A stretch of DNA of 64,000 nucleotides from an uncultured Erythrobacter sp. Its GTDB lineage: Bacteria > Pseudomonadota > Alphaproteobacteria > Sphingomonadales > Sphingomonadaceae. Under the pieces are notes generated by a model. It was not told where the DNA came from, did no database searches, and was given only the letters and a program-made list of their open reading frames with translations. The stretch covers positions 124,001 through 188,000 of the forward strand of contig CANMUS010000003.1 of the NCBI GenBank assembly GCA_947501215.1, in the 5' to 3' direction. The stretch's first letter is position 1. The number at the start of each line of letters is the position of its first letter. A program made the position numbers and the translations under genes. Shown piece by piece: positions 1 to 64,000 of this stretch.

Positions 1-2
1 AC

Positions 3-833
3 CCGATGAAGCCCTTCGCCCGCGTGGTCATGGAACCGGCGCACGGTCTGATGATGACCAGTGCCACGCTGACCGATCGCGACGATAGCGGGCCGGACTG
101 GCCGCATGCCATCGCTGGCAGCGGCGCGCCGCATCTCGAACTCAACCCGCGCACCGCGCAAGCCGACAGCCCGTTCGACTATGCCAACCGCGCCGAGGTG
201 CTGATCGTCACCGACATCCGCAAGGGCGACATCCCCGCGATGGCCGGTGCCTATGCGCGGCTGATCGAGGCGAGCGGCGGCGGCGTGCTGGGCTTGTTCA
301 CCGCGATCCGCCGGATGCGCGCGGTCTATGGCCGCATTGCCGACCGGCTCGCCCGGGCTGGCCTGCCGCTCTACGCCCAACACGTCGACCCGATCGACAC
401 CGGCACGCTGACCGATATCTTCCGCGACGATCCGCGCGCCAGCCTGCTCGGCACCGATGCCCTGCGCGACGGGGTGGACGTGCCGGGCGAGAGCCTGCGC
501 TGCGTGGTCCTAGAAAGCGTGCCCTGGCCGCGCCCGACCATCCTCCACCGCGCCCGCCGCGCCGCGGCCGCCGAGCAGGAAGGCGGCGCCAAGCGTTACG
601 ACGACCGCATCATCCGCGCGCGGCTGGCGCAGGCCTTCGGCCGGCTGATCCGCAGCCGCGACGATTCGGGCCATTTCATCGTTCTTTCCAGCGCCTTCCC
701 CAGCCGGCTGCTCTCCGCCTTCCCCGAAGGCACGCCCGTCATCCGCCTGACACTCGAAGAGGCTTTACAGCGCGTGGCGAAGGGTGTTGGAACAATGGAC
801 GCCCAAGTCGCAGCGGAGAATGACGCCTCGTGA
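3..833 (+). CDS. ATP-dependent DNA helicase, DinG/Rad3-type, C-terminal part (5' truncated by window)
   Basis: The reading frame is open from the window edge, so the N-terminal Walker A and FeS regions are missing. What remains is a superfamily 2 helicase C-terminal lobe. It shows a TSATL motif near the start, a DGVDVPGESLR segment, and a motif VI-like QAFGRLIRSRDD followed by the FIVLSSAFPSRL end typical of DinG/YoaA proteins. Such helicases unwind DNA or R-loops during repair; that role comes from the family. The stop overlaps the GTG start of the next gene by 4 bases, so the two are probably co-transcribed. Confidence 0.85.
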   Translation, partial: PMKPFARVVMEPAHGLMMTSATLTDRDDSGPDWPHAIAGSGAPHLELNPRTAQADSPFDYANRAEVLIVTDIRKGDIPAMAGAYARLIEASGGGVLGLFTAIRRMRAVYGRIADRLARAGLPLYAQHVDPIDTGTLTDIFRDDPRASLLGTDALRDGVDVPGESLRCVVLESVPWPRPTILHRARRAAAAEQEGGAKRYDDRIIRARLAQAFGRLIRSRDDSGHFIVLSSAFPSRLLSAFPEGTPVIRLTLEEALQRVAKGVGTMDAQVAAENDAS

Positions 834-1357
834 AAATCCTCGGTCTCCTGCGCCACGCCAAGTCCGACTGGGGCGCGAGCGACAAGCGCGATTTCGACCG
901 GGGCCTGAACGATCGCGGTCATCGGGGTGCCAAGGTGATCGGCGAGCATATCGCCAAGCACGGCGTAAAGTGGGACACAGTGCTCGCCAGTCCGGCCGAG
1001 CGGGTAAAGCTGACGCTGGCCGACGCCTTGCCAGATCTCGCGCCTGAATGGGACCAGCGGCTCTACCTCGCCGGGACCGATACGATCATGGACGTCCTGC
1101 GCGAATGCGGCGGCGATGCGGAGGCGGTGCTGCTGTCGGGCCACAATCCCGGCCTTGGCGACATGCTTTTCGAACTGGTCGCGCCAAAGAACGAGAACGA
1201 TCTCTACGACGAGGCGAAGGTCAAATTCCCGACCGCCGCCTATGCGGTTTACGAACTCGATATCGAGAGCTGGTCCGACCTTCGCGACGGCTGCGGCAAG
1301 CTGGTGCATTTCGCCCGCCCGCGCGACCTCGACGAGGAGCTGGGGCCGGAATACTGA
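830..1357 (+). CDS. SixA-like histidine phosphatase family protein
   Basis: A 175-residue single-domain phosphoglycerate-mutase/SixA-type histidine phosphatase. The LLRHAKSDW motif places the phospho-acceptor His at residue 9, and a second catalytic His lies in SGHNPG near residue 105. SixA of E. coli removes phosphate from histidine phosphotransfer domains, but members of this family act on varied substrates, so the target here is unknown. The start is GTG, overlapping the helicase stop in a GTGA junction, which argues for translational coupling. Confidence 0.85.
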   Translation: MKILGLLRHAKSDWGASDKRDFDRGLNDRGHRGAKVIGEHIAKHGVKWDTVLASPAERVKLTLADALPDLAPEWDQRLYLAGTDTIMDVLRECGGDAEAVLLSGHNPGLGDMLFELVAPKNENDLYDEAKVKFPTAAYAVYELDIESWSDLRDGCGKLVHFARPRDLDEELGPEY

Positions 1358-1391
1358 GCGTCAGGCTGCAGCAAGGATAGTGTGATTAAGC

Positions 1392-1417
1392 AAGGCTTTC
1401 ACTCCAGCGAAAGCCTT
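1392..1417 (+). promoter_or_regulatory. Perfect 9-bp inverted repeat ending 3 bases before the start of the PagL-like gene
   Basis: AAGGCTTTC at 1392-1400 and GAAAGCCTT at 1409-1417 are exact reverse complements around an 8-base loop. The right arm covers the only plausible ribosome-binding stretch (GCGAAAG) of the ATG at 1421. No T-run follows, so a terminator for the upstream gene is less likely. It could be an RNA hairpin limiting initiation or a protein operator; which is unknown. Confidence 0.5.
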
Positions 1418-1420
1418 CGA

Positions 1421-1960
1421 ATGAAACGCCTTTTTCCTATCTTCGGCGCCTGCCTCGTCTCGACCGCCGCGACATCGGCCCACGCGGGAGAAGTCTATGG
1501 CGGCGTCCTGGCGCATGGTGTCGATACGCCCTTCACCTTCGAGACGAACGAGGAGGGCGTCGATCTTCAGGCCGGCGTTCGCAGCGAACCGATCGAGGCG
1601 CTGTCCTTCGTAGGCCAACCGTCGCTCTATGCCTTCGGGTCGGTCAATACGACCGGGGACACGAACTTCGTGGCGGCGGGCGTCAGCTGGAAGATCGATC
1701 TGGGTCCGGTCTACCTTCGCCCCGGTGTCGGCCTCGCCCTGCACGACGCGCCTGCGTTCAGGCTCGACCCCGACACCCGCATCCGCACCGATCTTGGCAG
1801 CCGCGTGCTGTTCGAGCCTGAGATCGCGATCGGCCTGCCGGTATCGGAGCGCGTCTCGGTAGAGGCGAGCTGGGTGCACATCAGCAATGCCCGATTGTTC
1901 AATTCCCAGCAGAATCCCGGCATCGACATGATCGGTGTCCGCACAAACCTCGCGTTCTAA
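1421..1960 (+). CDS. Acyloxyacyl hydrolase / PagL-like outer-membrane protein
   Basis: The ATG at 1421 gives a clean signal peptide (positive MKR, hydrophobic core, cleavage near AHA-GE at residues 22-23). A GTG at 1382 would add 13 unlikely residues. The mature part has alternating beta-strand pattern, ends in Phe as outer-membrane barrels do, and carries the C-terminal WVHISNARLF...NPGID signature of PagL-type lipid A deacylases. His153 and Ser155 match two catalytic residues. The usual Glu about 12 residues later is not present; Asp169 is the nearest acid. It converges on soxR, and the two stops share the bases CTAA at 1957-1960. Confidence 0.7.
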   Translation: MKRLFPIFGACLVSTAATSAHAGEVYGGVLAHGVDTPFTFETNEEGVDLQAGVRSEPIEALSFVGQPSLYAFGSVNTTGDTNFVAAGVSWKIDLGPVYLRPGVGLALHDAPAFRLDPDTRIRTDLGSRVLFEPEIAIGLPVSERVSVEASWVHISNARLFNSQQNPGIDMIGVRTNLAF

Positions 1961-2394
1961 CGCAATACCCGCGGACCCTTCCCGCTCTCGCCCCATTTGT
2001 CGTTCGCATTGTAGAGCGCGCATTTTTTGAGGCTCAGGCAGCCGCAGCCGATGCAGCCGTGAAGGTCCTCGCGCACCTTTTCCAGCCGCGCGATCTGCGC
2101 ATCGATGCGCTGGCGGATGACGGTGCTGATGCGTTTCCAGTCGGCCGCGTTGGGCGTGCGGCCATGCGGCAGGCCCTTCATCGCCTCCTCGATCTCCGCC
2201 AGCGACAGGCCGAGATTCTGCGCAATCAGGATGAAGCTGAGCCGGCGAATGTCGCTGCGCAGGAAGCGGCGCTGGTTGCCGCCGGTGCGCATTGGCTCGA
2301 CCAGCCCCTTGTCCTCGTAGAACCGGATCGCCGACACGCTGAAGCCGGTGCGGCGGGCGAGTTCGCCGATGCTGAGCAGGTCGTTCGCTTTCAT
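1957..2394 (-). CDS. soxR: Redox-sensitive transcriptional activator SoxR
   Basis: A 145-residue MerR-family regulator. The N-terminal winged helix (LLSIGELARRTGFSVSAIRFYE) is followed by a dimerisation helix. Cys114, 117, 119 and 125 form the CX2CXCX5C motif that holds the [2Fe-2S] sensor cluster of SoxR. Oxidation of the cluster by redox-cycling compounds switches the target promoter on. A near-consensus SoxR box lies 31 bases upstream of its start, in the gap shared with the divergent VOC gene. No soxS is visible, as expected outside enteric bacteria. Confidence 0.95.
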   Translation of the reverse strand: MKANDLLSIGELARRTGFSVSAIRFYEDKGLVEPMRTGGNQRRFLRSDIRRLSFILIAQNLGLSLAEIEEAMKGLPHGRTPNAADWKRISTVIRQRIDAQIARLEKVREDLHGCIGCGCLSLKKCALYNANDKWGESGKGPRVLR

Positions 2395-2424
2395 CGATCA
2401 GACTGATAGCGCAATTAAACCTTG

Positions 2425-2444
2425 ACCTCAACTTAGCTTGAGGT
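2425..2444 (+). promoter_or_regulatory. SoxR box overlapping a MerR-type promoter
   Basis: CCTCAACTTAGCTTGAGG at 2426-2443 matches the known SoxR operator (CCTCAAGTTAACTTGAGG) at all but two central bases, and the palindrome extends to 20 bp. TTGACC at 2422-2427 fits a -35 element. A weak -10 (CATCAA, 2447-2452) follows after 19 bp, the over-long spacer typical of MerR-family promoters. The rightward promoter drives the VOC gene at 2486. Confidence 0.85.
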
Positions 2445-2485
2445 TGCATCAATGCGTGCATCGCCATTCGAACAGGAGATTATCC

Positions 2486-2860
2486 ATGGCTAATGCACGA
2501 CTGGAACACGTCAATTTCTCGGTCACCGACGGGGAGCGGAGCGCCAGGCTGCTTGAACAGCTGACCGGCTGGCACCGCCGCTGGGAAGGCCCTTCGCTGG
2601 ACAACGGGCGCTCGATCCATCTCGGCGACGACCATGCCTATGTCGCCATCCACACCAGCCTGCGGATCTCCGGTGATTTCGCCAAGAGCGTGCCGATGAA
2701 CCACATCGGTATCGCCGTCGACGATCTCGGAGCCGCCGAAGCGGTCGTGGTCGAACACGGCCTCGAAACGTTCAATCACGGCAATTACGAGCCCGGCCCG
2801 CGCAGCTTCTATTTCTTCGACTGGGACGGAATCGAGTTCGAGGTGGTCAGCTATGAATGA
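2486..2860 (+). CDS. VOC (glyoxalase/dioxygenase superfamily) protein, probable SoxR target
   Basis: A 124-residue protein with the beta-alpha-beta-beta-beta modules of the vicinal oxygen chelate fold. Likely metal ligands are His in LEHVNF (about residue 8), His in MNHIGIAVDD and Glu in IEFEVVSYE at the end. The ATG at 2486 follows an AGGAGA ribosome-binding site at 2474-2479, and upstream in-frame codons lie inside the promoter. Substrates of such proteins include methylglyoxal, antibiotics and aromatics; none can be assigned. Its position behind a SoxR box suggests a role in resistance to redox-active compounds. Confidence 0.8.
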   Translation: MANARLEHVNFSVTDGERSARLLEQLTGWHRRWEGPSLDNGRSIHLGDDHAYVAIHTSLRISGDFAKSVPMNHIGIAVDDLGAAEAVVVEHGLETFNHGNYEPGPRSFYFFDWDGIEFEVVSYE

Positions 2861-2913
2861 GATCATGCCGCGCGAGCTACTGTTCGCTCACCGTCGCCAA
2901 ACGCCGCGACCGG

Positions 2914-3240
2914 TTACATCCGGGGCGCAAGACCCGGATGCCGGTCGGAACCGTGATAACCGGCCAGCGCGGTCATCGGCACGTCCTCGAACCGCCCGAG
3001 CCAGCGCCGCGCCATCTTCGCCAGTGGCATCGGGTTGAGGTAGTGCCGCTTGCACCGCCCGTCGCGCTCGCTCGCGACCAGTTCCGCCGCCTCCAGCACC
3101 GCAAGATGCTTGGCCACCGCCTGCCGCGTCATCGGCAGCTCCGCGCTGAGATCGGAGAGCGTAAGCCCGCCCTGCTCGCTCAGCCGGTCCAGCAGGAGCC
3201 GGCGCGTGGGATCGGAAAGGGCGACGAAGGTGTCCGTCAT
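2914..3240 (-). CDS. ArsR-family winged-helix transcriptional regulator
   Basis: A 108-residue protein. ALSDPTRRLLLDRL begins the ArsR-type winged helix, MTRQAVAKHLAVLEAAELV is the recognition helix region, and RDGRCKRHYLNP is the wing. No metal-binding ELCVC-type motif is present, so it belongs with the metal-free subgroup usually found beside an AHSA1/SRPBCC gene. No such partner adjoins it here; the nearest SRPBCC gene is at 50.3 kb. Target and signal are unknown. Confidence 0.85.
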   Translation of the reverse strand: MTDTFVALSDPTRRLLLDRLSEQGGLTLSDLSAELPMTRQAVAKHLAVLEAAELVASERDGRCKRHYLNPMPLAKMARRWLGRFEDVPMTALAGYHGSDRHPGLAPRM

Positions 3241-3286
3241 GCAGCAAGGCTAGGCAAACCGCGCCGAGTCGCTCAAGCTTGCGGGG

Positions 3287-3907
3287 TCAGAGGAGCGAGA
3301 CTTGTCCACGACCGGACCACGGCACGCCCGTGCGATCGAGGGTGAGCTCGCCCTGCCACGGCTTGCACAGCGCCCGCGCATCGTCGGGTGAGCCGCCGGT
3401 CCAGACGCCGATGTCAGCATCCGCCAGTAGCACCGGCATGCGCGAATGGACCTCTGCCGCCAGCCCACCCGCATCTGTCATCACCATCGAATAGCAGCGA
3501 CCCCATTCATCCGAATCGCGCCACACACCGGCAACAGCGAAAAGCTCCGCATCGGGCCGCGACATCCAGCTGCGTGTCTTGCCGCCCTTGGGCCCTTCGG
3601 CCTCCGCCCAGGCCGTCACCGGGATTATGCAGCGGCGCTCTTCGAAACTGTAGCGCCAGAAGAAGCTATCGAGCTTGTCGGTGCGCGCATTGTTGACCGG
3701 CTTCGGCTTCAGCGGCTGGCCGCTTTTGCCCTTCATCACCAGCGGGAAGCCCCAGGTCATCTGCTGAAGCTGGCCTTCGGCGACAACGGCGCCGGGATAG
3801 CCGGGAAAGACTTCCTCGGCGAAGTTCGCCCCGCCGAGCGCATTCACCGCGTCGAACCATTTGGCGACCTCATCGGTGGTCTTGGTCATGCGGTAGAGAT
3901 TGCACAT
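3287..3907 (-). CDS. SRAP-domain protein (YedK/HMCES-type abasic-site shield)
   Basis: A 206-residue SOS-response-associated peptidase family protein. Cys2 of MCNLY becomes the N-terminal nucleophile after Met removal. VNNAR (71-75) and EVHSRMP with His154 match the conserved DNA-binding and catalytic positions. The usual GFYEW stretch is replaced by AWAEAEG, leaving Glu102 or Glu104 as the likely acid. Family members cross-link to abasic sites in single-stranded DNA and protect them. Its ATG overlaps the ubiA stop as TGATG, so it should be translated from the ubiA message. Confidence 0.9.
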   Translation of the reverse strand: MCNLYRMTKTTDEVAKWFDAVNALGGANFAEEVFPGYPGAVVAEGQLQQMTWGFPLVMKGKSGQPLKPKPVNNARTDKLDSFFWRYSFEERRCIIPVTAWAEAEGPKGGKTRSWMSRPDAELFAVAGVWRDSDEWGRCYSMVMTDAGGLAAEVHSRMPVLLADADIGVWTGGSPDDARALCKPWQGELTLDRTGVPWSGRGQVSLL

Positions 3908-4821
3908 CAGGCGTTCCCCACAACGAAGCACGCGGCGGCGACCAGCGCGCCGGTCCAGCGATTCGAGCGGAAGCGGTCGAGCGGGTTGGCGGGATCGTCG
4001 GCATCTAGCGTCGCGACCTGCCACACGAGATGTGCCGCGGCCGGGACCAGCGCGAGCAGCGCGATCCAGTCCGCACGGTAGAGCCAGAAAGCGAGCGCCC
4101 AGAGCATTACGGCACCTGCATAGAACAGCGCCACCCCGCCGGTCACATGGCCGCCGAGGCGCAGCGCGCTGGAGCGGATGCCGACCAGTGCGTCGTCCTC
4201 GCGGTCTTGCAGCGCGTAGATCGTGTCGTAGCCGATGACCCACAGCGCCGCGCCTGCGTACATGGCGGCCAGCGCGTCCCAATTATCGGCGCGAAGCTGC
4301 GTCCAACCGACCAGCAGCCCCCAGGTGAACACCATGCCGAGCCAGGCCTGCGGCCACCAGGTGATGCGTTTCATGAAGGGGTAGGCAGCGACAAGAGCGA
4401 TGCTCGCCAGCGCCACACCTTGCGCGAGCGGGCGCAGCTGGACGAGCACAAGCAGGCCGATCAGGCACAGGCCCAGCAACCAACCCCAAGCTAACTTCTT
4501 CGAAACACGTCCGCTGGCGACCGGACGGCTGGCGGTGCGGGCCACCTTCCGGTCGAGCCTTGCATCGACGATATCGTTATAGACGCAGCCAGCCCCGCGC
4601 ATCGCGATACTGCCAAGCAACAGCCAGCCGAGCAGTGCGACCTGCCAGCCTGCACCCGCCAGCCATACGCCCCAGGCGCAGGGCCAGAACAGCAGCCACC
4701 AGCCGATCGGCCGGTCGAACCGCGCCAGCATCCCAAGATCGCGCGGCAATTGCGGCAGCCGCGCGACAAGGCCTTTATGTTCACTGTCGGGGACGACGTC
4801 GGGATTGGCGGTTTCGCTCAT
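3907..4821 (-). CDS. ubiA: 4-hydroxybenzoate polyprenyltransferase UbiA
   Basis: A 304-residue membrane prenyltransferase that attaches the polyprenyl tail to 4-hydroxybenzoate in ubiquinone synthesis. The two Mg-diphosphate motifs are NDIVDARLD (82-90) and DREDD (206-210), embedded in about eight hydrophobic helices. The ATG at 4821 is chosen because it opens the conserved N-terminal region; the frame runs further upstream into the antisense of rsmE. It is transcribed divergently from rsmE across 39 bases. Confidence 0.95.
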   Translation of the reverse strand: MSETANPDVVPDSEHKGLVARLPQLPRDLGMLARFDRPIGWWLLFWPCAWGVWLAGAGWQVALLGWLLLGSIAMRGAGCVYNDIVDARLDRKVARTASRPVASGRVSKKLAWGWLLGLCLIGLLVLVQLRPLAQGVALASIALVAAYPFMKRITWWPQAWLGMVFTWGLLVGWTQLRADNWDALAAMYAGAALWVIGYDTIYALQDREDDALVGIRSSALRLGGHVTGGVALFYAGAVMLWALAFWLYRADWIALLALVPAAAHLVWQVATLDADDPANPLDRFRSNRWTGALVAAACFVVGNA

Positions 4822-4860
4822 CGCTTGCTCCCTAACCTCCGACGTGCCACCTGCAAAGCC

Positions 4861-5616
4861 ATGCCCGCCACACCCGCATGGCCGCCCAAGAGTGCACCGC
4901 GCCTGTTCGTCGAAGACGAACTCGGCTCCGGCCGGACCGTCGCCGTCGAAGGTAATCAGGCGAATTACCTCGCCCGGGTCATGCGCGTTGGCGAAGGCGA
5001 CACGGTGATCCTGTGCGACGATCTCACCGGAGAATGGGCCACGCGGGTCGTGCAGGTCGACAAGCGCCGCGTCGAGCTCGAAGTCGGGCAGCACCTGCGC
5101 CCGCGCGAGCCGGTGCCGGATTTCTGGCTCTGCCCCGCGCTGCTCAAGAAAGACCGCTTCGATCTCGTGCTCGAGAAAGCGACCGAGCTCGGCGTCGCGC
5201 GCATCGCCCCTGTCGTCACCCGGCGCTGCGTGGCGGACAAGCTCAACACCGAACGCGCCGACACGATCGTGACCGAGGCGGCCGAGCAATGCGCGCGCAC
5301 CGCCCTGCCCGAGATCGCACCGGTCGCAAAACTCGACGCCTTGCTGCGCGACTGGCCGCAGGACCGCCACCTGTTCTTTGCTGACGAGGATGGCGGCGAA
5401 CCGGCCGCCGACGCCTTTTGCTATGGCGAGGGACCGGCCGCGCTGCTCGTCGGCCCCGAAGGCGGCTTCGACGATGCCGAACGGGCCGCGATCCGCGCGC
5501 ATCCCGCCTCCGTCGCGATCAGCCTCGGCCCGCGGATCCTGCGCGGCGAGACGGCGGCCATCGCCGGGACCGCCGTGTGGATGGCGGAAGCGGGCGACTG
5601 GCTGGACGAAGAATAA
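4861..5616 (+). CDS. rsmE: 16S rRNA (uracil-1498-N3)-methyltransferase RsmE
   Basis: A 251-residue SPOUT-family methyltransferase. It has an N-terminal PUA-like domain (about 13-80), then the trefoil-knot catalytic domain with LLVGPEGGF (196-203) and SLGPRILRGETA (221-232), the RsmE signatures that bind S-adenosylmethionine. It methylates U1498 in the decoding centre of the 30S subunit. The start was chosen where the PUA domain begins. gshA follows 42 bases downstream on the same strand. Confidence 0.95.
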   Translation: MPATPAWPPKSAPRLFVEDELGSGRTVAVEGNQANYLARVMRVGEGDTVILCDDLTGEWATRVVQVDKRRVELEVGQHLRPREPVPDFWLCPALLKKDRFDLVLEKATELGVARIAPVVTRRCVADKLNTERADTIVTEAAEQCARTALPEIAPVAKLDALLRDWPQDRHLFFADEDGGEPAADAFCYGEGPAALLVGPEGGFDDAERAAIRAHPASVAISLGPRILRGETAAIAGTAVWMAEAGDWLDEE

Positions 5617-5658
5617 AAGGCTTTCCTCGGAAGGTTCGGTTTTCTAACGCCACCGACC

Positions 5659-7029
5659 ATGAGCACGCGCGAGACCTCCGGCAACGCCGATCCCGTCATC
5701 GAATCCCGCGACCAGCTGGTCGCCCCGATGCAGCGCGGGGAAAAGCCCAAGGACCAGTGGCGCATCGGGACGGAGCACGAAAAACTCGTCTTCCACCGCA
5801 GCGATTTTCGGGCGCCGTCCTATCACGAGAAAGGCGGTATTCGCGACATATTGATGAGCCTGCGCCAGTTCGGCTGGGAGCCGGTCGAGGAAGGCGGGAA
5901 GGTCATCGCGATGCGCGGCGAGGATGGCACCGTAAGCCTCGAGCCTGCCGGCCAGCTCGAACTGTCGGGCGCACCGCTTGAGAACCTGCATCAGACCTGC
6001 GCGGAAACCGGGCGGCACCTCGATCAGGTGAAGCGCGTCGGCGAGGATTGTGGCGTCGGGTTCCTCGGTCTTGGCATGTGGCCCGACAAGACTCGTGACG
6101 AGCTGCCGATGATGCCCAAGGGCCGCTACGAAATCATGAGGCGGCATATGCCGCGCGTCGGCACGCTGGGCCTCGACATGATGCTGCGCACCTGCACGAT
6201 CCAGGTGAACCTCGACTATTCGGGCGAGGCGGACATGGCGCAGAAATTCCGCACCGGGCTCGCGCTCCAGCCGCTCGCCACCGCGCTCTTCGCCAATTCG
6301 CCTTTCACCGAAGGGAAACCGAACGGTTACCTTTCCTACCGTAGCCACATCTGGAGCGACACCGACCCGCACCGCACCGGCATGCTGCCTTTCGTGTTCG
6401 AGGACGGCTTCGGCTACGAGCGTTGGGTCGATTACATGCTCGATGTGCCGATGTATTTCGTCTTCCGCGACGGGAAATACATAGACGCTGCGGGTCATAG
6501 CTTCCGCGATTTCCTTAAGGGCGAACTCGAAGTCCTGCCCGGCGAGAAACCGACCGAGAGCGACTGGTGGGACCACCTCTCCACCGCTTTCCCCGAAGTG
6601 CGCTTGAAAAGCTTTCTCGAAATGCGCGGCGCCGACGGGGGCCCGTGGAGCCGGATTTGCGCCCTGCCCGCCTTTTGGGTCGGCCTGCTCTACGATCAGG
6701 GCGCGCTCGATGCCGCATGGGATCTGGTCAAGCACTGGACGATGGAAGAGCGCGAGGCGCTTCGCAATGCCGTGCCGAAGCAGGCCCTCGCCGCACCGAT
6801 CCCGGGCGGCGGCACATTGCGCGATCTTGCGAAAGAGGTGCTCGCCATCGCTCGTGCCGGCCTCGCCTCCCGCGCGCGCCTCAATTCGTCGGGCGACAAT
6901 GAAACCGGGTTTCTGGAAACGCTCGACGAAATCGTCGCCAGCGGGAAAGTGCCTGCGCAGGTCCTGCTCGATCGCTATCACGGCGAATGGGGCGGCGATA
7001 TCAAGCGCGTCTACAAATACAGTTTCTGA
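5659..7029 (+). CDS. gshA: Glutamate-cysteine ligase (plant/alphaproteobacterial GCS2 type)
   Basis: A 456-residue ATP-dependent ligase for the first step of glutathione synthesis (L-glutamate plus L-cysteine). The RIGTEHEKL segment near residue 35, SLEPAGQLELSGAP (92-105) and the LRTCTIQVNLDY stretch are typical of the plant-type family shared by alphaproteobacteria and plants. Two Cys able to form the redox-switch disulfide of the plant enzyme cannot be assigned with certainty. gshB is not in the window. A glutathione transferase gene lies at 51.6 kb. Confidence 0.93.
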   Translation: MSTRETSGNADPVIESRDQLVAPMQRGEKPKDQWRIGTEHEKLVFHRSDFRAPSYHEKGGIRDILMSLRQFGWEPVEEGGKVIAMRGEDGTVSLEPAGQLELSGAPLENLHQTCAETGRHLDQVKRVGEDCGVGFLGLGMWPDKTRDELPMMPKGRYEIMRRHMPRVGTLGLDMMLRTCTIQVNLDYSGEADMAQKFRTGLALQPLATALFANSPFTEGKPNGYLSYRSHIWSDTDPHRTGMLPFVFEDGFGYERWVDYMLDVPMYFVFRDGKYIDAAGHSFRDFLKGELEVLPGEKPTESDWWDHLSTAFPEVRLKSFLEMRGADGGPWSRICALPAFWVGLLYDQGALDAAWDLVKHWTMEEREALRNAVPKQALAAPIPGGGTLRDLAKEVLAIARAGLASRARLNSSGDNETGFLETLDEIVASGKVPAQVLLDRYHGEWGGDIKRVYKYSF

Positions 7030-7045
7030 GCGAAGGGAAAGACCG

Positions 7046-7348
7046 ATGATCCAGATCAATGGTACCATCAAACTGGGGCGCACGATCGATGCAGCAACGC
7101 GCAAGGCGATTGTCGAAATGGTCCGCGCCAGCCGCGCGGAAGACGGCTGTCTGGACTATGCCTTCGCCACCGATCTGGCCGACCCCGATACGCTGGTCCT
7201 GTTCGAGCGCTGGCGCGACCAGGCGGCGCTGGATGCGCATGGCACATCCGCGCATATGGCGGAATTCCAGAAGGTAATGGCGGACAATCCGCCCGCTTCG
7301 CGCGATATCCGCATTTACGAGACGGACGAGGGCAATCCGCTCGGCTGA
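7046..7348 (+). CDS. Antibiotic-biosynthesis-monooxygenase (ABM) family protein
   Basis: A 100-residue dimeric alpha-beta barrel protein. ASRAEDGCLDYAFATD and LVLFERWRDQAALDAHGTSAHM are typical of the YgiN/ABM group of cofactor-free quinol monooxygenases and related proteins. The start ATG at 7046 follows a GGGAAAG site and lies 16 bases after gshA, so the two may form one transcript. The substrate is unknown. Its stop abuts the convergent stop of the next gene with no base between them. Confidence 0.8.
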   Translation: MIQINGTIKLGRTIDAATRKAIVEMVRASRAEDGCLDYAFATDLADPDTLVLFERWRDQAALDAHGTSAHMAEFQKVMADNPPASRDIRIYETDEGNPLG

Positions 7349-8707
7349 TTACTCCGCGGGCTGCGGTGCCAAGGCCGCGCGCGGCTTCCAGACTCGACGT
7401 TGCAGGCGCTCAAGCGGCGCGGTCAGCAGGCCGTGCTGCGCCATATAGGCATGATACTCGCGATATTTCGCATCCTCGCGCAACAGATGCGCTTCCTCGG
7501 TCTTGGCGCGCCAGAAATAGATCGCGTTGACCACCAGCAGGAAAAAGCAGTTGCGGATGGTTTCCACCCAAGATCCGTCCTGCACCAAGAAGGGCAGCGT
7601 CGCGCACCACCAGAACAGGTTCTTCGACACATAGGCCGGATGCCGCGTGAAGCGGTAAGGCCCGTTCGTCAGCACGCCGCGATAGGTGAGGTTCGAAAAG
7701 CGCAGGCCGAAGGCGAAGGTCGCCCAAGCATAGAACCCGGTCAGCACTACCAGCAGCGCGCCCCACACCGCCAGCGCGAGATCGTTGCCTTCCAGCCAGA
7801 ATATCCATCCCGGCGTGCCGAGCTCGTAATTGATTGCCTTGCCCTCGCCCAGAATGCCCCAGACGATCGGCGGGTAGCAGATCAGCGCCGCGACCCAACC
7901 GGCGAGGAGGGGATTGCCGCTGCGAATATGCGCATCGAGCGGGCGCATGGTGACGATATAGCCGACCGTTCCGATCATCACGTCGATCATGAACATGGCC
8001 TCGATCGTCATCAGCGCAAGTTGCTCCGGCCGCTGGGCCAGCAGACCGAAATCGGCTTCCACCACATTGCGGAAGGCGAAGGGAATGATCGAGATCATGA
8101 AGGCGGTGAAGAAGGCCTTGATGATCCAGCTGCGCCAATGCGCCTTGACTTCATCAACCTGCCACCCGGTCTTGCGAACGAGCAGTGCCCCGAAGTGCCA
8201 GGCATGGTCGCGCGGATTCACCGTGTAGCGGTCGATCCAGAACACATAGGGGACCGACAGCACCATGAGCGGAATTGCTGCATAACCCAGCACCCGCATC
8301 GAGAAGAGGTAATTCCCGCTCCAGTACCAGCGGCACAGGCAGTAGAGCGCGGCGATGATCGCCCAGGTCGCCCACAGGCCGATGAGCTTGATCAGCGTGT
8401 CCGCACGATCCGGCTGGCGCGTGCGACCGAGCGACCAGTCGAGCCCGGTACTGGGGCGACGATGCACCTTCTCCACCAAGACCGACCAAAGCGCCATCGG
8501 CAGCGCCGCGGCGAGCAGACCGACCAATGCCGCGTGCGGACCGGACATGACCTCGCGCGGACCGGGCAGGTCGAGGCCGGTAGCTATCGCGGGATAGGCG
8601 CGCGCGAACAGGACCCAGGCGAACAGCCCGGCCAGGCCGACCAGCCCGACAGCCGCAGAAACATCGCTCTCCGGCCGCGTCATCGGGATCGATTCACGCG
8701 TCTCCAT
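7349..8707 (-). CDS. Multi-pass membrane protein with C-terminal ICMT/phospholipid-methyltransferase domain
   Basis: A 452-residue integral membrane protein with about ten hydrophobic segments. The last third holds the isoprenylcysteine carboxyl methyltransferase signature: GPYRFTRHPAYVSKN, then EEAHLLREDAKYREY, the SAM-binding region of this superfamily. The first 300 residues form a separate membrane region I do not recognise. Bacterial ICMT-like proteins methylate lipids or unknown acceptors; the substrate cannot be told. The start could be Met1 (8707) or Met9 (8683). It follows bamB by 55 bases on the same strand. Confidence 0.75.
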   Translation of the reverse strand: METRESIPMTRPESDVSAAVGLVGLAGLFAWVLFARAYPAIATGLDLPGPREVMSGPHAALVGLLAAALPMALWSVLVEKVHRRPSTGLDWSLGRTRQPDRADTLIKLIGLWATWAIIAALYCLCRWYWSGNYLFSMRVLGYAAIPLMVLSVPYVFWIDRYTVNPRDHAWHFGALLVRKTGWQVDEVKAHWRSWIIKAFFTAFMISIIPFAFRNVVEADFGLLAQRPEQLALMTIEAMFMIDVMIGTVGYIVTMRPLDAHIRSGNPLLAGWVAALICYPPIVWGILGEGKAINYELGTPGWIFWLEGNDLALAVWGALLVVLTGFYAWATFAFGLRFSNLTYRGVLTNGPYRFTRHPAYVSKNLFWWCATLPFLVQDGSWVETIRNCFFLLVVNAIYFWRAKTEEAHLLREDAKYREYHAYMAQHGLLTAPLERLQRRVWKPRAALAPQPAE

Positions 8708-8762
8708 TTCCCCGCCGTCCTACACCCGAATGGTTAACACTCGGCGGAGAATAGCGCAAAGC

Positions 8763-10136
8763 CTAGTGGAAGGCGGTAACCGTGCCGCTGTCGTCGAGGA
8801 CGTAGAGCGTGTTGTTAGCCACGACCGGAGCCAGGCTGACCGGCTCGTCGAGGTCGTAGAACAGGCTCGCGGATCCTTCGCCGGTGCTCACGCGATAGAT
8901 CTCGCCTTCGCTGCTGGCGACCCAGAGGTTGTTTCCGGCAAGCACCGGTCCGGTCCAGAAGATCGGGCCTTTCTTGTCTTCCTGGTCGCGATACTGCGCC
9001 AGCTGGGTGATCCAGCGGACTTTGCCGGTGCTGCGCGCGATAGCCAGCAGGCGGGCATCGTCGGTCAGGGTGAAGATCCACTCGCCGGCGATGGCTGGCG
9101 TGGAAATCCCTGCGAGGCTGAGTTCCCAGATGCGCTGCCCGGTGACCAGCTCGTAAGCCGCCATGCGACCGCCCTGGCCCAGCGCATAGACGCGGCCGTT
9201 GTCGATGATCGGATCGGCATCGATATCGGTCAGCGAACTGACCGAGGTCGAGATCGAGGTGCGCGCCAGCGCATCGGCCCACAGCGTGCGACCGTTTTCG
9301 TAACGGTGCGCAATGAGCTCGCCCGAACTGTAGCCGGCGATAACCGTACCTTGCCCTGCAGCAGGCGCCGCCACGCCGAAGACGCCGGCCTGCGTGGCCG
9401 AACCGGATTGCTGCCACTGGACCGCGCCGTCGGTCAGGTCGAGCGCATAAATCTGGTTGTCCTGCGTCATGACGAACAAGGAACCGAAGGCGATCGTGGG
9501 CGAACCGCGCAGCGGTCCGGCGGGCTTTACCTGCCACAGCTGCGCGCCGGTGTTGGCATCGAGGGCGATCACGTCGCCCGCACCGGTGGTCATGTAGACC
9601 TTGCCATCGGCATAGCTCGCGCCGCCGCCAAACGCGGAAGCGCGCGTGTCACCAGTCAAGTTGGGGGCAAATGCCCAGCGCTTGGCACCGGTCTGCGCGT
9701 CGAAAGCATCGAGTTCGCCGTCACTGCCGACCGCAAACAGCATGCCGCCGCCCACGACCGGCGCAGCACCCAGACGCTCGCGGTTGGAGCCGCCCGCGAC
9801 TTCGGCGGTAAACGCCCGCGTCGGCGTGGCGGAGAGCGCGAGATGTCCATAGGACTTGCTGGCCGTGCCGCCGGCCTGCGCCCAGCTGTCATTCGCCTGC
9901 GCGGGAGGGAGAACCACCGCAACACCGGCCAGCGCAGGATCGACTTCGGCACCGGCTTCGATGCGCGAGAGGATGGGTTCGCGATTGCCGATCGTCGGCG
10001 TAGCCTTCTTGTCGCCGCCGCCGAACAGGCCGCCGCTGCAGGCGCCGAGGCTGGCGACCAGCGCTGCGGCCAGAACGCCGCGTGCCAAACCGCTGCGTGA
10101 GGTAGCTTTCGAAGGCTTCCGGCCCTTACGATCCAT
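8763..10136 (-). CDS. bamB: Outer-membrane assembly lipoprotein BamB (PQQ-like beta-propeller)
   Basis: A 457-residue protein. A type II signal peptide ends in SLGAC with lipidated Cys33. The rest contains repeated propeller blades of the form GxVYALDxxTGxxxW (for example DAQTGAKRWAF, DANTGAQLWQV, LVTGQRIWEL). BamB is the scaffold lipoprotein of the BAM complex that inserts beta-barrel proteins into the outer membrane. The YfgM-like gene lies 34 bases upstream on the same strand, a common alphaproteobacterial pairing. der (engA), often next in this group, is absent here. Confidence 0.9.
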   Translation of the reverse strand: MDRKGRKPSKATSRSGLARGVLAAALVASLGACSGGLFGGGDKKATPTIGNREPILSRIEAGAEVDPALAGVAVVLPPAQANDSWAQAGGTASKSYGHLALSATPTRAFTAEVAGGSNRERLGAAPVVGGGMLFAVGSDGELDAFDAQTGAKRWAFAPNLTGDTRASAFGGGASYADGKVYMTTGAGDVIALDANTGAQLWQVKPAGPLRGSPTIAFGSLFVMTQDNQIYALDLTDGAVQWQQSGSATQAGVFGVAAPAAGQGTVIAGYSSGELIAHRYENGRTLWADALARTSISTSVSSLTDIDADPIIDNGRVYALGQGGRMAAYELVTGQRIWELSLAGISTPAIAGEWIFTLTDDARLLAIARSTGKVRWITQLAQYRDQEDKKGPIFWTGPVLAGNNLWVASSEGEIYRVSTGEGSASLFYDLDEPVSLAPVVANNTLYVLDDSGTVTAFH

Positions 10137-10170
10137 AGTCGGTTCTTTCATTCCGGCCCGAACGGGCTCC

Positions 10171-10968
10171 TTACTGGATTTGCGCGGCGGCTTCGCCATC
10201 CGCGGCCTGAGTGTCCACACCCTGTTCTTCGAGCAGAGCGTCCACGTCTTCGATCGCATCGACGCCGAGCACGCCGGCCATCTGCCGTGCGCGCGAGCGT
10301 AGTCCTTCGGGCGCATCGTCTGCCTTAGCGATCTGCGCGAACAGCGCGCCCGCCTCGGCATTCTTGCCCTGGTCCATGTAGGCATGGGCGACGAGTTCGC
10401 CGGCGCTGGCGAAGAAGGGATTGCCGGGCACGGCGAGCGGCTTGAGCTGGGTAATCACCTCGCCGCTCGACAGGCTGTCGTACCGCGTGGCGATTTCGCG
10501 CAGCTTCGCGAGGTCGCGCAGCGCCTGCGGCGCTCTTTCATTCGCGGCGACGGCGGCGAAGAGGCGCGCGGCTTCATCGGGCCTGTCTTGCTCGGCAGCG
10601 ATCCCGGCACGCATCAGCCCTGCAACGGCGGATGCCCCGCCCCGGTCTTCTCCCGCCAGCGCTTCGAGCTGGTCGTATCCGGTCTGCAGATTGCCCGCTT
10701 CGACCTGGTCGAGCGCGCCGACGAGGACTTCGGAATCGGCTTCCATCGCCTGTTCCTGGCGGCTGTCCCAGAACAAATAGCCGCCGAAACCGACCAAGCC
10801 GAGGATGAGCACGGCCAGCAAGGGCTTGCCGTATTTCGTGAAGAATTCCTCGGTATCGCCTTGGCGCACCGCGTCATCGACCTCCCGCAGCAGGGCTTCC
10901 TGCTCGGCGGCGTCGCGTTTCGCGAGCTTTTCCTCGCGGCTGAGTTCTTTCTTGGGTGTGAGGGCCAC
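10171..10968 (-). CDS. YfgM-like tetratricopeptide membrane protein
   Basis: The chosen start is GTG at 10968, giving 265 residues that begin VALTPKKELSREE; an upstream TTG at 11040 is less likely. A charged cytoplasmic start is followed by one membrane segment (about 48-67) and a periplasmic helical region with TPR-like repeats, rich in Ala and acidic residues. YfgM-type proteins anchor at the inner membrane, associate with SecYEG and periplasmic chaperones, and are encoded just before bamB, as here. The function is inferred from position and architecture. Confidence 0.75.
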   Translation of the reverse strand: MALTPKKELSREEKLAKRDAAEQEALLREVDDAVRQGDTEEFFTKYGKPLLAVLILGLVGFGGYLFWDSRQEQAMEADSEVLVGALDQVEAGNLQTGYDQLEALAGEDRGGASAVAGLMRAGIAAEQDRPDEAARLFAAVAANERAPQALRDLAKLREIATRYDSLSSGEVITQLKPLAVPGNPFFASAGELVAHAYMDQGKNAEAGALFAQIAKADDAPEGLRSRARQMAGVLGVDAIEDVDALLEEQGVDTQAADGEAAAQIQ

Positions 10969-11100
10969 GTGTGGCGGGCTCCGCTTTGTCTCGTCGAAAA
11001 ATGTTTGCGCGTCTTTAGGCAGTGCGCCCGCCAAGGGCAATGGTCGTCGAAGCCTGTCCCCGTCCGGGTGAACGGACGATGAAAGCGGAAGCCCGTTCGG

Positions 11101-12234
11101 TTACAGCTCCCGCCCCATCGCGCTGGAATAGAGGCGGCGGTAGGTCGCCACCATTTTCGCCTCGTCGAACTCGGCCACGGCCTTCGCGCGATTGGCCTCG
11201 CCGATCTGGCGGCGCAGGTCCTTCGACTGCGCCAGATCGGCCAGCACATCCTGAAGGCCGCCCTCGCTGCCGGGTGAGGTGATGTAGGGTTCGTTGGCCT
11301 CGGCCACCATCCCGGCGATATCACCCACGGCCGGGGCGGCGATCGGCAGGCCCGCGGCCATGGCCTCGACGACCGAGAGCGGAAACTGCTCGGAATCGCT
11401 CGACAGCGCGAAGATATCGAACAGGCCGATGACCCGCGCCGGATCGGTCACTGCTCCCGGCAGGTGGACGCGGTGGTTGATCTTCAGGCGATCGACTTCG
11501 GCAAGGATCGCGTCGCGCGCTTCGCCCTCGCCGACGATGACGAGTTGCCAGTTTTCCGGCAGCGGCGCGAAGGCGCGAACCAGCCTGGGCAGGTTCTTGA
11601 TCGTACGCAGGCCTGCGAGCGTGCCGACCCAGTACTCGCCCGGGCGCTTGATCAGCCGAAGCGCATCTTTCTTCGGCCGCATGGCGAAGGCCTTGGTGTC
11701 GATCCCGTTGGGAATGCGCTTGACCCGGCCGAGCGGCTGCTGCCAGTCGACCAGCGCGATCTCCTCGAGCCGTTCGGACGGGACGACGAGTCCGGAAGAC
11801 CGCCCTAGCGCGATCCGCCGGTACCACGTCCGGCGTTTCTTCGGGCGGTGCAGCTCGCTTTCGTCGAATCCGTCTTCGTGATGGATGAGCGGCGGAAGGC
11901 CGTGGACGTCCTTGAACAGCGTATGCGCCATCACCGCATCCATCGCGCCCCAATTGTAGGTGAGGATGAGATCGAACGGCTTCATCGCCTTCGCGAGCCG
12001 CTGCAGGCGACCGGGGAACGGCACGCCCTTCAGGCTGGGGAATTCGGGCTGCACCATCACGTCAATGCTTTTCGCGATGCCTTCGGCGGCGCCCAGCCGG
12101 TCGGACTCTGCCGAGACAATGGTGTGCCTCGCCTTCGCACCGAAGGCGTTGATCAGTTGCACGCTACGCCGTTCCTTGCCCCCGGCGGCGAAGGTGGAAT
12201 GCAGGTGCAGGATGTGCGGGCGACCAGCGCTCAT
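11101..12234 (-). CDS. GT4-like glycosyltransferase
   Basis: A 377-residue GT-B fold glycosyltransferase. The N-terminal half has the acceptor-side glycine loop (LHSTFAAGGKERR). The C-terminal half carries RIPNGIDT and the EX7E motif (Glu282 to Glu290, SEQFPLSVVEAMAAGLPI) that binds the nucleotide-sugar donor. The acceptor and sugar are unknown; no polysaccharide cluster surrounds it. Its ATG overlaps the stop of the upstream hydrolase in an ATGA junction. Confidence 0.85.
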   Translation of the reverse strand: MSAGRPHILHLHSTFAAGGKERRSVQLINAFGAKARHTIVSAESDRLGAAEGIAKSIDVMVQPEFPSLKGVPFPGRLQRLAKAMKPFDLILTYNWGAMDAVMAHTLFKDVHGLPPLIHHEDGFDESELHRPKKRRTWYRRIALGRSSGLVVPSERLEEIALVDWQQPLGRVKRIPNGIDTKAFAMRPKKDALRLIKRPGEYWVGTLAGLRTIKNLPRLVRAFAPLPENWQLVIVGEGEARDAILAEVDRLKINHRVHLPGAVTDPARVIGLFDIFALSSDSEQFPLSVVEAMAAGLPIAAPAVGDIAGMVAEANEPYITSPGSEGGLQDVLADLAQSKDLRRQIGEANRAKAVAEFDEAKMVATYRRLYSSAMGREL

Positions 12235-13097
12235 GTCACGCGCCCGAGTAGTGCGTCGATGGCCGCGCGTGCCTCTGTCTCGTCCAATGTCGGCGCGTGG
12301 CCGATCTGCGGAATGGTGACGGCAGTGGCCTCGGGAAGCCGCTGCTGCATTTCGGCGAAGCTTTCCTTCGACAGGAGGGGCGATACTTCGCCGCGCAGCA
12401 GCAGCACAGGACGTCCGCCGAGCGCCTCGAAAGCAGGCCACAAATCGGGCGGAACGGCGGCTTCGTCCGCCGCAAGGATCGGCTCGGCGATCTTCATGTC
12501 GTAATCGAACACGATGCGCCCGCTGCTGGCCAGCGTCATCCCGCGCTTGGCCATGCGGATCCAGTCCTGCATCTCGAAACGCGGGAAGTTCGCGCCCTGC
12601 ACCTCTTCCAGCGCGCGGGCGGCATGCATCCAGGTCGGGAAACTGCGCCCCTGCCCGACATAACCCTTGATCGCGTCAAGTCCGGCCAGTTCCAGCGCTG
12701 GCCCGATGTCGTTCAAGACGATGCCTGCCAGCGCATCGAGCCGGATGGTGGCGAGGACCATCGTGATTAGCCCGCCCATCGAGGTGCCGACCGAAACGAA
12801 GCGCTCGATCCCCTCCTGCTCCAGCAGCGCGAGGACATCTCCGACATAGGTCGGCACGGCATAGCTCGCCGTGTCGCTGGCATATTCGCTATCGCCGCGC
12901 CCGCGCATGTCGGGCACGATCACGCGCCAGCCCTGCGCGGCGATATGCGGGGCCAGATCCTCGAAATCGCGGGCGTTGCGGGTAAGGCCGTGCAGGCAGA
13001 TCACCGGCGGCCGGTCGTTCGCCTCGCCATAGTCGCGAAAATGCAGGGTGAGGCCGTCGGCGCTCTGCCAACTGCGGTCGGTGTAGCTCGTGTCCAT
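12231..13097 (-). CDS. Alpha/beta hydrolase
   Basis: A 288-residue single-domain alpha/beta hydrolase. ICLHGLTRNARDFE supplies the oxyanion-hole region, GTSMGGL is the nucleophile elbow (Ser), and PQIGHAPTLDE holds the catalytic His near the end. Ser as nucleophile points to esterase or C-C hydrolase activity rather than epoxide hydrolase. Overlapping start and stop link it to the glycosyltransferase downstream. Upstream it faces selO across 75 bases that must hold both promoters. Confidence 0.85.
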   Translation of the reverse strand: MDTSYTDRSWQSADGLTLHFRDYGEANDRPPVICLHGLTRNARDFEDLAPHIAAQGWRVIVPDMRGRGDSEYASDTASYAVPTYVGDVLALLEQEGIERFVSVGTSMGGLITMVLATIRLDALAGIVLNDIGPALELAGLDAIKGYVGQGRSFPTWMHAARALEEVQGANFPRFEMQDWIRMAKRGMTLASSGRIVFDYDMKIAEPILAADEAAVPPDLWPAFEALGGRPVLLLRGEVSPLLSKESFAEMQQRLPEATAVTIPQIGHAPTLDETEARAAIDALLGRVT

Positions 13098-13172
13098 GGT
13101 CGAAGGAGTGTGTCCCGTGCCGATTTCGGTGTCGCCCTTGCTGCGGGCGGGCTTCGTCCCCACTATCGCCGC

Positions 13173-14570
13173 ATGCGCGAAGAACCGCAACCTGCGAGCT
13201 ATCACCCCGACACGCCGATCGTCGCCCTTGCCGAATGGATCGGCGATCCGATAGCGTCGGGCGATTTCCCCGAGGCGACATTGCGTCTCCGCAACGATCG
13301 CCATGCAGCCACGGTGGGGCTGGACAATCTCTCGGACGAGGACTGGCTCCGCCATTTCGGTCGCTTCAAGGCCCTGCCCGACAATCTGCCCCAGCCGCTG
13401 GCGCTACGCTATCACGGCCACCAGTTCCGCGTTTACAATCCGGAGATCGGCGACGGGCGCGGCTTCCTGTTTGCTCAGCTGCGCGATGGCGCAGGCCGCC
13501 TGCTCGACCTTGGCACCAAGGGTTCGGGCCAGACGCCGTGGAGCCGCGACGGTGACGGGCGCCTGACCCTGAAGGGCGCAGTACGCGAAATCCTCGCGAC
13601 AGAGATGCTGGAAGCGCTTGGCGTCTACACCTCCAAGACTTTCAGCGTCGTCGAGACGGGCGAATCGCTGTGGCGCGGCGACGAGCCTTCCCCCACGCGC
13701 TCTGCCGTGATGACGCGGCTGAGCCATGGGCACATCCGCATTGGCACCTTCCAGCGCCTGCTCGCTTTGGAGGAGCGCGAGCATATGGCACAGCTGGTCG
13801 ACTACTGCCTCGAGCAGTTTCCGGGCTCGCCGCCGCCGGAGGATGCACCCGGACGCGACGAACCTGCGGTGCGGCTGATGCATTTCGTGGTCGAGCGGCT
13901 GGCGGACCTAGCGGCAAGCTGGATGGTTGCCGGCTTCGTTCACGGCGTGCTCAACACCGACAATATGAATATTTCGGGCGAGAGCTTCGATTACGGCCCG
14001 TGGCGATTTTTGCCAAAGTGGGACCCGGCCTTCACCGCCGCCTATTTCGATCACCAGGGGCTTTATGCTTTCGGTCGCCAGCCGGAAGCGCTGCACTGGA
14101 ATTGCGGCCAGTTCGCCATTGCCCTGCGCTTACTGACGGATGCACCGCCGCTAATCGCCGCGATGGATCGCTTCGGACCGCTCTACATGGAAGCGATCGG
14201 GCGGCGCTGGTGCTGGCGCCTCGGCCTCGAAAGTCGCGGCGCGGAGGCCGATGCGGCGCTGGTTGCGGCGAGCGAAGCGTATTTGCGCGAAAGCGGGGTT
14301 ACGCCGGACGAGTTCTTCTTCCGGCATCGGGGCAAGCGAGCGGCGAAAGGTGCGCTGGCGGACGCAATGGCAGACTACCGCGCTCTACCGGGTAATCACC
14401 CCTACTGGAGCGACGAGGGACCGCAATCCATGCTGATCGACGAAGTCGAAAGCATCTGGTTGGCGATTGCAGAAAAAGACGACTGGCAACCGCTGGCCGA
14501 CAAGGTCGCAGCGCTGCGGCGCATGGGCGAGGCACACGGCCCGGTCCCGACCCCGGCGGGCCACGCCTGA
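13173..14570 (+). CDS. selO: Protein adenylyltransferase SelO (YdiU/UPF0061)
   Basis: A 465-residue pseudokinase-fold protein, near the usual bacterial SelO length. Family signatures are LGTKGSGQTPWSR with Lys116, KGAVREILATEML, HGVLNTDNMNISG (257-269) and the DYGP motif at 273-276. SelO transfers AMP from ATP to Ser, Thr or Tyr hydroxyls and modulates S-glutathionylation in oxidative stress. The ATG at 13173 follows upstream codons that belong to the divergent hydrolase region. It has its own promoter region and no obvious operon partner. Confidence 0.93.
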   Translation: MREEPQPASYHPDTPIVALAEWIGDPIASGDFPEATLRLRNDRHAATVGLDNLSDEDWLRHFGRFKALPDNLPQPLALRYHGHQFRVYNPEIGDGRGFLFAQLRDGAGRLLDLGTKGSGQTPWSRDGDGRLTLKGAVREILATEMLEALGVYTSKTFSVVETGESLWRGDEPSPTRSAVMTRLSHGHIRIGTFQRLLALEEREHMAQLVDYCLEQFPGSPPPEDAPGRDEPAVRLMHFVVERLADLAASWMVAGFVHGVLNTDNMNISGESFDYGPWRFLPKWDPAFTAAYFDHQGLYAFGRQPEALHWNCGQFAIALRLLTDAPPLIAAMDRFGPLYMEAIGRRWCWRLGLESRGAEADAALVAASEAYLRESGVTPDEFFFRHRGKRAAKGALADAMADYRALPGNHPYWSDEGPQSMLIDEVESIWLAIAEKDDWQPLADKVAALRRMGEAHGPVPTPAGHA

Positions 14571-14656
14571 TGTTGTTCACATTTGGCGTTTGACGCACTC
14601 ACGCAGCTATCTCATAGGCGCGCACACGAACTAAGAACGTCGCGGGAAGGTCTCGA

Positions 14657-16069
14657 TTGTCTGATATGGAACTGGTTTCTACCGAGCCTGCCACCGGCGC
14701 GGAAATCTGGCGCGGCACGGCGGGCGATGTCGAGCAGACGATCGCCCGCGGGCGCGAGGCGATGCGCGACTGGGCGCGGACACCGCTGGGCCAGCGCGTC
14801 GAACTGCTGCGCCGTTTCGCCAATGCCGTCCGCAAGCATGCCGAGCCCTTCGCCGAACTGATTGCGCGCGAAACCGGCAAGCCGCTGTGGGAAGCCCGGA
14901 CGGAAGTCCAGGCCGTTATCGGCAAGGTCGATATCTCCGTTACCGCCTATGCCGAACGCACCGGGCAGAAGAAGCTCGACAGCGCGCTGCAGGGCACCGC
15001 CGCGCTGCGCCATAAACCGCACGGCCTGATGGTCGTACTCGGGCCGTACAACTTCCCCGCGCATCTGCCGAACGGCCATATCGTCCCCGCGCTGATCGCG
15101 GGCAATGCCGTGATCTTCAAGCCGAGCGAGAAAGTGCCCGCCGTCGGCGAATTCCTGACCCGCTGCTTCCACGAGGCCGGCATTGCCGAAGGCGTGGTGC
15201 AGTGCATTCATGGCGGCCCGGATGCTGGCAAGGCGCTGGTGGAGCATGCCGATGTCGACGGCGTCCTCTTCACCGGATCGGCGCGCGCGGGGATTGCGAT
15301 CAATCGCAAGCTCGCCTCGAACCCCGGCAAGATCGTCGCGCTGGAGATGGGCGGCAACAATCCGATCGTCGTCACCGACACGCCCAAGCTGGCCGACACT
15401 GCTGCGACGATCATCCAGTCCGCATTCACGACTGCAGGCCAGCGCTGCACCGCCGCGCGCCGCCTGATCGTGGTCGATTCGATGTTCGATCAGGTCGTCG
15501 CCGAAGTGAAGACGCTGACGGAGCGGCTGATCGTGGACGAGCCCTTCGCCGATCCCCAGCCCTTCATGGGCTGTGTGATCGACAACCAGACCGCAGATCT
15601 GCTGTCGGAAAGCTTCGTCGCGCTGATGTCGCGCGGCGGAAAGCCGATCGTGCATATGAAGCGCAAGGATGAGAGCCTGCCCTTCCTGTCGCCGTCGATC
15701 CTCGATGCGACGGATATTTCCGAACGCCCCGACATCGAGCTGTTCGGCCCGCTGCTCCAAGTGATCCGTGTGGCCGATCTCGATGCCGCTATCGCCGAGG
15801 CGAACAACACCCGCTACGGCCTGTCCGCTTCGCTTATCGGAGGAAGCCCGAGCGATTTCGAGCAGTTCTGGAGCGAAATCCGCGCCGGTATCGTCAACTG
15901 GAACCGGCCGACCAACGGGGCCTCCTCGGCTGCGCCCTTCGGCGGGATCGGCCTTTCGGGCAATCATCGTCCGGCGGCGTTCTACGCGGCGGATTACTGC
16001 GCCTATCCGGTGGCGAGCACCGAAATGGAACAGCCGCGTGCGACTATCGGCGTCGGCCTCAAATCCTGA
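14657..16069 (+). CDS. astD: Succinylglutamate-semialdehyde dehydrogenase (AstD-like), probable TTG start
   Basis: A 470-residue NAD(P)-dependent aldehyde dehydrogenase. Asn132 lies in GPYNFPAHLPNGHIVPALIAGN-type sequence, Glu230 in ALEMGGNNP and the catalytic thiol is Cys264 in GQRCTAARR; the first block is diagnostic of AstD. AstD oxidises N-succinylglutamate semialdehyde in arginine catabolism, but no astA, astB, astC or astE is near. A GGGAAGG site at 14644-14650 is 6 bases before the TTG at 14657 and too far from the ATG at 14666, so TTG is preferred. Confidence 0.85.
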   Translation: MSDMELVSTEPATGAEIWRGTAGDVEQTIARGREAMRDWARTPLGQRVELLRRFANAVRKHAEPFAELIARETGKPLWEARTEVQAVIGKVDISVTAYAERTGQKKLDSALQGTAALRHKPHGLMVVLGPYNFPAHLPNGHIVPALIAGNAVIFKPSEKVPAVGEFLTRCFHEAGIAEGVVQCIHGGPDAGKALVEHADVDGVLFTGSARAGIAINRKLASNPGKIVALEMGGNNPIVVTDTPKLADTAATIIQSAFTTAGQRCTAARRLIVVDSMFDQVVAEVKTLTERLIVDEPFADPQPFMGCVIDNQTADLLSESFVALMSRGGKPIVHMKRKDESLPFLSPSILDATDISERPDIELFGPLLQVIRVADLDAAIAEANNTRYGLSASLIGGSPSDFEQFWSEIRAGIVNWNRPTNGASSAAPFGGIGLSGNHRPAAFYAADYCAYPVASTEMEQPRATIGVGLKS

Positions 16070-16093
16070 CGCTTGCCCGGCGGGGCGGACGCG

Positions 16094-16804
16094 TCAGTTG
16101 CTCGTGACGAGATCGATCTGGGTCACGCCCTGATCGAGGCGGCGGCCGTAGACGACGTAAGCCGACTGGCCCTTGGTCCCGCTGAGAATATTGTCCCCGT
16201 CCTTCATCGTATGTTCGACATTGAAGCCGGCGTCGCGGGCGCGCGTGCTGTAGAATGAGAGCACGTCATCGAGGGCGACCGGCGTGTAGAAGGAGACGAT
16301 TCTCAACGCACAGTCGCCCTCGTCCGTGCCGGCGGCCTCTTGCGTATTGCCGCGCGGATAGACGGGGAAAGCAGTCGGGAGCTTGGCGGCCCAGGCCGAG
16401 CCGTATTCGGCGCTCGCGGCACAATTCGGCCCGTCGGGTTTCACCGCGGCGCGCGCCGCAGCCACCATCGCCGCGGTATCGGGCGCATTGGCCGCCAGCT
16501 GTTTGGCCGCCGGGGCCGCTTTAAGATTGGACGATCCACCGACCATCTGCGCGCCGCGATTGCGCGCAGCCTCGACAGCGCGCGGACTCTTGTCGATTTC
16601 GGGGATCGCCTGGCTGCCCGTGCCGGACAGGGCCGCATTGGCCTCGTTCTGGCCGGCCAGGTCGGGATCGCTCATCAGGCCGTCATTGAGCGCCTGTTCG
16701 CTTGCCGGATCGACCGTATCGGCATCCTGCGCCTCATCCGCGTTGCCGCCGCATGCAGCCAGCAGGACGACAGGGGCAAGCGCAGCTAAGGGACGGAATT
16801 TCAT
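16094..16804 (-). CDS. Hypothetical lipoprotein
   Basis: A 236-residue protein I do not recognise by family. The start gives a lipoprotein signal (MKFRPLAALAPVVLLAAC) with the lipobox LAAC and Cys18. A low-complexity, acidic and Ala-rich linker (about 19-100) follows, then a folded C-terminal region with FYSTRARDAGFNVEH that resembles small periplasmic domains acting on accessory surface proteins. It lies tail to tail with astD, separated by 24 bases, and has a monocistronic layout. Confidence 0.7.
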   Translation of the reverse strand: MKFRPLAALAPVVLLAACGGNADEAQDADTVDPASEQALNDGLMSDPDLAGQNEANAALSGTGSQAIPEIDKSPRAVEAARNRGAQMVGGSSNLKAAPAAKQLAANAPDTAAMVAAARAAVKPDGPNCAASAEYGSAWAAKLPTAFPVYPRGNTQEAAGTDEGDCALRIVSFYTPVALDDVLSFYSTRARDAGFNVEHTMKDGDNILSGTKGQSAYVVYGRRLDQGVTQIDLVTSN

Positions 16805-16925
16805 CAGGGACCTCCGGCAGACAGGTGTCGGCTTCTGCTGTCTGGGACCGTCGGTATCCAGCCGCTTGCAACGCGCTGCATCATAGCGGGACACCTGCCG
16901 AGCGAAATGCTTAACGCGAAACGAT

Positions 16926-16967
16926 AAGGGCGCCTCCTCTCTCCCGAAGGAAAGAGGAGACGCCCTT
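16926..16967 (-). terminator. Hairpin terminator downstream of the glycine-zipper gene
   Basis: The arms 16926-16940 and 16953-16967 pair over 15 positions with one mismatch around a 12-base loop. Read on the minus strand the stem is followed by TTATCGTTT, a modest U-tract. It sits 75 bases beyond the stop of the gene ending at 17042, with only the non-coding leader of the lipoprotein gene beyond it. Confidence 0.6.
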
Positions 16968-17041
16968 GGCGGCCCGTGATTGTTATCTTGGGTGCCGCCC
17001 TTCGCCCGTGGGTGGGCACGGACGAAAGCTGGGGTTTCGAT

Positions 17042-17560
17042 TTAGCCGCAGCGCGTGCTGGAGCGATCGATGGTCCGGCCGAGCAGCGCGCCTGCCGCGC
17101 CGCCGAGGATCGCGCCGAGCGTGCGATCGCCGCGACCAGCCACTTCATGACCGATCAGCGCGCCGACACCGGCACCGACCAACAGGCCCGTCGTGCCATT
17201 GTCACGGCGGCAGTAATACCGCCCGTCACGACCCCGCCAGATGCGGGTGTCGCGGCGGACCGGCTCGCCGTAATTGCGGTCGTAGCCCATGTAATAGGGT
17301 CGCGACTGGCGGTAATCTCGATAGTCGCGGCGATCGTTGGAATAGCCGCGGTCGCTGTAATAGGCGCGATCGCGACCGCGCTTCCAATGCTTGCGCTTCT
17401 TCTTGCCGTGCTCGTAAACCGTGGAGGCAGGCCCGTCGTAATAGACGGAGGCGTGCGCCGCCGGAGCAGCATGGGCGGCCGGCGCTGCGGAGGCCGGAAC
17501 GGCCAGAGTAAGGCCCGCTGCGGCCATGGCGAGTGCTGGAAGCTTGAACATATTTGCCAT
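17042..17560 (-). CDS. Glycine-zipper 2TM domain exported protein
   Basis: A 172-residue protein with a signal peptide (cleavage near ASA-APA), a basic Tyr/Arg/Asp-rich middle (repeated YRDYR and DRGYS patterns), and a C-terminal glycine zipper: GLLVGAGVGALIGHEVAG and GAILGGAAGALLG. Such zippers form tight helix hairpins in or at membranes and are common in small envelope proteins of sphingomonads. The exact role is unknown. The start at 17560 is chosen for the signal peptide. The 173 bases to rarD must hold both divergent promoters; none is obvious. Confidence 0.75.
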   Translation of the reverse strand: MANMFKLPALAMAAAGLTLAVPASAAPAAHAAPAAHASVYYDGPASTVYEHGKKKRKHWKRGRDRAYYSDRGYSNDRRDYRDYRQSRPYYMGYDRNYGEPVRRDTRIWRGRDGRYYCRRDNGTTGLLVGAGVGALIGHEVAGRGDRTLGAILGGAAGALLGRTIDRSSTRCG

Positions 17561-17733
17561 CGTATTCGTCCCTTTTGATCTTGTATTGGCCCTGTGATGT
17601 TCAGCTTTAGACCTGCCAACCTGAACCGAATGCAACCGCGCCGTCAGATTCGAAATTTGCGACGAACCGACTGTCTCGTATCGGCGAGATGAAGCTTGCC
17701 GCGCCGATTTCGCGCGCCTAGCGCCGCTGCAGG

Positions 17734-18636
17734 ATGACCCAAGCCGCTTCACAAACAGACAGGACCGGCCTCGGCGCTGCCGTCGGCGCCTATGTCATCT
17801 GGGGCTTCCTGCCGCTCTACCTGATTCTCGTCAGCAGAGTGCCGCCGTTCGAATTCGTCGGCTGGCGCATCATCTGGACGCTGCCGCTGTGCCTGCTGAT
17901 CGTCGCCTATCGCAAGCAGGGCGGCGAAGTCCGCCTGGCCTTGGTGGATCGCAAAACCCTCGCCCTGCTCCTGCTCAGCGCGACGCTGATCGCGATCAAC
18001 TGGGTGGTTTATGTCTGGGCGATCCAGAACGGACAGGTCTACGCTGCAAGCCTCGGCTATTACATCAACCCGCTGGTAAACGTGCTGCTCGGCACGCTGC
18101 TGCTCGGCGAGCGCCTGTCGCGGCTGCAATGGGTTGCAGTGGCGATCGCCGGAATCGGCGTTTCGCTGCTGCTGACAGGTGCGCTGACGACCCTCTGGAT
18201 CAGCCTGACGCTGGCCATGAGCTTCGGCACCTACGGCCTCATCCGCAAGCAGGTGCCGGTCGGATCGCTGCCCGGTCTCACCATCGAATCGGCGATCCTG
18301 CTCGTCCCGGCCCTCGGCGTCGCATGGTATTACGCGCAGAGTCCGGCGGGTTCGTCATTCGTGCAGGACATCGGCCTCAGCCTCGCGATCATGCTCGGCG
18401 GCGCGCTGACGGCCTTCCCGTTGCTGCTATTTGCCATCGCCGCACGCAAGCTGCCCTACTCGACGCTCGGCTTCATTCAGTTCCTTGCGCCGAGCATCGT
18501 CTTTATTTTGGGGCTAACGGTCTTCGGCGAAGAGCTGAACTACGCCCAGGCGGCCTGCTTCGCCTGCATCTGGGCAGCGGCGGCGATCTTCGTCTGGGAC
18601 TTGTGGTCGCGCTCTAGGAGGCCAGCCGCCAACTGA
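17734..18636 (+). CDS. rarD: EamA-family permease RarD
   Basis: A 300-residue membrane protein with ten predicted helices in two EamA repeats. [21 protein letters not shown]-type sequence at the start and [32 protein letters not shown] are hallmarks of RarD, named for chloramphenicol sensitivity. It is thought to export small metabolites; the substrate is not known. The 3' end overlaps the convergent pyrC by 23 bases. Confidence 0.9.
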
Positions 18637-19651
18637 GCGTTTCACCAGCGTGGAACGGCACGATCTCCGCCGTACCGCCAGCGACCGATGCCGGAACCTC
18701 CTGCGCGATCTTCTCAAGCGTTACCGTGCCTTCATTGAGCGGCAGGCCGTAAAAGCGCGGTCCGTTCTCCGATGCGAAAGCCTCGAAACGATCGAGCGCG
18801 CCCTCTTCGTCGAACACGGTGACATAGCTCTCAAGCGCATGCGGCGCGTTGAAGATGCCTGCGCAGCCGCAATCGCTCTCCTTGTCGTGGCGATGGTGCG
18901 GTGCACTGTCGGTGCCGAGGAAATACTTTGCCGACCCGCCGGTCGCGGCCTTGCGCAAGGCCAGACGGTGCTCCTCGCGCTTGGCGACGGGCAGGCAATA
19001 CATATGCGGCCTGATCCCGCCGACGAGGATGTCGTTGCGATTGATGTGCAGATGCTGCGGCGTGATAGTCGCCGCGATATTCGCGCCGGAAGCGTCGATA
19101 AATTCGATCGCCTGCCGCGTCGTGATGTGTTCGAAGATCACCTTGAGTTCGGGTAGGCGCGTCACGAGAGGTTGAAGCACGCGCTCGATGAACACCGCCT
19201 CGCGGTCGAAGATGTCGATCTCCGCGTGGGTGACCTCGCCATGGACGCACAGCGGCATCCCGATCTCGTCCATGCGCTCCAGCACACCGCTGATGTTGGC
19301 GACATCGGTTACGCCATGGGCAGAGTTTGTGGTAGCGCCTGCGGGGTAGAGCTTGGCCGCCGTCAGCACACCGTCGGCGAAGCCAGCCGCAAGATCGTCG
19401 GCATCGCTCTCGTCGGTCAGATACGCCGTCATCAGCGGTGTGAACTCCGCGCCTTGCGGCACGGCATCCAAGATCCGCTCGCGATAAGCAGCGGCGAGAG
19501 CGCTGGTGGTTACCGGCGGCGAGAGGTTCGGCATCACGATGGCGCGGGCGAACTGCCGCGCGGTATGCGGCACCACGGCGCGCATGGACTCGCCGTCGCG
19601 GAAATGCAGGTGCCAGTCGTCGGGCCGGCGGATGTTCAGTCTCTGGGTCAT
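18614..19651 (-). CDS. pyrC: Dihydroorotase, class II
   Basis: A 345-residue zinc enzyme that closes N-carbamoyl-L-aspartate to dihydroorotate in pyrimidine synthesis. His14 and His16 in DWHLHFRDG and the carboxylated Lys100 in [13 protein letters not shown] hold the two zinc ions. VHGEVT and FEHITT give further metal ligands, and FLGTDSAPH the catalytic Asp. Length and sequence fit the E. coli-type homodimer. It is followed by no other pyr gene; pyrE is at 37.4 kb. The patatin gene lies 16 bases upstream on the same strand, so the two could be co-transcribed. Confidence 0.96.
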
Positions 19652-19667
19652 CGCGCGCGCCTTAGCT

Positions 19668-20486
19668 TCACTGCCCGCGATCTGCCAGCCATTGCCGCGC
19701 GTCCGCTTCGCCTTGCTCCCAGGTCCGGGTGACCTTGCTCGCATCGGAAAAATCGATCTTGTCCGCCGCCACCTCGCGGGTCGGCTGGATGTAGGTGCAG
19801 CGATCGGTCTGCGGGAGATTTCCGTAGATGCTGGTCATCAGCACGAGCGTTTTCCCATGGTCGTCTTTCGGCAAAGGCGCCTTGTCGAGCATGCCGCCGT
19901 CGAGCACCCGGTCCCCCTCCCATTCCGGCACATCGAAGACGGGCGGGATGGTCGCCGCGGCGCAGATCAGATCGACGAGTTTGCCGTCGCGCGCGGCCTG
20001 GCGCGCATCGACACACAGTTCGCCCAGTCCCGCCCGGCGCGGCAAGATCAGGTGCGGGGTCGATCGCACAGCCTGATCGAGCTTGTACAAGATTCCATAG
20101 AAAACCGCGCTCATCCGGGCCGACAGATGTTTGGGCGGGCGTGACAGCGACACTTCGTATTCGGGTCCTTCGGCGATTGCCTCGATCGCGGCGCCGTCCA
20201 AGGTCGTCTCGATTACGGCGCGGTAGATTTCCTGGTGCGGCGTGAAATTGCTGCGCCTGCGGTCGTAATTCGCATCGTTGATGCGGAATGCCTCGCTCAT
20301 CAGCATCTTAAGATCCCGCTCGCGGCCGCCGATCCACGCAGCGGCGCTCAGTGCGCCGCCCGACGCGCCACTAACCCGCTTCGGAGCCAATTCCGCCTTG
20401 TCTCCCAGACCCGACAGGAAACCGCCATGCCAGAAGCAACGGATGCCACCACCGGAGAAGACCAATTGCTCGATGTCGCTGAACAT
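19668..20486 (-). CDS. Patatin-like phospholipase family protein
   Basis: With the start at 20486 the protein has 272 residues. [12 protein letters not shown] (11-22) forms the oxyanion hole, GASGG puts the nucleophile at Ser42, and [12 protein letters not shown] holds the catalytic Asp of the Ser-Asp dyad. Patatins hydrolyse acyl chains of lipids. There is no signal peptide, so it acts in the cytoplasm or at the inner membrane. Upstream starts at 20510 (ATG) or 20537 (GTG) are possible, the last overlapping the divergent ygfZ start. Confidence 0.85.
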
Positions 20487-20524
20487 GGCTTTGCCTATGG
20501 GCGGTCGCATCCTATCTGTCACCC

Positions 20525-21265
20525 ATGACTGCGACACGATTGTTCGAGCGGGCGGTGATCCGCCTTTCGCCCCGCGATGCCGAGGAGGATGTTGTCGGTT
20601 TCCTGCAAGGTCTGGTCACCAACGATGTGGCAGGCCGTCTGCCCGTTTATGCGGGGCTGCTGACACCGCAGGGCAAGACGATGTTCGATTTCCTCGTCTG
20701 GCCGGGCTCGAAAGGCGAGCTGCTGATCGATTGCGAGGCCGAAGCGGCGGAGGAGCTTTCGAAGCGCCTTTCGCTCTATCGCCTGCGCCGTGCGATCGAC
20801 ATCGAGGTCGATCCTGCGGTCGGTGTGCATTGGCAGCGCGAGATGGGCGACGGCGGAGCGGCCGATCCCAGACTCGGCGCGCTGGGACAGCGCTGGCTCT
20901 CGCCGGTCGGCGATGACGACGAAGCCGCCGATGGAGCGTGGCGCGCGCACCGGCTGTCGCTTGGTGTTCCCGAAGGGCGCGCGGAACTGGGCGACATCCT
21001 CTGGCTCGAAACCAATGCGGTGGAGCTGCACGGCGTGAGCTTCAACAAGGGCTGCTATATCGGTCAGGAGAACACTGCGCGGATGAACTGGCGCAGCAAG
21101 GTCAACCGCCGGCTGGCGGTCGTTCCGCTCGAGTTATCGGAGGAGAAGCGGCGCAAGGTGGCTTATGAAGACCTCGAGCTTGCGGTCGATCACCTGCGGC
21201 TCGATGCGATCGACACAGATCGCGCGCCGGACTGGATGAAGCCGGGGCTTACTGCGGCAGATTGA
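20525..21265 (+). CDS. ygfZ: YgfZ/GcvT-family folate-binding Fe-S repair protein
   Basis: A 246-residue protein with the YgfZ signature NKGCYIGQE (Lys175, Cys177, Glu182) and the N-terminal FLQGLVTNDV block. YgfZ and mitochondrial IBA57 bind tetrahydrofolate and help build or repair [4Fe-4S] clusters in enzymes such as radical-SAM proteins. It is divergent from the patatin gene. Its 3' end overlaps the convergent TetR gene by 17 bases. Confidence 0.92.
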   Translation: MTATRLFERAVIRLSPRDAEEDVVGFLQGLVTNDVAGRLPVYAGLLTPQGKTMFDFLVWPGSKGELLIDCEAEAAEELSKRLSLYRLRRAIDIEVDPAVGVHWQREMGDGGAADPRLGALGQRWLSPVGDDDEAADGAWRAHRLSLGVPEGRAELGDILWLETNAVELHGVSFNKGCYIGQENTARMNWRSKVNRRLAVVPLELSEEKRRKVAYEDLELAVDHLRLDAIDTDRAPDWMKPGLTAAD

Positions 21266-21848
21266 GCGCCGCGATCGAGTTGACCAGCATCCGCTCCGCC
21301 CGGTCGCGCGCGGCAGTCTCGGGCAAGCCGAGCGAGCGCGAGAGCGCGCTGCCGATCAGCGCATCGCCCATCGCCATCAGGACCAGCGCCAGCGTTTCCT
21401 CGTGAACCTGCATCGGGTGGCCGCCATGCTCGGCCTCCTCGGGAGCGATTTCGTCGACGAGATTGTGGATTGTCTCGACGATAGGCGTCAGCGCATCCTC
21501 GTTGCCGGTGAGGATCATCCAGCTAGCCAGCGCGCCCGCCCCTTCCTTGTCGAAAGCATCGAAAGCGAGATCGACCACTTCGCGAGGAGAGCCAAGACCG
21601 GCGCGGCTGGCGCGTACGGCGTCTATGATCGTGTCACACACTGTCCCGGCAAGATGCCCGGCAAGCGCCTTTTGCAGGCCTGCCGCCGAGCCGAAGTGAT
21701 GAAGCAGGTTCGCATGTGTGCGCCCGATCCGCGCGGCGACGGCCTTGAGCGTCACCGCCTGAGGCCCCGCTTCGATCAACAGTGCCCTTGCCGCTTCGAG
21801 CGCCGCGAGGCGGGATTCTTCGGGGGAAAGTCTCTTGCGCGTGGCCAT
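21249..21848 (-). CDS. TetR-family transcriptional regulator
   Basis: A 199-residue repressor. The N-terminal helix-turn-helix spans about residues 10-58 (LKAVAARIGRTHANLLHHFGSAAGLQKAL). The C-terminal ligand domain is helical and has no named match. The ATG at 21848 (MATRKRLSP) is preferred over an upstream start. It is divergent from the COG3687 hydrolase gene, and a long palindrome in front of that gene is a likely operator, so it probably represses the hydrolase and perhaps itself. Confidence 0.88.
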   Translation of the reverse strand: MATRKRLSPEESRLAALEAARALLIEAGPQAVTLKAVAARIGRTHANLLHHFGSAAGLQKALAGHLAGTVCDTIIDAVRASRAGLGSPREVVDLAFDAFDKEGAGALASWMILTGNEDALTPIVETIHNLVDEIAPEEAEHGGHPMQVHEETLALVLMAMGDALIGSALSRSLGLPETAARDRAERMLVNSIAALNLPQ

Positions 21849-21904
21849 GCGATGAAGCGTTAACCCAAAGCGGCGAGCGCGCATAGCCGTTTACCGATCG
21901 TTAT

Positions 21905-21943
21905 TGACACCAATGTAAGCAAGCACTACTTACATCAATGTCA
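21905..21943 (+). promoter_or_regulatory. 39-bp palindromic operator over the promoter of the COG3687 hydrolase
   Basis: The palindrome is centred at 21924. The outer arms are TGACA/TGTCA and the inner arms ATGTAAG (21913-21919)/CTTACAT (21929-21935). Twelve of fifteen positions pair in each arm, around a 9-base centre. A -35-like TTGACA at 21904-21909 sits inside the left arm. The right edge is 20 bases from the hydrolase ATG, so bound protein would block transcription. The divergent TetR regulator is the obvious candidate. Confidence 0.7.
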
Positions 21944-21963
21944 GTTAACCCCGGAGCCTTCCG

Positions 21964-22842
21964 ATGAATGCCCCCGTCACCATCGATACCGATACCCGCA
22001 CTTCCGCCCCGACACCGGATGACCTCACCCTCACCGTTCGCGACGAGCGTTTCAATCGCGACACAACGCCGCGCCGCTGGTGGGCGGGCGATGCGTTCGG
22101 TACGGCGTGGCACAATGCCCTGTCGGCCACCTTCCCGCGTGGCGAGGCGTTCTTCATCGAAGCCGTTAAGGCGCATCGCGACGGGGCTGATCCGAAGCTC
22201 GCGGAAGAAATCCGCGCCTTCGTGAAGCAGGAAATCAACCACACGCGCGAACACATTGCCTTCAACCGTCTCGCCGAAGACCACGGCTATGACATCAAGG
22301 CGATCGACAAGCGCGTGGGCGAGATGCTCGCGCTGACCAAGGATCGCCCGGTCATCGTCAACCTCGCCGCGACCATGGCCCTGGAGCACTACACTGCGAT
22401 GATGGCGCAGGAATTCCTCGCCAATCCGAACCACTTCAAGGATGCCGATCCGGAAGTGCGCGCAATGTGGGAATGGCACTCGGTCGAGGAGATCGAGCAC
22501 AAGGGCGTCGCCTTCGACACCTGGAACCACGCGACCCGTGACTGGACGCCGTTCCGTCGCTGGAAACTGCGGAGCCTGATGATGCTGATCGTCAGCTTCA
22601 ACTTCTTCCGCAACCGCTGGACCGACACGCTGGAGCTGCTGGCGCAGGACGGCATCACCGGCTGGAAGGCCAAGTGGGGCCTGTTCAAGTACCTCACCGT
22701 GAAGCCGGGCGTCGTGCGCCGTATCTTCCCGGCGTGGCTGAGCTACTTCAAGCCGGGCTTTCACCCATGGGATCACGATGATCGCCACCTGATCGGCAAG
22801 TACGAGGGCGAATTCGAAGCGGCGCTGATGCCTGCCGAATAA
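21964..22842 (+). CDS. Metal-dependent hydrolase, COG3687 (Metal_hydrol) family
   Basis: A 292-residue protein. Ferritin-like metal motifs are visible: Glu61 in RGEAFF, EINHTREH (Glu90, His93, His97), ALEHYTA (Glu141, His142) and WHSVEEIEHKG (His172, Glu175/176, His179). The pattern of two ExxH pairs suggests a di-iron site, though the family is annotated only as a predicted hydrolase. Many members sit beside TetR regulators, as here. It is monocistronic, with an operator in front and a strong terminator behind. Confidence 0.85.
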   Translation: MNAPVTIDTDTRTSAPTPDDLTLTVRDERFNRDTTPRRWWAGDAFGTAWHNALSATFPRGEAFFIEAVKAHRDGADPKLAEEIRAFVKQEINHTREHIAFNRLAEDHGYDIKAIDKRVGEMLALTKDRPVIVNLAATMALEHYTAMMAQEFLANPNHFKDADPEVRAMWEWHSVEEIEHKGVAFDTWNHATRDWTPFRRWKLRSLMMLIVSFNFFRNRWTDTLELLAQDGITGWKAKWGLFKYLTVKPGVVRRIFPAWLSYFKPGFHPWDHDDRHLIGKYEGEFEAALMPAE

Positions 22843-22862
22843 GTCTCACGAAGCGAAAGAAG

Positions 22863-22892
22863 AAAGGCCCCGCAAGCGATTGCGGGGCCTTT
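22863..22892. terminator. Strong bidirectional terminator
   Basis: AAAGGCCCCGCAA, a GCGA tetraloop and TTGCGGGGCCTTT form a perfect 13-bp stem with A-run and T-run flanks on both strands. It separates the convergent hydrolase (stop 22842) and GNAT (stop 22901) genes and can serve both. Confidence 0.92.
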
Positions 22893-22900
22893 CGTTTGGG

Positions 22901-23440
22901 TCACGCGGCTTTTGGAGCTGCGACCTCGTCCGCTGCGAGATCGAGCGTGAAAAGCACGCAGTCGACATCCTCGCCGCGCGCGCAGCTGTGCCGCGGCGCC
23001 ACCTTGCCGGTGGGACGGAAACCGATCTTGCGAAGGACCCGACCGGACGCCGGATTGTCGGTGAAATGTCCTGCCTCGAGCCGATCGTAACCGAGCGACT
23101 TCGCCACTTCGATCACGCCGCGCGCAGCTTCGGTGGCGAAGCCCTGGCCCCAATAAGGCCGCGCGATCCAGTAGCCGAGTTCGACGCCGCTTTGCGTCTC
23201 GCCTAATCCGGCACCACCAATGATCGTCGACCCATGACTACCGGGCAGCGTCAGGAGGAAGCTCGGCATTTTGCTATCCTGTGCGCGCATGACGAACTGG
23301 CGGGCGTGTTCGGGGAGATAGGGCCACGGTGCGCGCGCGAGGTTGCGGACGACGCCCTCGTCGGCAATCCCGCCGAACAAAGCTTCTGCATCTTCGGGCC
23401 AGGCAGGCCGCAACAGCAGCCTCTCGGTAACATGGAACAT
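22901..23440 (-). CDS. GNAT-family N-acetyltransferase (RimJ/RimL-like)
   Basis: A 179-residue acetyltransferase. MFHVTERLLLRPAWPEDAEAL is a typical RimJ-type opening, and the acetyl-CoA loop is YWGQGFATEAARGVIEVAKSLG. NPASGRVLRKIGFRPTG follows, the conserved asparagine-containing C-terminal helix of this group. Members acetylate N-terminal amines of ribosomal proteins or small molecules; the substrate here is unknown. The start at 23440 gives the canonical N-terminus. The 217 bases upstream hold its promoter and the rpmA hairpin. Confidence 0.85.
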   Translation of the reverse strand: MFHVTERLLLRPAWPEDAEALFGGIADEGVVRNLARAPWPYLPEHARQFVMRAQDSKMPSFLLTLPGSHGSTIIGGAGLGETQSGVELGYWIARPYWGQGFATEAARGVIEVAKSLGYDRLEAGHFTDNPASGRVLRKIGFRPTGKVAPRHSCARGEDVDCVLFTLDLAADEVAAPKAA

Positions 23441-23541
23441 CGGTATTCTCCCTATATCCACGCTCCGGGCTCCTAGGCCGGACGCGTGACAGTTGCGTGG
23501 CGGCGAAAGGATATTTCGCCAGACTGAGAGGGAGAAACGAC

Positions 23542-23591
23542 AAGAGGGAGACGGACCCCCTGAATTCACAGGAAAGTCCCATCTCCCTCTT
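23542..23591 (-). terminator. Hairpin terminator of the rplU-rpmA transcript
   Basis: AAGAGGGAGACGGAC (23542-23556) and GTCCCATCTCCCTCTT (23576-23591) pair almost fully around a 19-base loop. Read on the minus strand the stem is followed by GTCGTTTCT. It is 67 bases past the rpmA stop. The T-run is weak, so the call rests mainly on stem strength and position. Confidence 0.55.
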
Positions 23592-23657
23592 CGGTGGCCG
23601 GTGATTATCCCGGCTGGGACCGTCCCGTCTGGACGATCCCGTTATCGGAGCGTCCGA

Positions 23658-23927
23658 TTATTCGGCGGCTTCCGCCAGCATGTCGACCGAGACGAATTTG
23701 CGGTCGAGTTTGCCCTTGTGGAAGCGCACAATACCGTCGGTAAGGGCGAACAGCGTGTGGTCCTTGCCCATGCCGACATTGGTGCCCGGATAGAACTTAG
23801 TGCCGCGCTGGCGCACGATGATGTTGCCGGCGACGACGTTCTCGCTGCCGAACTTCTTCACACCGAGGCGACGACCGGCTGAGTCGCGACCGTTGCGCGA
23901 TGAACCGCCTGCTTTCTTATGTGCCAT
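23658..23927 (-). CDS. rpmA: 50S ribosomal protein L27
   Basis: An 89-residue protein beginning [16 protein letters not shown], the flexible N-terminal arm that reaches the peptidyl-transferase centre, followed by [27 protein letters not shown]-type core sequence. The start is unprocessed, without the Firmicute N-terminal extension. It follows rplU by 12 bases in the usual L21-L27 operon. Confidence 0.98.
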
Positions 23928-23939
23928 CGTCCGTAATCC

Positions 23940-24389
23940 TTACTTCTTATCTTCGGTCTTCTTGGCGGCGGCCTTCTTCGGCGCTGCCTTCTTCGGCGCT
24001 GCCTTCTTCTCGGCCTTCGGCGCATCGTCCGTCTTGGCTTCGGCCTTCGGAGCCGATTCCTTCTTCGGCGCAGCCTTACTCTCGGCCTTCGAATCGCCGA
24101 CGGCGGTGATGCGCAGAAGGGTCATCTGCTGGCGATGGCCGTTCTTGCGGCGATAATTGTGGCGGCGGCGCTTCTTGAAGACGATCACCTTCTCGCTCTT
24201 TGCCTGGGCGATGATTTCCGCGGACACGGTCACCTTGCCGGCGTCTTCGAGCTTTTCACCTTCACCGGCGAGCAGGACGTCGCCCAGCGTGATGGTGTCA
24301 CCGGCTTCGCCAGCCAGCTTTTCAACGGCGATCTTGTCTCCGGCGGCAACCCGGTATTGCTTGCCGCCCGTGCGCACTACTGCGAACAT
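23940..24389 (-). CDS. rplU: 50S ribosomal protein L21 with long Ala/Lys-rich C-terminal tail
   Basis: Residues 1-98 are a normal L21 ([14 protein letters not shown] start, [17 protein letters not shown] rRNA-binding loop). Residues 99-149 form a tail of alternating Ala, Pro, Lys and Glu with AAPKK repeats, absent from the E. coli protein of 103 residues but known in many sphingomonads. The tail is likely disordered. It is first in the rplU-rpmA operon. Confidence 0.98.
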
Positions 24390-24484
24390 GGTGGTTATCT
24401 CTCAATCAATTAGCTTTGCCGCATCCTTGCGAATATACGGCGCACCCGTCAGGCCGCCGATTGGCAGCCCCGGAAAGAAGCGTG

Positions 24485-24513
24485 CCGTTAGGCGAATGGC
24501 GGGCCCAAGTCAA
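24485..24513 (-). promoter_or_regulatory. Candidate promoter of rplU-rpmA
   Basis: On the minus strand TTGACT (24508-24513) and TAACGG (24485-24490) are separated by 17 bases. The -35 matches sigma-70 consensus at five of six positions; the -10 is weak. The untranslated leader to the rplU ATG would be about 90 bases. A 9-bp hairpin (AGCGAGGAT/ATCCTCGCT, 24521-24544) lies just upstream. Confidence 0.5.
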
Positions 24514-24578
24514 CGGCCAGAGCGAGGATTTTTGCATCCTCGCTGGCGACTTTCGGCCTGCATGATATGGAGTGGGCG

Positions 24579-25097
24579 ATGACGTATCGCAAGCTCTCTC
24601 TCGCCGCCTGCCCTGCGCTCCTGATGGTCGGATGCGCGACTCCGGCCGATAGCGATTACCCGTCGCTTGCCGTCCGGGACATCGAGCGGGCTGAAGGACA
24701 ATTCGATGTCGGCCCCCCGCAGACAATCGATGTGCCCGCAGTGGAGACACCGCTCAGCGGCCCGCTCCCCGAACAGCTTGCAACTCTCGTCGCCCGGGCG
24801 ACCGAAGCCCATCGCGCCTTCACGAGCGCCCTGCCCACAGCCGAGCGCCGGGTGGCGGCAGCTTCGGGCGCCGCGATCGGCAGCGATAGCTGGGCCGCCG
24901 CACAGGTCGCCCTCGCTGATCTCGATTCGAGCCGGAGCCTGGCCTCGGTGCCGCTGGGCGATCTCGACATATTGTACGCCGCAGCATCGGTGCAGGCAGA
25001 CGACACGGCAGCGATCGAAGCCGCGCGCTCTCAGGTCATCGCACTAGTCGCGGAAGAGGACGCAGCGCTGGAGCGACTGCGCGCGCGCGTTCGATGA
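24579..25097 (+). CDS. Hypothetical lipoprotein coupled to an FNR-type regulator gene
   Basis: A 172-residue protein I cannot assign. MTYRKLSLAACPALLMVGC is a lipoprotein signal with lipid-carrying Cys19. The mature part is Ala-rich and helical, without Cys, and has heptad-like spacing from about residue 60 to the end. The ATG at 24579 is preferred to 24567 for the signal peptide. Its stop overlaps the next start as ATGA (25094-25097), so it is translated together with the FNR-type regulator. Confidence 0.75.
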   Translation: MTYRKLSLAACPALLMVGCATPADSDYPSLAVRDIERAEGQFDVGPPQTIDVPAVETPLSGPLPEQLATLVARATEAHRAFTSALPTAERRVAAASGAAIGSDSWAAAQVALADLDSSRSLASVPLGDLDILYAAASVQADDTAAIEAARSQVIALVAEEDAALERLRARVR

Positions 25098-25774
25098 GCC
25101 TCGCCTGCGCGACATGTCCGGTGCGCGATCGCGCGGCCTGTGCTGTGCTCGACGAGGCTGAACGGGACGAGCTGGCGAAAGCCGGGCGCACGCGCAAACT
25201 GGCAAAGGGCGAGGCTCTGTTTTCGGCAGGCCTGAGCGATGCGGCTTGCGCCACGCTGGTCAGCGGCGCCCTGAAGATCACCTCGACGGACAGCGAGGGC
25301 CGCGAGCGCATCCTGTCGCTGGTGCATCCCAGCGGCTTTGTTGGCGAGTTGTTCGGACCTTACGTCCAGCACGATGTCGTGGCGCTGGGCGAAAGCGAGG
25401 TTTGCGTGTTCTCCGGCCCTTCCCTCGAGCGGGCGATCGAGCGGTACCCGCGGCTCGGCACGGCGCTTTTGCGGCGCGCGCAGGAGGATCTCTATGCCAG
25501 CCGCGAATTGCTGTCGCTGACTGGGAATGCCTCGGCCGAACGCCGCGTCGCGGGCGCGATCCTGTCGCTGGCCCGATCGGCGAGCGATTCGCCTTGTCAT
25601 CCGGCGCGGCGTTTCGACCTGCCGCTTTCACGAAGCGAGCTTGCCGATATGCTGGGCTTGACCATCGAAACTGTTAGCCGGACGCTTACCCGCTTCGAAC
25701 GCGCCGGAGCGATCCGACGCGACGGAAAACGCGGGATCGAATTGCTCGACCCCGCGCTCCTCCCCGACACCTGA
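25094..25774 (+). CDS. fnr: Crp/Fnr-family oxygen-responsive regulator (FnrL/FnrN-like)
   Basis: A 226-residue regulator. N-terminal Cys5, Cys8 and Cys16 form the CX2CX7C pattern of alphaproteobacterial FnrN/FnrL, and Cys104 is the fourth ligand candidate for an oxygen-labile [4Fe-4S] cluster. The cyclic-nucleotide-like fold spans about 25-140. The DNA-recognition helix IETVSRTLTRFE has Glu192, Ser195 and Arg196, the residues that read TTGAT half-sites. A perfect FNR box occurs at 26257-26270, in front of the neighbouring convergent gene. Confidence 0.88.
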   Translation: MSLACATCPVRDRAACAVLDEAERDELAKAGRTRKLAKGEALFSAGLSDAACATLVSGALKITSTDSEGRERILSLVHPSGFVGELFGPYVQHDVVALGESEVCVFSGPSLERAIERYPRLGTALLRRAQEDLYASRELLSLTGNASAERRVAGAILSLARSASDSPCHPARRFDLPLSRSELADMLGLTIETVSRTLTRFERAGAIRRDGKRGIELLDPALLPDT

Positions 25775-25780
25775 CTTCGA

Positions 25781-26206
25781 TTACCGGACCAGGGCCGCAA
25801 TCGTCACGGTCGACACGCCCCAGCAGAAGATGATGACCGGCAGGATCAGCATCTGGACGCTTGCATCCTTGGCCGTGAGCCGCCCGGTCAGCGTGGCGAT
25901 GCCATCGCGGCGCAGTTTGGCATAGCTCATCGGGCGAAAAGCGGTTCCGGGTGCTAGCTTGGTCCAGATCGCCGGGACGCCGAAGCCGGCCACGACGAAC
26001 AACGTGAAGATGGCCATCGGAATGATAAGGCCGGGCGTCGATAGCCCCGCCGCCATCACGGCGAGGAACCCGAGGTAAAGCGCAACGGTCGCGGCATAGA
26101 GGCCTTTGGGCAGCTCGAACGTACGATCGACCTCGTGGCGGAATTTCGGCGCAGGAACGATGACGGCCTGCCGGGCAACGAGTTCGCGAGTAAGATGCTT
26201 GGACAT
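25781..26206 (-). CDS. Hypothetical inner-membrane protein, probable FNR target
   Basis: A 141-residue protein with about four hydrophobic segments (near 38-55, 58-80, 116-140 and one weaker) and a basic N-terminus containing APKFRHEVDRTFELPKG. I do not recognise the family. It converges on the FNR-type gene with a 6-base gap and is preceded by a consensus FNR box 51 bases before its ATG. This points to expression controlled by oxygen. Confidence 0.72.
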   Translation of the reverse strand: MSKHLTRELVARQAVIVPAPKFRHEVDRTFELPKGLYAATVALYLGFLAVMAAGLSTPGLIIPMAIFTLFVVAGFGVPAIWTKLAPGTAFRPMSYAKLRRDGIATLTGRLTAKDASVQMLILPVIIFCWGVSTVTIAALVR

Positions 26207-26256
26207 GTTCGGTCTCCTTGTTGGAGACCTCGTGGCCGGAGCCGGAGATCGATTCC

Positions 26257-26270
26257 TTGATTGAGATCAA
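26257..26270 (-). promoter_or_regulatory. Consensus FNR box
   Basis: TTGATTGAGATCAA matches TTGAT-N4-ATCAA exactly. It lies between the moaE stop (26281) and the ATG of the minus-strand membrane gene (26206), centred about 57 bases before that ATG. An FNR-type regulator is encoded 500 bases away. I cannot place the transcription start, so activation versus repression is open. Confidence 0.85.
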
Positions 26271-26280
26271 ATCACGCGAG

Positions 26281-26748
26281 TTATTCCCAGCGCGCGATAT
26301 CCTCGCGGTCTTGCCCGCGCGGCTCGATCCAGCGCCAGCCGTCGGCGCGCCTTTCGCGCTTCCAAAGCCATGCTGCGCTTTTCAGGTGGTCCATCAGATA
26401 GTCGGCAGCGCCAAAGGCATCGCGCCGATGGCGGGCGGCGGTGGCGACCAGCACGATGGCCTCGCCCGGCATCATGACGCCGACGCGGTGCCAGACCAAA
26501 GCTCCGTCGAGTGCGAAGCGGTCGCGGGCCGCTGCAGCCAGCTCTCGCATCCCGGGCAGCGTCAGCGGCTCGTAATGCGACAGGTCGAGCGCGCGGACAT
26601 CGCCGTCGGGCCTGACCTTGCCGAGAAACGACACGACACCGCCCGCCTCGCCATGCGCGGCATTGAACGCGGCCAGCGCCTCGCCGACCGACAGCCCCTT
26701 GTCGAGCAGCCGAACGTCGAGCGGCGTGTCGATGGTGAGCCTAGCCAC
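26281..26748 (-). CDS. moaE: Molybdopterin synthase catalytic subunit MoaE
   Basis: A 155-residue protein with GTG start. GGVVSFLGKVRPDGDVRALDLSHYEPLT opens the fold, HRVGVMMPGEAIVLVATAARHRRDAF covers the substrate pocket, and the lysines in YLMDHLKSAAWLWKRE are the conserved active-site pair. With MoaD it inserts two sulfurs into cyclic pyranopterin monophosphate to make molybdopterin. It overlaps moaD by 8 bases. Confidence 0.96.
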   Translation of the reverse strand: MARLTIDTPLDVRLLDKGLSVGEALAAFNAAHGEAGGVVSFLGKVRPDGDVRALDLSHYEPLTLPGMRELAAAARDRFALDGALVWHRVGVMMPGEAIVLVATAARHRRDAFGAADYLMDHLKSAAWLWKRERRADGWRWIEPRGQDREDIARWE

Positions 26749-26983
26749 CGCTCACCGGTGGCAGCAGAGCGACCTCGTCGCCATGCCCGGCGTGCAGCTG
26801 GGTCTTGTCGGCAAGGACCTTGCCCGCGCAGGCTACATTAACGCGCTGTTCGCCGAGTTGCTCTGCAACTTGCGGGCCTACGGCTTCCAGCAGGCCGGAC
26901 CAATCCAGCGGTGCCTCCACCTCCAGCGTCGGGCTTTCCGCCAAATCGCGCAGGGGGCCGAGAAAGAGGATGGTCACCGTCAT
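26741..26983 (-). CDS. moaD: Molybdopterin synthase sulfur carrier subunit MoaD
   Basis: An 80-residue ubiquitin-fold protein ending LLPPVSGG; the terminal Gly-Gly is adenylated and thiocarboxylated to carry sulfur. MTVTILFLGPLRDLAE is the usual first strand. It overlaps moaE and lies 3 bases after the preceding mini-SDR gene. moaA, moaB and moaC are not in the window. Confidence 0.96.
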   Translation of the reverse strand: MTVTILFLGPLRDLAESPTLEVEAPLDWSGLLEAVGPQVAEQLGEQRVNVACAGKVLADKTQLHAGHGDEVALLPPVSGG

Positions 26984-26986
26984 GCC

Positions 26987-27286
26987 TCAGGTCTCCAGAT
27001 ATTGCCCGGTGACACCCGGCGCTTCGGCGAGATAGACGACGGTCGCATCGAGCGCCGCGCCTTCGCCGGCCACCATGTTGACCCTGCGCGGCGTGTGCTT
27101 GCGTGCGAGACCGGCGGTGACGGCCCGGCGCCATTCGCGGTGCGTGTGGTCAGCCGCAGGTACCGTGATGGCCACGTCTAGGCCGCCTCCGAGCTGCTGC
27201 TCGATATGGCTGAGCCAGTGCTGGTGGAACAGACCCGCAGCGGCGAGCGGATCGTCGGGCAGATCGTCCACCGCAATCCGCTTCAT
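26987..27286 (-). CDS. Small protein resembling the C-terminal part of a short-chain dehydrogenase
   Basis: A 99-residue protein between folB and moaD. The end (RRVNMVAGEGAALDATVVYLAEAPGVTGQYLE) reads like the last strand and helix of SDR enzymes, where RVN-V-PG and FLAS...ITGQ recur. The GxxxGxG dinucleotide loop and the YxxxK active site are absent, so it cannot be a working SDR alone. The start at 27286 overlaps the folB stop (ATGA). It may be a degraded or repurposed pterin reductase (FolM-like); this is inference. Confidence 0.7.
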   Translation of the reverse strand: MKRIAVDDLPDDPLAAAGLFHQHWLSHIEQQLGGGLDVAITVPAADHTHREWRRAVTAGLARKHTPRRVNMVAGEGAALDATVVYLAEAPGVTGQYLET

Positions 27287-27657
27287 TCGCGCCGCTCGCG
27301 GTGCAGCGTGATGCCGATCTTCTCGCCCGCCTCGGCGATGGCCAGCTTCACGATCTTGACCGTCACCGCCTCTACCCGCCTGTCCTGCAGGAACAGCGTC
27401 TCGCACACATGATCCGCAACCGCCTCGATCAGCTTGAAATGCACGCCCTCGGGTAGCGCTTCGGAAGCGGCGAATTTCAGATCCATGTAGTTCTTCGATT
27501 CGTCCAGCGAGGTGTCCGCATCGTAATGAAGGAGCGGTTTCATCCGAACCTGGATGGAAAAGCGCAGCGGCTGGGCCTTGCCCGTCTCTTCCGAATAGAT
27601 GCCGGTGAGCACGTCGTGCTCGAATTCGGCCACTTCGAGGATCAGCGAATCGTCCAT
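27283..27657 (-). CDS. folB: Dihydroneopterin aldolase
   Basis: A 124-residue tunnelling-fold enzyme of folate synthesis that splits 7,8-dihydroneopterin to 6-hydroxymethyl-dihydropterin. LTGIYSEETGKAQPLRFSIQV holds the substrate-binding Glu. GVHFKLIEAVADHVCETLF has the Lys near the active site, and VTVKIVKLAIAEAGEKIGITLHR the final strand. The ATG at 27657 opens the conserved domain. It sits 10 bases after the methyltransferase gene and overlaps the mini-SDR gene. Confidence 0.9.
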   Translation of the reverse strand: MDDSLILEVAEFEHDVLTGIYSEETGKAQPLRFSIQVRMKPLLHYDADTSLDESKNYMDLKFAASEALPEGVHFKLIEAVADHVCETLFLQDRRVEAVTVKIVKLAIAEAGEKIGITLHRERRE

Positions 27658-27667
27658 GCCTTGCCCT

Positions 27668-28558
27668 CTAGCTTGGATTGGACCAGCGCGCGAAGATCGC
27701 GGTGGGCAGTAGGCGGCCGGACGCCTCTTCCTGCACCGCCAGATCGCCATGCTCGACTATGCCGGGCAGGTCTGCGAAAACCTCGTCCAGCAGCCCGCCG
27801 AGCGCCAAGCTGCTCATGCGGACGGCGTAAACGGTGAGGAACAAGAAGCTGCTGTCGTCATCCAGCAATTGGCGGCAATCTGAGACGAGATCGGGCAGAC
27901 CCTGCTCCAGCCGCCACACCTCGCCGTCAGGCCCGCGCCCGAACTTGGGCGGGTCGAGGATTATCCCGTCGTAGCGTCTTCCGCGCCGCACCTCGCGCGC
28001 GGTGTATTTCATCGCGTCCTCGACCAGCCAGCGGATCGGGCGACCCTCCAGTCCAGCCAGCGCCGCGTTCTCGCGCGCCTGGGCGACGGACTTCTTGCTC
28101 GCATCGACATGGGTGACGCGGCCATACTTGGTTAGCGCCTGTGTGCCGACGCCGGTATAGCCGAAGAGATTCATCGTCTCGGCATCGCGTGCCTCGCCGA
28201 GTTGCTCTCCCATCCAGTCCCACACGGGTGCCATATCGGGGAAGAAGCCGAGATGGCGGAAGGGTGTGCATTGCGCGGTGAAGCGCGCCCCCTCGCCCCA
28301 GCCCAATTCCCAGCCGTTCTCCGGCACATCCTTGGAATACTGCCAGCGGCCGCCGCCGTCCTCGTCGCTGCCGGGGACGAATTCGCCATGCGCGTCCCAG
28401 TGGTCGAGACGCGGTGTCCACATCGCCTGCGGTTCAGGGCGGATGAAGCGGTAGGGTCCGTATTCCTCGAACTTGCGACCATGGCCGCTGTCGATCAGGC
28501 GGTAAGCATCCCAGCCCTCGCCGACCATCAACACGGGGTCGCGGCGCAGCTCTGCCAT
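27668..28558 (-). CDS. Class I SAM-dependent (RlmI/RlmK-like) methyltransferase
   Basis: A 296-residue protein. SAM-binding motif I is MNLFGYTGVGTQ, motif II VTHVDASKKSV, and motif IV ILDPPKFGRG, as in RlmI/RlmK 23S rRNA methyltransferases of COG1092. The N-terminal 90 residues replace the PUA domain of RlmI with a different region, so the exact rRNA target is not certain. Its ATG shares one base with the thrC stop (TGATG). Confidence 0.85.
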   Translation of the reverse strand: MAELRRDPVLMVGEGWDAYRLIDSGHGRKFEEYGPYRFIRPEPQAMWTPRLDHWDAHGEFVPGSDEDGGGRWQYSKDVPENGWELGWGEGARFTAQCTPFRHLGFFPDMAPVWDWMGEQLGEARDAETMNLFGYTGVGTQALTKYGRVTHVDASKKSVAQARENAALAGLEGRPIRWLVEDAMKYTAREVRRGRRYDGIILDPPKFGRGPDGEVWRLEQGLPDLVSDCRQLLDDDSSFLFLTVYAVRMSSLALGGLLDEVFADLPGIVEHGDLAVQEEASGRLLPTAIFARWSNPS

Positions 28559-29949
28559 CAGGCGGCATGCTCGAGTATGTGGTCACGGACCGCTTCGTAG
28601 GTGCTCGGAAGCTCAGTGTAGGCTTCCTCGCGAGCAAACAGGTCGCCCACGCGGTTGGGGAGCGCAGGACGAATGCCGGTCGCGCGTTCGACCGCGTCAC
28701 GGAACTTCGCCGGATGGGCCGTCGCCAGCGTCACCACCGGGACCTGCGGCGCGAGGTCGGCGTGACGCGCGGCGTGAAGGCCGATGGCGGTATGGGGATC
28801 GATGATTTCGCCCCAGTTTTCGTAGGCATGGCGAATCGACGCCGCCGTTTCGTCCTCGTCGACCCGAGCACTGGCAAACAGGCCCGCGGCTCCCTCACGT
28901 TGCGCATTGCTGAGCATCATCGCGCTGCTGCCTTCGAACCCGCGCATCTGGTCTGCGAGAGCGAGCCCGTCGCGTCCGCCGACATCGAACAGCAGCCGTT
29001 CGAAGTTCGAACTGACCTGGATGTCCATGCTCGGCGCGGCGGTGGGTGTGACGCTGCCCGCGGAATAGTCCCCGCTGCTCAGCGCGCGGTGGAGGATATC
29101 GTTGACGTTGGTGGCGACGATCAGCCGCTCGATCGGCAGGCCCATGCGCGCGGCGACATGGCCCGCGAACACGTCGCCGAAATTGCCGGTCGGCACGCTG
29201 AAAGCGAGCTTGCGGTCGGGCCCGCCGAGTTGCAGCGAGGCGGCGAAGTAATAGACCACCTGCGCCATCAGCCGCGCCCAGTTGATCGAATTGACCGCGC
29301 CGATGCGGTGCCGCGCGGTAACGCTCTCGTCAGCGAAAATGCGCTTCACCATGGCCTGGGCGTCGTCGAAGCTCCCTTCGATGGCGATATTGTGGACGTT
29401 CGGTGCGCGCACGGTGGTCATCTGGCGGCGCTGGACGTCGCTAACCCGGCCCCTGGGGTGAAGCATGAAGATCTCGACATTGTCGCGGCCGGCCACGGCG
29501 TCGATGGCGGCGCTGCCCGTATCCCCGCTGGTCGCGCCGACAATGGTCAGGCGGCTGTCCTCGCGTGCGAGAAACTCCTCGAAGAGCAGGCCGAGCAGTT
29601 GCAGCGCGACATCCTTGAAGGCCAGCGTCGGGCCGTGGAAGAGTTCGAGCAGCCACTGTCGCTCGTCCAACTGGACCAGCGGCGTAACGGCGGTGTGGGC
29701 GAAGCGGCTGTAGGCCTCTTCGGTCAGCTCGCGCAGGCGGTCCGGCGTCAGGCTCTCGCCGACGAAGGGCGCCATCACCCGCGCGGCGAGTTTCGCATAG
29801 GGCAGGCCGCGCATGTCGCGAATCTCGTCCATCCCGAATTGCGGCCAGCTCTCGGGCACATAAAGCCCGCCGTCGGAAGCGAGCCCCGTCAGCGTGACTT
29901 CGGCAAAATCGAGCGCAGGTGCGCTGCCACGGGTAGAGACGTATTTCAT
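28558..29949 (-). CDS. thrC: Threonine synthase
   Basis: A 463-residue PLP enzyme of fold type II that converts O-phosphohomoserine to threonine. LFHGPTLAFKDVA places the PLP lysine at residue 112. GATSGDTGSAAI is the phosphate-binding loop and SVPTGNFGDVFAG a second conserved loop. It follows the cytochrome oxidase operon by 50 bases on the same strand, a placement common in alphaproteobacteria. Confidence 0.96.
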   Translation of the reverse strand: MKYVSTRGSAPALDFAEVTLTGLASDGGLYVPESWPQFGMDEIRDMRGLPYAKLAARVMAPFVGESLTPDRLRELTEEAYSRFAHTAVTPLVQLDERQWLLELFHGPTLAFKDVALQLLGLLFEEFLAREDSRLTIVGATSGDTGSAAIDAVAGRDNVEIFMLHPRGRVSDVQRRQMTTVRAPNVHNIAIEGSFDDAQAMVKRIFADESVTARHRIGAVNSINWARLMAQVVYYFAASLQLGGPDRKLAFSVPTGNFGDVFAGHVAARMGLPIERLIVATNVNDILHRALSSGDYSAGSVTPTAAPSMDIQVSSNFERLLFDVGGRDGLALADQMRGFEGSSAMMLSNAQREGAAGLFASARVDEDETAASIRHAYENWGEIIDPHTAIGLHAARHADLAPQVPVVTLATAHPAKFRDAVERATGIRPALPNRVGDLFAREEAYTELPSTYEAVRDHILEHAA

Positions 29950-29999
29950 CGGAACACGCGGTTAGCGGCGGCGGCGCCGACGGGCAAGCAAGGCGGCCT

Positions 30000-30635
30000 T
30001 TAGCCCGCCTTAGCGTCCCTGCCCCGGCGGCGAAGCACGAGGATGTAGATGACGAGCGCCGTCAGCGCGAAGAAGAACCACTGACCCGCATAGCCCCACG
30101 ATGTGTTCTCATACTCCTCGGGCCGCGACGGCTGCGACGGGAGGAGCCCCGCTTTCGGCTCATCGGCGACGATCATCAGCGGTCGTTCGGGGCTTTGAAA
30201 GGTTAGCCGCTCCCAAAACCCGCGTTCGTCCGGCGCTAGCACGGCGACACCTTCGACTTCCCCGCCCGACCATTGCGCAACCGCATCGGGCCTTTCGGCC
30301 ACCCCGATCTGGACCTTAAATGGGCGACCCGAAGACGACAGGCAGGTTGCGATCTGTTTCCAGCCGGTCCGCCCCGAAGCATCCCGGCCGCCTGCGACCT
30401 GCATGTCGACGACCTCGGCACACGTCGCGCTCAGCCGACGATAGAGCAAGGCTTCGCTCTGCGGGTCGGCAAAGGGATAGTCCGCGACCGGCATAGACGG
30501 GCGATCGATCATCGACTGCTTCAGCTGATCCCGTTCCGCCGCGCGGTCGAGTTGCCAGAAGCCCAGTGCGATCATCGTCGCAATCGCTGCCGCGACGATA
30601 ATTGTCGGAATGATGGGGACGTTCTGGGTCGTCAT
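30000..30635 (-). CDS. SURF1 family cytochrome oxidase assembly protein
   Basis: A 211-residue protein with one membrane helix near the N-terminus (about 8-26, followed by LGFWQLDRAAERDQL) and one near the end (WFFFALTALVIYILVLRRR), the SURF1 layout. The conserved segment between them (GRTGWKQIATCL, PLMIVADEP) faces the periplasm. SURF1 helps deliver heme a to subunit I. The start at 30635 is chosen over an upstream codon. It follows ctaE by 78 bases. Confidence 0.9.
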   Translation of the reverse strand: MTTQNVPIIPTIIVAAAIATMIALGFWQLDRAAERDQLKQSMIDRPSMPVADYPFADPQSEALLYRRLSATCAEVVDMQVAGGRDASGRTGWKQIATCLSSSGRPFKVQIGVAERPDAVAQWSGGEVEGVAVLAPDERGFWERLTFQSPERPLMIVADEPKAGLLPSQPSRPEEYENTSWGYAGQWFFFALTALVIYILVLRRRGRDAKAG

Positions 30636-30713
30636 CTCATTCGTCCGATGCGAGAAGGGCAGCCGCGGCATGGCCGGGCTGCCCCTCGCTTGTTTCGGTC
30701 CTGCCGGATGGCA

Positions 30714-31535
30714 TCAATGGACGGCAGCGCCCCAGCCGCCCCAGACGTAGACGACGACGAAGAGGAACAGCCACACCACGTCGACGAAGTGCCAGTACCA
30801 CGCAGCCGCTTCGAAGCCGAAGTGCTGGCGCGGGGTGAAGTGGCCCTTGTAGGTGCGCGCGAGGCAGACGATCAGGAAGATCGTTCCGACCAGCACGTGG
30901 AAGCCGTGGAAGCCGGTCGCCATGTAGAAGGCCGAGCTATAGGTGTTGCCGCCGAATTCGAATGGGGCAGCCGCATACTCATAGGCCTGAATGGCGGTGA
31001 AGACCGCGCCGAGCAGGATCGTCGCCCACAGGCCCTTCTTCAGCCCCTCGCGGTCACCATTGATCAGCGAGTGGTGCGCCCACGTCACCGTGGTGCCGGA
31101 GCACAGCAGGATCATCGTGTTGAGCAGAGGCAGGCTGAACGGATCGATTACATATTCGATCGCGGCAGGCGGGAATGTCCCGCCGATGACTTCGGAAATC
31201 TCCGAGGGGAACAGGGCGAAATCGAACCAGCTCCAGAACCAGCCGACGAAAAACATCACTTCCGAAGCGATGAACAGGATCATGCCGTAGCGCATGTGCA
31301 GCTGCACGACCGGCGTGTGGTCGCCGCGTTCGGCTTCCTTCACGATGTTGGAGAACCAGGCGAAGAAGGTGGCGATCAGGCCGGCGATGCCGAGGCCGAG
31401 CACGAGGTGCGCGCTGGCCATTTCGTGCATGAACAGCACCATGCCGCTGGTGAAGGTGAGCGCCGACAGCGAGCCGAGGAAGGGCCAGATATCGGGTTCG
31501 AGAATGTGATATTCGTGATTGACGTTGCCAGCCAT
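30714..31535 (-). CDS. ctaE: Cytochrome c oxidase subunit III
   Basis: A 273-residue membrane protein with seven helices. HDYHILEP-like opening (HEYHILEPDIWPF), EVMFFVGWFWSWF, TGFHGFHVLVGTIFL and WYWHFVDVVWLFLFVVVYVW match subunit III of aa3 oxidases. The Glu in SEVMFF corresponds to the conserved lipid/proton-related acid. It lies between ctaG and SURF1 in the oxidase operon. Confidence 0.97.
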   Translation of the reverse strand: MAGNVNHEYHILEPDIWPFLGSLSALTFTSGMVLFMHEMASAHLVLGLGIAGLIATFFAWFSNIVKEAERGDHTPVVQLHMRYGMILFIASEVMFFVGWFWSWFDFALFPSEISEVIGGTFPPAAIEYVIDPFSLPLLNTMILLCSGTTVTWAHHSLINGDREGLKKGLWATILLGAVFTAIQAYEYAAAPFEFGGNTYSSAFYMATGFHGFHVLVGTIFLIVCLARTYKGHFTPRQHFGFEAAAWYWHFVDVVWLFLFVVVYVWGGWGAAVH

Positions 31536-31602
31536 GTGTCCCTGGTCCTGTATTCGCTATGCGCGCCTGCCCTTAAAGCGCCGAGGCGCGCGGGTCTAGG
31601 CC

Positions 31603-32175
31603 CTAGTCGGCAGATTCTATCGCCCGGTGGAAAGTGTAGGACAGGGTGATCTGCTCCACCCCGTCCATATTCGGATCGTCCAGCGCCTTGGGATCGACGA
31701 AATAGAGCACGGGCATCCTGACCTGCTCGCCGGGCTGCAGGGTCTGCTCGGTGAAGCAGAAGCACTGAATCTTGTTGAAATAGGCCCCGGCCTGCTCCGG
31801 CTCGACATTGAAGGTCGCGGTGCCGGTGATCGGCTGCTCCGAATTGTTGGTGGCGAGATAGATCGCCATGTCGCGCTGGCCGATCGTCACCGTGTCGGTC
31901 GATTGCTCCGGTCGGAAGCTCCACGGAACGTCGCGCGCGGTCGAACCATCGAACCGGATCGAGATCGTCCGCCCGCCCGCTGCCGCAACGAGGCGCTCCG
32001 CAGTGGCGGCCTCGCTCTCGCTCGCGCGCTGGGTCGTGCCGCCGAACCCAGTCACCTGGCAGAACAGCTCGTAGAGCGGCACGGCGGCATAGCCGAGGCC
32101 GAGCATGGCCAGCGCGCCGCCGAATGCCAGCAGCGCCGTACGGGTCTTGCGGGTTTCGAGCGTAGCAGTGGTCAC
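31603..32175 (-). CDS. ctaG: Cytochrome c oxidase assembly protein CtaG (Cox11)
   Basis: A 190-residue copper chaperone with GTG start. One N-terminal membrane helix (about 14-32) is followed by an immunoglobulin-like periplasmic domain containing KIQCFCFTEQ, the copper-binding CFCF motif, and a further Cys in YELFCQVTGFGGT. It delivers copper to the CuB site of subunit I. It starts 7 bases after the CoxF-like ORF. Confidence 0.96.
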   Translation of the reverse strand: MTTATLETRKTRTALLAFGGALAMLGLGYAAVPLYELFCQVTGFGGTTQRASESEAATAERLVAAAGGRTISIRFDGSTARDVPWSFRPEQSTDTVTIGQRDMAIYLATNNSEQPITGTATFNVEPEQAGAYFNKIQCFCFTEQTLQPGEQVRMPVLYFVDPKALDDPNMDGVEQITLSYTFHRAIESAD

Positions 32176-32182
32176 GATATCC

Positions 32183-32302
32183 TCACATGCGGGCGATGGT
32201 GATGAAATAGAACAGGAAAGCCATGAACAGTAGAATCCCGCCGAGCACGAGGTTCCGGCTCTTCTGACGGTGCTTGAATTCGGCTTCTTCTTCGGGGGTC
32301 AT
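32183..32302 (-). CDS. coxF: CoxF-like 39-residue membrane protein
   Basis: A short ORF that is easy to miss: ATG at 32302, TGA at 32183. It reads [17 protein letters not shown], then a single hydrophobic helix ([16 protein letters not shown]) and ITIARM. The start overlaps the ctaB stop in an ATGA junction and the stop is 7 bases before ctaG, leaving no room for anything else. Alphaproteobacterial oxidase operons carry a comparably small CoxF protein at this spot, supporting the call. Confidence 0.8.
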
Positions 32303-33231
32303 GTCAGCAATCCGTTATAGGCGAGTACCCGGTCCACCACGAGCACTGCGAACAGCGCGAAAAGGTAGACGATGGAGAACGCGAAGAGGCGCTTCTCCGG
32401 CTTCATCGTGTCGTCGGCCTGCTTTTCGCGGAATGCGACCGGGATCGAAAGCGCAAGAAATGCAAGCGACAGCGCGAGCGCTGCAACGCCATAGATCGGC
32501 CCGGTTCCGCCGATGAACCATGGCGTTGCCGCAAGCGGAACGAGCAGCACGGAATAAACGAGTATCTGGCGCCGGGTCGACTTTTCGCCGCGGACATTGG
32601 GCATCATCGGAATGCCGACATTCTCGTAATCGGTCTTCACGAACAGCGCGAGCGCCCAGAAATGCGGCGGGGTCCACATGAAGATGATAGCGAACAGCAG
32701 CACTGGCATCAGCGTGATGTCGCTGGTCACTGCGACCCAGCCGATCATCGGGGGGAAGGCCCCTGCCCCTCCGCCGATCACAATGTTCTGCGGCGTGCGC
32801 GGCTTTAGCCACATGGTATAGATGACCGCGTAATAGACGATCGCCACCAACAGGATGATCGCGGCCAGCCAATGGATCGCGACGCCCATGATGAGGACCG
32901 AGGCGACCGACATCACGATGCCGAAATCGCGCGCATCCTCGCGACGCATCCGCCCGGTCGGTAAGGGACGCTGGGCGGTGCGCTTCATCCCGCCGTCGAT
33001 GTCGGCTTCCCACCACTGATTGAGCACGGCCGAACCGCCCGCGCCCATCGCGATACACAGGATGGCGGTAAAGCCGAGGATCGGGTTGATGCTGCCCGGC
33101 GCGGCGAGCAGGCCGCACATGCCGGTGAAGATCACCAGCGTCATCACGCGCGGCTTCGTCAGCGCAAAGAAATCGCGCCATTCCGCGGGGAGCTGGGTGG
33201 TGGTCGCCTGGGTCATTGGATCGCTGGCCAT
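32299..33231 (-). CDS. ctaB: Protoheme IX farnesyltransferase (heme O synthase)
   Basis: A 310-residue UbiA-superfamily membrane enzyme that adds farnesyl to heme b. [21 protein letters not shown] holds the Asp-rich prenyl-diphosphate motif, and [15 protein letters not shown] the second conserved loop. Starts at 33231 or 33216 both fit. ctaA (heme A synthase) is not in the window. It overlaps the CoxF-like start and lies 8 bases after the inserted hydrolase gene. Confidence 0.96.
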
Positions 33232-33239
33232 ATAGGGGC

Positions 33240-34199
33240 TCAGAGCCGGTTTAGCCAGTCGATCAGCAGGCGGTTCACCGCAGCGGGCGCCTCCTGCTGG
33301 GTCCAGTGGCCGATACCGTCCAGGATGTGTCCTTCGACCTGTGGCGCGAACATGCGCATCAGCGCAATCGGATCCTCGACCGCGCCGAACAGGAAGGTCG
33401 CCGGATCGCGCGTGCCGCCGATGAAAAGCGCTGGCTGTTCGATGCGTTTGCCGCTCCAGCCCTGGAGCCATTCGTAATCGGCGACGTGGTTGCGATAGCG
33501 GTTGAGCGGCCCGCGAAAACCCGAGGCCTTGAACTCGGCTTCGTAGAAATCGAGATCGTCCTCCGTCAGCCAATCGACCGGCTGCGGATCGGGTAGGCCT
33601 TCGAGGAAGGTCGCGCCATAGGGCTTTGACCAGTAATCGCCCGGCGGCACATCGCCGCTGATCGAATACATCATGCGCTGGACGAATTGGCGCGGGTCCG
33701 CCTCGGCTTCGACTTCGGCGACTCCTTCGGCCTGGAAATATTCCTGATAGAAGAACTTGCCCTGGCTGGTGAAGTGTTCGTGGAAGACCTCGGTGAAGGG
33801 GCGGCTCGGCACGCCTGCGAAAGGCACGGACATACCAGCCACCGCCCGGAAGTGTTCGGGGTGGGTGAGCGCGCTGTTCCAGACGATCGGCGCACCCCAG
33901 TCGTGTCCGATCAGAACGGCGGGCGCATCGGGAGAGAACGCCTGCCGCAGGCCGACGAGGTCGCCGACGATCCGCTCCATCGCATAGGCCTCGACCGGCT
34001 TTGGCTTGTCGGAGCCGCCATAGCCGCGCACGTCGATTGCGCAGGCGGTAAACCCCGCATCGGCGACGGGGCCGATCTGGTGGCGCCAGCTGTACCAGCT
34101 TTCCGGAAAGCCGTGGACCATGATGGCGAGCGGACCCTCACCCTCGATTGCACAGCGCAGCGAGACATCGCCGACATCGATGGTGCGCATTTCTGGCAT
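33240..34199 (-). CDS. Epoxide-hydrolase-like alpha/beta hydrolase inside the oxidase operon
   Basis: A 319-residue alpha/beta hydrolase. [13 protein letters not shown] is the HGxP oxyanion motif, IGHDWGA places an Asp nucleophile, and [11 protein letters not shown] carries the catalytic His. A cap domain with Tyr residues spans about 130-220. This is the soluble epoxide hydrolase and haloalkane dehalogenase pattern; the substrate is unknown. It lies between ctaD and ctaB, 76 and 8 bases from them, and is not a normal member of this operon. A paralogue is at 54.1 kb. Confidence 0.85.
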
Positions 34200-34275
34200 C
34201 GAAAGTCCTTTCGCCGGATGTACGAACGGCCGACCCTTTGGGGGCCGGCCGCTGCTTTACCTGAGGGACCTGCCC

Positions 34276-36018
<1,743 letters not shown>

Positions 36019-36035
36019 CTATAATCAAGTCTGGC

Positions 36036-37133
36036 TTACGTGGTAACGTCTTCGACCGGCGGTGCACCGGCGCCCGTAGCGCTCGGTTCGGCGCTTTCAG
36101 GCTCCTGCACGGCCGGCAGCGACGGATCGGCTTCGATGCCCGCCTCTTCCTCCCCGGCGACGGTGCCGCCCTGGGCGCGGACCCAGGCGTTGAACTGGTC
36201 CATCGGCAGCGCCTCGATCGCGATCGGCATGTAGCCATGGCGCGCGCCGCACAGTTCCGAACACTGGCCGTAATACACGCCCGGCTCGTTGATGGTGAGC
36301 ATCTTCTCATTGAGGCGGCCCGGCACGGCGTCGAGCTTGAACCACAGGCTCGGCACTGCGAAGGAGTGGATCACGTCGGCAGCAGTGGTCTGCAGGCGGA
36401 TGGGCACGCCGACGGGGAGGACCATGCGATTGTCGACGGCTAACTGATACGGCTCGCCCCGCTCGCGCGCTTCGGCATCGTCGAGCATGTTGGAAACGAT
36501 CTCAAAATCGCCATTGTCAGGGTAGGCATAGCCCCAGTACCACTGGTAGCCGATCGCCTTGACCGTGATCGCGTCCTTGGGCGGGGTTTCGTACTGCTTG
36601 GCGATCAGCGTGATCGAGGGGATCGCGATACCGAGCAGGATGAGCGCCGGCACCACGGTCCAGATGACTTCAATCGTGGTGTTGTGGCTCGTCTTCGAGG
36701 GCACGGGGTTGGCGCCCTTGCGGAAGCGCACGACCACATAAACCATCAGCGCCAGCACGAAGAGGCTGATCGCGACCATCACCCAGATCAAGCCGACATG
36801 CAGCCCGCTGGCATATTCGCCGGTGGGCGAGAATTGCGGCTGCACATCCCAACCGCCTGCGACAGGCATGCCCTTGCCTTCGACCGGGTCCATCGGCGAG
36901 TAGGCATCGCTGCCTGCCGAGACGGCTTCCTGATCGGCGACGTCCGCGGCTTCTGCCGGATCGACACCTTCCAGCGCCGAAGCAGGCGTCTGCTCGGGAG
37001 CCGGAGCGACGAGATCGTCCTGCGTCAGACCTTCCTGCGCCAGCCCCGCCTGCGGAGCCACGGCCAGCATGCCAGCCATCGCAAGACCGGCCATGGTGCG
37101 ATTCAAACCCTTGAAGAAGCCAGGAAAATTCAT
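36036..37133 (-). CDS. ctaC: Cytochrome c oxidase subunit II
   Basis: A 365-residue protein. A signal peptide is followed by a long Ala/Glu/Pro-rich periplasmic segment (about 32-100) not found in most subunit II proteins. Two membrane helices (about 110-135 and 155-177) come next, then the CuA domain. CuA ligands are Cys291, Cys295, His299 and Met302 in GQCSELCGARHGYMP, with His256 in DVIHSFAVPS. A charged tail of about 50 residues ends it. It is first in the oxidase operon. Confidence 0.96.
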   Translation of the reverse strand: MNFPGFFKGLNRTMAGLAMAGMLAVAPQAGLAQEGLTQDDLVAPAPEQTPASALEGVDPAEAADVADQEAVSAGSDAYSPMDPVEGKGMPVAGGWDVQPQFSPTGEYASGLHVGLIWVMVAISLFVLALMVYVVVRFRKGANPVPSKTSHNTTIEVIWTVVPALILLGIAIPSITLIAKQYETPPKDAITVKAIGYQWYWGYAYPDNGDFEIVSNMLDDAEARERGEPYQLAVDNRMVLPVGVPIRLQTTAADVIHSFAVPSLWFKLDAVPGRLNEKMLTINEPGVYYGQCSELCGARHGYMPIAIEALPMDQFNAWVRAQGGTVAGEEEAGIEADPSLPAVQEPESAEPSATGAGAPPVEDVTT

Positions 37134-37294
37134 CGTCTGGACGCTCTTTCGTATCTCGTTTTCAGCTCGGCCCGGTGATCTTTGGAAGGACCATCGAGAA
37201 TTGGCCGCCCATGGTACAACGACCCGGGAATGGGCGGGATTTGGGCTGCCCTATAGGCAGGGATGGCCTGTGCCTCAAGCGCCCAACCGACAAA

Positions 37295-37324
37295 ATTATG
37301 CATTATCCTTTGCCTCTTGCGCAA
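37295..37324 (-). promoter_or_regulatory. Candidate promoter of the cytochrome oxidase operon
   Basis: On the minus strand TTGCGC (37319-37324) and CATAAT (37295-37300) are separated by 18 bases, with an alternative GATAAT 8 bases upstream of the -10. This would give a leader of about 155 bases before the ctaC ATG. The divergent pyrE start is only 32 bases to the right, so the two promoters would overlap. Confidence 0.4.
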
Positions 37325-37355
37325 TCGCGCGCAACACGCTTTGAGCCGGGGCGGT

Positions 37356-37937
37356 ATGACAGAAGACGAAATCCTCTCCGAATTCCGCGCCAGCGAAGCC
37401 CTGCTCGAAGGCCATTTCAAGCTCAGCAGCGGGCGGCACAGCGGGCATTATCTGCAATGCGCCAGAGTGCTGATGAACCCGGAACGCGCAGGAAACCTCG
37501 CCCGGGCGCTGGCACAAAAAATTCCCCGCGAAATCCGCAACGAGGTCGATGTGGTGGTCAGCCCGGCGATGGGCGGCCTCATCATTGGCCACGAAATGGG
37601 CCGCGCCCTTGGCAAGGACGCCATGTTTCTCGAGCGGCCCGAAGGCGAATTTCACCTGCGCCGCGGGTTCCGCCTCGAACCGGGCGCCAAGGTGCTGATG
37701 GTGGAGGATGTAGTCACCACCGGCCTCTCCAGCCGCGAGGCAATCGCAGCAGTCGGCCGCGAAGGTGGCGAGGTGATCGCCGAATGCGCGCTTGTCGACC
37801 GCAGCAACGGGTCTGCCGATCTGGGCGTGCCCTTCTTCCCGCTGATCGACATTACCTTCCCAAGCTATGCGGAAGACGAGGTGCCGGACGAACTTGCTGC
37901 CATACCCGTGACCAAACCGGGGAGCCGCGCCGCTTGA
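37356..37937 (+). CDS. pyrE: Orotate phosphoribosyltransferase
   Basis: A 193-residue type I phosphoribosyltransferase. VLMVEDVVTTGLSS is the PRPP-binding loop, and SSGRHSGHYLQCARVL and ERPEGEFHLRRGF are conserved substrate loops. It makes orotidine monophosphate in pyrimidine synthesis. The ATG at 37356 is preferred over upstream codons that lie in the shared promoter region. Its stop overlaps the next start as TGATG. Confidence 0.95.
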   Translation: MTEDEILSEFRASEALLEGHFKLSSGRHSGHYLQCARVLMNPERAGNLARALAQKIPREIRNEVDVVVSPAMGGLIIGHEMGRALGKDAMFLERPEGEFHLRRGFRLEPGAKVLMVEDVVTTGLSSREAIAAVGREGGEVIAECALVDRSNGSADLGVPFFPLIDITFPSYAEDEVPDELAAIPVTKPGSRAA

Positions 37938-39016
37938 TGCGGCTTCTCGCAGGTTTGCTGGCGCTCGTCTGGTCGAGCACCGCCGGACCAGCGCTCGCCT
38001 GCGCCTTGCAGCCTCTATCGGTGCTAGGCGACGAAGCTGCCGAGCCTGTCCGTCCGCCCTTTTACGCCGGGCTCGATTCCGCGGTCGGCGAGGATTTCCC
38101 CGGCGAGGTCCAGCTATACCGCGATGGTCTGACCTATTGGGTGCGCAGCGCGCCGGACTGCGAGAACGCGACCTGGCCGTGGGCCTCGATCACAAAGCAG
38201 GTCGTGGCGACGCTTGTCATGCAGGAGGTCGAGCGCGGGACGCTGGCGCTGGATGCCCCGGCGACAAGCTACCTCCCGCTCCCGCCTGCCGGAGATCTCG
38301 CCTCGCCCACAATACGCGAATTGCTCCGGCACGAGTCCGGGCTGCGCAATCCGGACGAGAGCCCGGTGGATGCGAACGGCGTTCCCGATTTCTATTCGAC
38401 CGGACCGAGCGGGCTTGAATGGTGCCTTGCCGGACGCAGCGCGCTCCCAGCCGGAGGCTGGACCTACAACAATTGCGACTACATCGTGCTCGGCGCGGTG
38501 CTGGAATTAGTGACTGGCAGACCGATTGGCACCCTGATCGGTGAACGCCTTCGTGCTGCCGGAGTCCATGGGCCGATGCTTGCCACTCGGCGACCGCGCA
38601 GCCTCGCGCGCAGCGGCGCGGAGTTTCCCTTCGACATCTCTCGCTACGGCGCTTCGGCGGGGATCGTCGGTTCATTGAACGATATCATCGCCTTCAACCG
38701 CGCGCTCCTCGACGGCAGGCTCCTGTCACCCGAAGCGAGAGCCGAAATGTGGAAGAGCGATCCGGCACTCGGCCATATGGCGCTGGGCCAATGGGTCTAT
38801 GACGTGCCGCTTGCCGGTTGCGACGGCCCGGTGCGGATCGTCGAGCGGCACGGTGCGATCGGCGGGTACCAGCTGCGAAATTTCATCCTTCCCGAAACCG
38901 AGATGGCGCTCGTGCTCGCAGTGAAGGACGAGAACTTCGATTTCGGCGAGCTGTGGCAACAGCAGGGGCGATCCTTCGACATCCTGTCCGCCGCAGCGTG
39001 TGGAGACGCGACATGA
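37937..39016 (+). CDS. Exported serine hydrolase, class C beta-lactamase fold
   Basis: A 359-residue protein with a signal peptide (cleavage near ALA-CAL; a lipobox-like LACA could instead make it a lipoprotein). Ser84 and Lys87 in SITK, Tyr177-Asn-Asn179 in WTYNN and His305-Gly in HGAIGG correspond to the SxxK, YxN and HxG motifs. This group includes esterases, D-aminopeptidases and class C beta-lactamases; the HxG in place of KTG favours an esterase or peptidase. It is coupled to pyrE and overlaps pdxJ by 4 bases. Confidence 0.85.
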   Translation: MRLLAGLLALVWSSTAGPALACALQPLSVLGDEAAEPVRPPFYAGLDSAVGEDFPGEVQLYRDGLTYWVRSAPDCENATWPWASITKQVVATLVMQEVERGTLALDAPATSYLPLPPAGDLASPTIRELLRHESGLRNPDESPVDANGVPDFYSTGPSGLEWCLAGRSALPAGGWTYNNCDYIVLGAVLELVTGRPIGTLIGERLRAAGVHGPMLATRRPRSLARSGAEFPFDISRYGASAGIVGSLNDIIAFNRALLDGRLLSPEARAEMWKSDPALGHMALGQWVYDVPLAGCDGPVRIVERHGAIGGYQLRNFILPETEMALVLAVKDENFDFGELWQQQGRSFDILSAAACGDAT

Positions 39017-39771
39017 CCGATCCCTCACCTCCCAGCAAACTTCGCCTCGGCGTGAACATCGATCACGTCGCCACCATCCGGAATGCGCGGGGCGGCGATC
39101 ATCCCGATCCGGTTCGCGCGGCCGACATCGTCGCCAGCGTAGGCGGTGACGGTATTACAGCGCACTTGCGCGAGGACCGACGACATATTCGCGATGCGGA
39201 CCTTCGACGCATTCAGCAGGCCACCGACCTGCCTCTGAACCTGGAAATGGCAGCGACCGAGGAGATGCTCGATATCGCTCTTTCCCACAAGCCGCATGCG
39301 GCCTGCATCGTGCCCGAAAAGCGCGAGGAGCGGACGACCGAGGGCGGGCTGGATGCAGCCGGACTGCACAACACGCTGACACCGATCGTGTGGAAGTTGA
39401 AGGACAACGGCATCCGCGTCTCGCTGTTCATCGAGGCGGACGAGCGGCAGCTGGACGCCGCCCAGCGCCTCGGCGTGCCGGTGGTTGAATTCCACACCGG
39501 CGAATACGCCCACGCCGGTCTCGACGGCGATGCTGAGCGCGAAAGGAGCGAGCTGGAGCGCATCGCCAAGATGTCCGCCGCCGCGCGCAGCGTCGGAATC
39601 GAACCGCATGCGGGGCATGGTCTGACCTACGAAAACGTGAAGCCGATCGCGGCCATTCCGGAACTCGCCGAACTGAACATCGGCCATTATCTTGTTGGTG
39701 AAGCTGTATTCGTGGGACTGGAAGAAGCTGTACGCCGGATGCGCATGTTGATGGATGAGTCGCGCATATGA
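39013..39771 (+). CDS. pdxJ: Pyridoxine 5'-phosphate synthase
   Basis: A 252-residue TIM barrel that condenses 1-deoxyxylulose 5-phosphate and 3-amino-2-oxopropyl phosphate to make vitamin B6. [38 protein letters not shown] and GHGLTYENV are its conserved loops, including the active-site His and Glu. Start and stop overlap both neighbours by 4 bases (pdxJ-acpS is a conserved pair). Confidence 0.97.
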
Positions 39772-40169
39772 TCATCGGCCTCGGCTCCGACCTCTGCAAT
39801 ATCGAGCGAATCCAGAACTCTCTCGACCGTTTCGGAGAACGGTTCGAGAACCGCGTCTTTACCGAGATCGAACGCGCCAAGGCGCGGCGGCGGCCATTCA
39901 CCATCGCAGGCACCTACGCCAAGCGGTTTGCGGCGAAGGAAGCGTTCTCGAAGGCCGTCGGTACGGGGTTCCGGCGCGGGGTTTTCATGAAGGACATCGG
40001 CGTCGTGAATGCCAAATCCGGTGCGCCCACCTTGGCGCTTACCGGTGGCGCTGCAATCCGGCTTGCGGAAATGGTGCCGGAGGGCCATGAGGCGCGCATT
40101 CATCTCACCCTCACGGACGATCACCCATGGGCACAGGCCTATGTGATCATCGAGGCCCTTCCCGCATGA
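39768..40169 (+). CDS. acpS: Holo-[acyl-carrier-protein] synthase
   Basis: A 133-residue phosphopantetheinyl transferase. [15 protein letters not shown] holds the Mg-binding Asp8, and [18 protein letters not shown] the second metal Glu and CoA-binding Lys residues. It converts apo-ACP to holo-ACP for fatty-acid synthesis. It lies in the conserved order pdxJ-acpS-lepB, with ATGA overlaps on both sides. Confidence 0.97.
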
Positions 40170-41050
40170 GTACCGGCACCCCGGCAATGAACGACATCGC
40201 CAAGTCTTCCGACACAAAGGACGAAAAGGTCGACTGGCTCGCGGAAATCCGCGGCCTCGCACTAATGCTGCTCGCGGTCTTCGCGTTTCACAGCTTCATC
40301 GCCAAGCCCTTCTACATCCCGTCGGAATCGATGATGCCGAACCTGCTGGTCGGCGATCGGTTGATCGTCAGCAAGTATCCCTATGGCTGGAACTGGTCCT
40401 CGATCAGCTTCCATCTCGCCCCGCGCGGCGACTGGCGGGTGATGGCTGACACGCCCGAATATGGCGACATCGTAATCCCCGTGCACCCGGAGCGCAACGA
40501 GGATTACATCAAGCGCGTCGTCGCATTGCCCGGCGACCGGATCGCTGTGCGCGGCGGGCAGATCATCCTGAATGGGACGCCGATCGAACAGCGGGTGGAG
40601 CCTGCGCTGGACGTGCCGCTCGATGCCAATTCGCGCTGCGACGGCTTCAATCTCGACAATTTCCGCGCCCGCAACGACGCCGGTGAGCTGGTCTGCCGGG
40701 TGCCGGTGATGCGCGAGACGCTACCCAATGGCGCGACCTATCTGGTGATCGACCATACCCGCACGGCGCTCGACAATTTCCCCGAGATCACCGTGCCGGA
40801 AGGCGAAGTCTTCGTGATGGGCGACAATCGCGATCATTCCTCCGACAGCCGTGAGCTGGTTAGCTCGCGCGGCCTGCTCGGGCCGATCCCGCTGGAGAAC
40901 ATCGGCGGCCGGGCGGAGTTCATCACCTTCTCACTCGACGGAACGACCACGCTCAACCCGGTGACCTGGTGGACGAGCCTGCGCGAAGGGCGGGCGTGGT
41001 CAACGTTGCGCCCCGCGGTGGTGGAACGCCGGAGCGCCACGGCGAGTTGA
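40166..41050 (+). CDS. lepB: Signal peptidase I
   Basis: A 294-residue membrane-anchored protease that removes Sec/Tat signal peptides. One membrane helix (about 28-46) is followed by [14 protein letters not shown] with nucleophile Ser55, [11 protein letters not shown] with general base Lys116, and [11 protein letters not shown] (box E). The start at 40166 overlaps acpS; an internal ATG at 40187 is an alternative. rnc and era, its usual next genes in other bacteria, are not here. Confidence 0.95.
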
Positions 41051-41076
41051 TCCCTTCGAACAGGGGAGCAAATAAG

Positions 41077-42180
41077 ATGTCCGACAGCGAGCGCAGCGAC
41101 CTCGGCAGGAGCCCGACCCGGATCGACAGCCGGGCACTGCGCCTCGAAATCGGTAAGGCCTTTACCTGGGGGATCGTAATCGGCCTGCTGGTGCTGGCGG
41201 TCTACATATCCCAGTCGCTGCTCGTAATCTTCGGTGCCATGGTATTCGGCGCGCTGATCGATGGCGGAGCACGCCTCTTGGCCCGAATCCTGCCGATCGC
41301 TCGTGGTTTCCGCATCGCCATCGTGCTGTTGCTGACCGCAGCATTTCTTATCTGGCTCGGCTATTTCGCGGGTTCCCAAATTTCGCAGCAGGCGGCACAG
41401 TTCCCCGATATCGTCACCGAGCAGATCGGCCGCACGATTGGCTGGCTGCAGTCGAAGGGCTTTGCGATCGAATCCGGCGACATTCGCAGCTTCGCAGGAT
41501 CGCTGGCAAGCGGCGTGGGGACGGTAACGCAGGCCATCGGCGGCGTCGTCGGCGGGCTGACGACGCTGTTCCTTATCATGATCATCGGCATCTATTTCGC
41601 CGTCGATCCCGACATCTACGAGCGCGGGGCGGCCTGGATGATCCCGGCGCGCCACCGCGATGCCTTTTACGACACTTTCAGCCACATGGCGAAAACCCTG
41701 CGCCGCCTGCTGGCAGGGCGCTTGCTCGGCATGTTGTTCGAAGGCTTCTTCACCTGGATCATGCTGGCTTTCGGCGGCATGCTGATCGGCATCGATCCGG
41801 TGCCGATGGCTGCCCTGCTCGGCCTACTAACGGGCCTACTAGCCTTCATCCCCAATATCGGCGCGATCGTTTCCGGCGTGCTGATGGTGCTGGTCGGCTT
41901 TTCCGGCGGGACCGACATGGGGCTCTATACGATCTTCGTCTATTTCCTAGTCCAGAACTTCGACGGCTACGTCATCATTCCGATGATCGCGAAAAAGACC
42001 GTCGATCTCGCCCCCGCGCTCGTCTTGTCGGCACAGCTGATCTTCGGCGTGCTGTTCGGGATTCTCGGGATCGCGCTCGCCGATCCGCTGCTGGCGATGA
42101 TCAAGACCGCCTTGCAGCGCCGCTCTGCTCGGATGGAGGACGTGGACGACGTGAAGACATTTGAACCGAAGGACGCCTGA
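41077..42180 (+). CDS. AI-2E family transporter (TqsA/YhhQ-type permease)
   Basis: A 367-residue membrane protein with about eight helices. The region GIDPVPMAALLGLLTGLLAFIPNIGAIVSG and the following LVQNFDGYVIIPMIAKKTVDLAPAL are typical of the AI-2 exporter family, which includes autoinducer and Na+/H+ exporters. No luxS is nearby, so the cargo is unknown. A CAGGGGAG site lies 11 bases before the ATG. The next gene starts 4 bases after its stop. Confidence 0.9.
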   Translation: MSDSERSDLGRSPTRIDSRALRLEIGKAFTWGIVIGLLVLAVYISQSLLVIFGAMVFGALIDGGARLLARILPIARGFRIAIVLLLTAAFLIWLGYFAGSQISQQAAQFPDIVTEQIGRTIGWLQSKGFAIESGDIRSFAGSLASGVGTVTQAIGGVVGGLTTLFLIMIIGIYFAVDPDIYERGAAWMIPARHRDAFYDTFSHMAKTLRRLLAGRLLGMLFEGFFTWIMLAFGGMLIGIDPVPMAALLGLLTGLLAFIPNIGAIVSGVLMVLVGFSGGTDMGLYTIFVYFLVQNFDGYVIIPMIAKKTVDLAPALVLSAQLIFGVLFGILGIALADPLLAMIKTALQRRSARMEDVDDVKTFEPKDA

Positions 42181-42184
42181 ACGC

Positions 42185-43426
42185 ATGGTCCGCAAGTTTC
42201 TCTACATCGTCTCGTTCCTGATCGTGCTGGTTATTGTCGGCGGGATCGCGCTGTCGATCTGGTCGCGTGAAGCGACCGAGATCGCGTTCGTGCCGCGCGG
42301 CGACTTTGTCGAGCAGGAGCCGCTGGACCAGAACGCCTACCACAACCCGGCGATGTGGTATTCGCGCCCCGGCCTCGGCGCGAACGATCCGGCCCGCTAT
42401 CAGCCTGCGGTCGCGGAAGGCTACCCCGATCCGGCAGAGCGCACGCCATCCCCAGATGCGCCCGCCGCAGAGCAAAGCCTCGACCGCGGCGCACCGCAAG
42501 TCGGCGTGAATTCGCAGCCCGGCGAGATCGCAAACCCGCGCGAGCTGCCGGATTTCGCGGTCTTCTTCGTGCCCCCGACCAGCTATACCAAGGGTGCCCT
42601 GGGTGACTGGAACGCGCCGTTGAACGATGCCGATACCGACCAGCTGGCACGCGTATTCCTGCGCGGCCTCGCCAGTCCCTTCAACCGCGCCGACGAGGTC
42701 TGGGCGCCGAAATACCGTCAGGCAGCAGTCGGCGCTTTCCTTACCGACCGCGAGGAGGCCACTCGCGCCATCGACGCGGCCTATGTCGATGTCGAGCAGG
42801 CGTTCCGTTATTTCGTCGAGAGCGTCGGTCCGGACAAACCGATCGTGCTCGCCGGGCACAGCCAAGGCGCAGCCCATGTTCTGCGCTTGCTGCGGGACGT
42901 GGTTGCGGGAAGCGACCTCGAGCCGCGCATCGCGGCGGTCTATGCGCCCGGCTGGCCGATTTCGCTGGCGCACGACCTGCCCGCCCTGCCCCTGCCCGCG
43001 TGCGCATCGCCCGGCCAGTCCGCCTGCGTCTTCAGCTATCTGAGCTTCGCTGACGACGGCGATCCCGGGCAGCTACTCACACGATATAGCCAGATGCCGG
43101 GACTCGATGGAGAGCCGCGCGGGACCGAGGACCCGGTGCTCTGCGTCAATCCGCTGACCGGCATGACCGGCGGCTCAGCGCCTGCCAGCGACAATCTCGG
43201 CACTCTGGTGCCGGAAGACAGCCTCGCCACGGCGGAGCTTGTCGCAGGTGCGGTCGGCGCGCGCTGTGGAGAGAACGGGATTCTCTACATCGGCGATCCG
43301 CCCGAACTGGGCCAGGGCGTGCTGCCGGGCGGAAATTATCACGTCTACGACATCCCGCTGTTCTGGAAAAACTTGCAGGAAGACGTGGTGCGGCGGGTGA
43401 CGGCATGGACGCCCGCGCAATCGTAA
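42185..43426 (+). CDS. DUF3089 alpha/beta hydrolase, membrane-anchored
   Basis: A 413-residue protein with an N-terminal membrane anchor (about 5-27). The core has VFFVPPTSYTKGALGDWNAPL, AFRYFVESVGPDKPIVLAGHSQGAAHVLRLL-type sequence with the GHSQG nucleophile elbow, and a C-terminal GGNYHVYDIPLFWKN containing the likely catalytic His. These match the lipase-like DUF3089 family. The substrate is unknown. The ATG at 42185 follows the transporter by 4 bases, and ruvX begins 22 bases before its end. Confidence 0.85.
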   Translation: MVRKFLYIVSFLIVLVIVGGIALSIWSREATEIAFVPRGDFVEQEPLDQNAYHNPAMWYSRPGLGANDPARYQPAVAEGYPDPAERTPSPDAPAAEQSLDRGAPQVGVNSQPGEIANPRELPDFAVFFVPPTSYTKGALGDWNAPLNDADTDQLARVFLRGLASPFNRADEVWAPKYRQAAVGAFLTDREEATRAIDAAYVDVEQAFRYFVESVGPDKPIVLAGHSQGAAHVLRLLRDVVAGSDLEPRIAAVYAPGWPISLAHDLPALPLPACASPGQSACVFSYLSFADDGDPGQLLTRYSQMPGLDGEPRGTEDPVLCVNPLTGMTGGSAPASDNLGTLVPEDSLATAELVAGAVGARCGENGILYIGDPPELGQGVLPGGNYHVYDIPLFWKNLQEDVVRRVTAWTPAQS

Positions 43427-43890
43427 CCGACAACGCGCTGGAATATGGCGACGCGCTGCCCGATGGCGGTGCCTTGCTGGGGCTGGACGTCGGCACCAAG
43501 ACCGTCGGCATTGCGACCTGCGACCGCGAGTGGCGCTTCGCGACGGCGGGGAAAACGCTGCAACGCGGCAAGTTCGGCAAGGATAGCGAGAGCCTGCGCG
43601 CGCTGGCGAGCGAGCGCGGCATCAAGGGCGTCGTCATCGGCCTGCCGCGCAACATGGATGGCAGCGAAGGCCCGCGCGCGCAGGCGAGCCGCGCCTACGC
43701 CCGCAACGTCGCGCTGGCGCTCGGCCTGCCAGTGCTGCTGTGGGACGAGCGCTGGTCCACTGCCAGTGCCGAGGGCGCAATGATCGCGCAGGACATGAGC
43801 CGCGCCAAACGCGCCGAGCGCATCGACAGCCACGCCGCCGCCATCATTTTGCAGGGCGCAATCGACACGCTGGCCGGCGGCGGGTTCTAG
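43405..43890 (+). CDS. ruvX: Holliday-junction resolvase-like protein RuvX (YqgF)
   Basis: A 161-residue RNase H-fold protein. LLGLDVGTKTVGIA has the first catalytic Asp, GVVIGLPRNMDGSEG the second conserved loop, LWDERWSTASAE the central Glu/Asp and DSHAAAIILQGAID the last. YqgF processes the 5' end of pre-16S rRNA. The start overlaps the upstream gene by 22 bases, placing its ribosome-binding site inside that coding region. Confidence 0.94.
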   Translation: MDARAIVTDNALEYGDALPDGGALLGLDVGTKTVGIATCDREWRFATAGKTLQRGKFGKDSESLRALASERGIKGVVIGLPRNMDGSEGPRAQASRAYARNVALALGLPVLLWDERWSTASAEGAMIAQDMSRAKRAERIDSHAAAIILQGAIDTLAGGGF

Positions 43891-43949
43891 GCCGATTGGC
43901 CATTAAATCGATTGATGCCGGACGATAACGCGCGCTATCGGGCACCGCG

Positions 43950-44408
43950 ATGACCGGCGAAGCACGCAAATTCGATCCTGCTGAGGCAACCAAGTTCTTC
44001 ACCGCCCGCGGGCATTCGGGCTGGCTGGGCCTCACCTATTCCGACCATGGCGACGACTGGGTGGAGCTGGAGCTGCCCTGGCGCGAGGACCTGCTCGGCG
44101 AAGAGGGGCAGCGGGTGCTCGCCTCCGGCCCGATCCTCAGCCTGATGGACATGGCCAGCGGCATGGCGATCTGGCGCACGATGGACGAATTCAGCGCCAT
44201 CGCAACGCTGGACCTCAGAGTGGACTATGTGCGCCCGGCGCGCGAAGGGGCGAGCGTTTTTGGTCGCTCGCAATGCTATCGTCTGACCCGCAGCGCCGCC
44301 TTCGTCCGGGGCCTTGCCCATGACGGCGATGCCGAGGATCCGGTCGCGCATATCCAGGCTGTTTTCATGAAGATTGCGCCGCAAAGTCCGGTGGTGCCCA
44401 ATGGCTGA
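43950..44408 (+). CDS. PaaI-family hot-dog thioesterase, first of a pair
   Basis: A 152-residue hot-dog fold protein. RVLASGPILSLMDMASGMAIW covers the long central helix with its catalytic Asp region, and TLDLRVDYVRPAREGASVFGRSQCYRL the CoA-facing strand. It lacks the HGG motif seen in its neighbour. Such enzymes hydrolyse acyl-CoA or aryl-CoA esters. It overlaps the second thioesterase gene by 8 bases. Confidence 0.85.
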   Translation: MTGEARKFDPAEATKFFTARGHSGWLGLTYSDHGDDWVELELPWREDLLGEEGQRVLASGPILSLMDMASGMAIWRTMDEFSAIATLDLRVDYVRPAREGASVFGRSQCYRLTRSAAFVRGLAHDGDAEDPVAHIQAVFMKIAPQSPVVPNG

Positions 44409-44817
44409 ACCGACCGATATGGATGCGCTGACTCCCTATGCACGCTCGCTCGGCATCCGGTTGGAGCGCCGGGAGGACGACGGCACGCCTGTCATGCGGG
44501 TGGAGTTCGACGAGACCGTCGAAGGTCGCCCGGGGCACTATCATGGTGGGGCGACCGGGGGATTGCTGGAAACGGCGGGCTATGCACTGCTCCGGACAGA
44601 GCTGGAGCGCCGGGATCGCTCGGCCGTGCTCAAGCCGATCAACATTACGGTGCAGTATCTGGCGGCAGGCAAGAGCCAGGCGACATACGCCAAAGCACGG
44701 ATCACCAAGCTGGGTCGTCGCAGCGCGAACTTAACGGTCGAGGCGTGGCAGGACGATCCGCAGCGCCCGATTGCCACAGCGGTCATGAATGTGCTGATGG
44801 CGGAGCCGCAAGGCTAG
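44401..44817 (+). CDS. PaaI-family hot-dog thioesterase, second of a pair
   Basis: A 138-residue hot-dog fold protein. GHYHGGATGGLLETAGYALL contains the HGG and central-helix motif, and KPINITVQYLAAGKSQATYAKARITKLGRR the CoA-binding strands. It differs clearly from the preceding homologue, so the pair may form a hetero-oligomer or be an old duplication. Its stop shares CTAG (44814-44817) with the convergent penicillin-binding protein gene. Confidence 0.88.
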   Translation: MAEPTDMDALTPYARSLGIRLERREDDGTPVMRVEFDETVEGRPGHYHGGATGGLLETAGYALLRTELERRDRSAVLKPINITVQYLAAGKSQATYAKARITKLGRRSANLTVEAWQDDPQRPIATAVMNVLMAEPQG

Positions 44818-47039
44818 AAGCGAGCACTCTCCAAATCGCGCAGGCGTTCGTCGCGCTGGCGTCTGATTTCCTCGTAACGCTCCTCGGCCTCGATCTGGCG
44901 TTCTTCCGCCCGGCGACGTGCCTCTTCGATCGCTTGGTCGTCGATCCCGATCCCGTCTTCGCCGATCCGTATATCGATCGGAATGCCGTCGACCTCGGTC
45001 GAGAACACCGCCTCGCCGTCGCGAATCCGGATACGCGAATTGCCATCGCCCACCGGGATATCGCCGATGTCGGGCACATCGAGCGGCTCGACGGGCGTGC
45101 CCGGATCGCGCTGTTCGCGCGGCGCAGGCTGGCCGGTCGCCTGTACGCCGAGCGCGCGGTTCATGAAGTCCCGCCAGATGCGCGCCGGCAGGCCGCCGCC
45201 GGAAATCCCGTCGAGTGGAGAGTTGTCGTCGTTGCCGATCCACACGCCGACCACCAGATCTCCCGCATAGCCCACGAACAGCGCGTCGCGATTATCCTGC
45301 GTCGTGCCGGTCTTGCCGAAGTTCGGACCGCTCAGCATGGCCGCGCGGCCGGTACCTTCGTTGATCGCGGCCCGAAGCATCTGCTGCATATCATCCCGCG
45401 TCGATGACGAGAAACTGGATGGCCCGTCCCAGAGGTTCTCAAAGAACCCGCGCTCCGGCTTCGCGAAAGCGTGGGCCTCTGCCGGATAGGCATTGCCGGC
45501 CACGGCGGCATAGGCGGAGGTGAGTTCCAGCAGGCTCATCGTATTGGTACCCAGCGCCAAACTGGGATCGCCCTTGGCGAGCGGCGAGGTGACGCCGAGG
45601 TCGCGCGCCAGCTGGATCACCTTCTCGCTGCCGACCTCTTCGAACAGGCGCACGGCGGCGACATTGCTGGACTGCGCGAAAGCCTCTTCCAACGTCAGAC
45701 TCTCCGAATAGCGATCGCGAGAATTCTTCGGGCGATAGCTGCCCTGGGTGAAGGCGGTATTCGCGATACGATCGTCGGGGTCCCAACCGGCCCGCAAGGC
45801 AGCGAGATAGACGAACAGCTTGAAGGTCGATCCCGGCTGGCGCTTGGCCTGCGTCGCGCGATTGAACGGCGATTTCTCGTAATCCTTGCCGCCGATCATC
45901 GCCACGACTTCGCCATTGGGTCGCATCGCGACGAGCGCCACCTGCGCGGAGCCGAGCGGCGCACGGCTCGTCACATCGCGCGCGATCGCCTGGAGGCGGC
46001 TGTCGAGCGTGGTCGTCAGCGTTTGCCGGGCATAGCCCCCGTCGGCCTCCTTGCGCGCCTCGGGCAGCGCCCAGTCGGCGAAATAGGTGCCGGTCGGCAA
46101 GTCGCTCTTGAGCCGCACATCGAGCGATGGGGGCGTCATCCCACGCGCCTCGGCCTCGGTGATGTATCCCGCCGCCACCATCGATTTCACCACCAGGCCC
46201 ATGCGCTGTTCGGCGCGGTCGTAATGCTTGGTAGGGGCATAGCGGGACGGTGCCTGGAGCAGGCCCGCCAGCATGGCCGCCTGGTTGGGCTTGAGGTTTT
46301 CCGGCTTGCGGTAGAAATAGTGCATGCTGGCCGCGCGCAGGCCATAGACGTTGTCGCCGAAATACGCGTTCGAAAGGTAGCGTTCGAGGATCTCGTCCTT
46401 GGTCAGCCAGCTTTCGAGCCAGAAGGCAATCAACGCTTCGCGCGCCTTGCGGGTCAGCGTGCGTTCGGGCGTCAGGAAAGTGAACTTTGCAAGCTGCTGA
46501 GTAATCGTGCTGCCGCCACCTGTGCCGGTAAAGATTGCTCGCCCGATCCCGCGGGGATCGACGCCCCAATGGTCGTAGAAACGCCGGTCCTCGATCGCGA
46601 GGAAGGCCTCCACCACATGCGGCGGCAGGGCGTCCACGTCGACCGGCTCGTCCACGATAGCCCCGTTGCGGGCAATCGGCGTTCCGTCGGCAGCCAGCAA
46701 TGTGATCTGCGGCGGGGCAATCGGTTCGAGCGACTTGGAGAGCGGCGCGGTGATTGCCAGCCAACCGGCCAGCAGGATGAACAGGGCAATAAGGGCCAGC
46801 ATAATGCGCCCCGCCCACCAGCGCTTCCGGCGGCCGAGCCAATAGTCTCTTTGCCACCAGCGCAGCCGGCGGCGTTCTTCGGCTTCAAAAGCATGATCGA
46901 GACTGGAGAGCCGGTCGTCCCAATCGTCGTAAGGCGACTGGTCGTAATCGAACGCGTCATGCGTCGCGTAATAGCCGCTATGGCCCGACGGCTCGGGCTC
47001 GGCTTGCGGCCTGCGTCTGAAGGAATCGAATACGCCCAT
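44814..47039 (-). CDS. Class A penicillin-binding protein (PBP1A family) with charged C-terminal tail
   Basis: A 741-residue bifunctional peptidoglycan synthase. An acidic cytoplasmic N-terminus (1-72) and membrane helix (76-98) are followed by the GT51 glycosyltransferase (Glu150 in IEDRRFYDHWG, TGTGGGSTITQQ) and the transpeptidase (Ser404-TFK407, SSN 457-459, KTG 576-578). Residues 635-741 form an extra tail: a Pro-rich linker, a short strand region and a predicted coiled coil (about 702-738) full of Glu and Arg. The stop shares CTAG with the thioesterase gene. Confidence 0.93.
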   Translation of the reverse strand: MGVFDSFRRRPQAEPEPSGHSGYYATHDAFDYDQSPYDDWDDRLSSLDHAFEAEERRRLRWWQRDYWLGRRKRWWAGRIMLALIALFILLAGWLAITAPLSKSLEPIAPPQITLLAADGTPIARNGAIVDEPVDVDALPPHVVEAFLAIEDRRFYDHWGVDPRGIGRAIFTGTGGGSTITQQLAKFTFLTPERTLTRKAREALIAFWLESWLTKDEILERYLSNAYFGDNVYGLRAASMHYFYRKPENLKPNQAAMLAGLLQAPSRYAPTKHYDRAEQRMGLVVKSMVAAGYITEAEARGMTPPSLDVRLKSDLPTGTYFADWALPEARKEADGGYARQTLTTTLDSRLQAIARDVTSRAPLGSAQVALVAMRPNGEVVAMIGGKDYEKSPFNRATQAKRQPGSTFKLFVYLAALRAGWDPDDRIANTAFTQGSYRPKNSRDRYSESLTLEEAFAQSSNVAAVRLFEEVGSEKVIQLARDLGVTSPLAKGDPSLALGTNTMSLLELTSAYAAVAGNAYPAEAHAFAKPERGFFENLWDGPSSFSSSTRDDMQQMLRAAINEGTGRAAMLSGPNFGKTGTTQDNRDALFVGYAGDLVVGVWIGNDDNSPLDGISGGGLPARIWRDFMNRALGVQATGQPAPREQRDPGTPVEPLDVPDIGDIPVGDGNSRIRIRDGEAVFSTEVDGIPIDIRIGEDGIGIDDQAIEEARRRAEERQIEAEERYEEIRRQRDERLRDLESARF

Positions 47040-47088
47040 TGCCTACTGTATTAAACAAATAATACAGTTATGGATAGAGGGCGCAGGC

Positions 47089-48081
47089 TTAACCCTTGCC
47101 AACGACGCTTTCCGGCAGGTCCTCGCCGAAGACCCGCTGGTAATATTCCGCGACCAGCATCCGCTCTTCCTCGTCGCACTTGTTGAGGAAGGAGAGGCGG
47201 AAGGAAAAGCCGACGTCCTTGAAGATCGCATAATTCTGCGCCCAGGTGATCACGGTACGCGGGCTCATGACGGTCGAGATATCGCCGTTGATGAAGCCTT
47301 GGCGCGAAAGATCGGCGACCTTGATCATGTCCGCCAGCACCTTGGGATCGAGGTCAGGGTTCTTCGCCTCGACGATGTTCTGCTCGGTCTCGGCAGGCAG
47401 GTAGTTGAGGCCGACGACGATGTTCCAGCGGTCCATCTGACCCTGGTTGATCTGCTGCGTGCCGTGATAAAGCCCGCTCGTATCGCCGAGGCCGACCGTG
47501 TTCGCGGTGGAGAACAGGCGGAAGTTGGCATCGGGGCGGATCACGCGGTTCTGGTCGAGCAGGGTCAGTTTGCCCTGCTGCTCCAGCACGCGCTGGATCA
47601 CGAACATCACGTCCGGACGGCCGGCGTCGTATTCGTCGAACACCAGCGCCACCGGATGCTGCAAGGCCCAAGGCAACAGGCCTTCGCGGAATTCGGTCAC
47701 CTGCAAGCCATCGCGCAGCACGATCGCGTCGCGCCCGACAAGGTCGATACGGCTGATATGCGCGTCAAGATTGATGCGGATGCACGGCCAATTGAGGCGC
47801 GCGGCAACCTGTTCGATATGCGTGGATTTTCCGGTGCCGTGATAGCCCTGGACCATCACCCGGCGGTCGTGGGCGAAACCGGCCAGGATGGCGAGCGTGG
47901 TGTCCGGATCGAACACGTAATTCTCGTCGAGATCCGGCGTGCGCTCGTCCGGCTTGGAGAAGGCCGGGACTTTCCAGTCGATATCGATCCCGAAGGTTTC
48001 GCGCACATCGACTTCAGTGTCGGGCGCGGAAAGCACCGTCTTGGCGGCGGCATCGAAGCTCTTGTCGGTCATGTCGTTCAT
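47089..48081 (-). CDS. cobS: Cobaltochelatase subunit CobS (AAA+ ATPase)
   Basis: A 330-residue AAA+ protein. The N-terminal CobS domain ([26 protein letters not shown]-type) precedes Walker [10 protein letters not shown] (79-87) and Walker B ALVFDEYD (Asp149, Glu150). With CobT it forms the chaperone part of aerobic cobaltochelatase. cobT, normally the next gene, is absent: the downstream neighbour, 49 bases away, is the penicillin-binding protein. Met4 (48072) is an alternative start. Confidence 0.93.
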
Positions 48082-48136
48082 CGCCTGCGCGACCTAGGCA
48101 TTTATATCCGCTGCGCCAAGCCTATATTGGCTGGCG

Positions 48137-48982
48137 ATGCCGCAAGACCCCCTTTCAGAGAAGCTGCGCCTCAAACTGGTGGAGCGGGTACGCGGCGTGT
48201 TCAACGATGTCGAAGGCGGCGAGCAGCCGGTGCCGGTTTCGGACGAGGCATTGTTCGAGAAGGATTCGCCGATCCGCCTGGTGCATGCGGACATCGTCGG
48301 CATGATGGTTGGCGGCATTCGCGGTCTGCTGCTGCAGATGCTGCACCCCCACGCGCTACAGGGCGTGCTCGACCATTCGAATTTCCGGGCCGACATGCAC
48401 GGGCGCCTGCGCCGCACCGCGCGCTTCATCGCCGTCACCACCTTCGGTCACCGCGACGACGCCATGGCGGCGATCGAGCGGGTCAATCGCATCCACGCAA
48501 AGGTCGGCGGCACGCTGCCCGACGGAACGCCCTATGAGGCGACCAACCCGCGTACTCTCGCCTGGGTTCATGCCGCAGAGGCGACCAGCTTCCTCGCCGG
48601 CTACCTGCGCCACGTCCGCCCCGACATGCCGGGCAGCGAGCAGGACGAATATTATCGCCAGTTCGCCGTCATCGCCCGCGCGCTGGGAGCCGATCCGGTG
48701 CCGCTGGACCGGCGCCAGGCGCAGGCGCTGTTCCGCGAACTGCGCGGCGACTTGCAGACCTCGCCAGCGGCGCGAGAAGTGGCGCAACTGGTATTGACCC
48801 AAAAGCCCGATGGTTCGCCGCCGGCGGTTCAGGCGATGCTGGGTGCAGAAGCAGTCGCGCTCCTGCCGCCCTTCGCCCGCTCCATGCTCGGCCTGGAGCG
48901 GCCCGGTCTCGCCAGCATCCCCGCACGAGCCGCGACCTGGGGCATGGGCCGGACATTGCGCTGGGCGTTCCGACAGGGCTAG
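48137..48982 (+). CDS. Oxygenase MpaB family protein (DUF2236)
   Basis: A 281-residue protein with the DUF2236 layout: SPIRLVHADIVGMMVGGIRGLLLQMLHPHALQGVLDHS-type start, RLRRTARFIAVTTFG, RVNRIHAKVGG and WVHAAEATSFLAGY with conserved His and Arg. Fungal MpaB and bacterial latex-clearing relatives are heme oxygenases, but most bacterial members are uncharacterised. It is divergent from cobS and convergent with the HxlR gene, with a shared CTAG stop. Confidence 0.85.
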   Translation: MPQDPLSEKLRLKLVERVRGVFNDVEGGEQPVPVSDEALFEKDSPIRLVHADIVGMMVGGIRGLLLQMLHPHALQGVLDHSNFRADMHGRLRRTARFIAVTTFGHRDDAMAAIERVNRIHAKVGGTLPDGTPYEATNPRTLAWVHAAEATSFLAGYLRHVRPDMPGSEQDEYYRQFAVIARALGADPVPLDRRQAQALFRELRGDLQTSPAAREVAQLVLTQKPDGSPPAVQAMLGAEAVALLPPFARSMLGLERPGLASIPARAATWGMGRTLRWAFRQG

Positions 48983-49674
48983 GCGAGCTTGTCCGGCAGC
49001 TCGAAGATATCGGCATAGGCGAGCGCGCGCTCGCGATCCCCCTCAATGACAAGTCCCGCCTCGTCCTCGAGCTGCGAGACCGGAACCCCGGCGTACAGCA
49101 TAGCGGCCATGACCGGTGCAGCAGGAGCGCGAAAAACCGCATCCGCCTCTCGCAGCTCGCCCCGCGAGATTTGAAGCGCGCCCTTACGCAGCGTCGCGAT
49201 GAATTGCTCGCCCGCGAAGTCGAACCCGATCTCCGAATCCATGCCTTGCGCCTTCTCCTGATCGAACATGGTGCGCATCGATAGCATCAGCGAGACCGGC
49301 GACAGTGGCAACGTCGGATCGTGCTGCGCGGACATTGCGGCCCATCGACCGAGTTCCTGTATCAGTGGCTCGGCCGCATATCCCCACTCGGAAAGTTCGT
49401 AGACCTGAGCGGAAACGGGTGGCGGGAGCTTGCGCCTTTTCAGGACCCCCGCATCTGACAGGCCAGCCAGCCGCTCGGTCAGAACCTTGGCCGATACGCC
49501 GGGCAGGCTGGCACGCAGATCCGAGAAGCGCCGCGAGCCAAACATCAGTTCACGGATGATGAGCAGCGACCAGCGCTCACCGATGAGTTCCATCGCGAAG
49601 GCCGTCCCGCAAGCATCGTCATACCAGCGACCATGAATGCCCAGACCCGGATTAGTTTCTTTTGGTAACTTCAT
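48979..49674 (-). CDS. HxlR-family regulator with C-terminal SCP2-like domain
   Basis: A 231-residue protein. Residues 1-115 form an HxlR winged helix (CGTAFAMELIGERWSLLIIRELMFGSRRFSDL) with Cys22 near the usual redox-sensing position. Residues 125-231 resemble the SCP2/alkyl-sulfatase C-terminal hydrophobic-pocket domain (FDFAGEQFIATLRKGALQISRGE), which may bind a lipophilic ligand. Two operator-like repeats flank its start codon, in the gap shared with the divergent DUF1428 gene, so it likely regulates both. Confidence 0.88.
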   Translation of the reverse strand: MKLPKETNPGLGIHGRWYDDACGTAFAMELIGERWSLLIIRELMFGSRRFSDLRASLPGVSAKVLTERLAGLSDAGVLKRRKLPPPVSAQVYELSEWGYAAEPLIQELGRWAAMSAQHDPTLPLSPVSLMLSMRTMFDQEKAQGMDSEIGFDFAGEQFIATLRKGALQISRGELREADAVFRAPAAPVMAAMLYAGVPVSQLEDEAGLVIEGDRERALAYADIFELPDKLA

Positions 49675-49690
49675 TGTTGCTTTTTGTAAC
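49655..49690. promoter_or_regulatory. Tandem HxlR-type operators around the regulator's start codon
   Basis: GTTTCTTTTGGTAAC (49655-49669) and GTTGCTTTTTGTAAC (49676-49690) are two 15-bp imperfect palindromes of the form GTTNC-N5-GTAAC. They are spaced 21 bp apart, two helical turns, so dimers would bind on one face of the DNA. The first lies in codons 2-7 of hxlR, the second just upstream of its ATG. The DUF1428 gene starts 68 bases to the right. Confidence 0.65.
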
Positions 49691-49757
49691 TCAAAGGAGG
49701 ATGTCTGGCAAATGGCGAGCCGCAGCCGGCTCGCTTGTTGGATGAGGAGAGTTTTGA

Positions 49758-50120
49758 ATGACCTATGTCAGCGGCTTCGTGCAGCCAGTGCCCGACAGCA
49801 ACCGAAAGGCGTACATCGCCGCAGCCGAGGCCGGCTGGGTACTCTTCAAGGAGTACGGCGCCTTGTCGATGATGGAAAATTGGGGCGACGATGTTCCCGA
49901 GGGAAAGCAGACCGACCTTCGCCGGGCCGTCTCTCTCGACGAGGGAGAAAGCGTGGTCTTCAGTTGGATCGTCTGGCCCGACAGGGCGACGGCCGACGCC
50001 TGTTTCGCCACGATGGAAACGGACGAGCGCTGGCAAAAGCTCGACATGCCGTTCGACGGCAAGCGCATGATCTTCGGCGGATTCGAAACAATTTTTTCCG
50101 CGGCTACGATGGAAACGTGA
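49758..50120 (+). CDS. DUF1428 family protein
   Basis: A 120-residue protein with dimeric ferredoxin-like fold features. MTYVSGFVQPVPDSNRKAYIAAAEAGWVLFKEYGAL, ENWGDDVPEG and DGKRMIFGGFETIF are the family's conserved blocks (E. coli YbaA relatives). The function is unknown. A GAGGAG site lies 8 bases before the ATG. It is divergent from the HxlR gene and probably its target. Confidence 0.9.
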   Translation: MTYVSGFVQPVPDSNRKAYIAAAEAGWVLFKEYGALSMMENWGDDVPEGKQTDLRRAVSLDEGESVVFSWIVWPDRATADACFATMETDERWQKLDMPFDGKRMIFGGFETIFSAATMET

Positions 50121-50252
50121 GCGAAAACTGCTCACGTTTGCTCCGCCAGTCCCGGTGAGGCCCACCCAAATCGCGCGATGCGAAGCCTATGCCAATGACA
50201 TCGACTTTATCGCGCAATCACGAGCGAACGACTGATTTCAAGGATGCCTGCC

Positions 50253-50693
50253 ATGCACAAACTCTCGATCACCCGCAGCATTCACGCCGCCCCCGAGAAG
50301 GTGTGGGATGTCCTCGCCAACCGGCAGGAAGAATGGTGGTGTGCCAAGCCCTGGACGATCGAAATGATCGCGCAGGAGAGGCGTCCCGGAGGGCGCAGCG
50401 CGATGATCATGCGCGGCCCCCAAGGCGAGGAACTGCCGCAGGAGGGCATTTTCCTCGCATGGGACGAGGGCCGTCGCTTCGTGACGACCGACGCCGTAAA
50501 ATCTGACTTCGAACCCTCCGATCTCTTCATGATCGGGATTTGGGAGATCGAGGCCGATGGTGACGGCACCCGCTACACCGCCCGCGCCCGCCACTGGACG
50601 GAAGACGCGATGAAGCAGCATGCGGACATGGGCTTCGAGGAAGGCAGGGGTGCCTGCGCGGACCAGCTCAAGGCGCTGTGCGAAGCGGACTGA
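50253..50693 (+). CDS. SRPBCC (AHSA1/START-like) family protein
   Basis: A 146-residue protein with the helix-grip fold of AHSA1-like proteins: SITRSIHAAPEKVWDVLA at the start and a long C-terminal helix (DAMKQHADMGFEEGRGACADQLKALCE). The ATG at 50253 is preferred to 50244 because AAGGA lies 8 bases before it. Members bind hydrophobic ligands and often pair with ArsR or DUF1428 genes. Its stop TGA directly abuts the convergent J-domain stop. Confidence 0.85.
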   Translation: MHKLSITRSIHAAPEKVWDVLANRQEEWWCAKPWTIEMIAQERRPGGRSAMIMRGPQGEELPQEGIFLAWDEGRRFVTTDAVKSDFEPSDLFMIGIWEIEADGDGTRYTARARHWTEDAMKQHADMGFEEGRGACADQLKALCEAD

Positions 50694-51287
50694 TCAGACG
50701 ATTGCGCGCGATTTCCTGAGCAGCTGGTAGGCTTCAACCACCCGCCCCAATCGCGCTTCGTGGCGTCGGTCCCCGCCGTTACGGTCCGGGTGATAACGGC
50801 GCACCAGTTCGGAATAGCGGCGACGTAGCCGTTGTCGGTCGATATTCGTGCCGAGGCCCATCGTCTCCAGCGCCTCGGCCTCCTCGCGGCTGAAGCGCCC
50901 ATCCATCGCCATCTCCGCTTCGCGCCGGGCGCGGCTGCGGATGCCTGCGGCCCGCGCGGAGATCGCGTCCAGTGGGTCGTCGTAATCGGCCCAGCGCGGC
51001 ATTCCGTCGACACCGGCGGTCGGGCGATACGCCGGTTGTTCCGTCCGCCAGCCCGCGCCCGGAGCCTGCGCGTGGTATATTTCCTCCGCGCTCATGCCCT
51101 CGAACCAGTCGTATCCCGCGTTGAATTCGCGCACGTGGTCGAGGCACAGCCATTGCCACTCGCCCGGACCGTCGAAGCCATGCCCGCGGCCACCGGGGGC
51201 GCGAAATTCGCCGGCCTCTTCGCAAGTAGGGTGGGCGCAGACCCTGCCGGTATCTTCGTATCGTCCGTGGAACCTCGTCTGGCGCAT
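50694..51287 (-). CDS. J-domain protein (DnaJ-like co-chaperone)
   Basis: A 197-residue protein. The C-terminal 55 residues are a J domain with the HPD motif in SELVRRYHPDRNGG, which stimulates Hsp70 ATPase. The N-terminal part carries CAHPTCEEAGEFRAP and WLCLDHVREFNAGYDWFEGM, a Cys/His-containing region typical of an alphaproteobacterial DnaJ-like family found beside bolA and cobS. The start at 51287 places 60 bases between it and the divergent bolA. Confidence 0.88.
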   Translation of the reverse strand: MRQTRFHGRYEDTGRVCAHPTCEEAGEFRAPGGRGHGFDGPGEWQWLCLDHVREFNAGYDWFEGMSAEEIYHAQAPGAGWRTEQPAYRPTAGVDGMPRWADYDDPLDAISARAAGIRSRARREAEMAMDGRFSREEAEALETMGLGTNIDRQRLRRRYSELVRRYHPDRNGGDRRHEARLGRVVEAYQLLRKSRAIV

Positions 51288-51347
51288 TCGTTGTAGAATG
51301 GGGAGCAATGCTCGCCATGCAAACCCCGCAAGAGGAGAAATTGCCCA

Positions 51348-51620
51348 ATGGCCGGACAGGTACAGCAGGAAATGGAAGCGCTTCTTACCGAGGCTTTCGA
51401 GCCCACGCGCCTCGAAGTGATTAACGACAGCGCCAAGCACCACGGCCACGCGGGTGACGACGGCAGCGGCGAATCGCACTTTACCATCGTCATCGAGGCT
51501 GCGGCCTTCGCCGAGAAGTCCCGGCTCGAACGCCAACGGATGGTCAACAAAGCGCTCGGCGACATTCCGGGTAAGCGGGTGCATGCGCTCGCCATCCAGG
51601 CATCGGCGCCGACGCCATGA
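51348..51620 (+). CDS. bolA: BolA family protein
   Basis: A 90-residue protein with the BolA class II KH-like fold: LEVINDSAKHHGHAG, SHFTIVIEAAAF, RQRMVNKALGD and VHALAIQASAP. BolA proteins share a [2Fe-2S] cluster with monothiol glutaredoxins and act in iron and stress regulation. His31-His32 and the C-terminal His are candidate cluster ligands. It is the first gene of a five-gene operon; the GST gene overlaps its stop by 4 bases. Confidence 0.95.
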   Translation: MAGQVQQEMEALLTEAFEPTRLEVINDSAKHHGHAGDDGSGESHFTIVIEAAAFAEKSRLERQRMVNKALGDIPGKRVHALAIQASAPTP

Positions 51621-52348
51621 CGTCGCCCGCCTACGACCTCTGGTATTGGCCATCGATCCAGGGACGTGGCGAATTCGTGCGCCTGTTCTTGGCAGCCGCC
51701 GGGATTACATACCGCGACCGGGCGCGAACCGGCGATGCGCAGGCGCTGGTCGAGGATATGGAGGCGCGCGAAAAGAGTGGCCAGTTCGCGCCCTATGCGC
51801 CGCCCTATCTCGTCGAGCGGGAGAGTGGCTTCGCGATCGCTCAGGTCGCGCATGTCCTAGCCTGGCTGACCGACAGGCACGATCTGGGCACCGGCGATGC
51901 GGCGACCGATCTCCACCTGATCCAGTTGCAGCTCACGATCACGGACATCGTCGCCGAGGTGCACGACACCCATCACCCGGTGGCGAGCGGCTTGTATTTC
52001 GACGACCAAAAGGATGCGGCAAAGCGTGCCGCCAAGGCATTTCGCGAAGAGCGCATTCCGAAATATCTCGATCATTTCGAAGCGGCCCTGTCCGTCAAAC
52101 CAGGACCTTTCATGGCGGGCGCAAAATGGAGCCACGTCGACACCTCGCTGTTCCAGCTGGTCGAAGGTCTACGCTATGCTTTCCCGCTCCGGATGGCCGC
52201 CGCCAGCGACGACTACCCAAAGCTCATCGCCTGCCGCGACGCGGTGGCAGAAATCGAAGGCGTCGCGAGCTATCTGGACAGCGAGGCGCGTATCCCCTTC
52301 AATGAGGATGGCATCTTCCGCCATTACGAGGAGCTGGATGACGCATGA
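51617..52348 (+). CDS. Glutathione S-transferase family protein
   Basis: A 243-residue protein with an N-terminal thioredoxin-like domain (YDLWYWPSIQGRGEFVRLFLAAAGI, APPYLVERESGFAIAQVAHVLAWL) and a helical C-terminal domain (about 90-215). The pattern is close to eukaryote-like sigma/prostaglandin-D-synthase type GSTs, with Tyr10 a plausible thiol-activating residue. Targets are unknown. It overlaps bolA and pirin by 4 bases at each end. Confidence 0.88.
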   Translation: MTSPAYDLWYWPSIQGRGEFVRLFLAAAGITYRDRARTGDAQALVEDMEAREKSGQFAPYAPPYLVERESGFAIAQVAHVLAWLTDRHDLGTGDAATDLHLIQLQLTITDIVAEVHDTHHPVASGLYFDDQKDAAKRAAKAFREERIPKYLDHFEAALSVKPGPFMAGAKWSHVDTSLFQLVEGLRYAFPLRMAAASDDYPKLIACRDAVAEIEGVASYLDSEARIPFNEDGIFRHYEELDDA

Positions 52349-53235
52349 GCCAGATCACCGAGACGCTGACCCCAACCACCCACGATCTCGGCCAGTTTCA
52401 AGTGCGCCGCGTGCTTCCGGCGAAGGCACGATCGATGGTCGGCCCTTTCATTTTCGTCGACCAGTTCGGGCCGGCGCAGCTCGATCTCGGCAGCGGGATG
52501 GACGTGCGCCCCCATCCGCATATCAACCTCGCGACGGTAACTTGGTTGTTCGAAGGCGCGATCGACCATCGCGACAGCATCGGCAGTTTCTCGACCATCC
52601 GGCCGGGGCAGGTGAATTTGATGACGGCGGGCAAGGGGATCGTTCATTCGGAACGCTCGCCCGCAGAGGAGCGCCGCGCAGGACCGAAGCTCTACGGCAT
52701 GCAGACCTGGCTCGCCCTGCCCGACGGGCGCGAGGAGATCGATCCGGCTTTCGAAGCGGTGAAGGATCTTCCCGTGATCGAGGACGGCCGCGCGAAGGCC
52801 GTGGTGATCATGGGCGAATTGTGGGGCGAACGCGCTGCGACCACGACCTACGCCGACACGATTTATGCGGAAATCGTGCTCGCAGCAGGCGGCGCGATTC
52901 CCATCGAGGACGAGGCGGACGAACGCGCCGTCATGCTGGTGGGAGGCGAGGCGGAGCTTGACGGGCACAAGCTCGAGAAGTTTGCGCTTAATGTTTTGCA
53001 GCCGGGGCGCGATATGACCCTCGAAAGCAAGTCCAGCGGGCGGGTCATGCTGCTCGGTGGCGAGGCGTTCGAAACGCAACGTCATGCGTGGTGGAACTTC
53101 GTCAGCTCCAGCCGCGACCGTATTCAGCAAGCCAAGGAAGACTGGCGCGAAGGACGCTTCGCCGACGTGCCGGGCGATAGCGAAGAGCGAATCCCGCTGC
53201 CCGATGGCGCACCCAAAACCGTAACCTATCCTTGA
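52345..53235 (+). CDS. Pirin family protein
   Basis: A 296-residue bicupin. GPFIFVDQFGP, DVRPHPHINLATVTWLFEG and MTAGKGIVHSER supply the N-terminal cupin metal site (two His, one more His and a Glu). Human and bacterial pirins have quercetinase-type dioxygenase or regulatory roles; neither can be chosen here. It overlaps the GST gene and is followed by the SDR gene after 10 bases. Confidence 0.92.
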   Translation: MSQITETLTPTTHDLGQFQVRRVLPAKARSMVGPFIFVDQFGPAQLDLGSGMDVRPHPHINLATVTWLFEGAIDHRDSIGSFSTIRPGQVNLMTAGKGIVHSERSPAEERRAGPKLYGMQTWLALPDGREEIDPAFEAVKDLPVIEDGRAKAVVIMGELWGERAATTTYADTIYAEIVLAAGGAIPIEDEADERAVMLVGGEAELDGHKLEKFALNVLQPGRDMTLESKSSGRVMLLGGEAFETQRHAWWNFVSSSRDRIQQAKEDWREGRFADVPGDSEERIPLPDGAPKTVTYP

Positions 53236-53245
53236 GGGGGATCAT

Positions 53246-54058
53246 ATGAACTTCGAAGGCAAGACCGCCTGGATCACCGGTGCCAGCAGCGGCATCGGCG
53301 CAGCACTAGCGCGCGAGTGGACCAAGAGGGGGGCACGGGTCATCCTCTCCGGTCGCGACGAAGCGCGGCTGACCGAAGTGGCGGACAGCATCTCTACCGA
53401 GACGCTCATCCTGCCCTTCGACGTGCGCGACGATGACGCCATGAAGGACGCGACCGACAAAGCCGTCGCGTGGCACGGCGTCGATATCTTCGTTGCCAAT
53501 GCCGGAGTGTCCCAGCGCAGCGCGGCAGTCGATACCGACATGCAGGTCTATCGCGAGATCATCGACATCGACCTCACCGCGCAGATTGCCGCGACGCAGG
53601 CGCTGCTGCCGCATGTGACCGAGCGCGGCAGCGGACATTTGCTGTTTATCAGTTCCATCGCCGGCAAGGTCGGCGTGCCGATGCGGACGGCCTATTGCGC
53701 GGCGAAATTCGGTCTGGCCGGCTATGCCGACGCGCTGCGCGCCGAACTCTCTCAGAGCGATGTGCAGGTTCATGTCATCTACCCCGGCTCCGTTGCGACC
53801 GATGTCAGCCGCAATGCCCTCACTTCCGACGGCAGCAAGCGCGGGCGTTCGGACAAGGTCATCGACAACGGCATCCCGCCGGGCGAGGCGGCGAAATGGA
53901 TCGTCGATGCCGTCGCCAGGGGCGAGCGCGAAGTGATCGTGGCGCAGGGCATGGAACAGGCGATGGGCGAGGCGCGGCGCACCCCGGAGCAATTGCTCAA
54001 TCAGGTCGCCGCAATGGTCGCGAGCGGCTACATGGAAAAGATGAAGGCCGAGGGCTGA
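53246..54058 (+). CDS. Short-chain dehydrogenase/reductase (SDR)
   Basis: A 270-residue classical SDR. TGASSGIGAALA is the cofactor loop (Arg37 downstream suggests NADP), NAG lies near residue 90, SSIAGK holds the catalytic Ser and YCAAKFGLAGY the YxxxK pair. It may reduce or oxidise a small alcohol/ketone or aldehyde; no substrate can be inferred. Its stop overlaps the next start as TGATG. Confidence 0.93.
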   Translation: MNFEGKTAWITGASSGIGAALAREWTKRGARVILSGRDEARLTEVADSISTETLILPFDVRDDDAMKDATDKAVAWHGVDIFVANAGVSQRSAAVDTDMQVYREIIDIDLTAQIAATQALLPHVTERGSGHLLFISSIAGKVGVPMRTAYCAAKFGLAGYADALRAELSQSDVQVHVIYPGSVATDVSRNALTSDGSKRGRSDKVIDNGIPPGEAAKWIVDAVARGEREVIVAQGMEQAMGEARRTPEQLLNQVAAMVASGYMEKMKAEG

Positions 54059-54966
54059 TGGCCGGGCTGGAGCAGAAGCGCGTCACACTTGCCAACGGGA
54101 TCGAGCTGGATATCGTCGATGAGGGGCCACGCGACGCCCCGGCGCTGATCTTCCTACACGGCTTTCCCGAAAGCCTTCGCACCTGGCGCAACCAGATCCC
54201 GGCATTCTCCGACCGCTATCGCTGCATCGCGCCCGACCAGCGCGGTTATCGCGGTTCGTCCAAACCGCAGGAAGTCGAGGCCTATACGCCGGACAAGCTT
54301 ATCGGTGACGTCTTTGCGCTCGCCGATGCGCTGGAGATCGATCGCTTTACCATCGTCGGCCACGATTGGGGCGGCGCGATCGCCTGGGGCGTGGCCTATA
54401 CGGGCATGATGAACGGCCGCGTGACGCGAGCGGCCATCGCCAATGCACCGCATCCGCTGCTGTTTCCGAAACTGCTCTACACCAATCGCGCTCAGCGGGA
54501 GGCGAGCCAGTATTTCTCGACGTTCCGCGACACAGTGAACGATGCGTTGATCCGCGAGCATGGCCTCCTCCCCGTCCTGATGAAGGCTTTCGAAGGGCGC
54601 GAGGTCGCCTCGACGATGGAGCCCGAAGAGCAGGCCCGGCTGCTGCAGGACTGGTCCGATCCCGATGCGGCTATCGGTATGCTGAATTACTACCGCGCAA
54701 GTCCGATGGAAGTCCTGCCGCTCGATGCGCCCTACAAACTACCCAACGATTACCAGCCCTTCCCCTTGCCCAAGCTGACGATCCCCACGCTGGTCATCTG
54801 GGCGATGGACGATCAGGCACTGCCGCCCGCCAATCTCGACGATCTCGACGAGGTCATCGACAATCCCGAGATCGTCCGCATACCGGACTGCGGCCATTTC
54901 GTGCAGTGGGAAGCGCCCGAGGCCTATAATCGGGCGCTGGCCGAGTTTCTCGAACGAACCGACTAG
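54058..54966 (+). CDS. Epoxide-hydrolase-like alpha/beta hydrolase
   Basis: A 302-residue alpha/beta hydrolase with LHGFPESLRTWRNQ (oxyanion loop), IVGHDWGGAIAW (Asp nucleophile) and PDCGHFVQWEAPE (catalytic His). A cap region with Tyr spans 140-215. It is similar in layout to the hydrolase in the oxidase operon (33.2 kb) but clearly distinct. It is last in the bolA operon, and its stop shares CTAG with the convergent DUF2332 gene. Confidence 0.88.
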   Translation: MAGLEQKRVTLANGIELDIVDEGPRDAPALIFLHGFPESLRTWRNQIPAFSDRYRCIAPDQRGYRGSSKPQEVEAYTPDKLIGDVFALADALEIDRFTIVGHDWGGAIAWGVAYTGMMNGRVTRAAIANAPHPLLFPKLLYTNRAQREASQYFSTFRDTVNDALIREHGLLPVLMKAFEGREVASTMEPEEQARLLQDWSDPDAAIGMLNYYRASPMEVLPLDAPYKLPNDYQPFPLPKLTIPTLVIWAMDDQALPPANLDDLDEVIDNPEIVRIPDCGHFVQWEAPEAYNRALAEFLERTD

Positions 54967-56027
54967 CCGAGCCACTCCACCCATTCGCCGTGCGCATGGG
55001 CATTGGCGAGATGCACCTCCTCCTCGCCACCGGGCCAGTAACGCACATGCAGATCATGTGCGAAAGTCTCGCGATTCGTTTCGAGCGACAGCCAGGCGAG
55101 CGGGCGGTCGGCGTCGGCGGCCTCGCCCGCCTTCTCCATCGCAGCGGTGATCCGCTCCTGCGTGAAATCGGGAAGATACTGCCACATGATCGAATGCATC
55201 AGCACGCGCGTGACGCCCTCGTCCTGCGGTTTGGTCAGCTCCTGCTCCACCCAATCGCCCGCGTCCATCCGCTCGATTTCCGGCGGCATGCGCTCGGCCA
55301 GTGCAATGGCGGCGTCGATCCGTGCCATGCGCTGGAAGGCTTCGGGCCAAACGTAGCTCTTGAGCCGTAGCGCCTGCGCCTCGTCGGTCAGGTCGACCGG
55401 AGCGATGTCGCTGCCGCGCGCGTCGACCAGCATCGGCTCGCTCTCTGGCGGCGGCGATCCGCGCCATTCCGGCTCGATGACCATCCGGCTCGCCGAAGGC
55501 CCCACCCGAACACCGCCGAGATTGTAGCGATAGCGGCCCATCATGGTGTTGATGCCCCCGCTCGCGCCGATCTCCAGCAGCTCGAATTGCGGCGCGACCC
55601 GGCCATCCGCCAGCCACAGCAGCCCCGCCATCAGGCTCGCCGAGCGACCCGCCTCGTTGGTCTGCGGCGGCCCGTCGAGCCATGGCATCAGCCTCGCATC
55701 GTAAGTCTCGACCAGTTCGCGCACCAGCGCATCGACCTGCCCCTGGTCGCTCATGCGCCCGGCGTAGACGTCCTCCAGCCGCGGCTCCTCGCCCGACAGC
55801 AGGAGGTTGTGAATGCCGCCTGCGATCCGCAACGGCATGGCATCGCGCAGGCTCAACCCTTGCCAGCCATGAACCCGGCGCGCGGTCGCAGCCTGGCTAT
55901 CCTCCAGCGCGAGCAGGGCGCGGACGATCCGCGCCGTTCCGGGCGCACCGTTCTTTTCGGCATGTTCGGCCTGCCACGCAATCGCTTGCGGAACCGAAAC
56001 GATATCCATGACCGCCTGGTCTGCCAT
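54963..56027 (-). CDS. DUF2332 family protein
   Basis: A 354-residue cytoplasmic protein of an uncharacterised family. [25 protein letters not shown] resembles a SAM-binding glycine loop, so an O- or N-methyltransferase-like fold is possible but not shown. SIMWQYLP and LHVRYWPGG are further conserved family blocks. It is divergent from hisG, with 41 bases between the starts. Confidence 0.85.
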
Positions 56028-56068
56028 TCGTGTTGCCCTTTGTCCCTTCGCTGCCTATCTGCGCGGCC

Positions 56069-56725
56069 ATGAGCGACAGCCTGACCTTTGCCGTGCCCAA
56101 GGGGCGGATCCTCGACGAGGCCCTGCCCGTCATGGCGCGCGCCGGCGTGGTGCCTGAAGAGGCGTTCCACGACAAGGCCAACCGCTCGCTTACCTTCGGC
56201 ACCACGCGCGACGACATGCGCCTGATCCGCGTGCGCGCCTTCGACGTCGCGACTTTCGTGGCGCATGGCGCGGCGCAAATGGGCATCGTCGGCTCCGACG
56301 TGATCGAGGAATTCGACTACGCCGATCTCTATGCGCCGGTCGATCTCGACATTGGCCACTGCCACCTCGCGGTTGCCGAGCCTAAGGAAGGTGCTGCCAG
56401 CGTCGACGGGGCGAGCCATGTCAGGGTCGCCACCAAATACCCGAACCTCACCCGTCGCTTCTTCGAGCGACAGGGCGTGCAGGCCGAATGCGTCAAACTC
56501 AATGGCGCCATGGAGATCGCACCATCGCTCGGCCTGTGCGGGCGGATCGTCGACCTTGTGTCTTCTGGCCAGACACTCAAGGAAAACGGACTGGTCGAGA
56601 CCGGCCATATCATCGACATCACCGCGCGCCTGATCGTCAATCGCGCTGCACTGAAGACCGACCCGCGGGTTGCCGCGCTGGTCGAGGCGTTCCGCCGCGA
56701 CGCGACCGAGCGCAAAGCCGCCTGA
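56069..56725 (+). CDS. hisG: ATP phosphoribosyltransferase, short form
   Basis: A 218-residue protein matching the short HisG type, which lacks the C-terminal regulatory domain and needs HisZ for activity and feedback control. [34 protein letters not shown] and [12 protein letters not shown] are conserved. It catalyses the first step of histidine synthesis. No hisZ is in the window. It overlaps hisD by one base (TGATG). Confidence 0.95.
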
Positions 56726-58017
56726 TGCAGTTGCTCCGCACTTCCGACGCCGATTTCGAGGCGAAGTTCGACAAGGTCGTACGCGACCGGCGCGAGAGCG
56801 ACGGCAATGTCGCGCGCGATGTCGCGAACATACTCAACGAGGTGAAGGAGCGCGGCGATGCGGCGCTTGTAGATTACACCGCTCGCTTCGACCAGCACCG
56901 GCTGACCTCCGACAGCGACTGGCGCATTTCAGCCGAGGATTGCAAGGCGGCTTATTACGCCCTCGATGGCGAGCTTCGCGACGCGCTCGAACTCGCTGCG
57001 AGCCGCATTCGTGCCTATCATGAGAGCCAGCTCCCCGAAGACCGCGATTATACCGACGATATCGGCATGCGTCTCGGCGCCCGCTGGCTTCCGGTCGATG
57101 CGGCGGGGCTTTACGTACCTGGCGGGCGCGCGGCCTATCCCTCTTCGCTGCTGATGAATGCCGTTCCCGCAAAGGTCGCTGGGGTGGAGCGGCTCGTGGT
57201 GGTCACGCCGACACCCAAGGGCGAGAGCAATGCGCTTGTTCTTGCCGCAGCCCATATCGCGGGCGTGGACGAGGTCTGGCGCGTCGGCGGCGCGCAGGCC
57301 GTGGGCGCTCTCGCCTACGGCACGCAGCGCATCGGCAAGGTGGATGTCATCACCGGCCCCGGGAATGCCTGGGTCGCCGAGGCCAAGCGCCAGCTCTACG
57401 GTGTCGTCGGCATCGACATGGTTGCAGGACCCAGCGAGATCCTCGTCATCGCCGACAAGGACAACGACCCGGACTGGATCGCCGCCGATTTGCTGAGCCA
57501 GGCGGAGCACGATCCAACCAGCCAGTCGATCCTCATCACCGACGACGCGCCGCTCGCAGGCATGGTCCGCGATAGTATCGATCGCGCGCTCCTGTCGCTA
57601 CCCACCGGCAAGACCGCGCGCGCCAGCTGGGATGCGCATGGTCTGATCGTCATCGTCGACAGTCTCGATCAGGCCCCTGCCCTCGCCGATCGCCTCGCCG
57701 CCGAGCATGCGGAACTGATGGTCGCCGATCCGCGGGCGATGTTCGACATGCTGCGCCATGCCGGCAGCGTCTTCCTCGGCAAGCATACACCCGAAGCGGT
57801 CGGCGATTATGTCGCCGGCCCCAACCACGTCCTTCCCACAGGGCGCCGGGCGCGCTTTGCCAGCGGGCTGTCGGTGCTCGACTTCATGAAGCGCACCAGC
57901 TTCATCGACGCCTCCGATGCGGCGCTGGCCGCCATCGGCCCCGCCGCCGTCAAGCTGGCCGAGGCGGAGGGCCTACCCGCGCACGCCCTTTCGATTTCCG
58001 TGAGACTGAACAAGTGA
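56725..58017 (+). CDS. hisD: Histidinol dehydrogenase
   Basis: A 430-residue zinc enzyme that performs the last two oxidations of histidine synthesis. VPGGRAAYPSSLLMNAVPAKVAG, GGAQAVGALAYGT, DMVAGPSEILVIAD, AEHDPTSQSILIT and GPNHVLPTGRRARFASGLSV are the family's conserved blocks, with His and Glu of AEHD as catalytic or zinc residues. Start and stop overlap hisG and nusB. Confidence 0.97.
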   Translation: MQLLRTSDADFEAKFDKVVRDRRESDGNVARDVANILNEVKERGDAALVDYTARFDQHRLTSDSDWRISAEDCKAAYYALDGELRDALELAASRIRAYHESQLPEDRDYTDDIGMRLGARWLPVDAAGLYVPGGRAAYPSSLLMNAVPAKVAGVERLVVVTPTPKGESNALVLAAAHIAGVDEVWRVGGAQAVGALAYGTQRIGKVDVITGPGNAWVAEAKRQLYGVVGIDMVAGPSEILVIADKDNDPDWIAADLLSQAEHDPTSQSILITDDAPLAGMVRDSIDRALLSLPTGKTARASWDAHGLIVIVDSLDQAPALADRLAAEHAELMVADPRAMFDMLRHAGSVFLGKHTPEAVGDYVAGPNHVLPTGRRARFASGLSVLDFMKRTSFIDASDAALAAIGPAAVKLAEAEGLPAHALSISVRLNK

Positions 58018-58466
58018 CCCAGACCAGACGCAGCCAGGCCCGCAGCGCCGCCCGCCTCGGCGCCGTGCAGGCGCTCTACCAGCAGCAAATGGAGGGCACG
58101 AAGCTCGCCAAGCTGCTCGACGAGTTTCACCAGCACCGCCTCGGCCGCGTGATCGAAGACGACGAATATGCGGAGGCGGATGTCGACTTCTTCGACGATG
58201 TCGTCGCCGGTGTGGATGCGCGGCGCGAGGAGATCGACGGTTTGCTGACCGCCCGCCTCGCGCAAGGCTGGACGCTGGCGCGGCTCGACAAGACCATGCT
58301 CCAGATCCTGCGGGCCGGAACCTACGAACTGCTCGCCCGGCAGGATATCGGCAAGGCTGTGTCGATCAGCGAATATGTCGACGTCGCCAAAGCATTCTTC
58401 GACGATCGCGAGGCGAAATTCGTGAACGGCATCTTGGATGCGGTCGCGAAAGAGGTCGGGCGCTAA
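58014..58466 (+). CDS. nusB: Transcription antitermination factor NusB
   Basis: A 150-residue all-helical protein with GTG start. RSAARLGAVQALYQQQMEG is the first conserved helix, and RLDKTMLQILRAGTYELL and EYVDVAKAFFDDREAKFVNGILD the C-terminal ones. NusB with NusE binds boxA in rRNA transcripts. The order hisG-hisD-nusB is typical of sphingomonads. Confidence 0.96.
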   Translation: MTQTRRSQARSAARLGAVQALYQQQMEGTKLAKLLDEFHQHRLGRVIEDDEYAEADVDFFDDVVAGVDARREEIDGLLTARLAQGWTLARLDKTMLQILRAGTYELLARQDIGKAVSISEYVDVAKAFFDDREAKFVNGILDAVAKEVGR

Positions 58467-58527
58467 ATCTTGCTTTCAATTCCGTTCCATGGTCCCATTG
58501 CTTGGATCGCATTAACGAGGTGACCCG

Positions 58528-59028
58528 ATGTTGAAAGCAGTCGCAATCCTTGCAGCATCCAGCGTTGCCTTTCTGTCGAACGCCGGTTGGGGAAATACGC
58601 ATTCGTCGAATGATACCTCGACCATCTCGAATATTCGGCCGGGTAATGCCACAGAGCGTTACTCCTCGGGCTCGTCGCTGCGACACAATATCAAAGCATG
58701 GTTGAGGCAAGGCGATTTCGACATTGCCATTCCTTCACTGCGCTCGCTGGCAGAAACTGGCGACACGTGGGCGATGCGCGAGCTTGGCTGGCTGTCCGCC
58801 AATGGCAAAGGCGTAGCATATTCGCCTGCCGCTGCGATCGACTGGTTCACCAAAGCAGCAAATCGTGGCGACCACCGCTCGATGCTGCTTCTCGGCACCG
58901 CTTATGCTCGCGGGATCGGAGTGAAGGAGGACGTAACCATGGCTCGCAGTTGGTTGCGCCTGGCAAGTGAATCCAACGAGCGGGACGTAGCAAGTCCCGC
59001 TATCGACGAGTTGAGAAGACTCCGTTGA
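58528..59028 (+). CDS. Exported Sel1-repeat protein
   Basis: A 166-residue protein with a signal peptide (cleavage near SNA-GW) and a C-terminal run of Sel1-like helical repeats: GDTWAMRELGWLSANGKGV, SPAAAIDWFTKAANRGDHRSMLLLGTAYARG and DVTMARSWLRLASE. Such repeats bind partner proteins. The function is unknown. Base composition is lower in GC (about 55% over a hand-counted 120 bases) than adjoining genes, which may mean recent acquisition or relaxed coding. Confidence 0.8.
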   Translation: MLKAVAILAASSVAFLSNAGWGNTHSSNDTSTISNIRPGNATERYSSGSSLRHNIKAWLRQGDFDIAIPSLRSLAETGDTWAMRELGWLSANGKGVAYSPAAAIDWFTKAANRGDHRSMLLLGTAYARGIGVKEDVTMARSWLRLASESNERDVASPAIDELRRLR

Positions 59029-59081
59029 CCTCGCCCTGGCGAGCACTTTTAGCGAACGCCAAGCGCTGATTTTCGATTAGA

Positions 59082-59939
59082 ATGTCTGCGGAAAACACAT
59101 TCATCGCCTCGCTTCGCGCATTGGCGAAAGCGCCCGAAGCTCGCGGTCTGGATGACGATGCTGCAGTCATCGAGTTCGGCAAGCAAACGCTTGTCGTCAC
59201 ACATGACACGATTGTCGAAGGCGTCCATGTGCGCGATACCGACGATCCGGCCGATATCGCGTGGAAGCTCATTGCGGTAAATCTCTCGGATCTTGCCGCA
59301 AAGGGCGCGCGCCCCTTGGGTGTGCTCGTATCGCACATGCTCGGCGAGGGCGACGATCGCTTCATTCTGGGACTGAGCGAAGTCCTTGCACATTACGACG
59401 TCCCCCTCCTCGGCGGCGATACCGTTGGAGGTACGGGAAGACGTGTGTGGGGCTGCACTGCAATCGGCGATGGCACCCACTGCCCAGTACCCGACAGGCG
59501 CGGTGCCAAGCCAGACGATGCAATTTTCATTACGGGCGCACTCGGGAAAGCTTTGCTCGGGTTCGAAGGCTTTGGAGGGTTCGAACACGCCTATCTCCGC
59601 CCGAAGCCATTGCTCGAGGAAGGTATCGCCCTCGCCCCGCATGTGGGCGCCATGATGGACGTGAGCGACGGCTTGCTACTGGACGCCGAGCGGATGGCGC
59701 GCGCCAGCGGTACGACGTTTGCCTTGGATAGCGCTCGCATCCCGGTCGCGGACAATGCTCGCTTCGAAGACTGCATACGCTGGGGCGACGACTATCAACT
59801 GCTCTTCACCGCATCTTCCGAAACCGCATTGCCCATCGCCGCCACGCGTATCGGGTCGGTTCTGGACAAGGGTTCGACACTCCTCCTGCTCGACGGTTCA
59901 CCGCCCGATCCAAATCGGCCGCTCGGCTACCAACATTAA
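59082..59939 (+). CDS. thiL: Thiamine-monophosphate kinase
   Basis: A 285-residue PurM-like kinase that makes thiamine diphosphate. DDDAAVIEFG, VTHDTIVEGVHV, KLIAVNLSDLAAKGARPLG, GGDTVGG and MDVSDGLLLDAERMA are the ATP/Mg-binding blocks of ThiL. It is somewhat short (usual range about 300-330), with the C-terminal end abbreviated. It shares the modest GC drop of the Sel1 gene. Confidence 0.93.
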   Translation: MSAENTFIASLRALAKAPEARGLDDDAAVIEFGKQTLVVTHDTIVEGVHVRDTDDPADIAWKLIAVNLSDLAAKGARPLGVLVSHMLGEGDDRFILGLSEVLAHYDVPLLGGDTVGGTGRRVWGCTAIGDGTHCPVPDRRGAKPDDAIFITGALGKALLGFEGFGGFEHAYLRPKPLLEEGIALAPHVGAMMDVSDGLLLDAERMARASGTTFALDSARIPVADNARFEDCIRWGDDYQLLFTASSETALPIAATRIGSVLDKGSTLLLLDGSPPDPNRPLGYQH

Positions 59940-59990
59940 AGACTTGCGCGACCAGTAATCGACAGGCGCGGATTGCTGCGCTTTTCGACC

Positions 59991-60018
59991 TTGTCACGCA
60001 AGACATGGCCCGTATACC
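59991..60018 (+). promoter_or_regulatory. Candidate promoter of hppA
   Basis: TTGTCA (59991-59996) and TATACC (60013-60018) are separated by 16 bases, close to sigma-70 consensus. The transcript would carry a leader of about 65 bases with a GGGAGGGGGA ribosome-binding site just before the GTG start at 60091. Confidence 0.5.
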
Positions 60019-60090
60019 TCTGCCTACAACCGCCCGCTTTCCAAACGACGGGCGTCGCAAGACATAAACAATCGGGAGGGGGAATTTTCC

Positions 60091-62247
60091 GTGGACCTAG
60101 TTCTCATATCGATCGGGTTGGGACTGCTTGCCGTCATTTACGGCTTCGTTACCAGCCGCCAGGTGCTCAGTTCGGGTGCCGGCAATGAAAAAATGCAGGA
60201 AATCGCCGGCGCCATCCAGGAGGGTGCGCAAGCCTATCTGAAGCGCCAGTACACAACCATCGGCATGGTCGGCGTGGTCGTCGCCGTGCTGGTGTTCGTG
60301 TTCCTCGGCCTGATGCCGGCGATCGGCTTCATCATCGGTGCGGTGCTGTCGGGCGTTGCCGGCTTTATCGGGATGAATATCTCGGTGCGCTCCAATGTCC
60401 GCACCGCAGCAGCCGCGCAAAGCGGCTTGCAGCAGGGGCTGACGCTGGCGTTTCGTGCAGGTGCGATTACCGGCATGCTCGTGGCAGGCCTCGCCCTGCT
60501 CTCGATCGCGGTTTTCTTCTGGTATCTCGTCGGGCCGGCAGGCTTTGCCGCCGATAGCGACGAAGTGGTCTACGGCCTCGTCGGCCTCGCTTTCGGCGCC
60601 TCGCTGATCTCGATCTTTGCTCGACTCGGTGGCGGTATCTTCACCAAGGCCGCCGACGTCGGTGCCGATCTCGTCGGCAAGGTCGAGGCGGGCATTCCCG
60701 AAGACGATCCGCGCAACCCCGCCGTTATCGCAGACAATGTGGGCGACAATGTCGGCGACTGCGCAGGCATGGCCGCCGACCTTTTCGAAACCTACGTCGT
60801 CACCGTAGGGGTCACCATGGTGCTGACCGCGCTGCTGTTCAGCGATGTGCTGGGAGACCTGCTGCTGCCGATGATGGCGCTGCCGCTGCTGATCGGCGGG
60901 GCCTGCATCGTGACGAGCATCATCGGCACCTATTTCGTCAAGCTCTCCAAGGGCGGCACGAATGTCATGGGCGCGATGTACAAGGGCTTCATCGTTTCCG
61001 CCGTGCTGGCGATCCCGCTGATCTGGGTCGTCATCAGCTTCGCGTTGGGCGGCATGGGTACGGAGATCGGCGGCGCGGCAGCGGGGATCGATCCCGGTGC
61101 ACCGCTGGCGGAAGAAGGCACGGCCGAACAGGTCGTCGGCTTCAGCGGCTGGGACCTGTTCTGGTGCTCGGTCATCGGCCTGGCCATCACCGGCCTCATC
61201 ATCTGGATCACCGAGTATTATACCGGCACCAACTACCGCCCGGTACGCTCGATCGCCAAGAGTTCGGAAACGGGCCACGGCACCAACGTGATCCAGGGCC
61301 TTGCGATCAGCCTTGAGTCGACTGCCCTGCCCACGCTCGTGATCGTAGCTGGGATCATCGCCACCTTCCAACTCGCAGGCCTGATGGGCATTGCCTATGC
61401 GGCTACCGCCATGCTGGCATTGGCGGGCATGGTCGTGGCGCTCGACGCCTATGGCCCGGTGACGGACAATGCAGGCGGCATCGCCGAAATGGCCGGTCTC
61501 GACGACAGCGTTCGCGAGAAAACCGACATGCTCGACGCGGTCGGGAACACCACCAAGGCCGTGACCAAGGGTTACGCGATCGGTTCGGCGGGCCTCGGCG
61601 CGCTGGTGCTGTTTGCCGCCTACACGACCGACTTGGCGAAACTGTTCCCCGATGCGGACGTCGATTTCAGTCTTGAGAACCCTTACGTCATCGTCGGCCT
61701 GCTGCTCGGCGCGCTGCTGCCCTACCTGTTCGGGGCGATGGGCATGACCGCCGTTGGCCGCGCAGCCGGTGACGTGGTGGTCGACGTGCGTGAGCAGTTC
61801 GCCAACGACAAGGGCATCATGGCCGGCACCAGCAAGCCGAACTATGCCCGTACGGTGGACCTCGTGACAAAGGCCGCGATCAAGGAAATGATCCTGCCGT
61901 CGATGCTGCCCCTGCTGGCACCAATCGTGGTCTATTTCGCGATCCTGTTCCTGGCCGGCCAGGAAAACGCCTTTGCCGCGGTCGGGGCCCTGCTCCTCGG
62001 CGTGATCATCGGCGGTATTTTCGTGGCGTTGTCCATGACCGCCGGTGGCGGCGCATGGGACAATGCGAAGAAGTACATCGAAGACGGCAATCACGGCGGC
62101 AAAGGCTCCGAAGCCCACAAGGCTGCCGTGACCGGCGATACCGTGGGCGATCCTTACAAGGACACCGCGGGTCCGGCCGTGAACCCGATGATCAAGATCA
62201 CCAACATCGTCGCTTTGCTGCTGCTGGCAGCGCTCGCGGCAAGCTAA
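60091..62247 (+). CDS. hppA: Membrane proton-translocating pyrophosphatase, K+-independent type
   Basis: A 718-residue protein with about sixteen membrane helices and GTG start. [38 protein letters not shown] is the acidic pyrophosphate-binding site (two acidic motifs). The [10 protein letters not shown] segment has Lys at the position that is Ala in K+-dependent enzymes, so it should pump H+ without needing K+. It couples pyrophosphate hydrolysis to proton export from the cytoplasm. Confidence 0.97.
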
Positions 62248-62272
62248 TCACCTTCAATCCTCGTGGGAAAAG

Positions 62273-62300
62273 ACCCCGTCCGGAGCGATCCGGGCGGGGT
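62273..62300 (+). terminator. Intrinsic terminator of hppA
   Basis: ACCCCGTCCGGA, GCGA loop and TCCGGGCGGGGT form a 12-bp stem with one G-T pair, followed by TTTTCAC. It starts 26 bases after the hppA stop. Confidence 0.88.
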
Positions 62301-62428
62301 TTTCACTTGAAGTTCAGCCGCCGAATTGCATTATAGATAGTGGACAGGGGCGATCATTTCACGATCGAGCGAGGGGTTTGCTCAGGATCTCTGTCCTTGG
62401 GACTCACTTAGGGACGCAGGACTGCATC

Positions 62429-64000
62429 ATGATTATTGCCAAGCTCGCTCTGCGCGCGTCGAGCGCCGTAGCGCTCGCGCTCGCCACCACTTCCATCGCG
62501 GTCGCACCGCAGGCCGCCGCTCAGGAAGCGGCTCCGCAGGTACCCGAACTCGTCGACGGCCGCATTCCGGTCGCCGAGTTCGTCAAGCAGGCCAATATGA
62601 GTGGCACGCGCATTTCGCCCGACGGCCGCCATCTGGCCTATCGTACCGGACAGGGCGGTCGTGAAGTCCTCGTGCTTCTCGACCTGGAGAACCTCGGCAC
62701 CCCGCCGAAGCTGATCCTCGCCTCCGAAGAAGCGCGCGAGGCTGGCGAGCGGACGATGACGAGCTTCCGCTGGGTCGGCAACGATCACGTCGTCATGACG
62801 GTCATCAGCCGTGAAAACATGAACGGTCAATTGGCCGATTTCCGCCGCCTGGTCGCCTACGATATCAATAGCGGTGAAATGGTGCAGCAAGCCTGGCGCG
62901 ATGCCGGCTTCGATGCAGGCCAGATACTGAACATCAATCACGATGACGGTACCTATCTGCTCCAGCGCGACAGCGTGGCCACCAGCACGGAGCGCTGGGG
63001 CATCCCCGAAGTCGTCGAAGTCGATGTGTCCGATGGCAGCTACAAAACCGTCCAGCGCACCAACCCGGTCGTCAGGGGCTGGGTGGCCGATGGCAATGGC
63101 ATGGTCCGCGCCGGCTTCAACAGCGATAGCAAGAACGGCAAGGTGCGCATGCTCTACCGTTCGGAAAACGACGCGAACTTCAAAACCGTTTACAACGAGG
63201 CGGACGCCAGCTTCACCGGTACGCTGCCTAGCCCGCGCATGTTCATTCCCGGGACGGACGACGCGTATGTGATCAGCCGCGAGGATGGTTACGACAAGCT
63301 CTACCGCATGAACATGAACACCATGCAGCTTGGCGAGCCGATTTTCGAAGTCGAAGGCTACGACCTGCAGGGCATCATTACCAATCAGGACAACACCAAG
63401 GTCGTCGGATACTACACCTTCGATGGCACCATGCGCCGTGTCTTCACCGATCCGACCTTGAAAGCGATCAAGGGCGGGCTGGAAGAGGTCTTTGGCCAGG
63501 ACGAGGCGGTAATCGTCGATTACACGGACGATTTCAGCAAGGTCATCGTATACGGCGGCGGAATGCGGCGCCAAGGCGGCTACTATCTCTACGACACGCA
63601 GTCGGGTTCGCTGCGACTGTTGAACTGGACGCGGACCGCGCTCAAGGACGCGCCGCTCAATCCAGTCAAGGCGGAGTGGTATACCGCCAGCGACGGCACC
63701 CGGATCCAGGCGATCGTGACCTATCCGCGCCATCGCATGGGCGAAAAGAACCTGCCCGTCGTGGTCATGCCGCATGGCGGACCATTCGGCGTCCAGTCGG
63801 CCACCAACAGTGCGGAGCCGTGGAACCAGCCGCTTGCGGAACAGGGTTATGTCGTCATTCAGCCGAACTATCGCGGTTCGGGCGGCTATGGCCGCGCTTT
63901 CGAGGAAATGGGCCGTGAGCCGGGCGGCTACGGTAAGCGCATGCAGGACGATCTCAACGACATCCTCACTGCCTATGGCGAGAAGGGCGTGATCGATCCG
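62429..64000 (+). CDS. S9-family prolyl oligopeptidase-type peptidase (3' truncated by window)
   Basis: The reading frame runs open to the window edge (524 codons). A signal peptide (cleavage near AAAQEAA, about residue 30) precedes a propeller domain with repeats such as RISPDGRHLAYRTG and DDAYVISREDGYDKLYRM. The start of the alpha/beta hydrolase domain follows: VKAEWYTASDGTRIQAIVTYP, VVMPHGGPFG and NYRGSGGYGRAFEEM. The catalytic GxSxGG, Asp and His lie beyond the edge. It is an exported dipeptidyl- or acyl-peptidase type enzyme. Confidence 0.9.
   Translation, partial: MIIAKLALRASSAVALALATTSIAVAPQAAAQEAAPQVPELVDGRIPVAEFVKQANMSGTRISPDGRHLAYRTGQGGREVLVLLDLENLGTPPKLILASEEAREAGERTMTSFRWVGNDHVVMTVISRENMNGQLADFRRLVAYDINSGEMVQQAWRDAGFDAGQILNINHDDGTYLLQRDSVATSTERWGIPEVVEVDVSDGSYKTVQRTNPVVRGWVADGNGMVRAGFNSDSKNGKVRMLYRSENDANFKTVYNEADASFTGTLPSPRMFIPGTDDAYVISREDGYDKLYRMNMNTMQLGEPIFEVEGYDLQGIITNQDNTKVVGYYTFDGTMRRVFTDPTLKAIKGGLEEVFGQDEAVIVDYTDDFSKVIVYGGGMRRQGGYYLYDTQSGSLRLLNWTRTALKDAPLNPVKAEWYTASDGTRIQAIVTYPRHRMGEKNLPVVVMPHGGPFGVQSATNSAEPWNQPLAEQGYVVIQPNYRGSGGYGRAFEEMGREPGGYGKRMQDDLNDILTAYGEKGVIDP

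Follow-up and report, generated by a model that had tools for sequence, protein, structure and literature searches.

A conserved Shine–Dalgarno hairpin at an FNR-type class II promoter: a candidate start-site lock on the translation of a small membrane protein gene in Sphingomonadales

The insertion sequences IS10 and IS50 are protected from outside transcription, the ribosome site being hidden in the RNA that enters from outside the element; the gene considered here would share this feature, but IS10 and IS50 are mobile elements and not part of an environmental regulon. The passages of PMC4265352 on these elements do not describe the protection. In phage T4, according to the relevant parts of a review (PMC2988022), the late promoter of I-TevI lies inside the hairpin by which read-through RNA conceals its ribosome site, and soc, e and other genes are named as being controlled by hidden ribosome sites. 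The relevant parts of PMC10971746 concern read-through across a weak terminator and not a hidden ribosome site. As regards the promoter, dRNA-seq in Sphingopyxis granuli placed the centre of the FNR box at −41.5 or −42.5 for ccoN, uspA, cybB and other genes, which the authors assign to class II, and the C-x2-C-x7-C spacing, with the third cysteine displaced by two residues, is described there as that of the FnrN subgroup (PMC7713065, in the parts bearing on these promoters).

We analysed a stretch of 64,000 nucleotides from an uncultured Erythrobacter sp. (hereafter the window; contig CANMUS010000003.1, positions 124,001 to 188,000), in which a small membrane protein gene preceded by an FNR box appears to combine these two arrangements. 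The reading that we favour, with a probability of a little under 0.6, is that an FNR class II promoter starts transcription within a hairpin covering the Shine–Dalgarno sequence, so that RNA arriving from upstream is locked. An oxygen-sensing FNR (the local FnrN-type protein or, in genomes without it, probably a paralogue of the FnrL type) would bind the box and activate the promoter, and RNA polymerase would start about 16 bases before the ATG, inside a small inverted repeat, in its loop. RNA entering from upstream, by moaDE read-through or stray transcription, would contain both arms of the repeat and be poorly translated, its Shine–Dalgarno sequence being hidden, whereas FNR-started RNA would lack the 5′ arm and hence be open to ribosomes. 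The membrane protein would therefore be made mainly at low oxygen, and the choice of start site would bind transcriptional and translational control together. The computed basis of this reading consists of the box, the class II geometry, the predicted hairpin, its covariation and the tie between hairpin position and box.

As with the late genes and homing endonucleases of phage T4, the transcript made from the gene's own promoter would not contain the sequence needed for the Shine–Dalgarno hairpin, and RNA from upstream promoters would be locked (PMC2988022, same parts); unlike in T4, the gene is cellular, its promoter is of the FNR type, it occurs in many genera, and the lock is a predicted one. 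The locus likewise resembles the FNR class II promoters of S. granuli (ccoN, uspA, cybB) in the −41.5/−42.5 position of the box centre and in its FnrN-type regulator with a displaced third cysteine; it differs in that the words hairpin and leader are absent from the main text of that report (PMC7713065), and the ccoN promoters analysed below are mostly devoid of a hairpin. In the open literature, searched by titles and the beginnings of abstracts with subscription papers mostly outside the search, we recognised neither an FNR-dependent nor a bacterial chromosomal start-site lock; the matches included other Shine–Dalgarno hairpins, namely riboswitches, thermometers and sRNA targets. Thus, the parts are known (FNR class II promoter, T4-type lock), and we could not find a precedent for their combination in the open literature searched.

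Table 1. Features of the locus, in window coordinates
Feature	Position	Strand	Remarks
Putative lipoprotein ORF	24579-25097	+	ATG alternatively at 24567; lipobox-like MVGC; overlaps FNR start
FnrN-type Crp/Fnr regulator	25094-25774	+	C5-x2-C8-x7-C16 and C104; IETVSR recognition helix
Small membrane protein, 141 aa	25781-26206	-	Predicted to be controlled by the FNR box; without known family match
Hairpin 3′ arm GGAGACC	26211-26217	-	Contains Shine–Dalgarno GGAG (26214-26217)
Hairpin loop AACAA	26218-26222	-	
Predicted transcription start	26222	-	Box centre at −41.5; first hairpin-loop base; 16-base leader; inferred from class II geometry
Hairpin 5′ arm GGTCTCC	26223-26229	-	Upstream of predicted +1
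Weak −10-like element CACGAG	26229-26234	-	22 bases from box; −12 pyrimidine, −11 A
FNR box TTGATCTCAATCAA (- strand reading) / TTGATTGAGATCAA (forward)	26257-26270	-	Perfect TTGAT-N4-ATCAA; conserved in 48 loci
moaE	26281-26748	-	Directly upstream of membrane gene, same strand; stop 10 bases before FNR box
moaD (ThiS family)	26741-26983	-	

The three ORFs of the preliminary description (lipoprotein, FNR regulator and convergent membrane protein gene) were all found where it had placed them (Table 1). It had also proposed that the lipoprotein and regulator genes are translationally coupled: a 4-base ATGA overlap is indeed present, and a −4 overlap is kept in 31 of the 45 loci in which it could be measured, the coupling as such being read from this overlap. 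Six bases separate the 3′ ends of the membrane and FNR genes, and no terminator-like site was found between moaE and the membrane gene. The latter is 97% identical to its counterpart in Qipengyuania sp. XHP0211 (Sphingomonadales).

A scan of genome contigs yielded 48 relative loci, which together with the window form the main set of 49. In 47 of the 48, moaE lies ahead of the membrane gene in the same orientation; the FNR gene comes after the membrane gene in 37 and is gone in 11, and the lipoprotein is present in 44 (a few of the loci counted end at contig edges). A profile search detected the membrane protein in 101 of 296 Sphingomonadales genomes, representing 28 of 79 genera; every one of these belongs to the GTDB family of the window. 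From its matches, a second set of 60 loci was picked by hand so as to favour intermediate and distant members, and is therefore not random. We kept the 38 loci with a box at 50–63 bases and dropped the 22 without such a box (17 distant homologues below 57 bits, plus L118–L121 and L138). Four of these distant homologues (L083, L084, L086 and L087) do have a perfect box, at 67–71 bases, and in each of these loci an FNR-like gene lies upstream of the membrane-protein homologue; in L083, a uspA-like gene follows the FNR-like gene.

The box before the membrane gene is perfect, as had been reported, and the distance of 51 bases given for it holds when counting to the start codon (50 bases separate box and ATG). 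When the genome was searched for further FNR boxes, as had been suggested, three perfect ones were found in 3.04 Mb, two of them besides this locus, against none for a reversed control pattern; TTGAYNNNNRTCAA sites numbered five in the genome versus three in the control. In the window and the 48 relatives, the orthologous gene starts 50–58 bases after the box; for protein matches beginning within the gene, a script picked a start codon following the box. The box is perfect in 34 cases and has one mismatch in 14 and two in 1. Since perfect boxes outnumber the control (3 versus 0) and the placement is the same throughout the main set, the box is not a chance occurrence. The other two perfect boxes of the genome are both on contig C7 (L001, 6725-6738 and 7452-7465), one 20 bases before an ORF read as a trypsin-like protease and the other inside the same coding region.

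When the 49 sequences were aligned on the box, two columns stood out: position 23 (−12) is a pyrimidine in all of them (C in 29, T in 20) and position 24 (−11) is an A in 48, the remainder of the −10 hexamer being weak. The −11 A is also present in 36 of the 38 loci of the second set, i.e. in 84 of 87 sequences overall. These two bases fit the −12 and −11 of a −10 element with the spacing of class II, which would put +1 at position 35. For the window, this good geometry predicts a start 16 bases ahead of the ATG.

We then compared the fold over the Shine–Dalgarno sequence with that of 203 background ORFs from the same loci. The Shine–Dalgarno sequence (at least 3 of 4 core bases) is paired in 49/49 main-set leaders versus 32% of the background ORFs, and paired within a fold of −7 kcal/mol or better in 48/49 versus 19%; background ORFs and ccoN starts come from mechanical calls, some of which may be erroneous. 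By the same test, the Shine–Dalgarno sequence is paired in 21 of the 38 loci of the second set, 35 of which still fold at −7 or better: the hairpin there often brackets the Shine–Dalgarno sequence or covers adjoining bases, and in the GGGCATC/GATGCCC type the Shine–Dalgarno sequence is mostly in the loop. The stems themselves vary in sequence (GGTCTCC/GGAGACC in the window, CCTTTCC/GGAAAGG in L063, TTCTCCTTC/GAAGGAGAA in L057, GGGCATC/GATGCCC in several of L103–L112) and in length; CTCC/GGAG stems are found too, loops range from 3 to 11 bases, and G-T pairs occur. The pair just outside the GGAG core (n = 39) is T-A in 24 cases, G-C in 8, C-G in 5 and T-G in 2.

Because a MAFFT alignment, which took in 28 of the 49 leaders, was too gappy at the loop for column-wise counting of pairs, covariation was assessed by arm-swap permutations, which keep composition and correct only partly for relatedness. 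Exchanging the 5′ part among 30 representatives (protein identity below 80%, from the 43 of 49 present in an alignment) weakened the mean fold from −9.27 to −6.12, and none of 1000 permutations reached the true pairing, although in 7 representatives at least one in five foreign 5′ arms folds as well as the native one. The same held for 36 further loci (0/2000; the 38 of the second set minus L136, which is the same region as L054, and L096, a distant paralogue, with no further thinning) and for 68 combined representatives (0/2000; leader identity below 75%).

The position of the hairpin follows the box. In 42 of the 48 main-set loci with a stem (L045 is without one by this measure), the first loop purine lies 41.5 (25 loci) or 42.5 (17 loci) bases from the box centre, and the standard deviation of the loop position is smaller relative to the box than to the ATG (1.05 versus 1.91 in the main set, 3.08 versus 3.81 in the second). 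The +1, itself a predicted position, falls in the loop or at most 8 bases 5′ of it in 49/49 loci of the main set and 34/36 of the second. RNA cut at this +1 folds at −3 kcal/mol or better in 1/49 and 5/36 loci, respectively. The predicted probability that the Shine–Dalgarno sequence is unpaired averages 0.06 in the long RNA and 0.48 in the short one, and is higher in the short RNA in 49/49 cases; with 40 coding bases included, the short RNA exceeds 0.5 in only 19/49. Where transcription starts, that oxygen is the signal, how translation is affected and that mistimed expression is unwanted are the parts of the proposed lock that we infer.

Five loci (L104, L106, L110, L112 and L115) bear on what such a lock would guard against. 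Their upstream gene is, by ORF reading, a divergent polA-like ORF, so that moaDE read-through is not the reason for the hairpin there, and yet a hairpin of −10.7 or better is kept. If the lock is real, it would hence act against any RNA arriving from upstream. The need for a guard would in turn suggest that the product is unwanted at the wrong time. Folds are weak (−6.4 and −6.1) in L114 and L137, which stand beside divergent NnrS-like genes.

The same hairpin could be read differently. It might lie within the FNR transcript itself, transcription starting further upstream than predicted, and act as a sensor of translation, either as an RNA thermometer or as a switch bound by a ligand or a protein. 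Small Shine–Dalgarno hairpins are the typical form of simple RNA thermometers, and a sensor would sit well with the five second-set loci in which the predicted transcript keeps a fold and with the persistence of the hairpin beside the divergent polA-like genes. What speaks against it is the −11 A, found at class II spacing in 84/87 sequences, along with the −41.5/−42.5 position in related promoters (parts of PMC7713065 cited above); owing to these two observations, we place +1 in or just before the loop. In addition, region 24300-27200 of the window gave no Rfam match up to E 1, and on this account we reject a known riboswitch. On balance, a sensor seems unlikely to us. We regard as very improbable that the inverted repeat is a DNA operator through which a second regulator covers the start site: its location close to the predicted start would fit, and a palindromic operator would have covarying arms as well, but the stem sequence, the stem length and the loop length (3–11) all change from locus to locus, and G-T pairs are tolerated.

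The hairpin could also have no regulatory role, the promoter being an ordinary FNR class II promoter whose pyrimidine-rich start region happens to face a purine-rich Shine–Dalgarno sequence. The arms are indeed pyrimidine/purine biased, and an equally strong Shine–Dalgarno hairpin occurs in the 19% of background ORFs mentioned above and in 4 of 23 other FNR-box genes (−7 or better; two ccoN and one uspA-like gene among them). Swaps that keep the composition of the arms nevertheless separate own from foreign arms. We also used ccoN as a control, with 30 loci from the 34 genomes that gave a match among 59 searched. The class II geometry is shared by the ccoN promoters, 17 of the 18 whose box lies at 40–75 bases having the −11 A, but a hairpin is found in only 5/30 (4 of the 18 with a well-placed box), the mean fold is −6.7, like that of the background (−7.0), and the swap signal is weak (10/1000). 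As ccoN promoters of the same class mostly do without a hairpin, the hairpin conserved at the membrane gene does not simply come with a class II FNR promoter, though single promoters, including that of the window genome's own ccoN, have one; an idle hairpin is accordingly a poor bet in our view. The favoured explanation remains an FNR promoter that starts within the hairpin.

The regulator matches Pfam HTH_Crp_2 (9.3e-20) and cNMP_binding (1.9e-13), as well as the NCBI FnrL model (E 2.6e-39; 135 bits, below the 300-bit cut-off). Its best PDB matches are FNR-type regulators (E 6e-17), with the first two cysteines and Cys104 aligned. The description of this protein as a cysteine-type FNR is borne out by its homologues at the fetched loci, 72/72 of which have C5, C8, C16 and C104 together with E192, S195 and R196. 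By its Crp fold, four cysteines and E--SR helix, the protein belongs, as far as sequence can tell, to the FnrN subgroup, and oxygen sensing is predicted. Given the residues kept in 72/72 homologues and the rightly placed class II box, control of the membrane gene by FNR is very likely.

That the three genes form one closed module could not be upheld. In the 11 of 48 syntenic loci in which the local FNR is missing (L036–L042, L045, L047, L049 and L053), the lipoprotein gene stands next to the membrane gene and the box and hairpin stay; since box and hairpin outlive the local FNR, we reject the closed three-gene circuit as originally worded. The window genome encodes seven Crp/Fnr proteins by search, two of which have a C-x2-C-x(5-7)-C motif close to their N terminus: the local regulator and a 42% identical one on contig C9. 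Of the 18 genomes searched because they have no local FNR, 17 encode an FnrL-type regulator (best match 37–41% identical, aligned from residue 3–5) and the remaining one has a best match of only 30% identity, while only 3 of 36 genomes with the local FNR have a second such regulator (the window genome, 42%; G307, 43%; G332, 41%); these are raw genome counts that ignore kinship and do not include the genome of L028, and the FnrL-type label comes from identity, leaving out the cysteines of the matches in other genomes. From this contrast, the local FnrN-type and the FnrL-type regulators look interchangeable, and, considering also the 11 loci without a local FNR, the box seems to be read by whichever FNR a genome has. 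Two more of the seven in the window genome (L019 and L021) lack the cysteine motif but have ETVSR and might read the same box, which makes cysteine-free relatives with the same recognition helix possible further readers.

On contig C9, the gene of this second, FnrL-type regulator, a further Crp-like gene and ccoN follow one another in a row, ccoN having an FNR box 54 bases ahead of it and the hairpin CCGAAAATTTTTCGG beside its Shine–Dalgarno sequence (L144, 9294-12684). The membrane gene looks like one of several FNR-box genes, along with ccoN, hemN-like and uspA-like genes (names beyond ccoN by ORF reading). In L165, L170 and L176, an FNR box is common to divergent genes read from their ORFs as uspA-like and carotenoid-oxygenase-like. 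In L164, L167, L175, L179 and L181, Crp-like genes located beside ccoN or ompW-like genes (by ORF reading) have FNR boxes 34–62 bases ahead, and a regulator cascade is possible there.

The membrane protein had been described as a four-helix protein; the AlphaFold model (mean pLDDT 78) instead gives three long helices (34–54, 58–84 and 112–140) plus short ones (3–13 and 95–101). The window protein has no Pfam or NCBIfam match above cut-off, and its best PDB matches are at E 0.11 by sequence and E 2.8 by fold. Scattered weak Pfam matches occur in 1–3 of 43 relatives, and DUF2975 was set aside as a weak match (E 0.07). From the neighbours of the relatives described below, we would guess at a role in low-oxygen or nitric oxide physiology.

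A broader reading, which we put forward tentatively and would not expect to hold in every part, is that of a cellular environmental gene made leak-proof: translation would be licensed only for activator-started RNA, the lock would be conserved with fully changed stems across many genera of Sphingomonadales, and it would guard an uncharacterised membrane protein of a nitric-oxide/low-oxygen family, harmful when made through leakage. If so, bacteria would use start-site choice, known from phage T4, to seal an environmental regulon at the level of translation. The design would be compact and portable, with one activator site governing both transcription and translation, and an annotation that looked only for the FNR box would overlook half of the regulation.

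The uncharacterised membrane protein family would then also be worth studying in low-oxygen and nitric oxide physiology, its paralogues standing by globin-like genes and other relatives by NnrS-like genes. In the nearer homologues L114 and L137, an FNR-type box separates the gene from a divergent NnrS-like gene; the NnrS assignment has Pfam confirmation in L114 alone. Of 14 distant paralogues examined, 11 either overlap an ORF read as truncated-globin-like or begin no more than 61 bases after it, and the L098 paralogue lies 166 bases after an ORF read as a globin fused to DUF1971 (the globin-neighbouring paralogues are L085, L088–L092, L094–L096 and L098–L100). Pfam, applied to six such globin-like ORFs, returned Bac_globin in three, two of them above cut-off, and DUF1971 in L098. 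In L096, an Rrf2-type regulator and a DUF1971 gene lie nearby as well. The paralogues and their globin-like neighbours may form a nitric oxide response unit. None of the 14 paralogues has a box at the usual place except L096, whose box has one mismatch and lies inside the preceding ORF.
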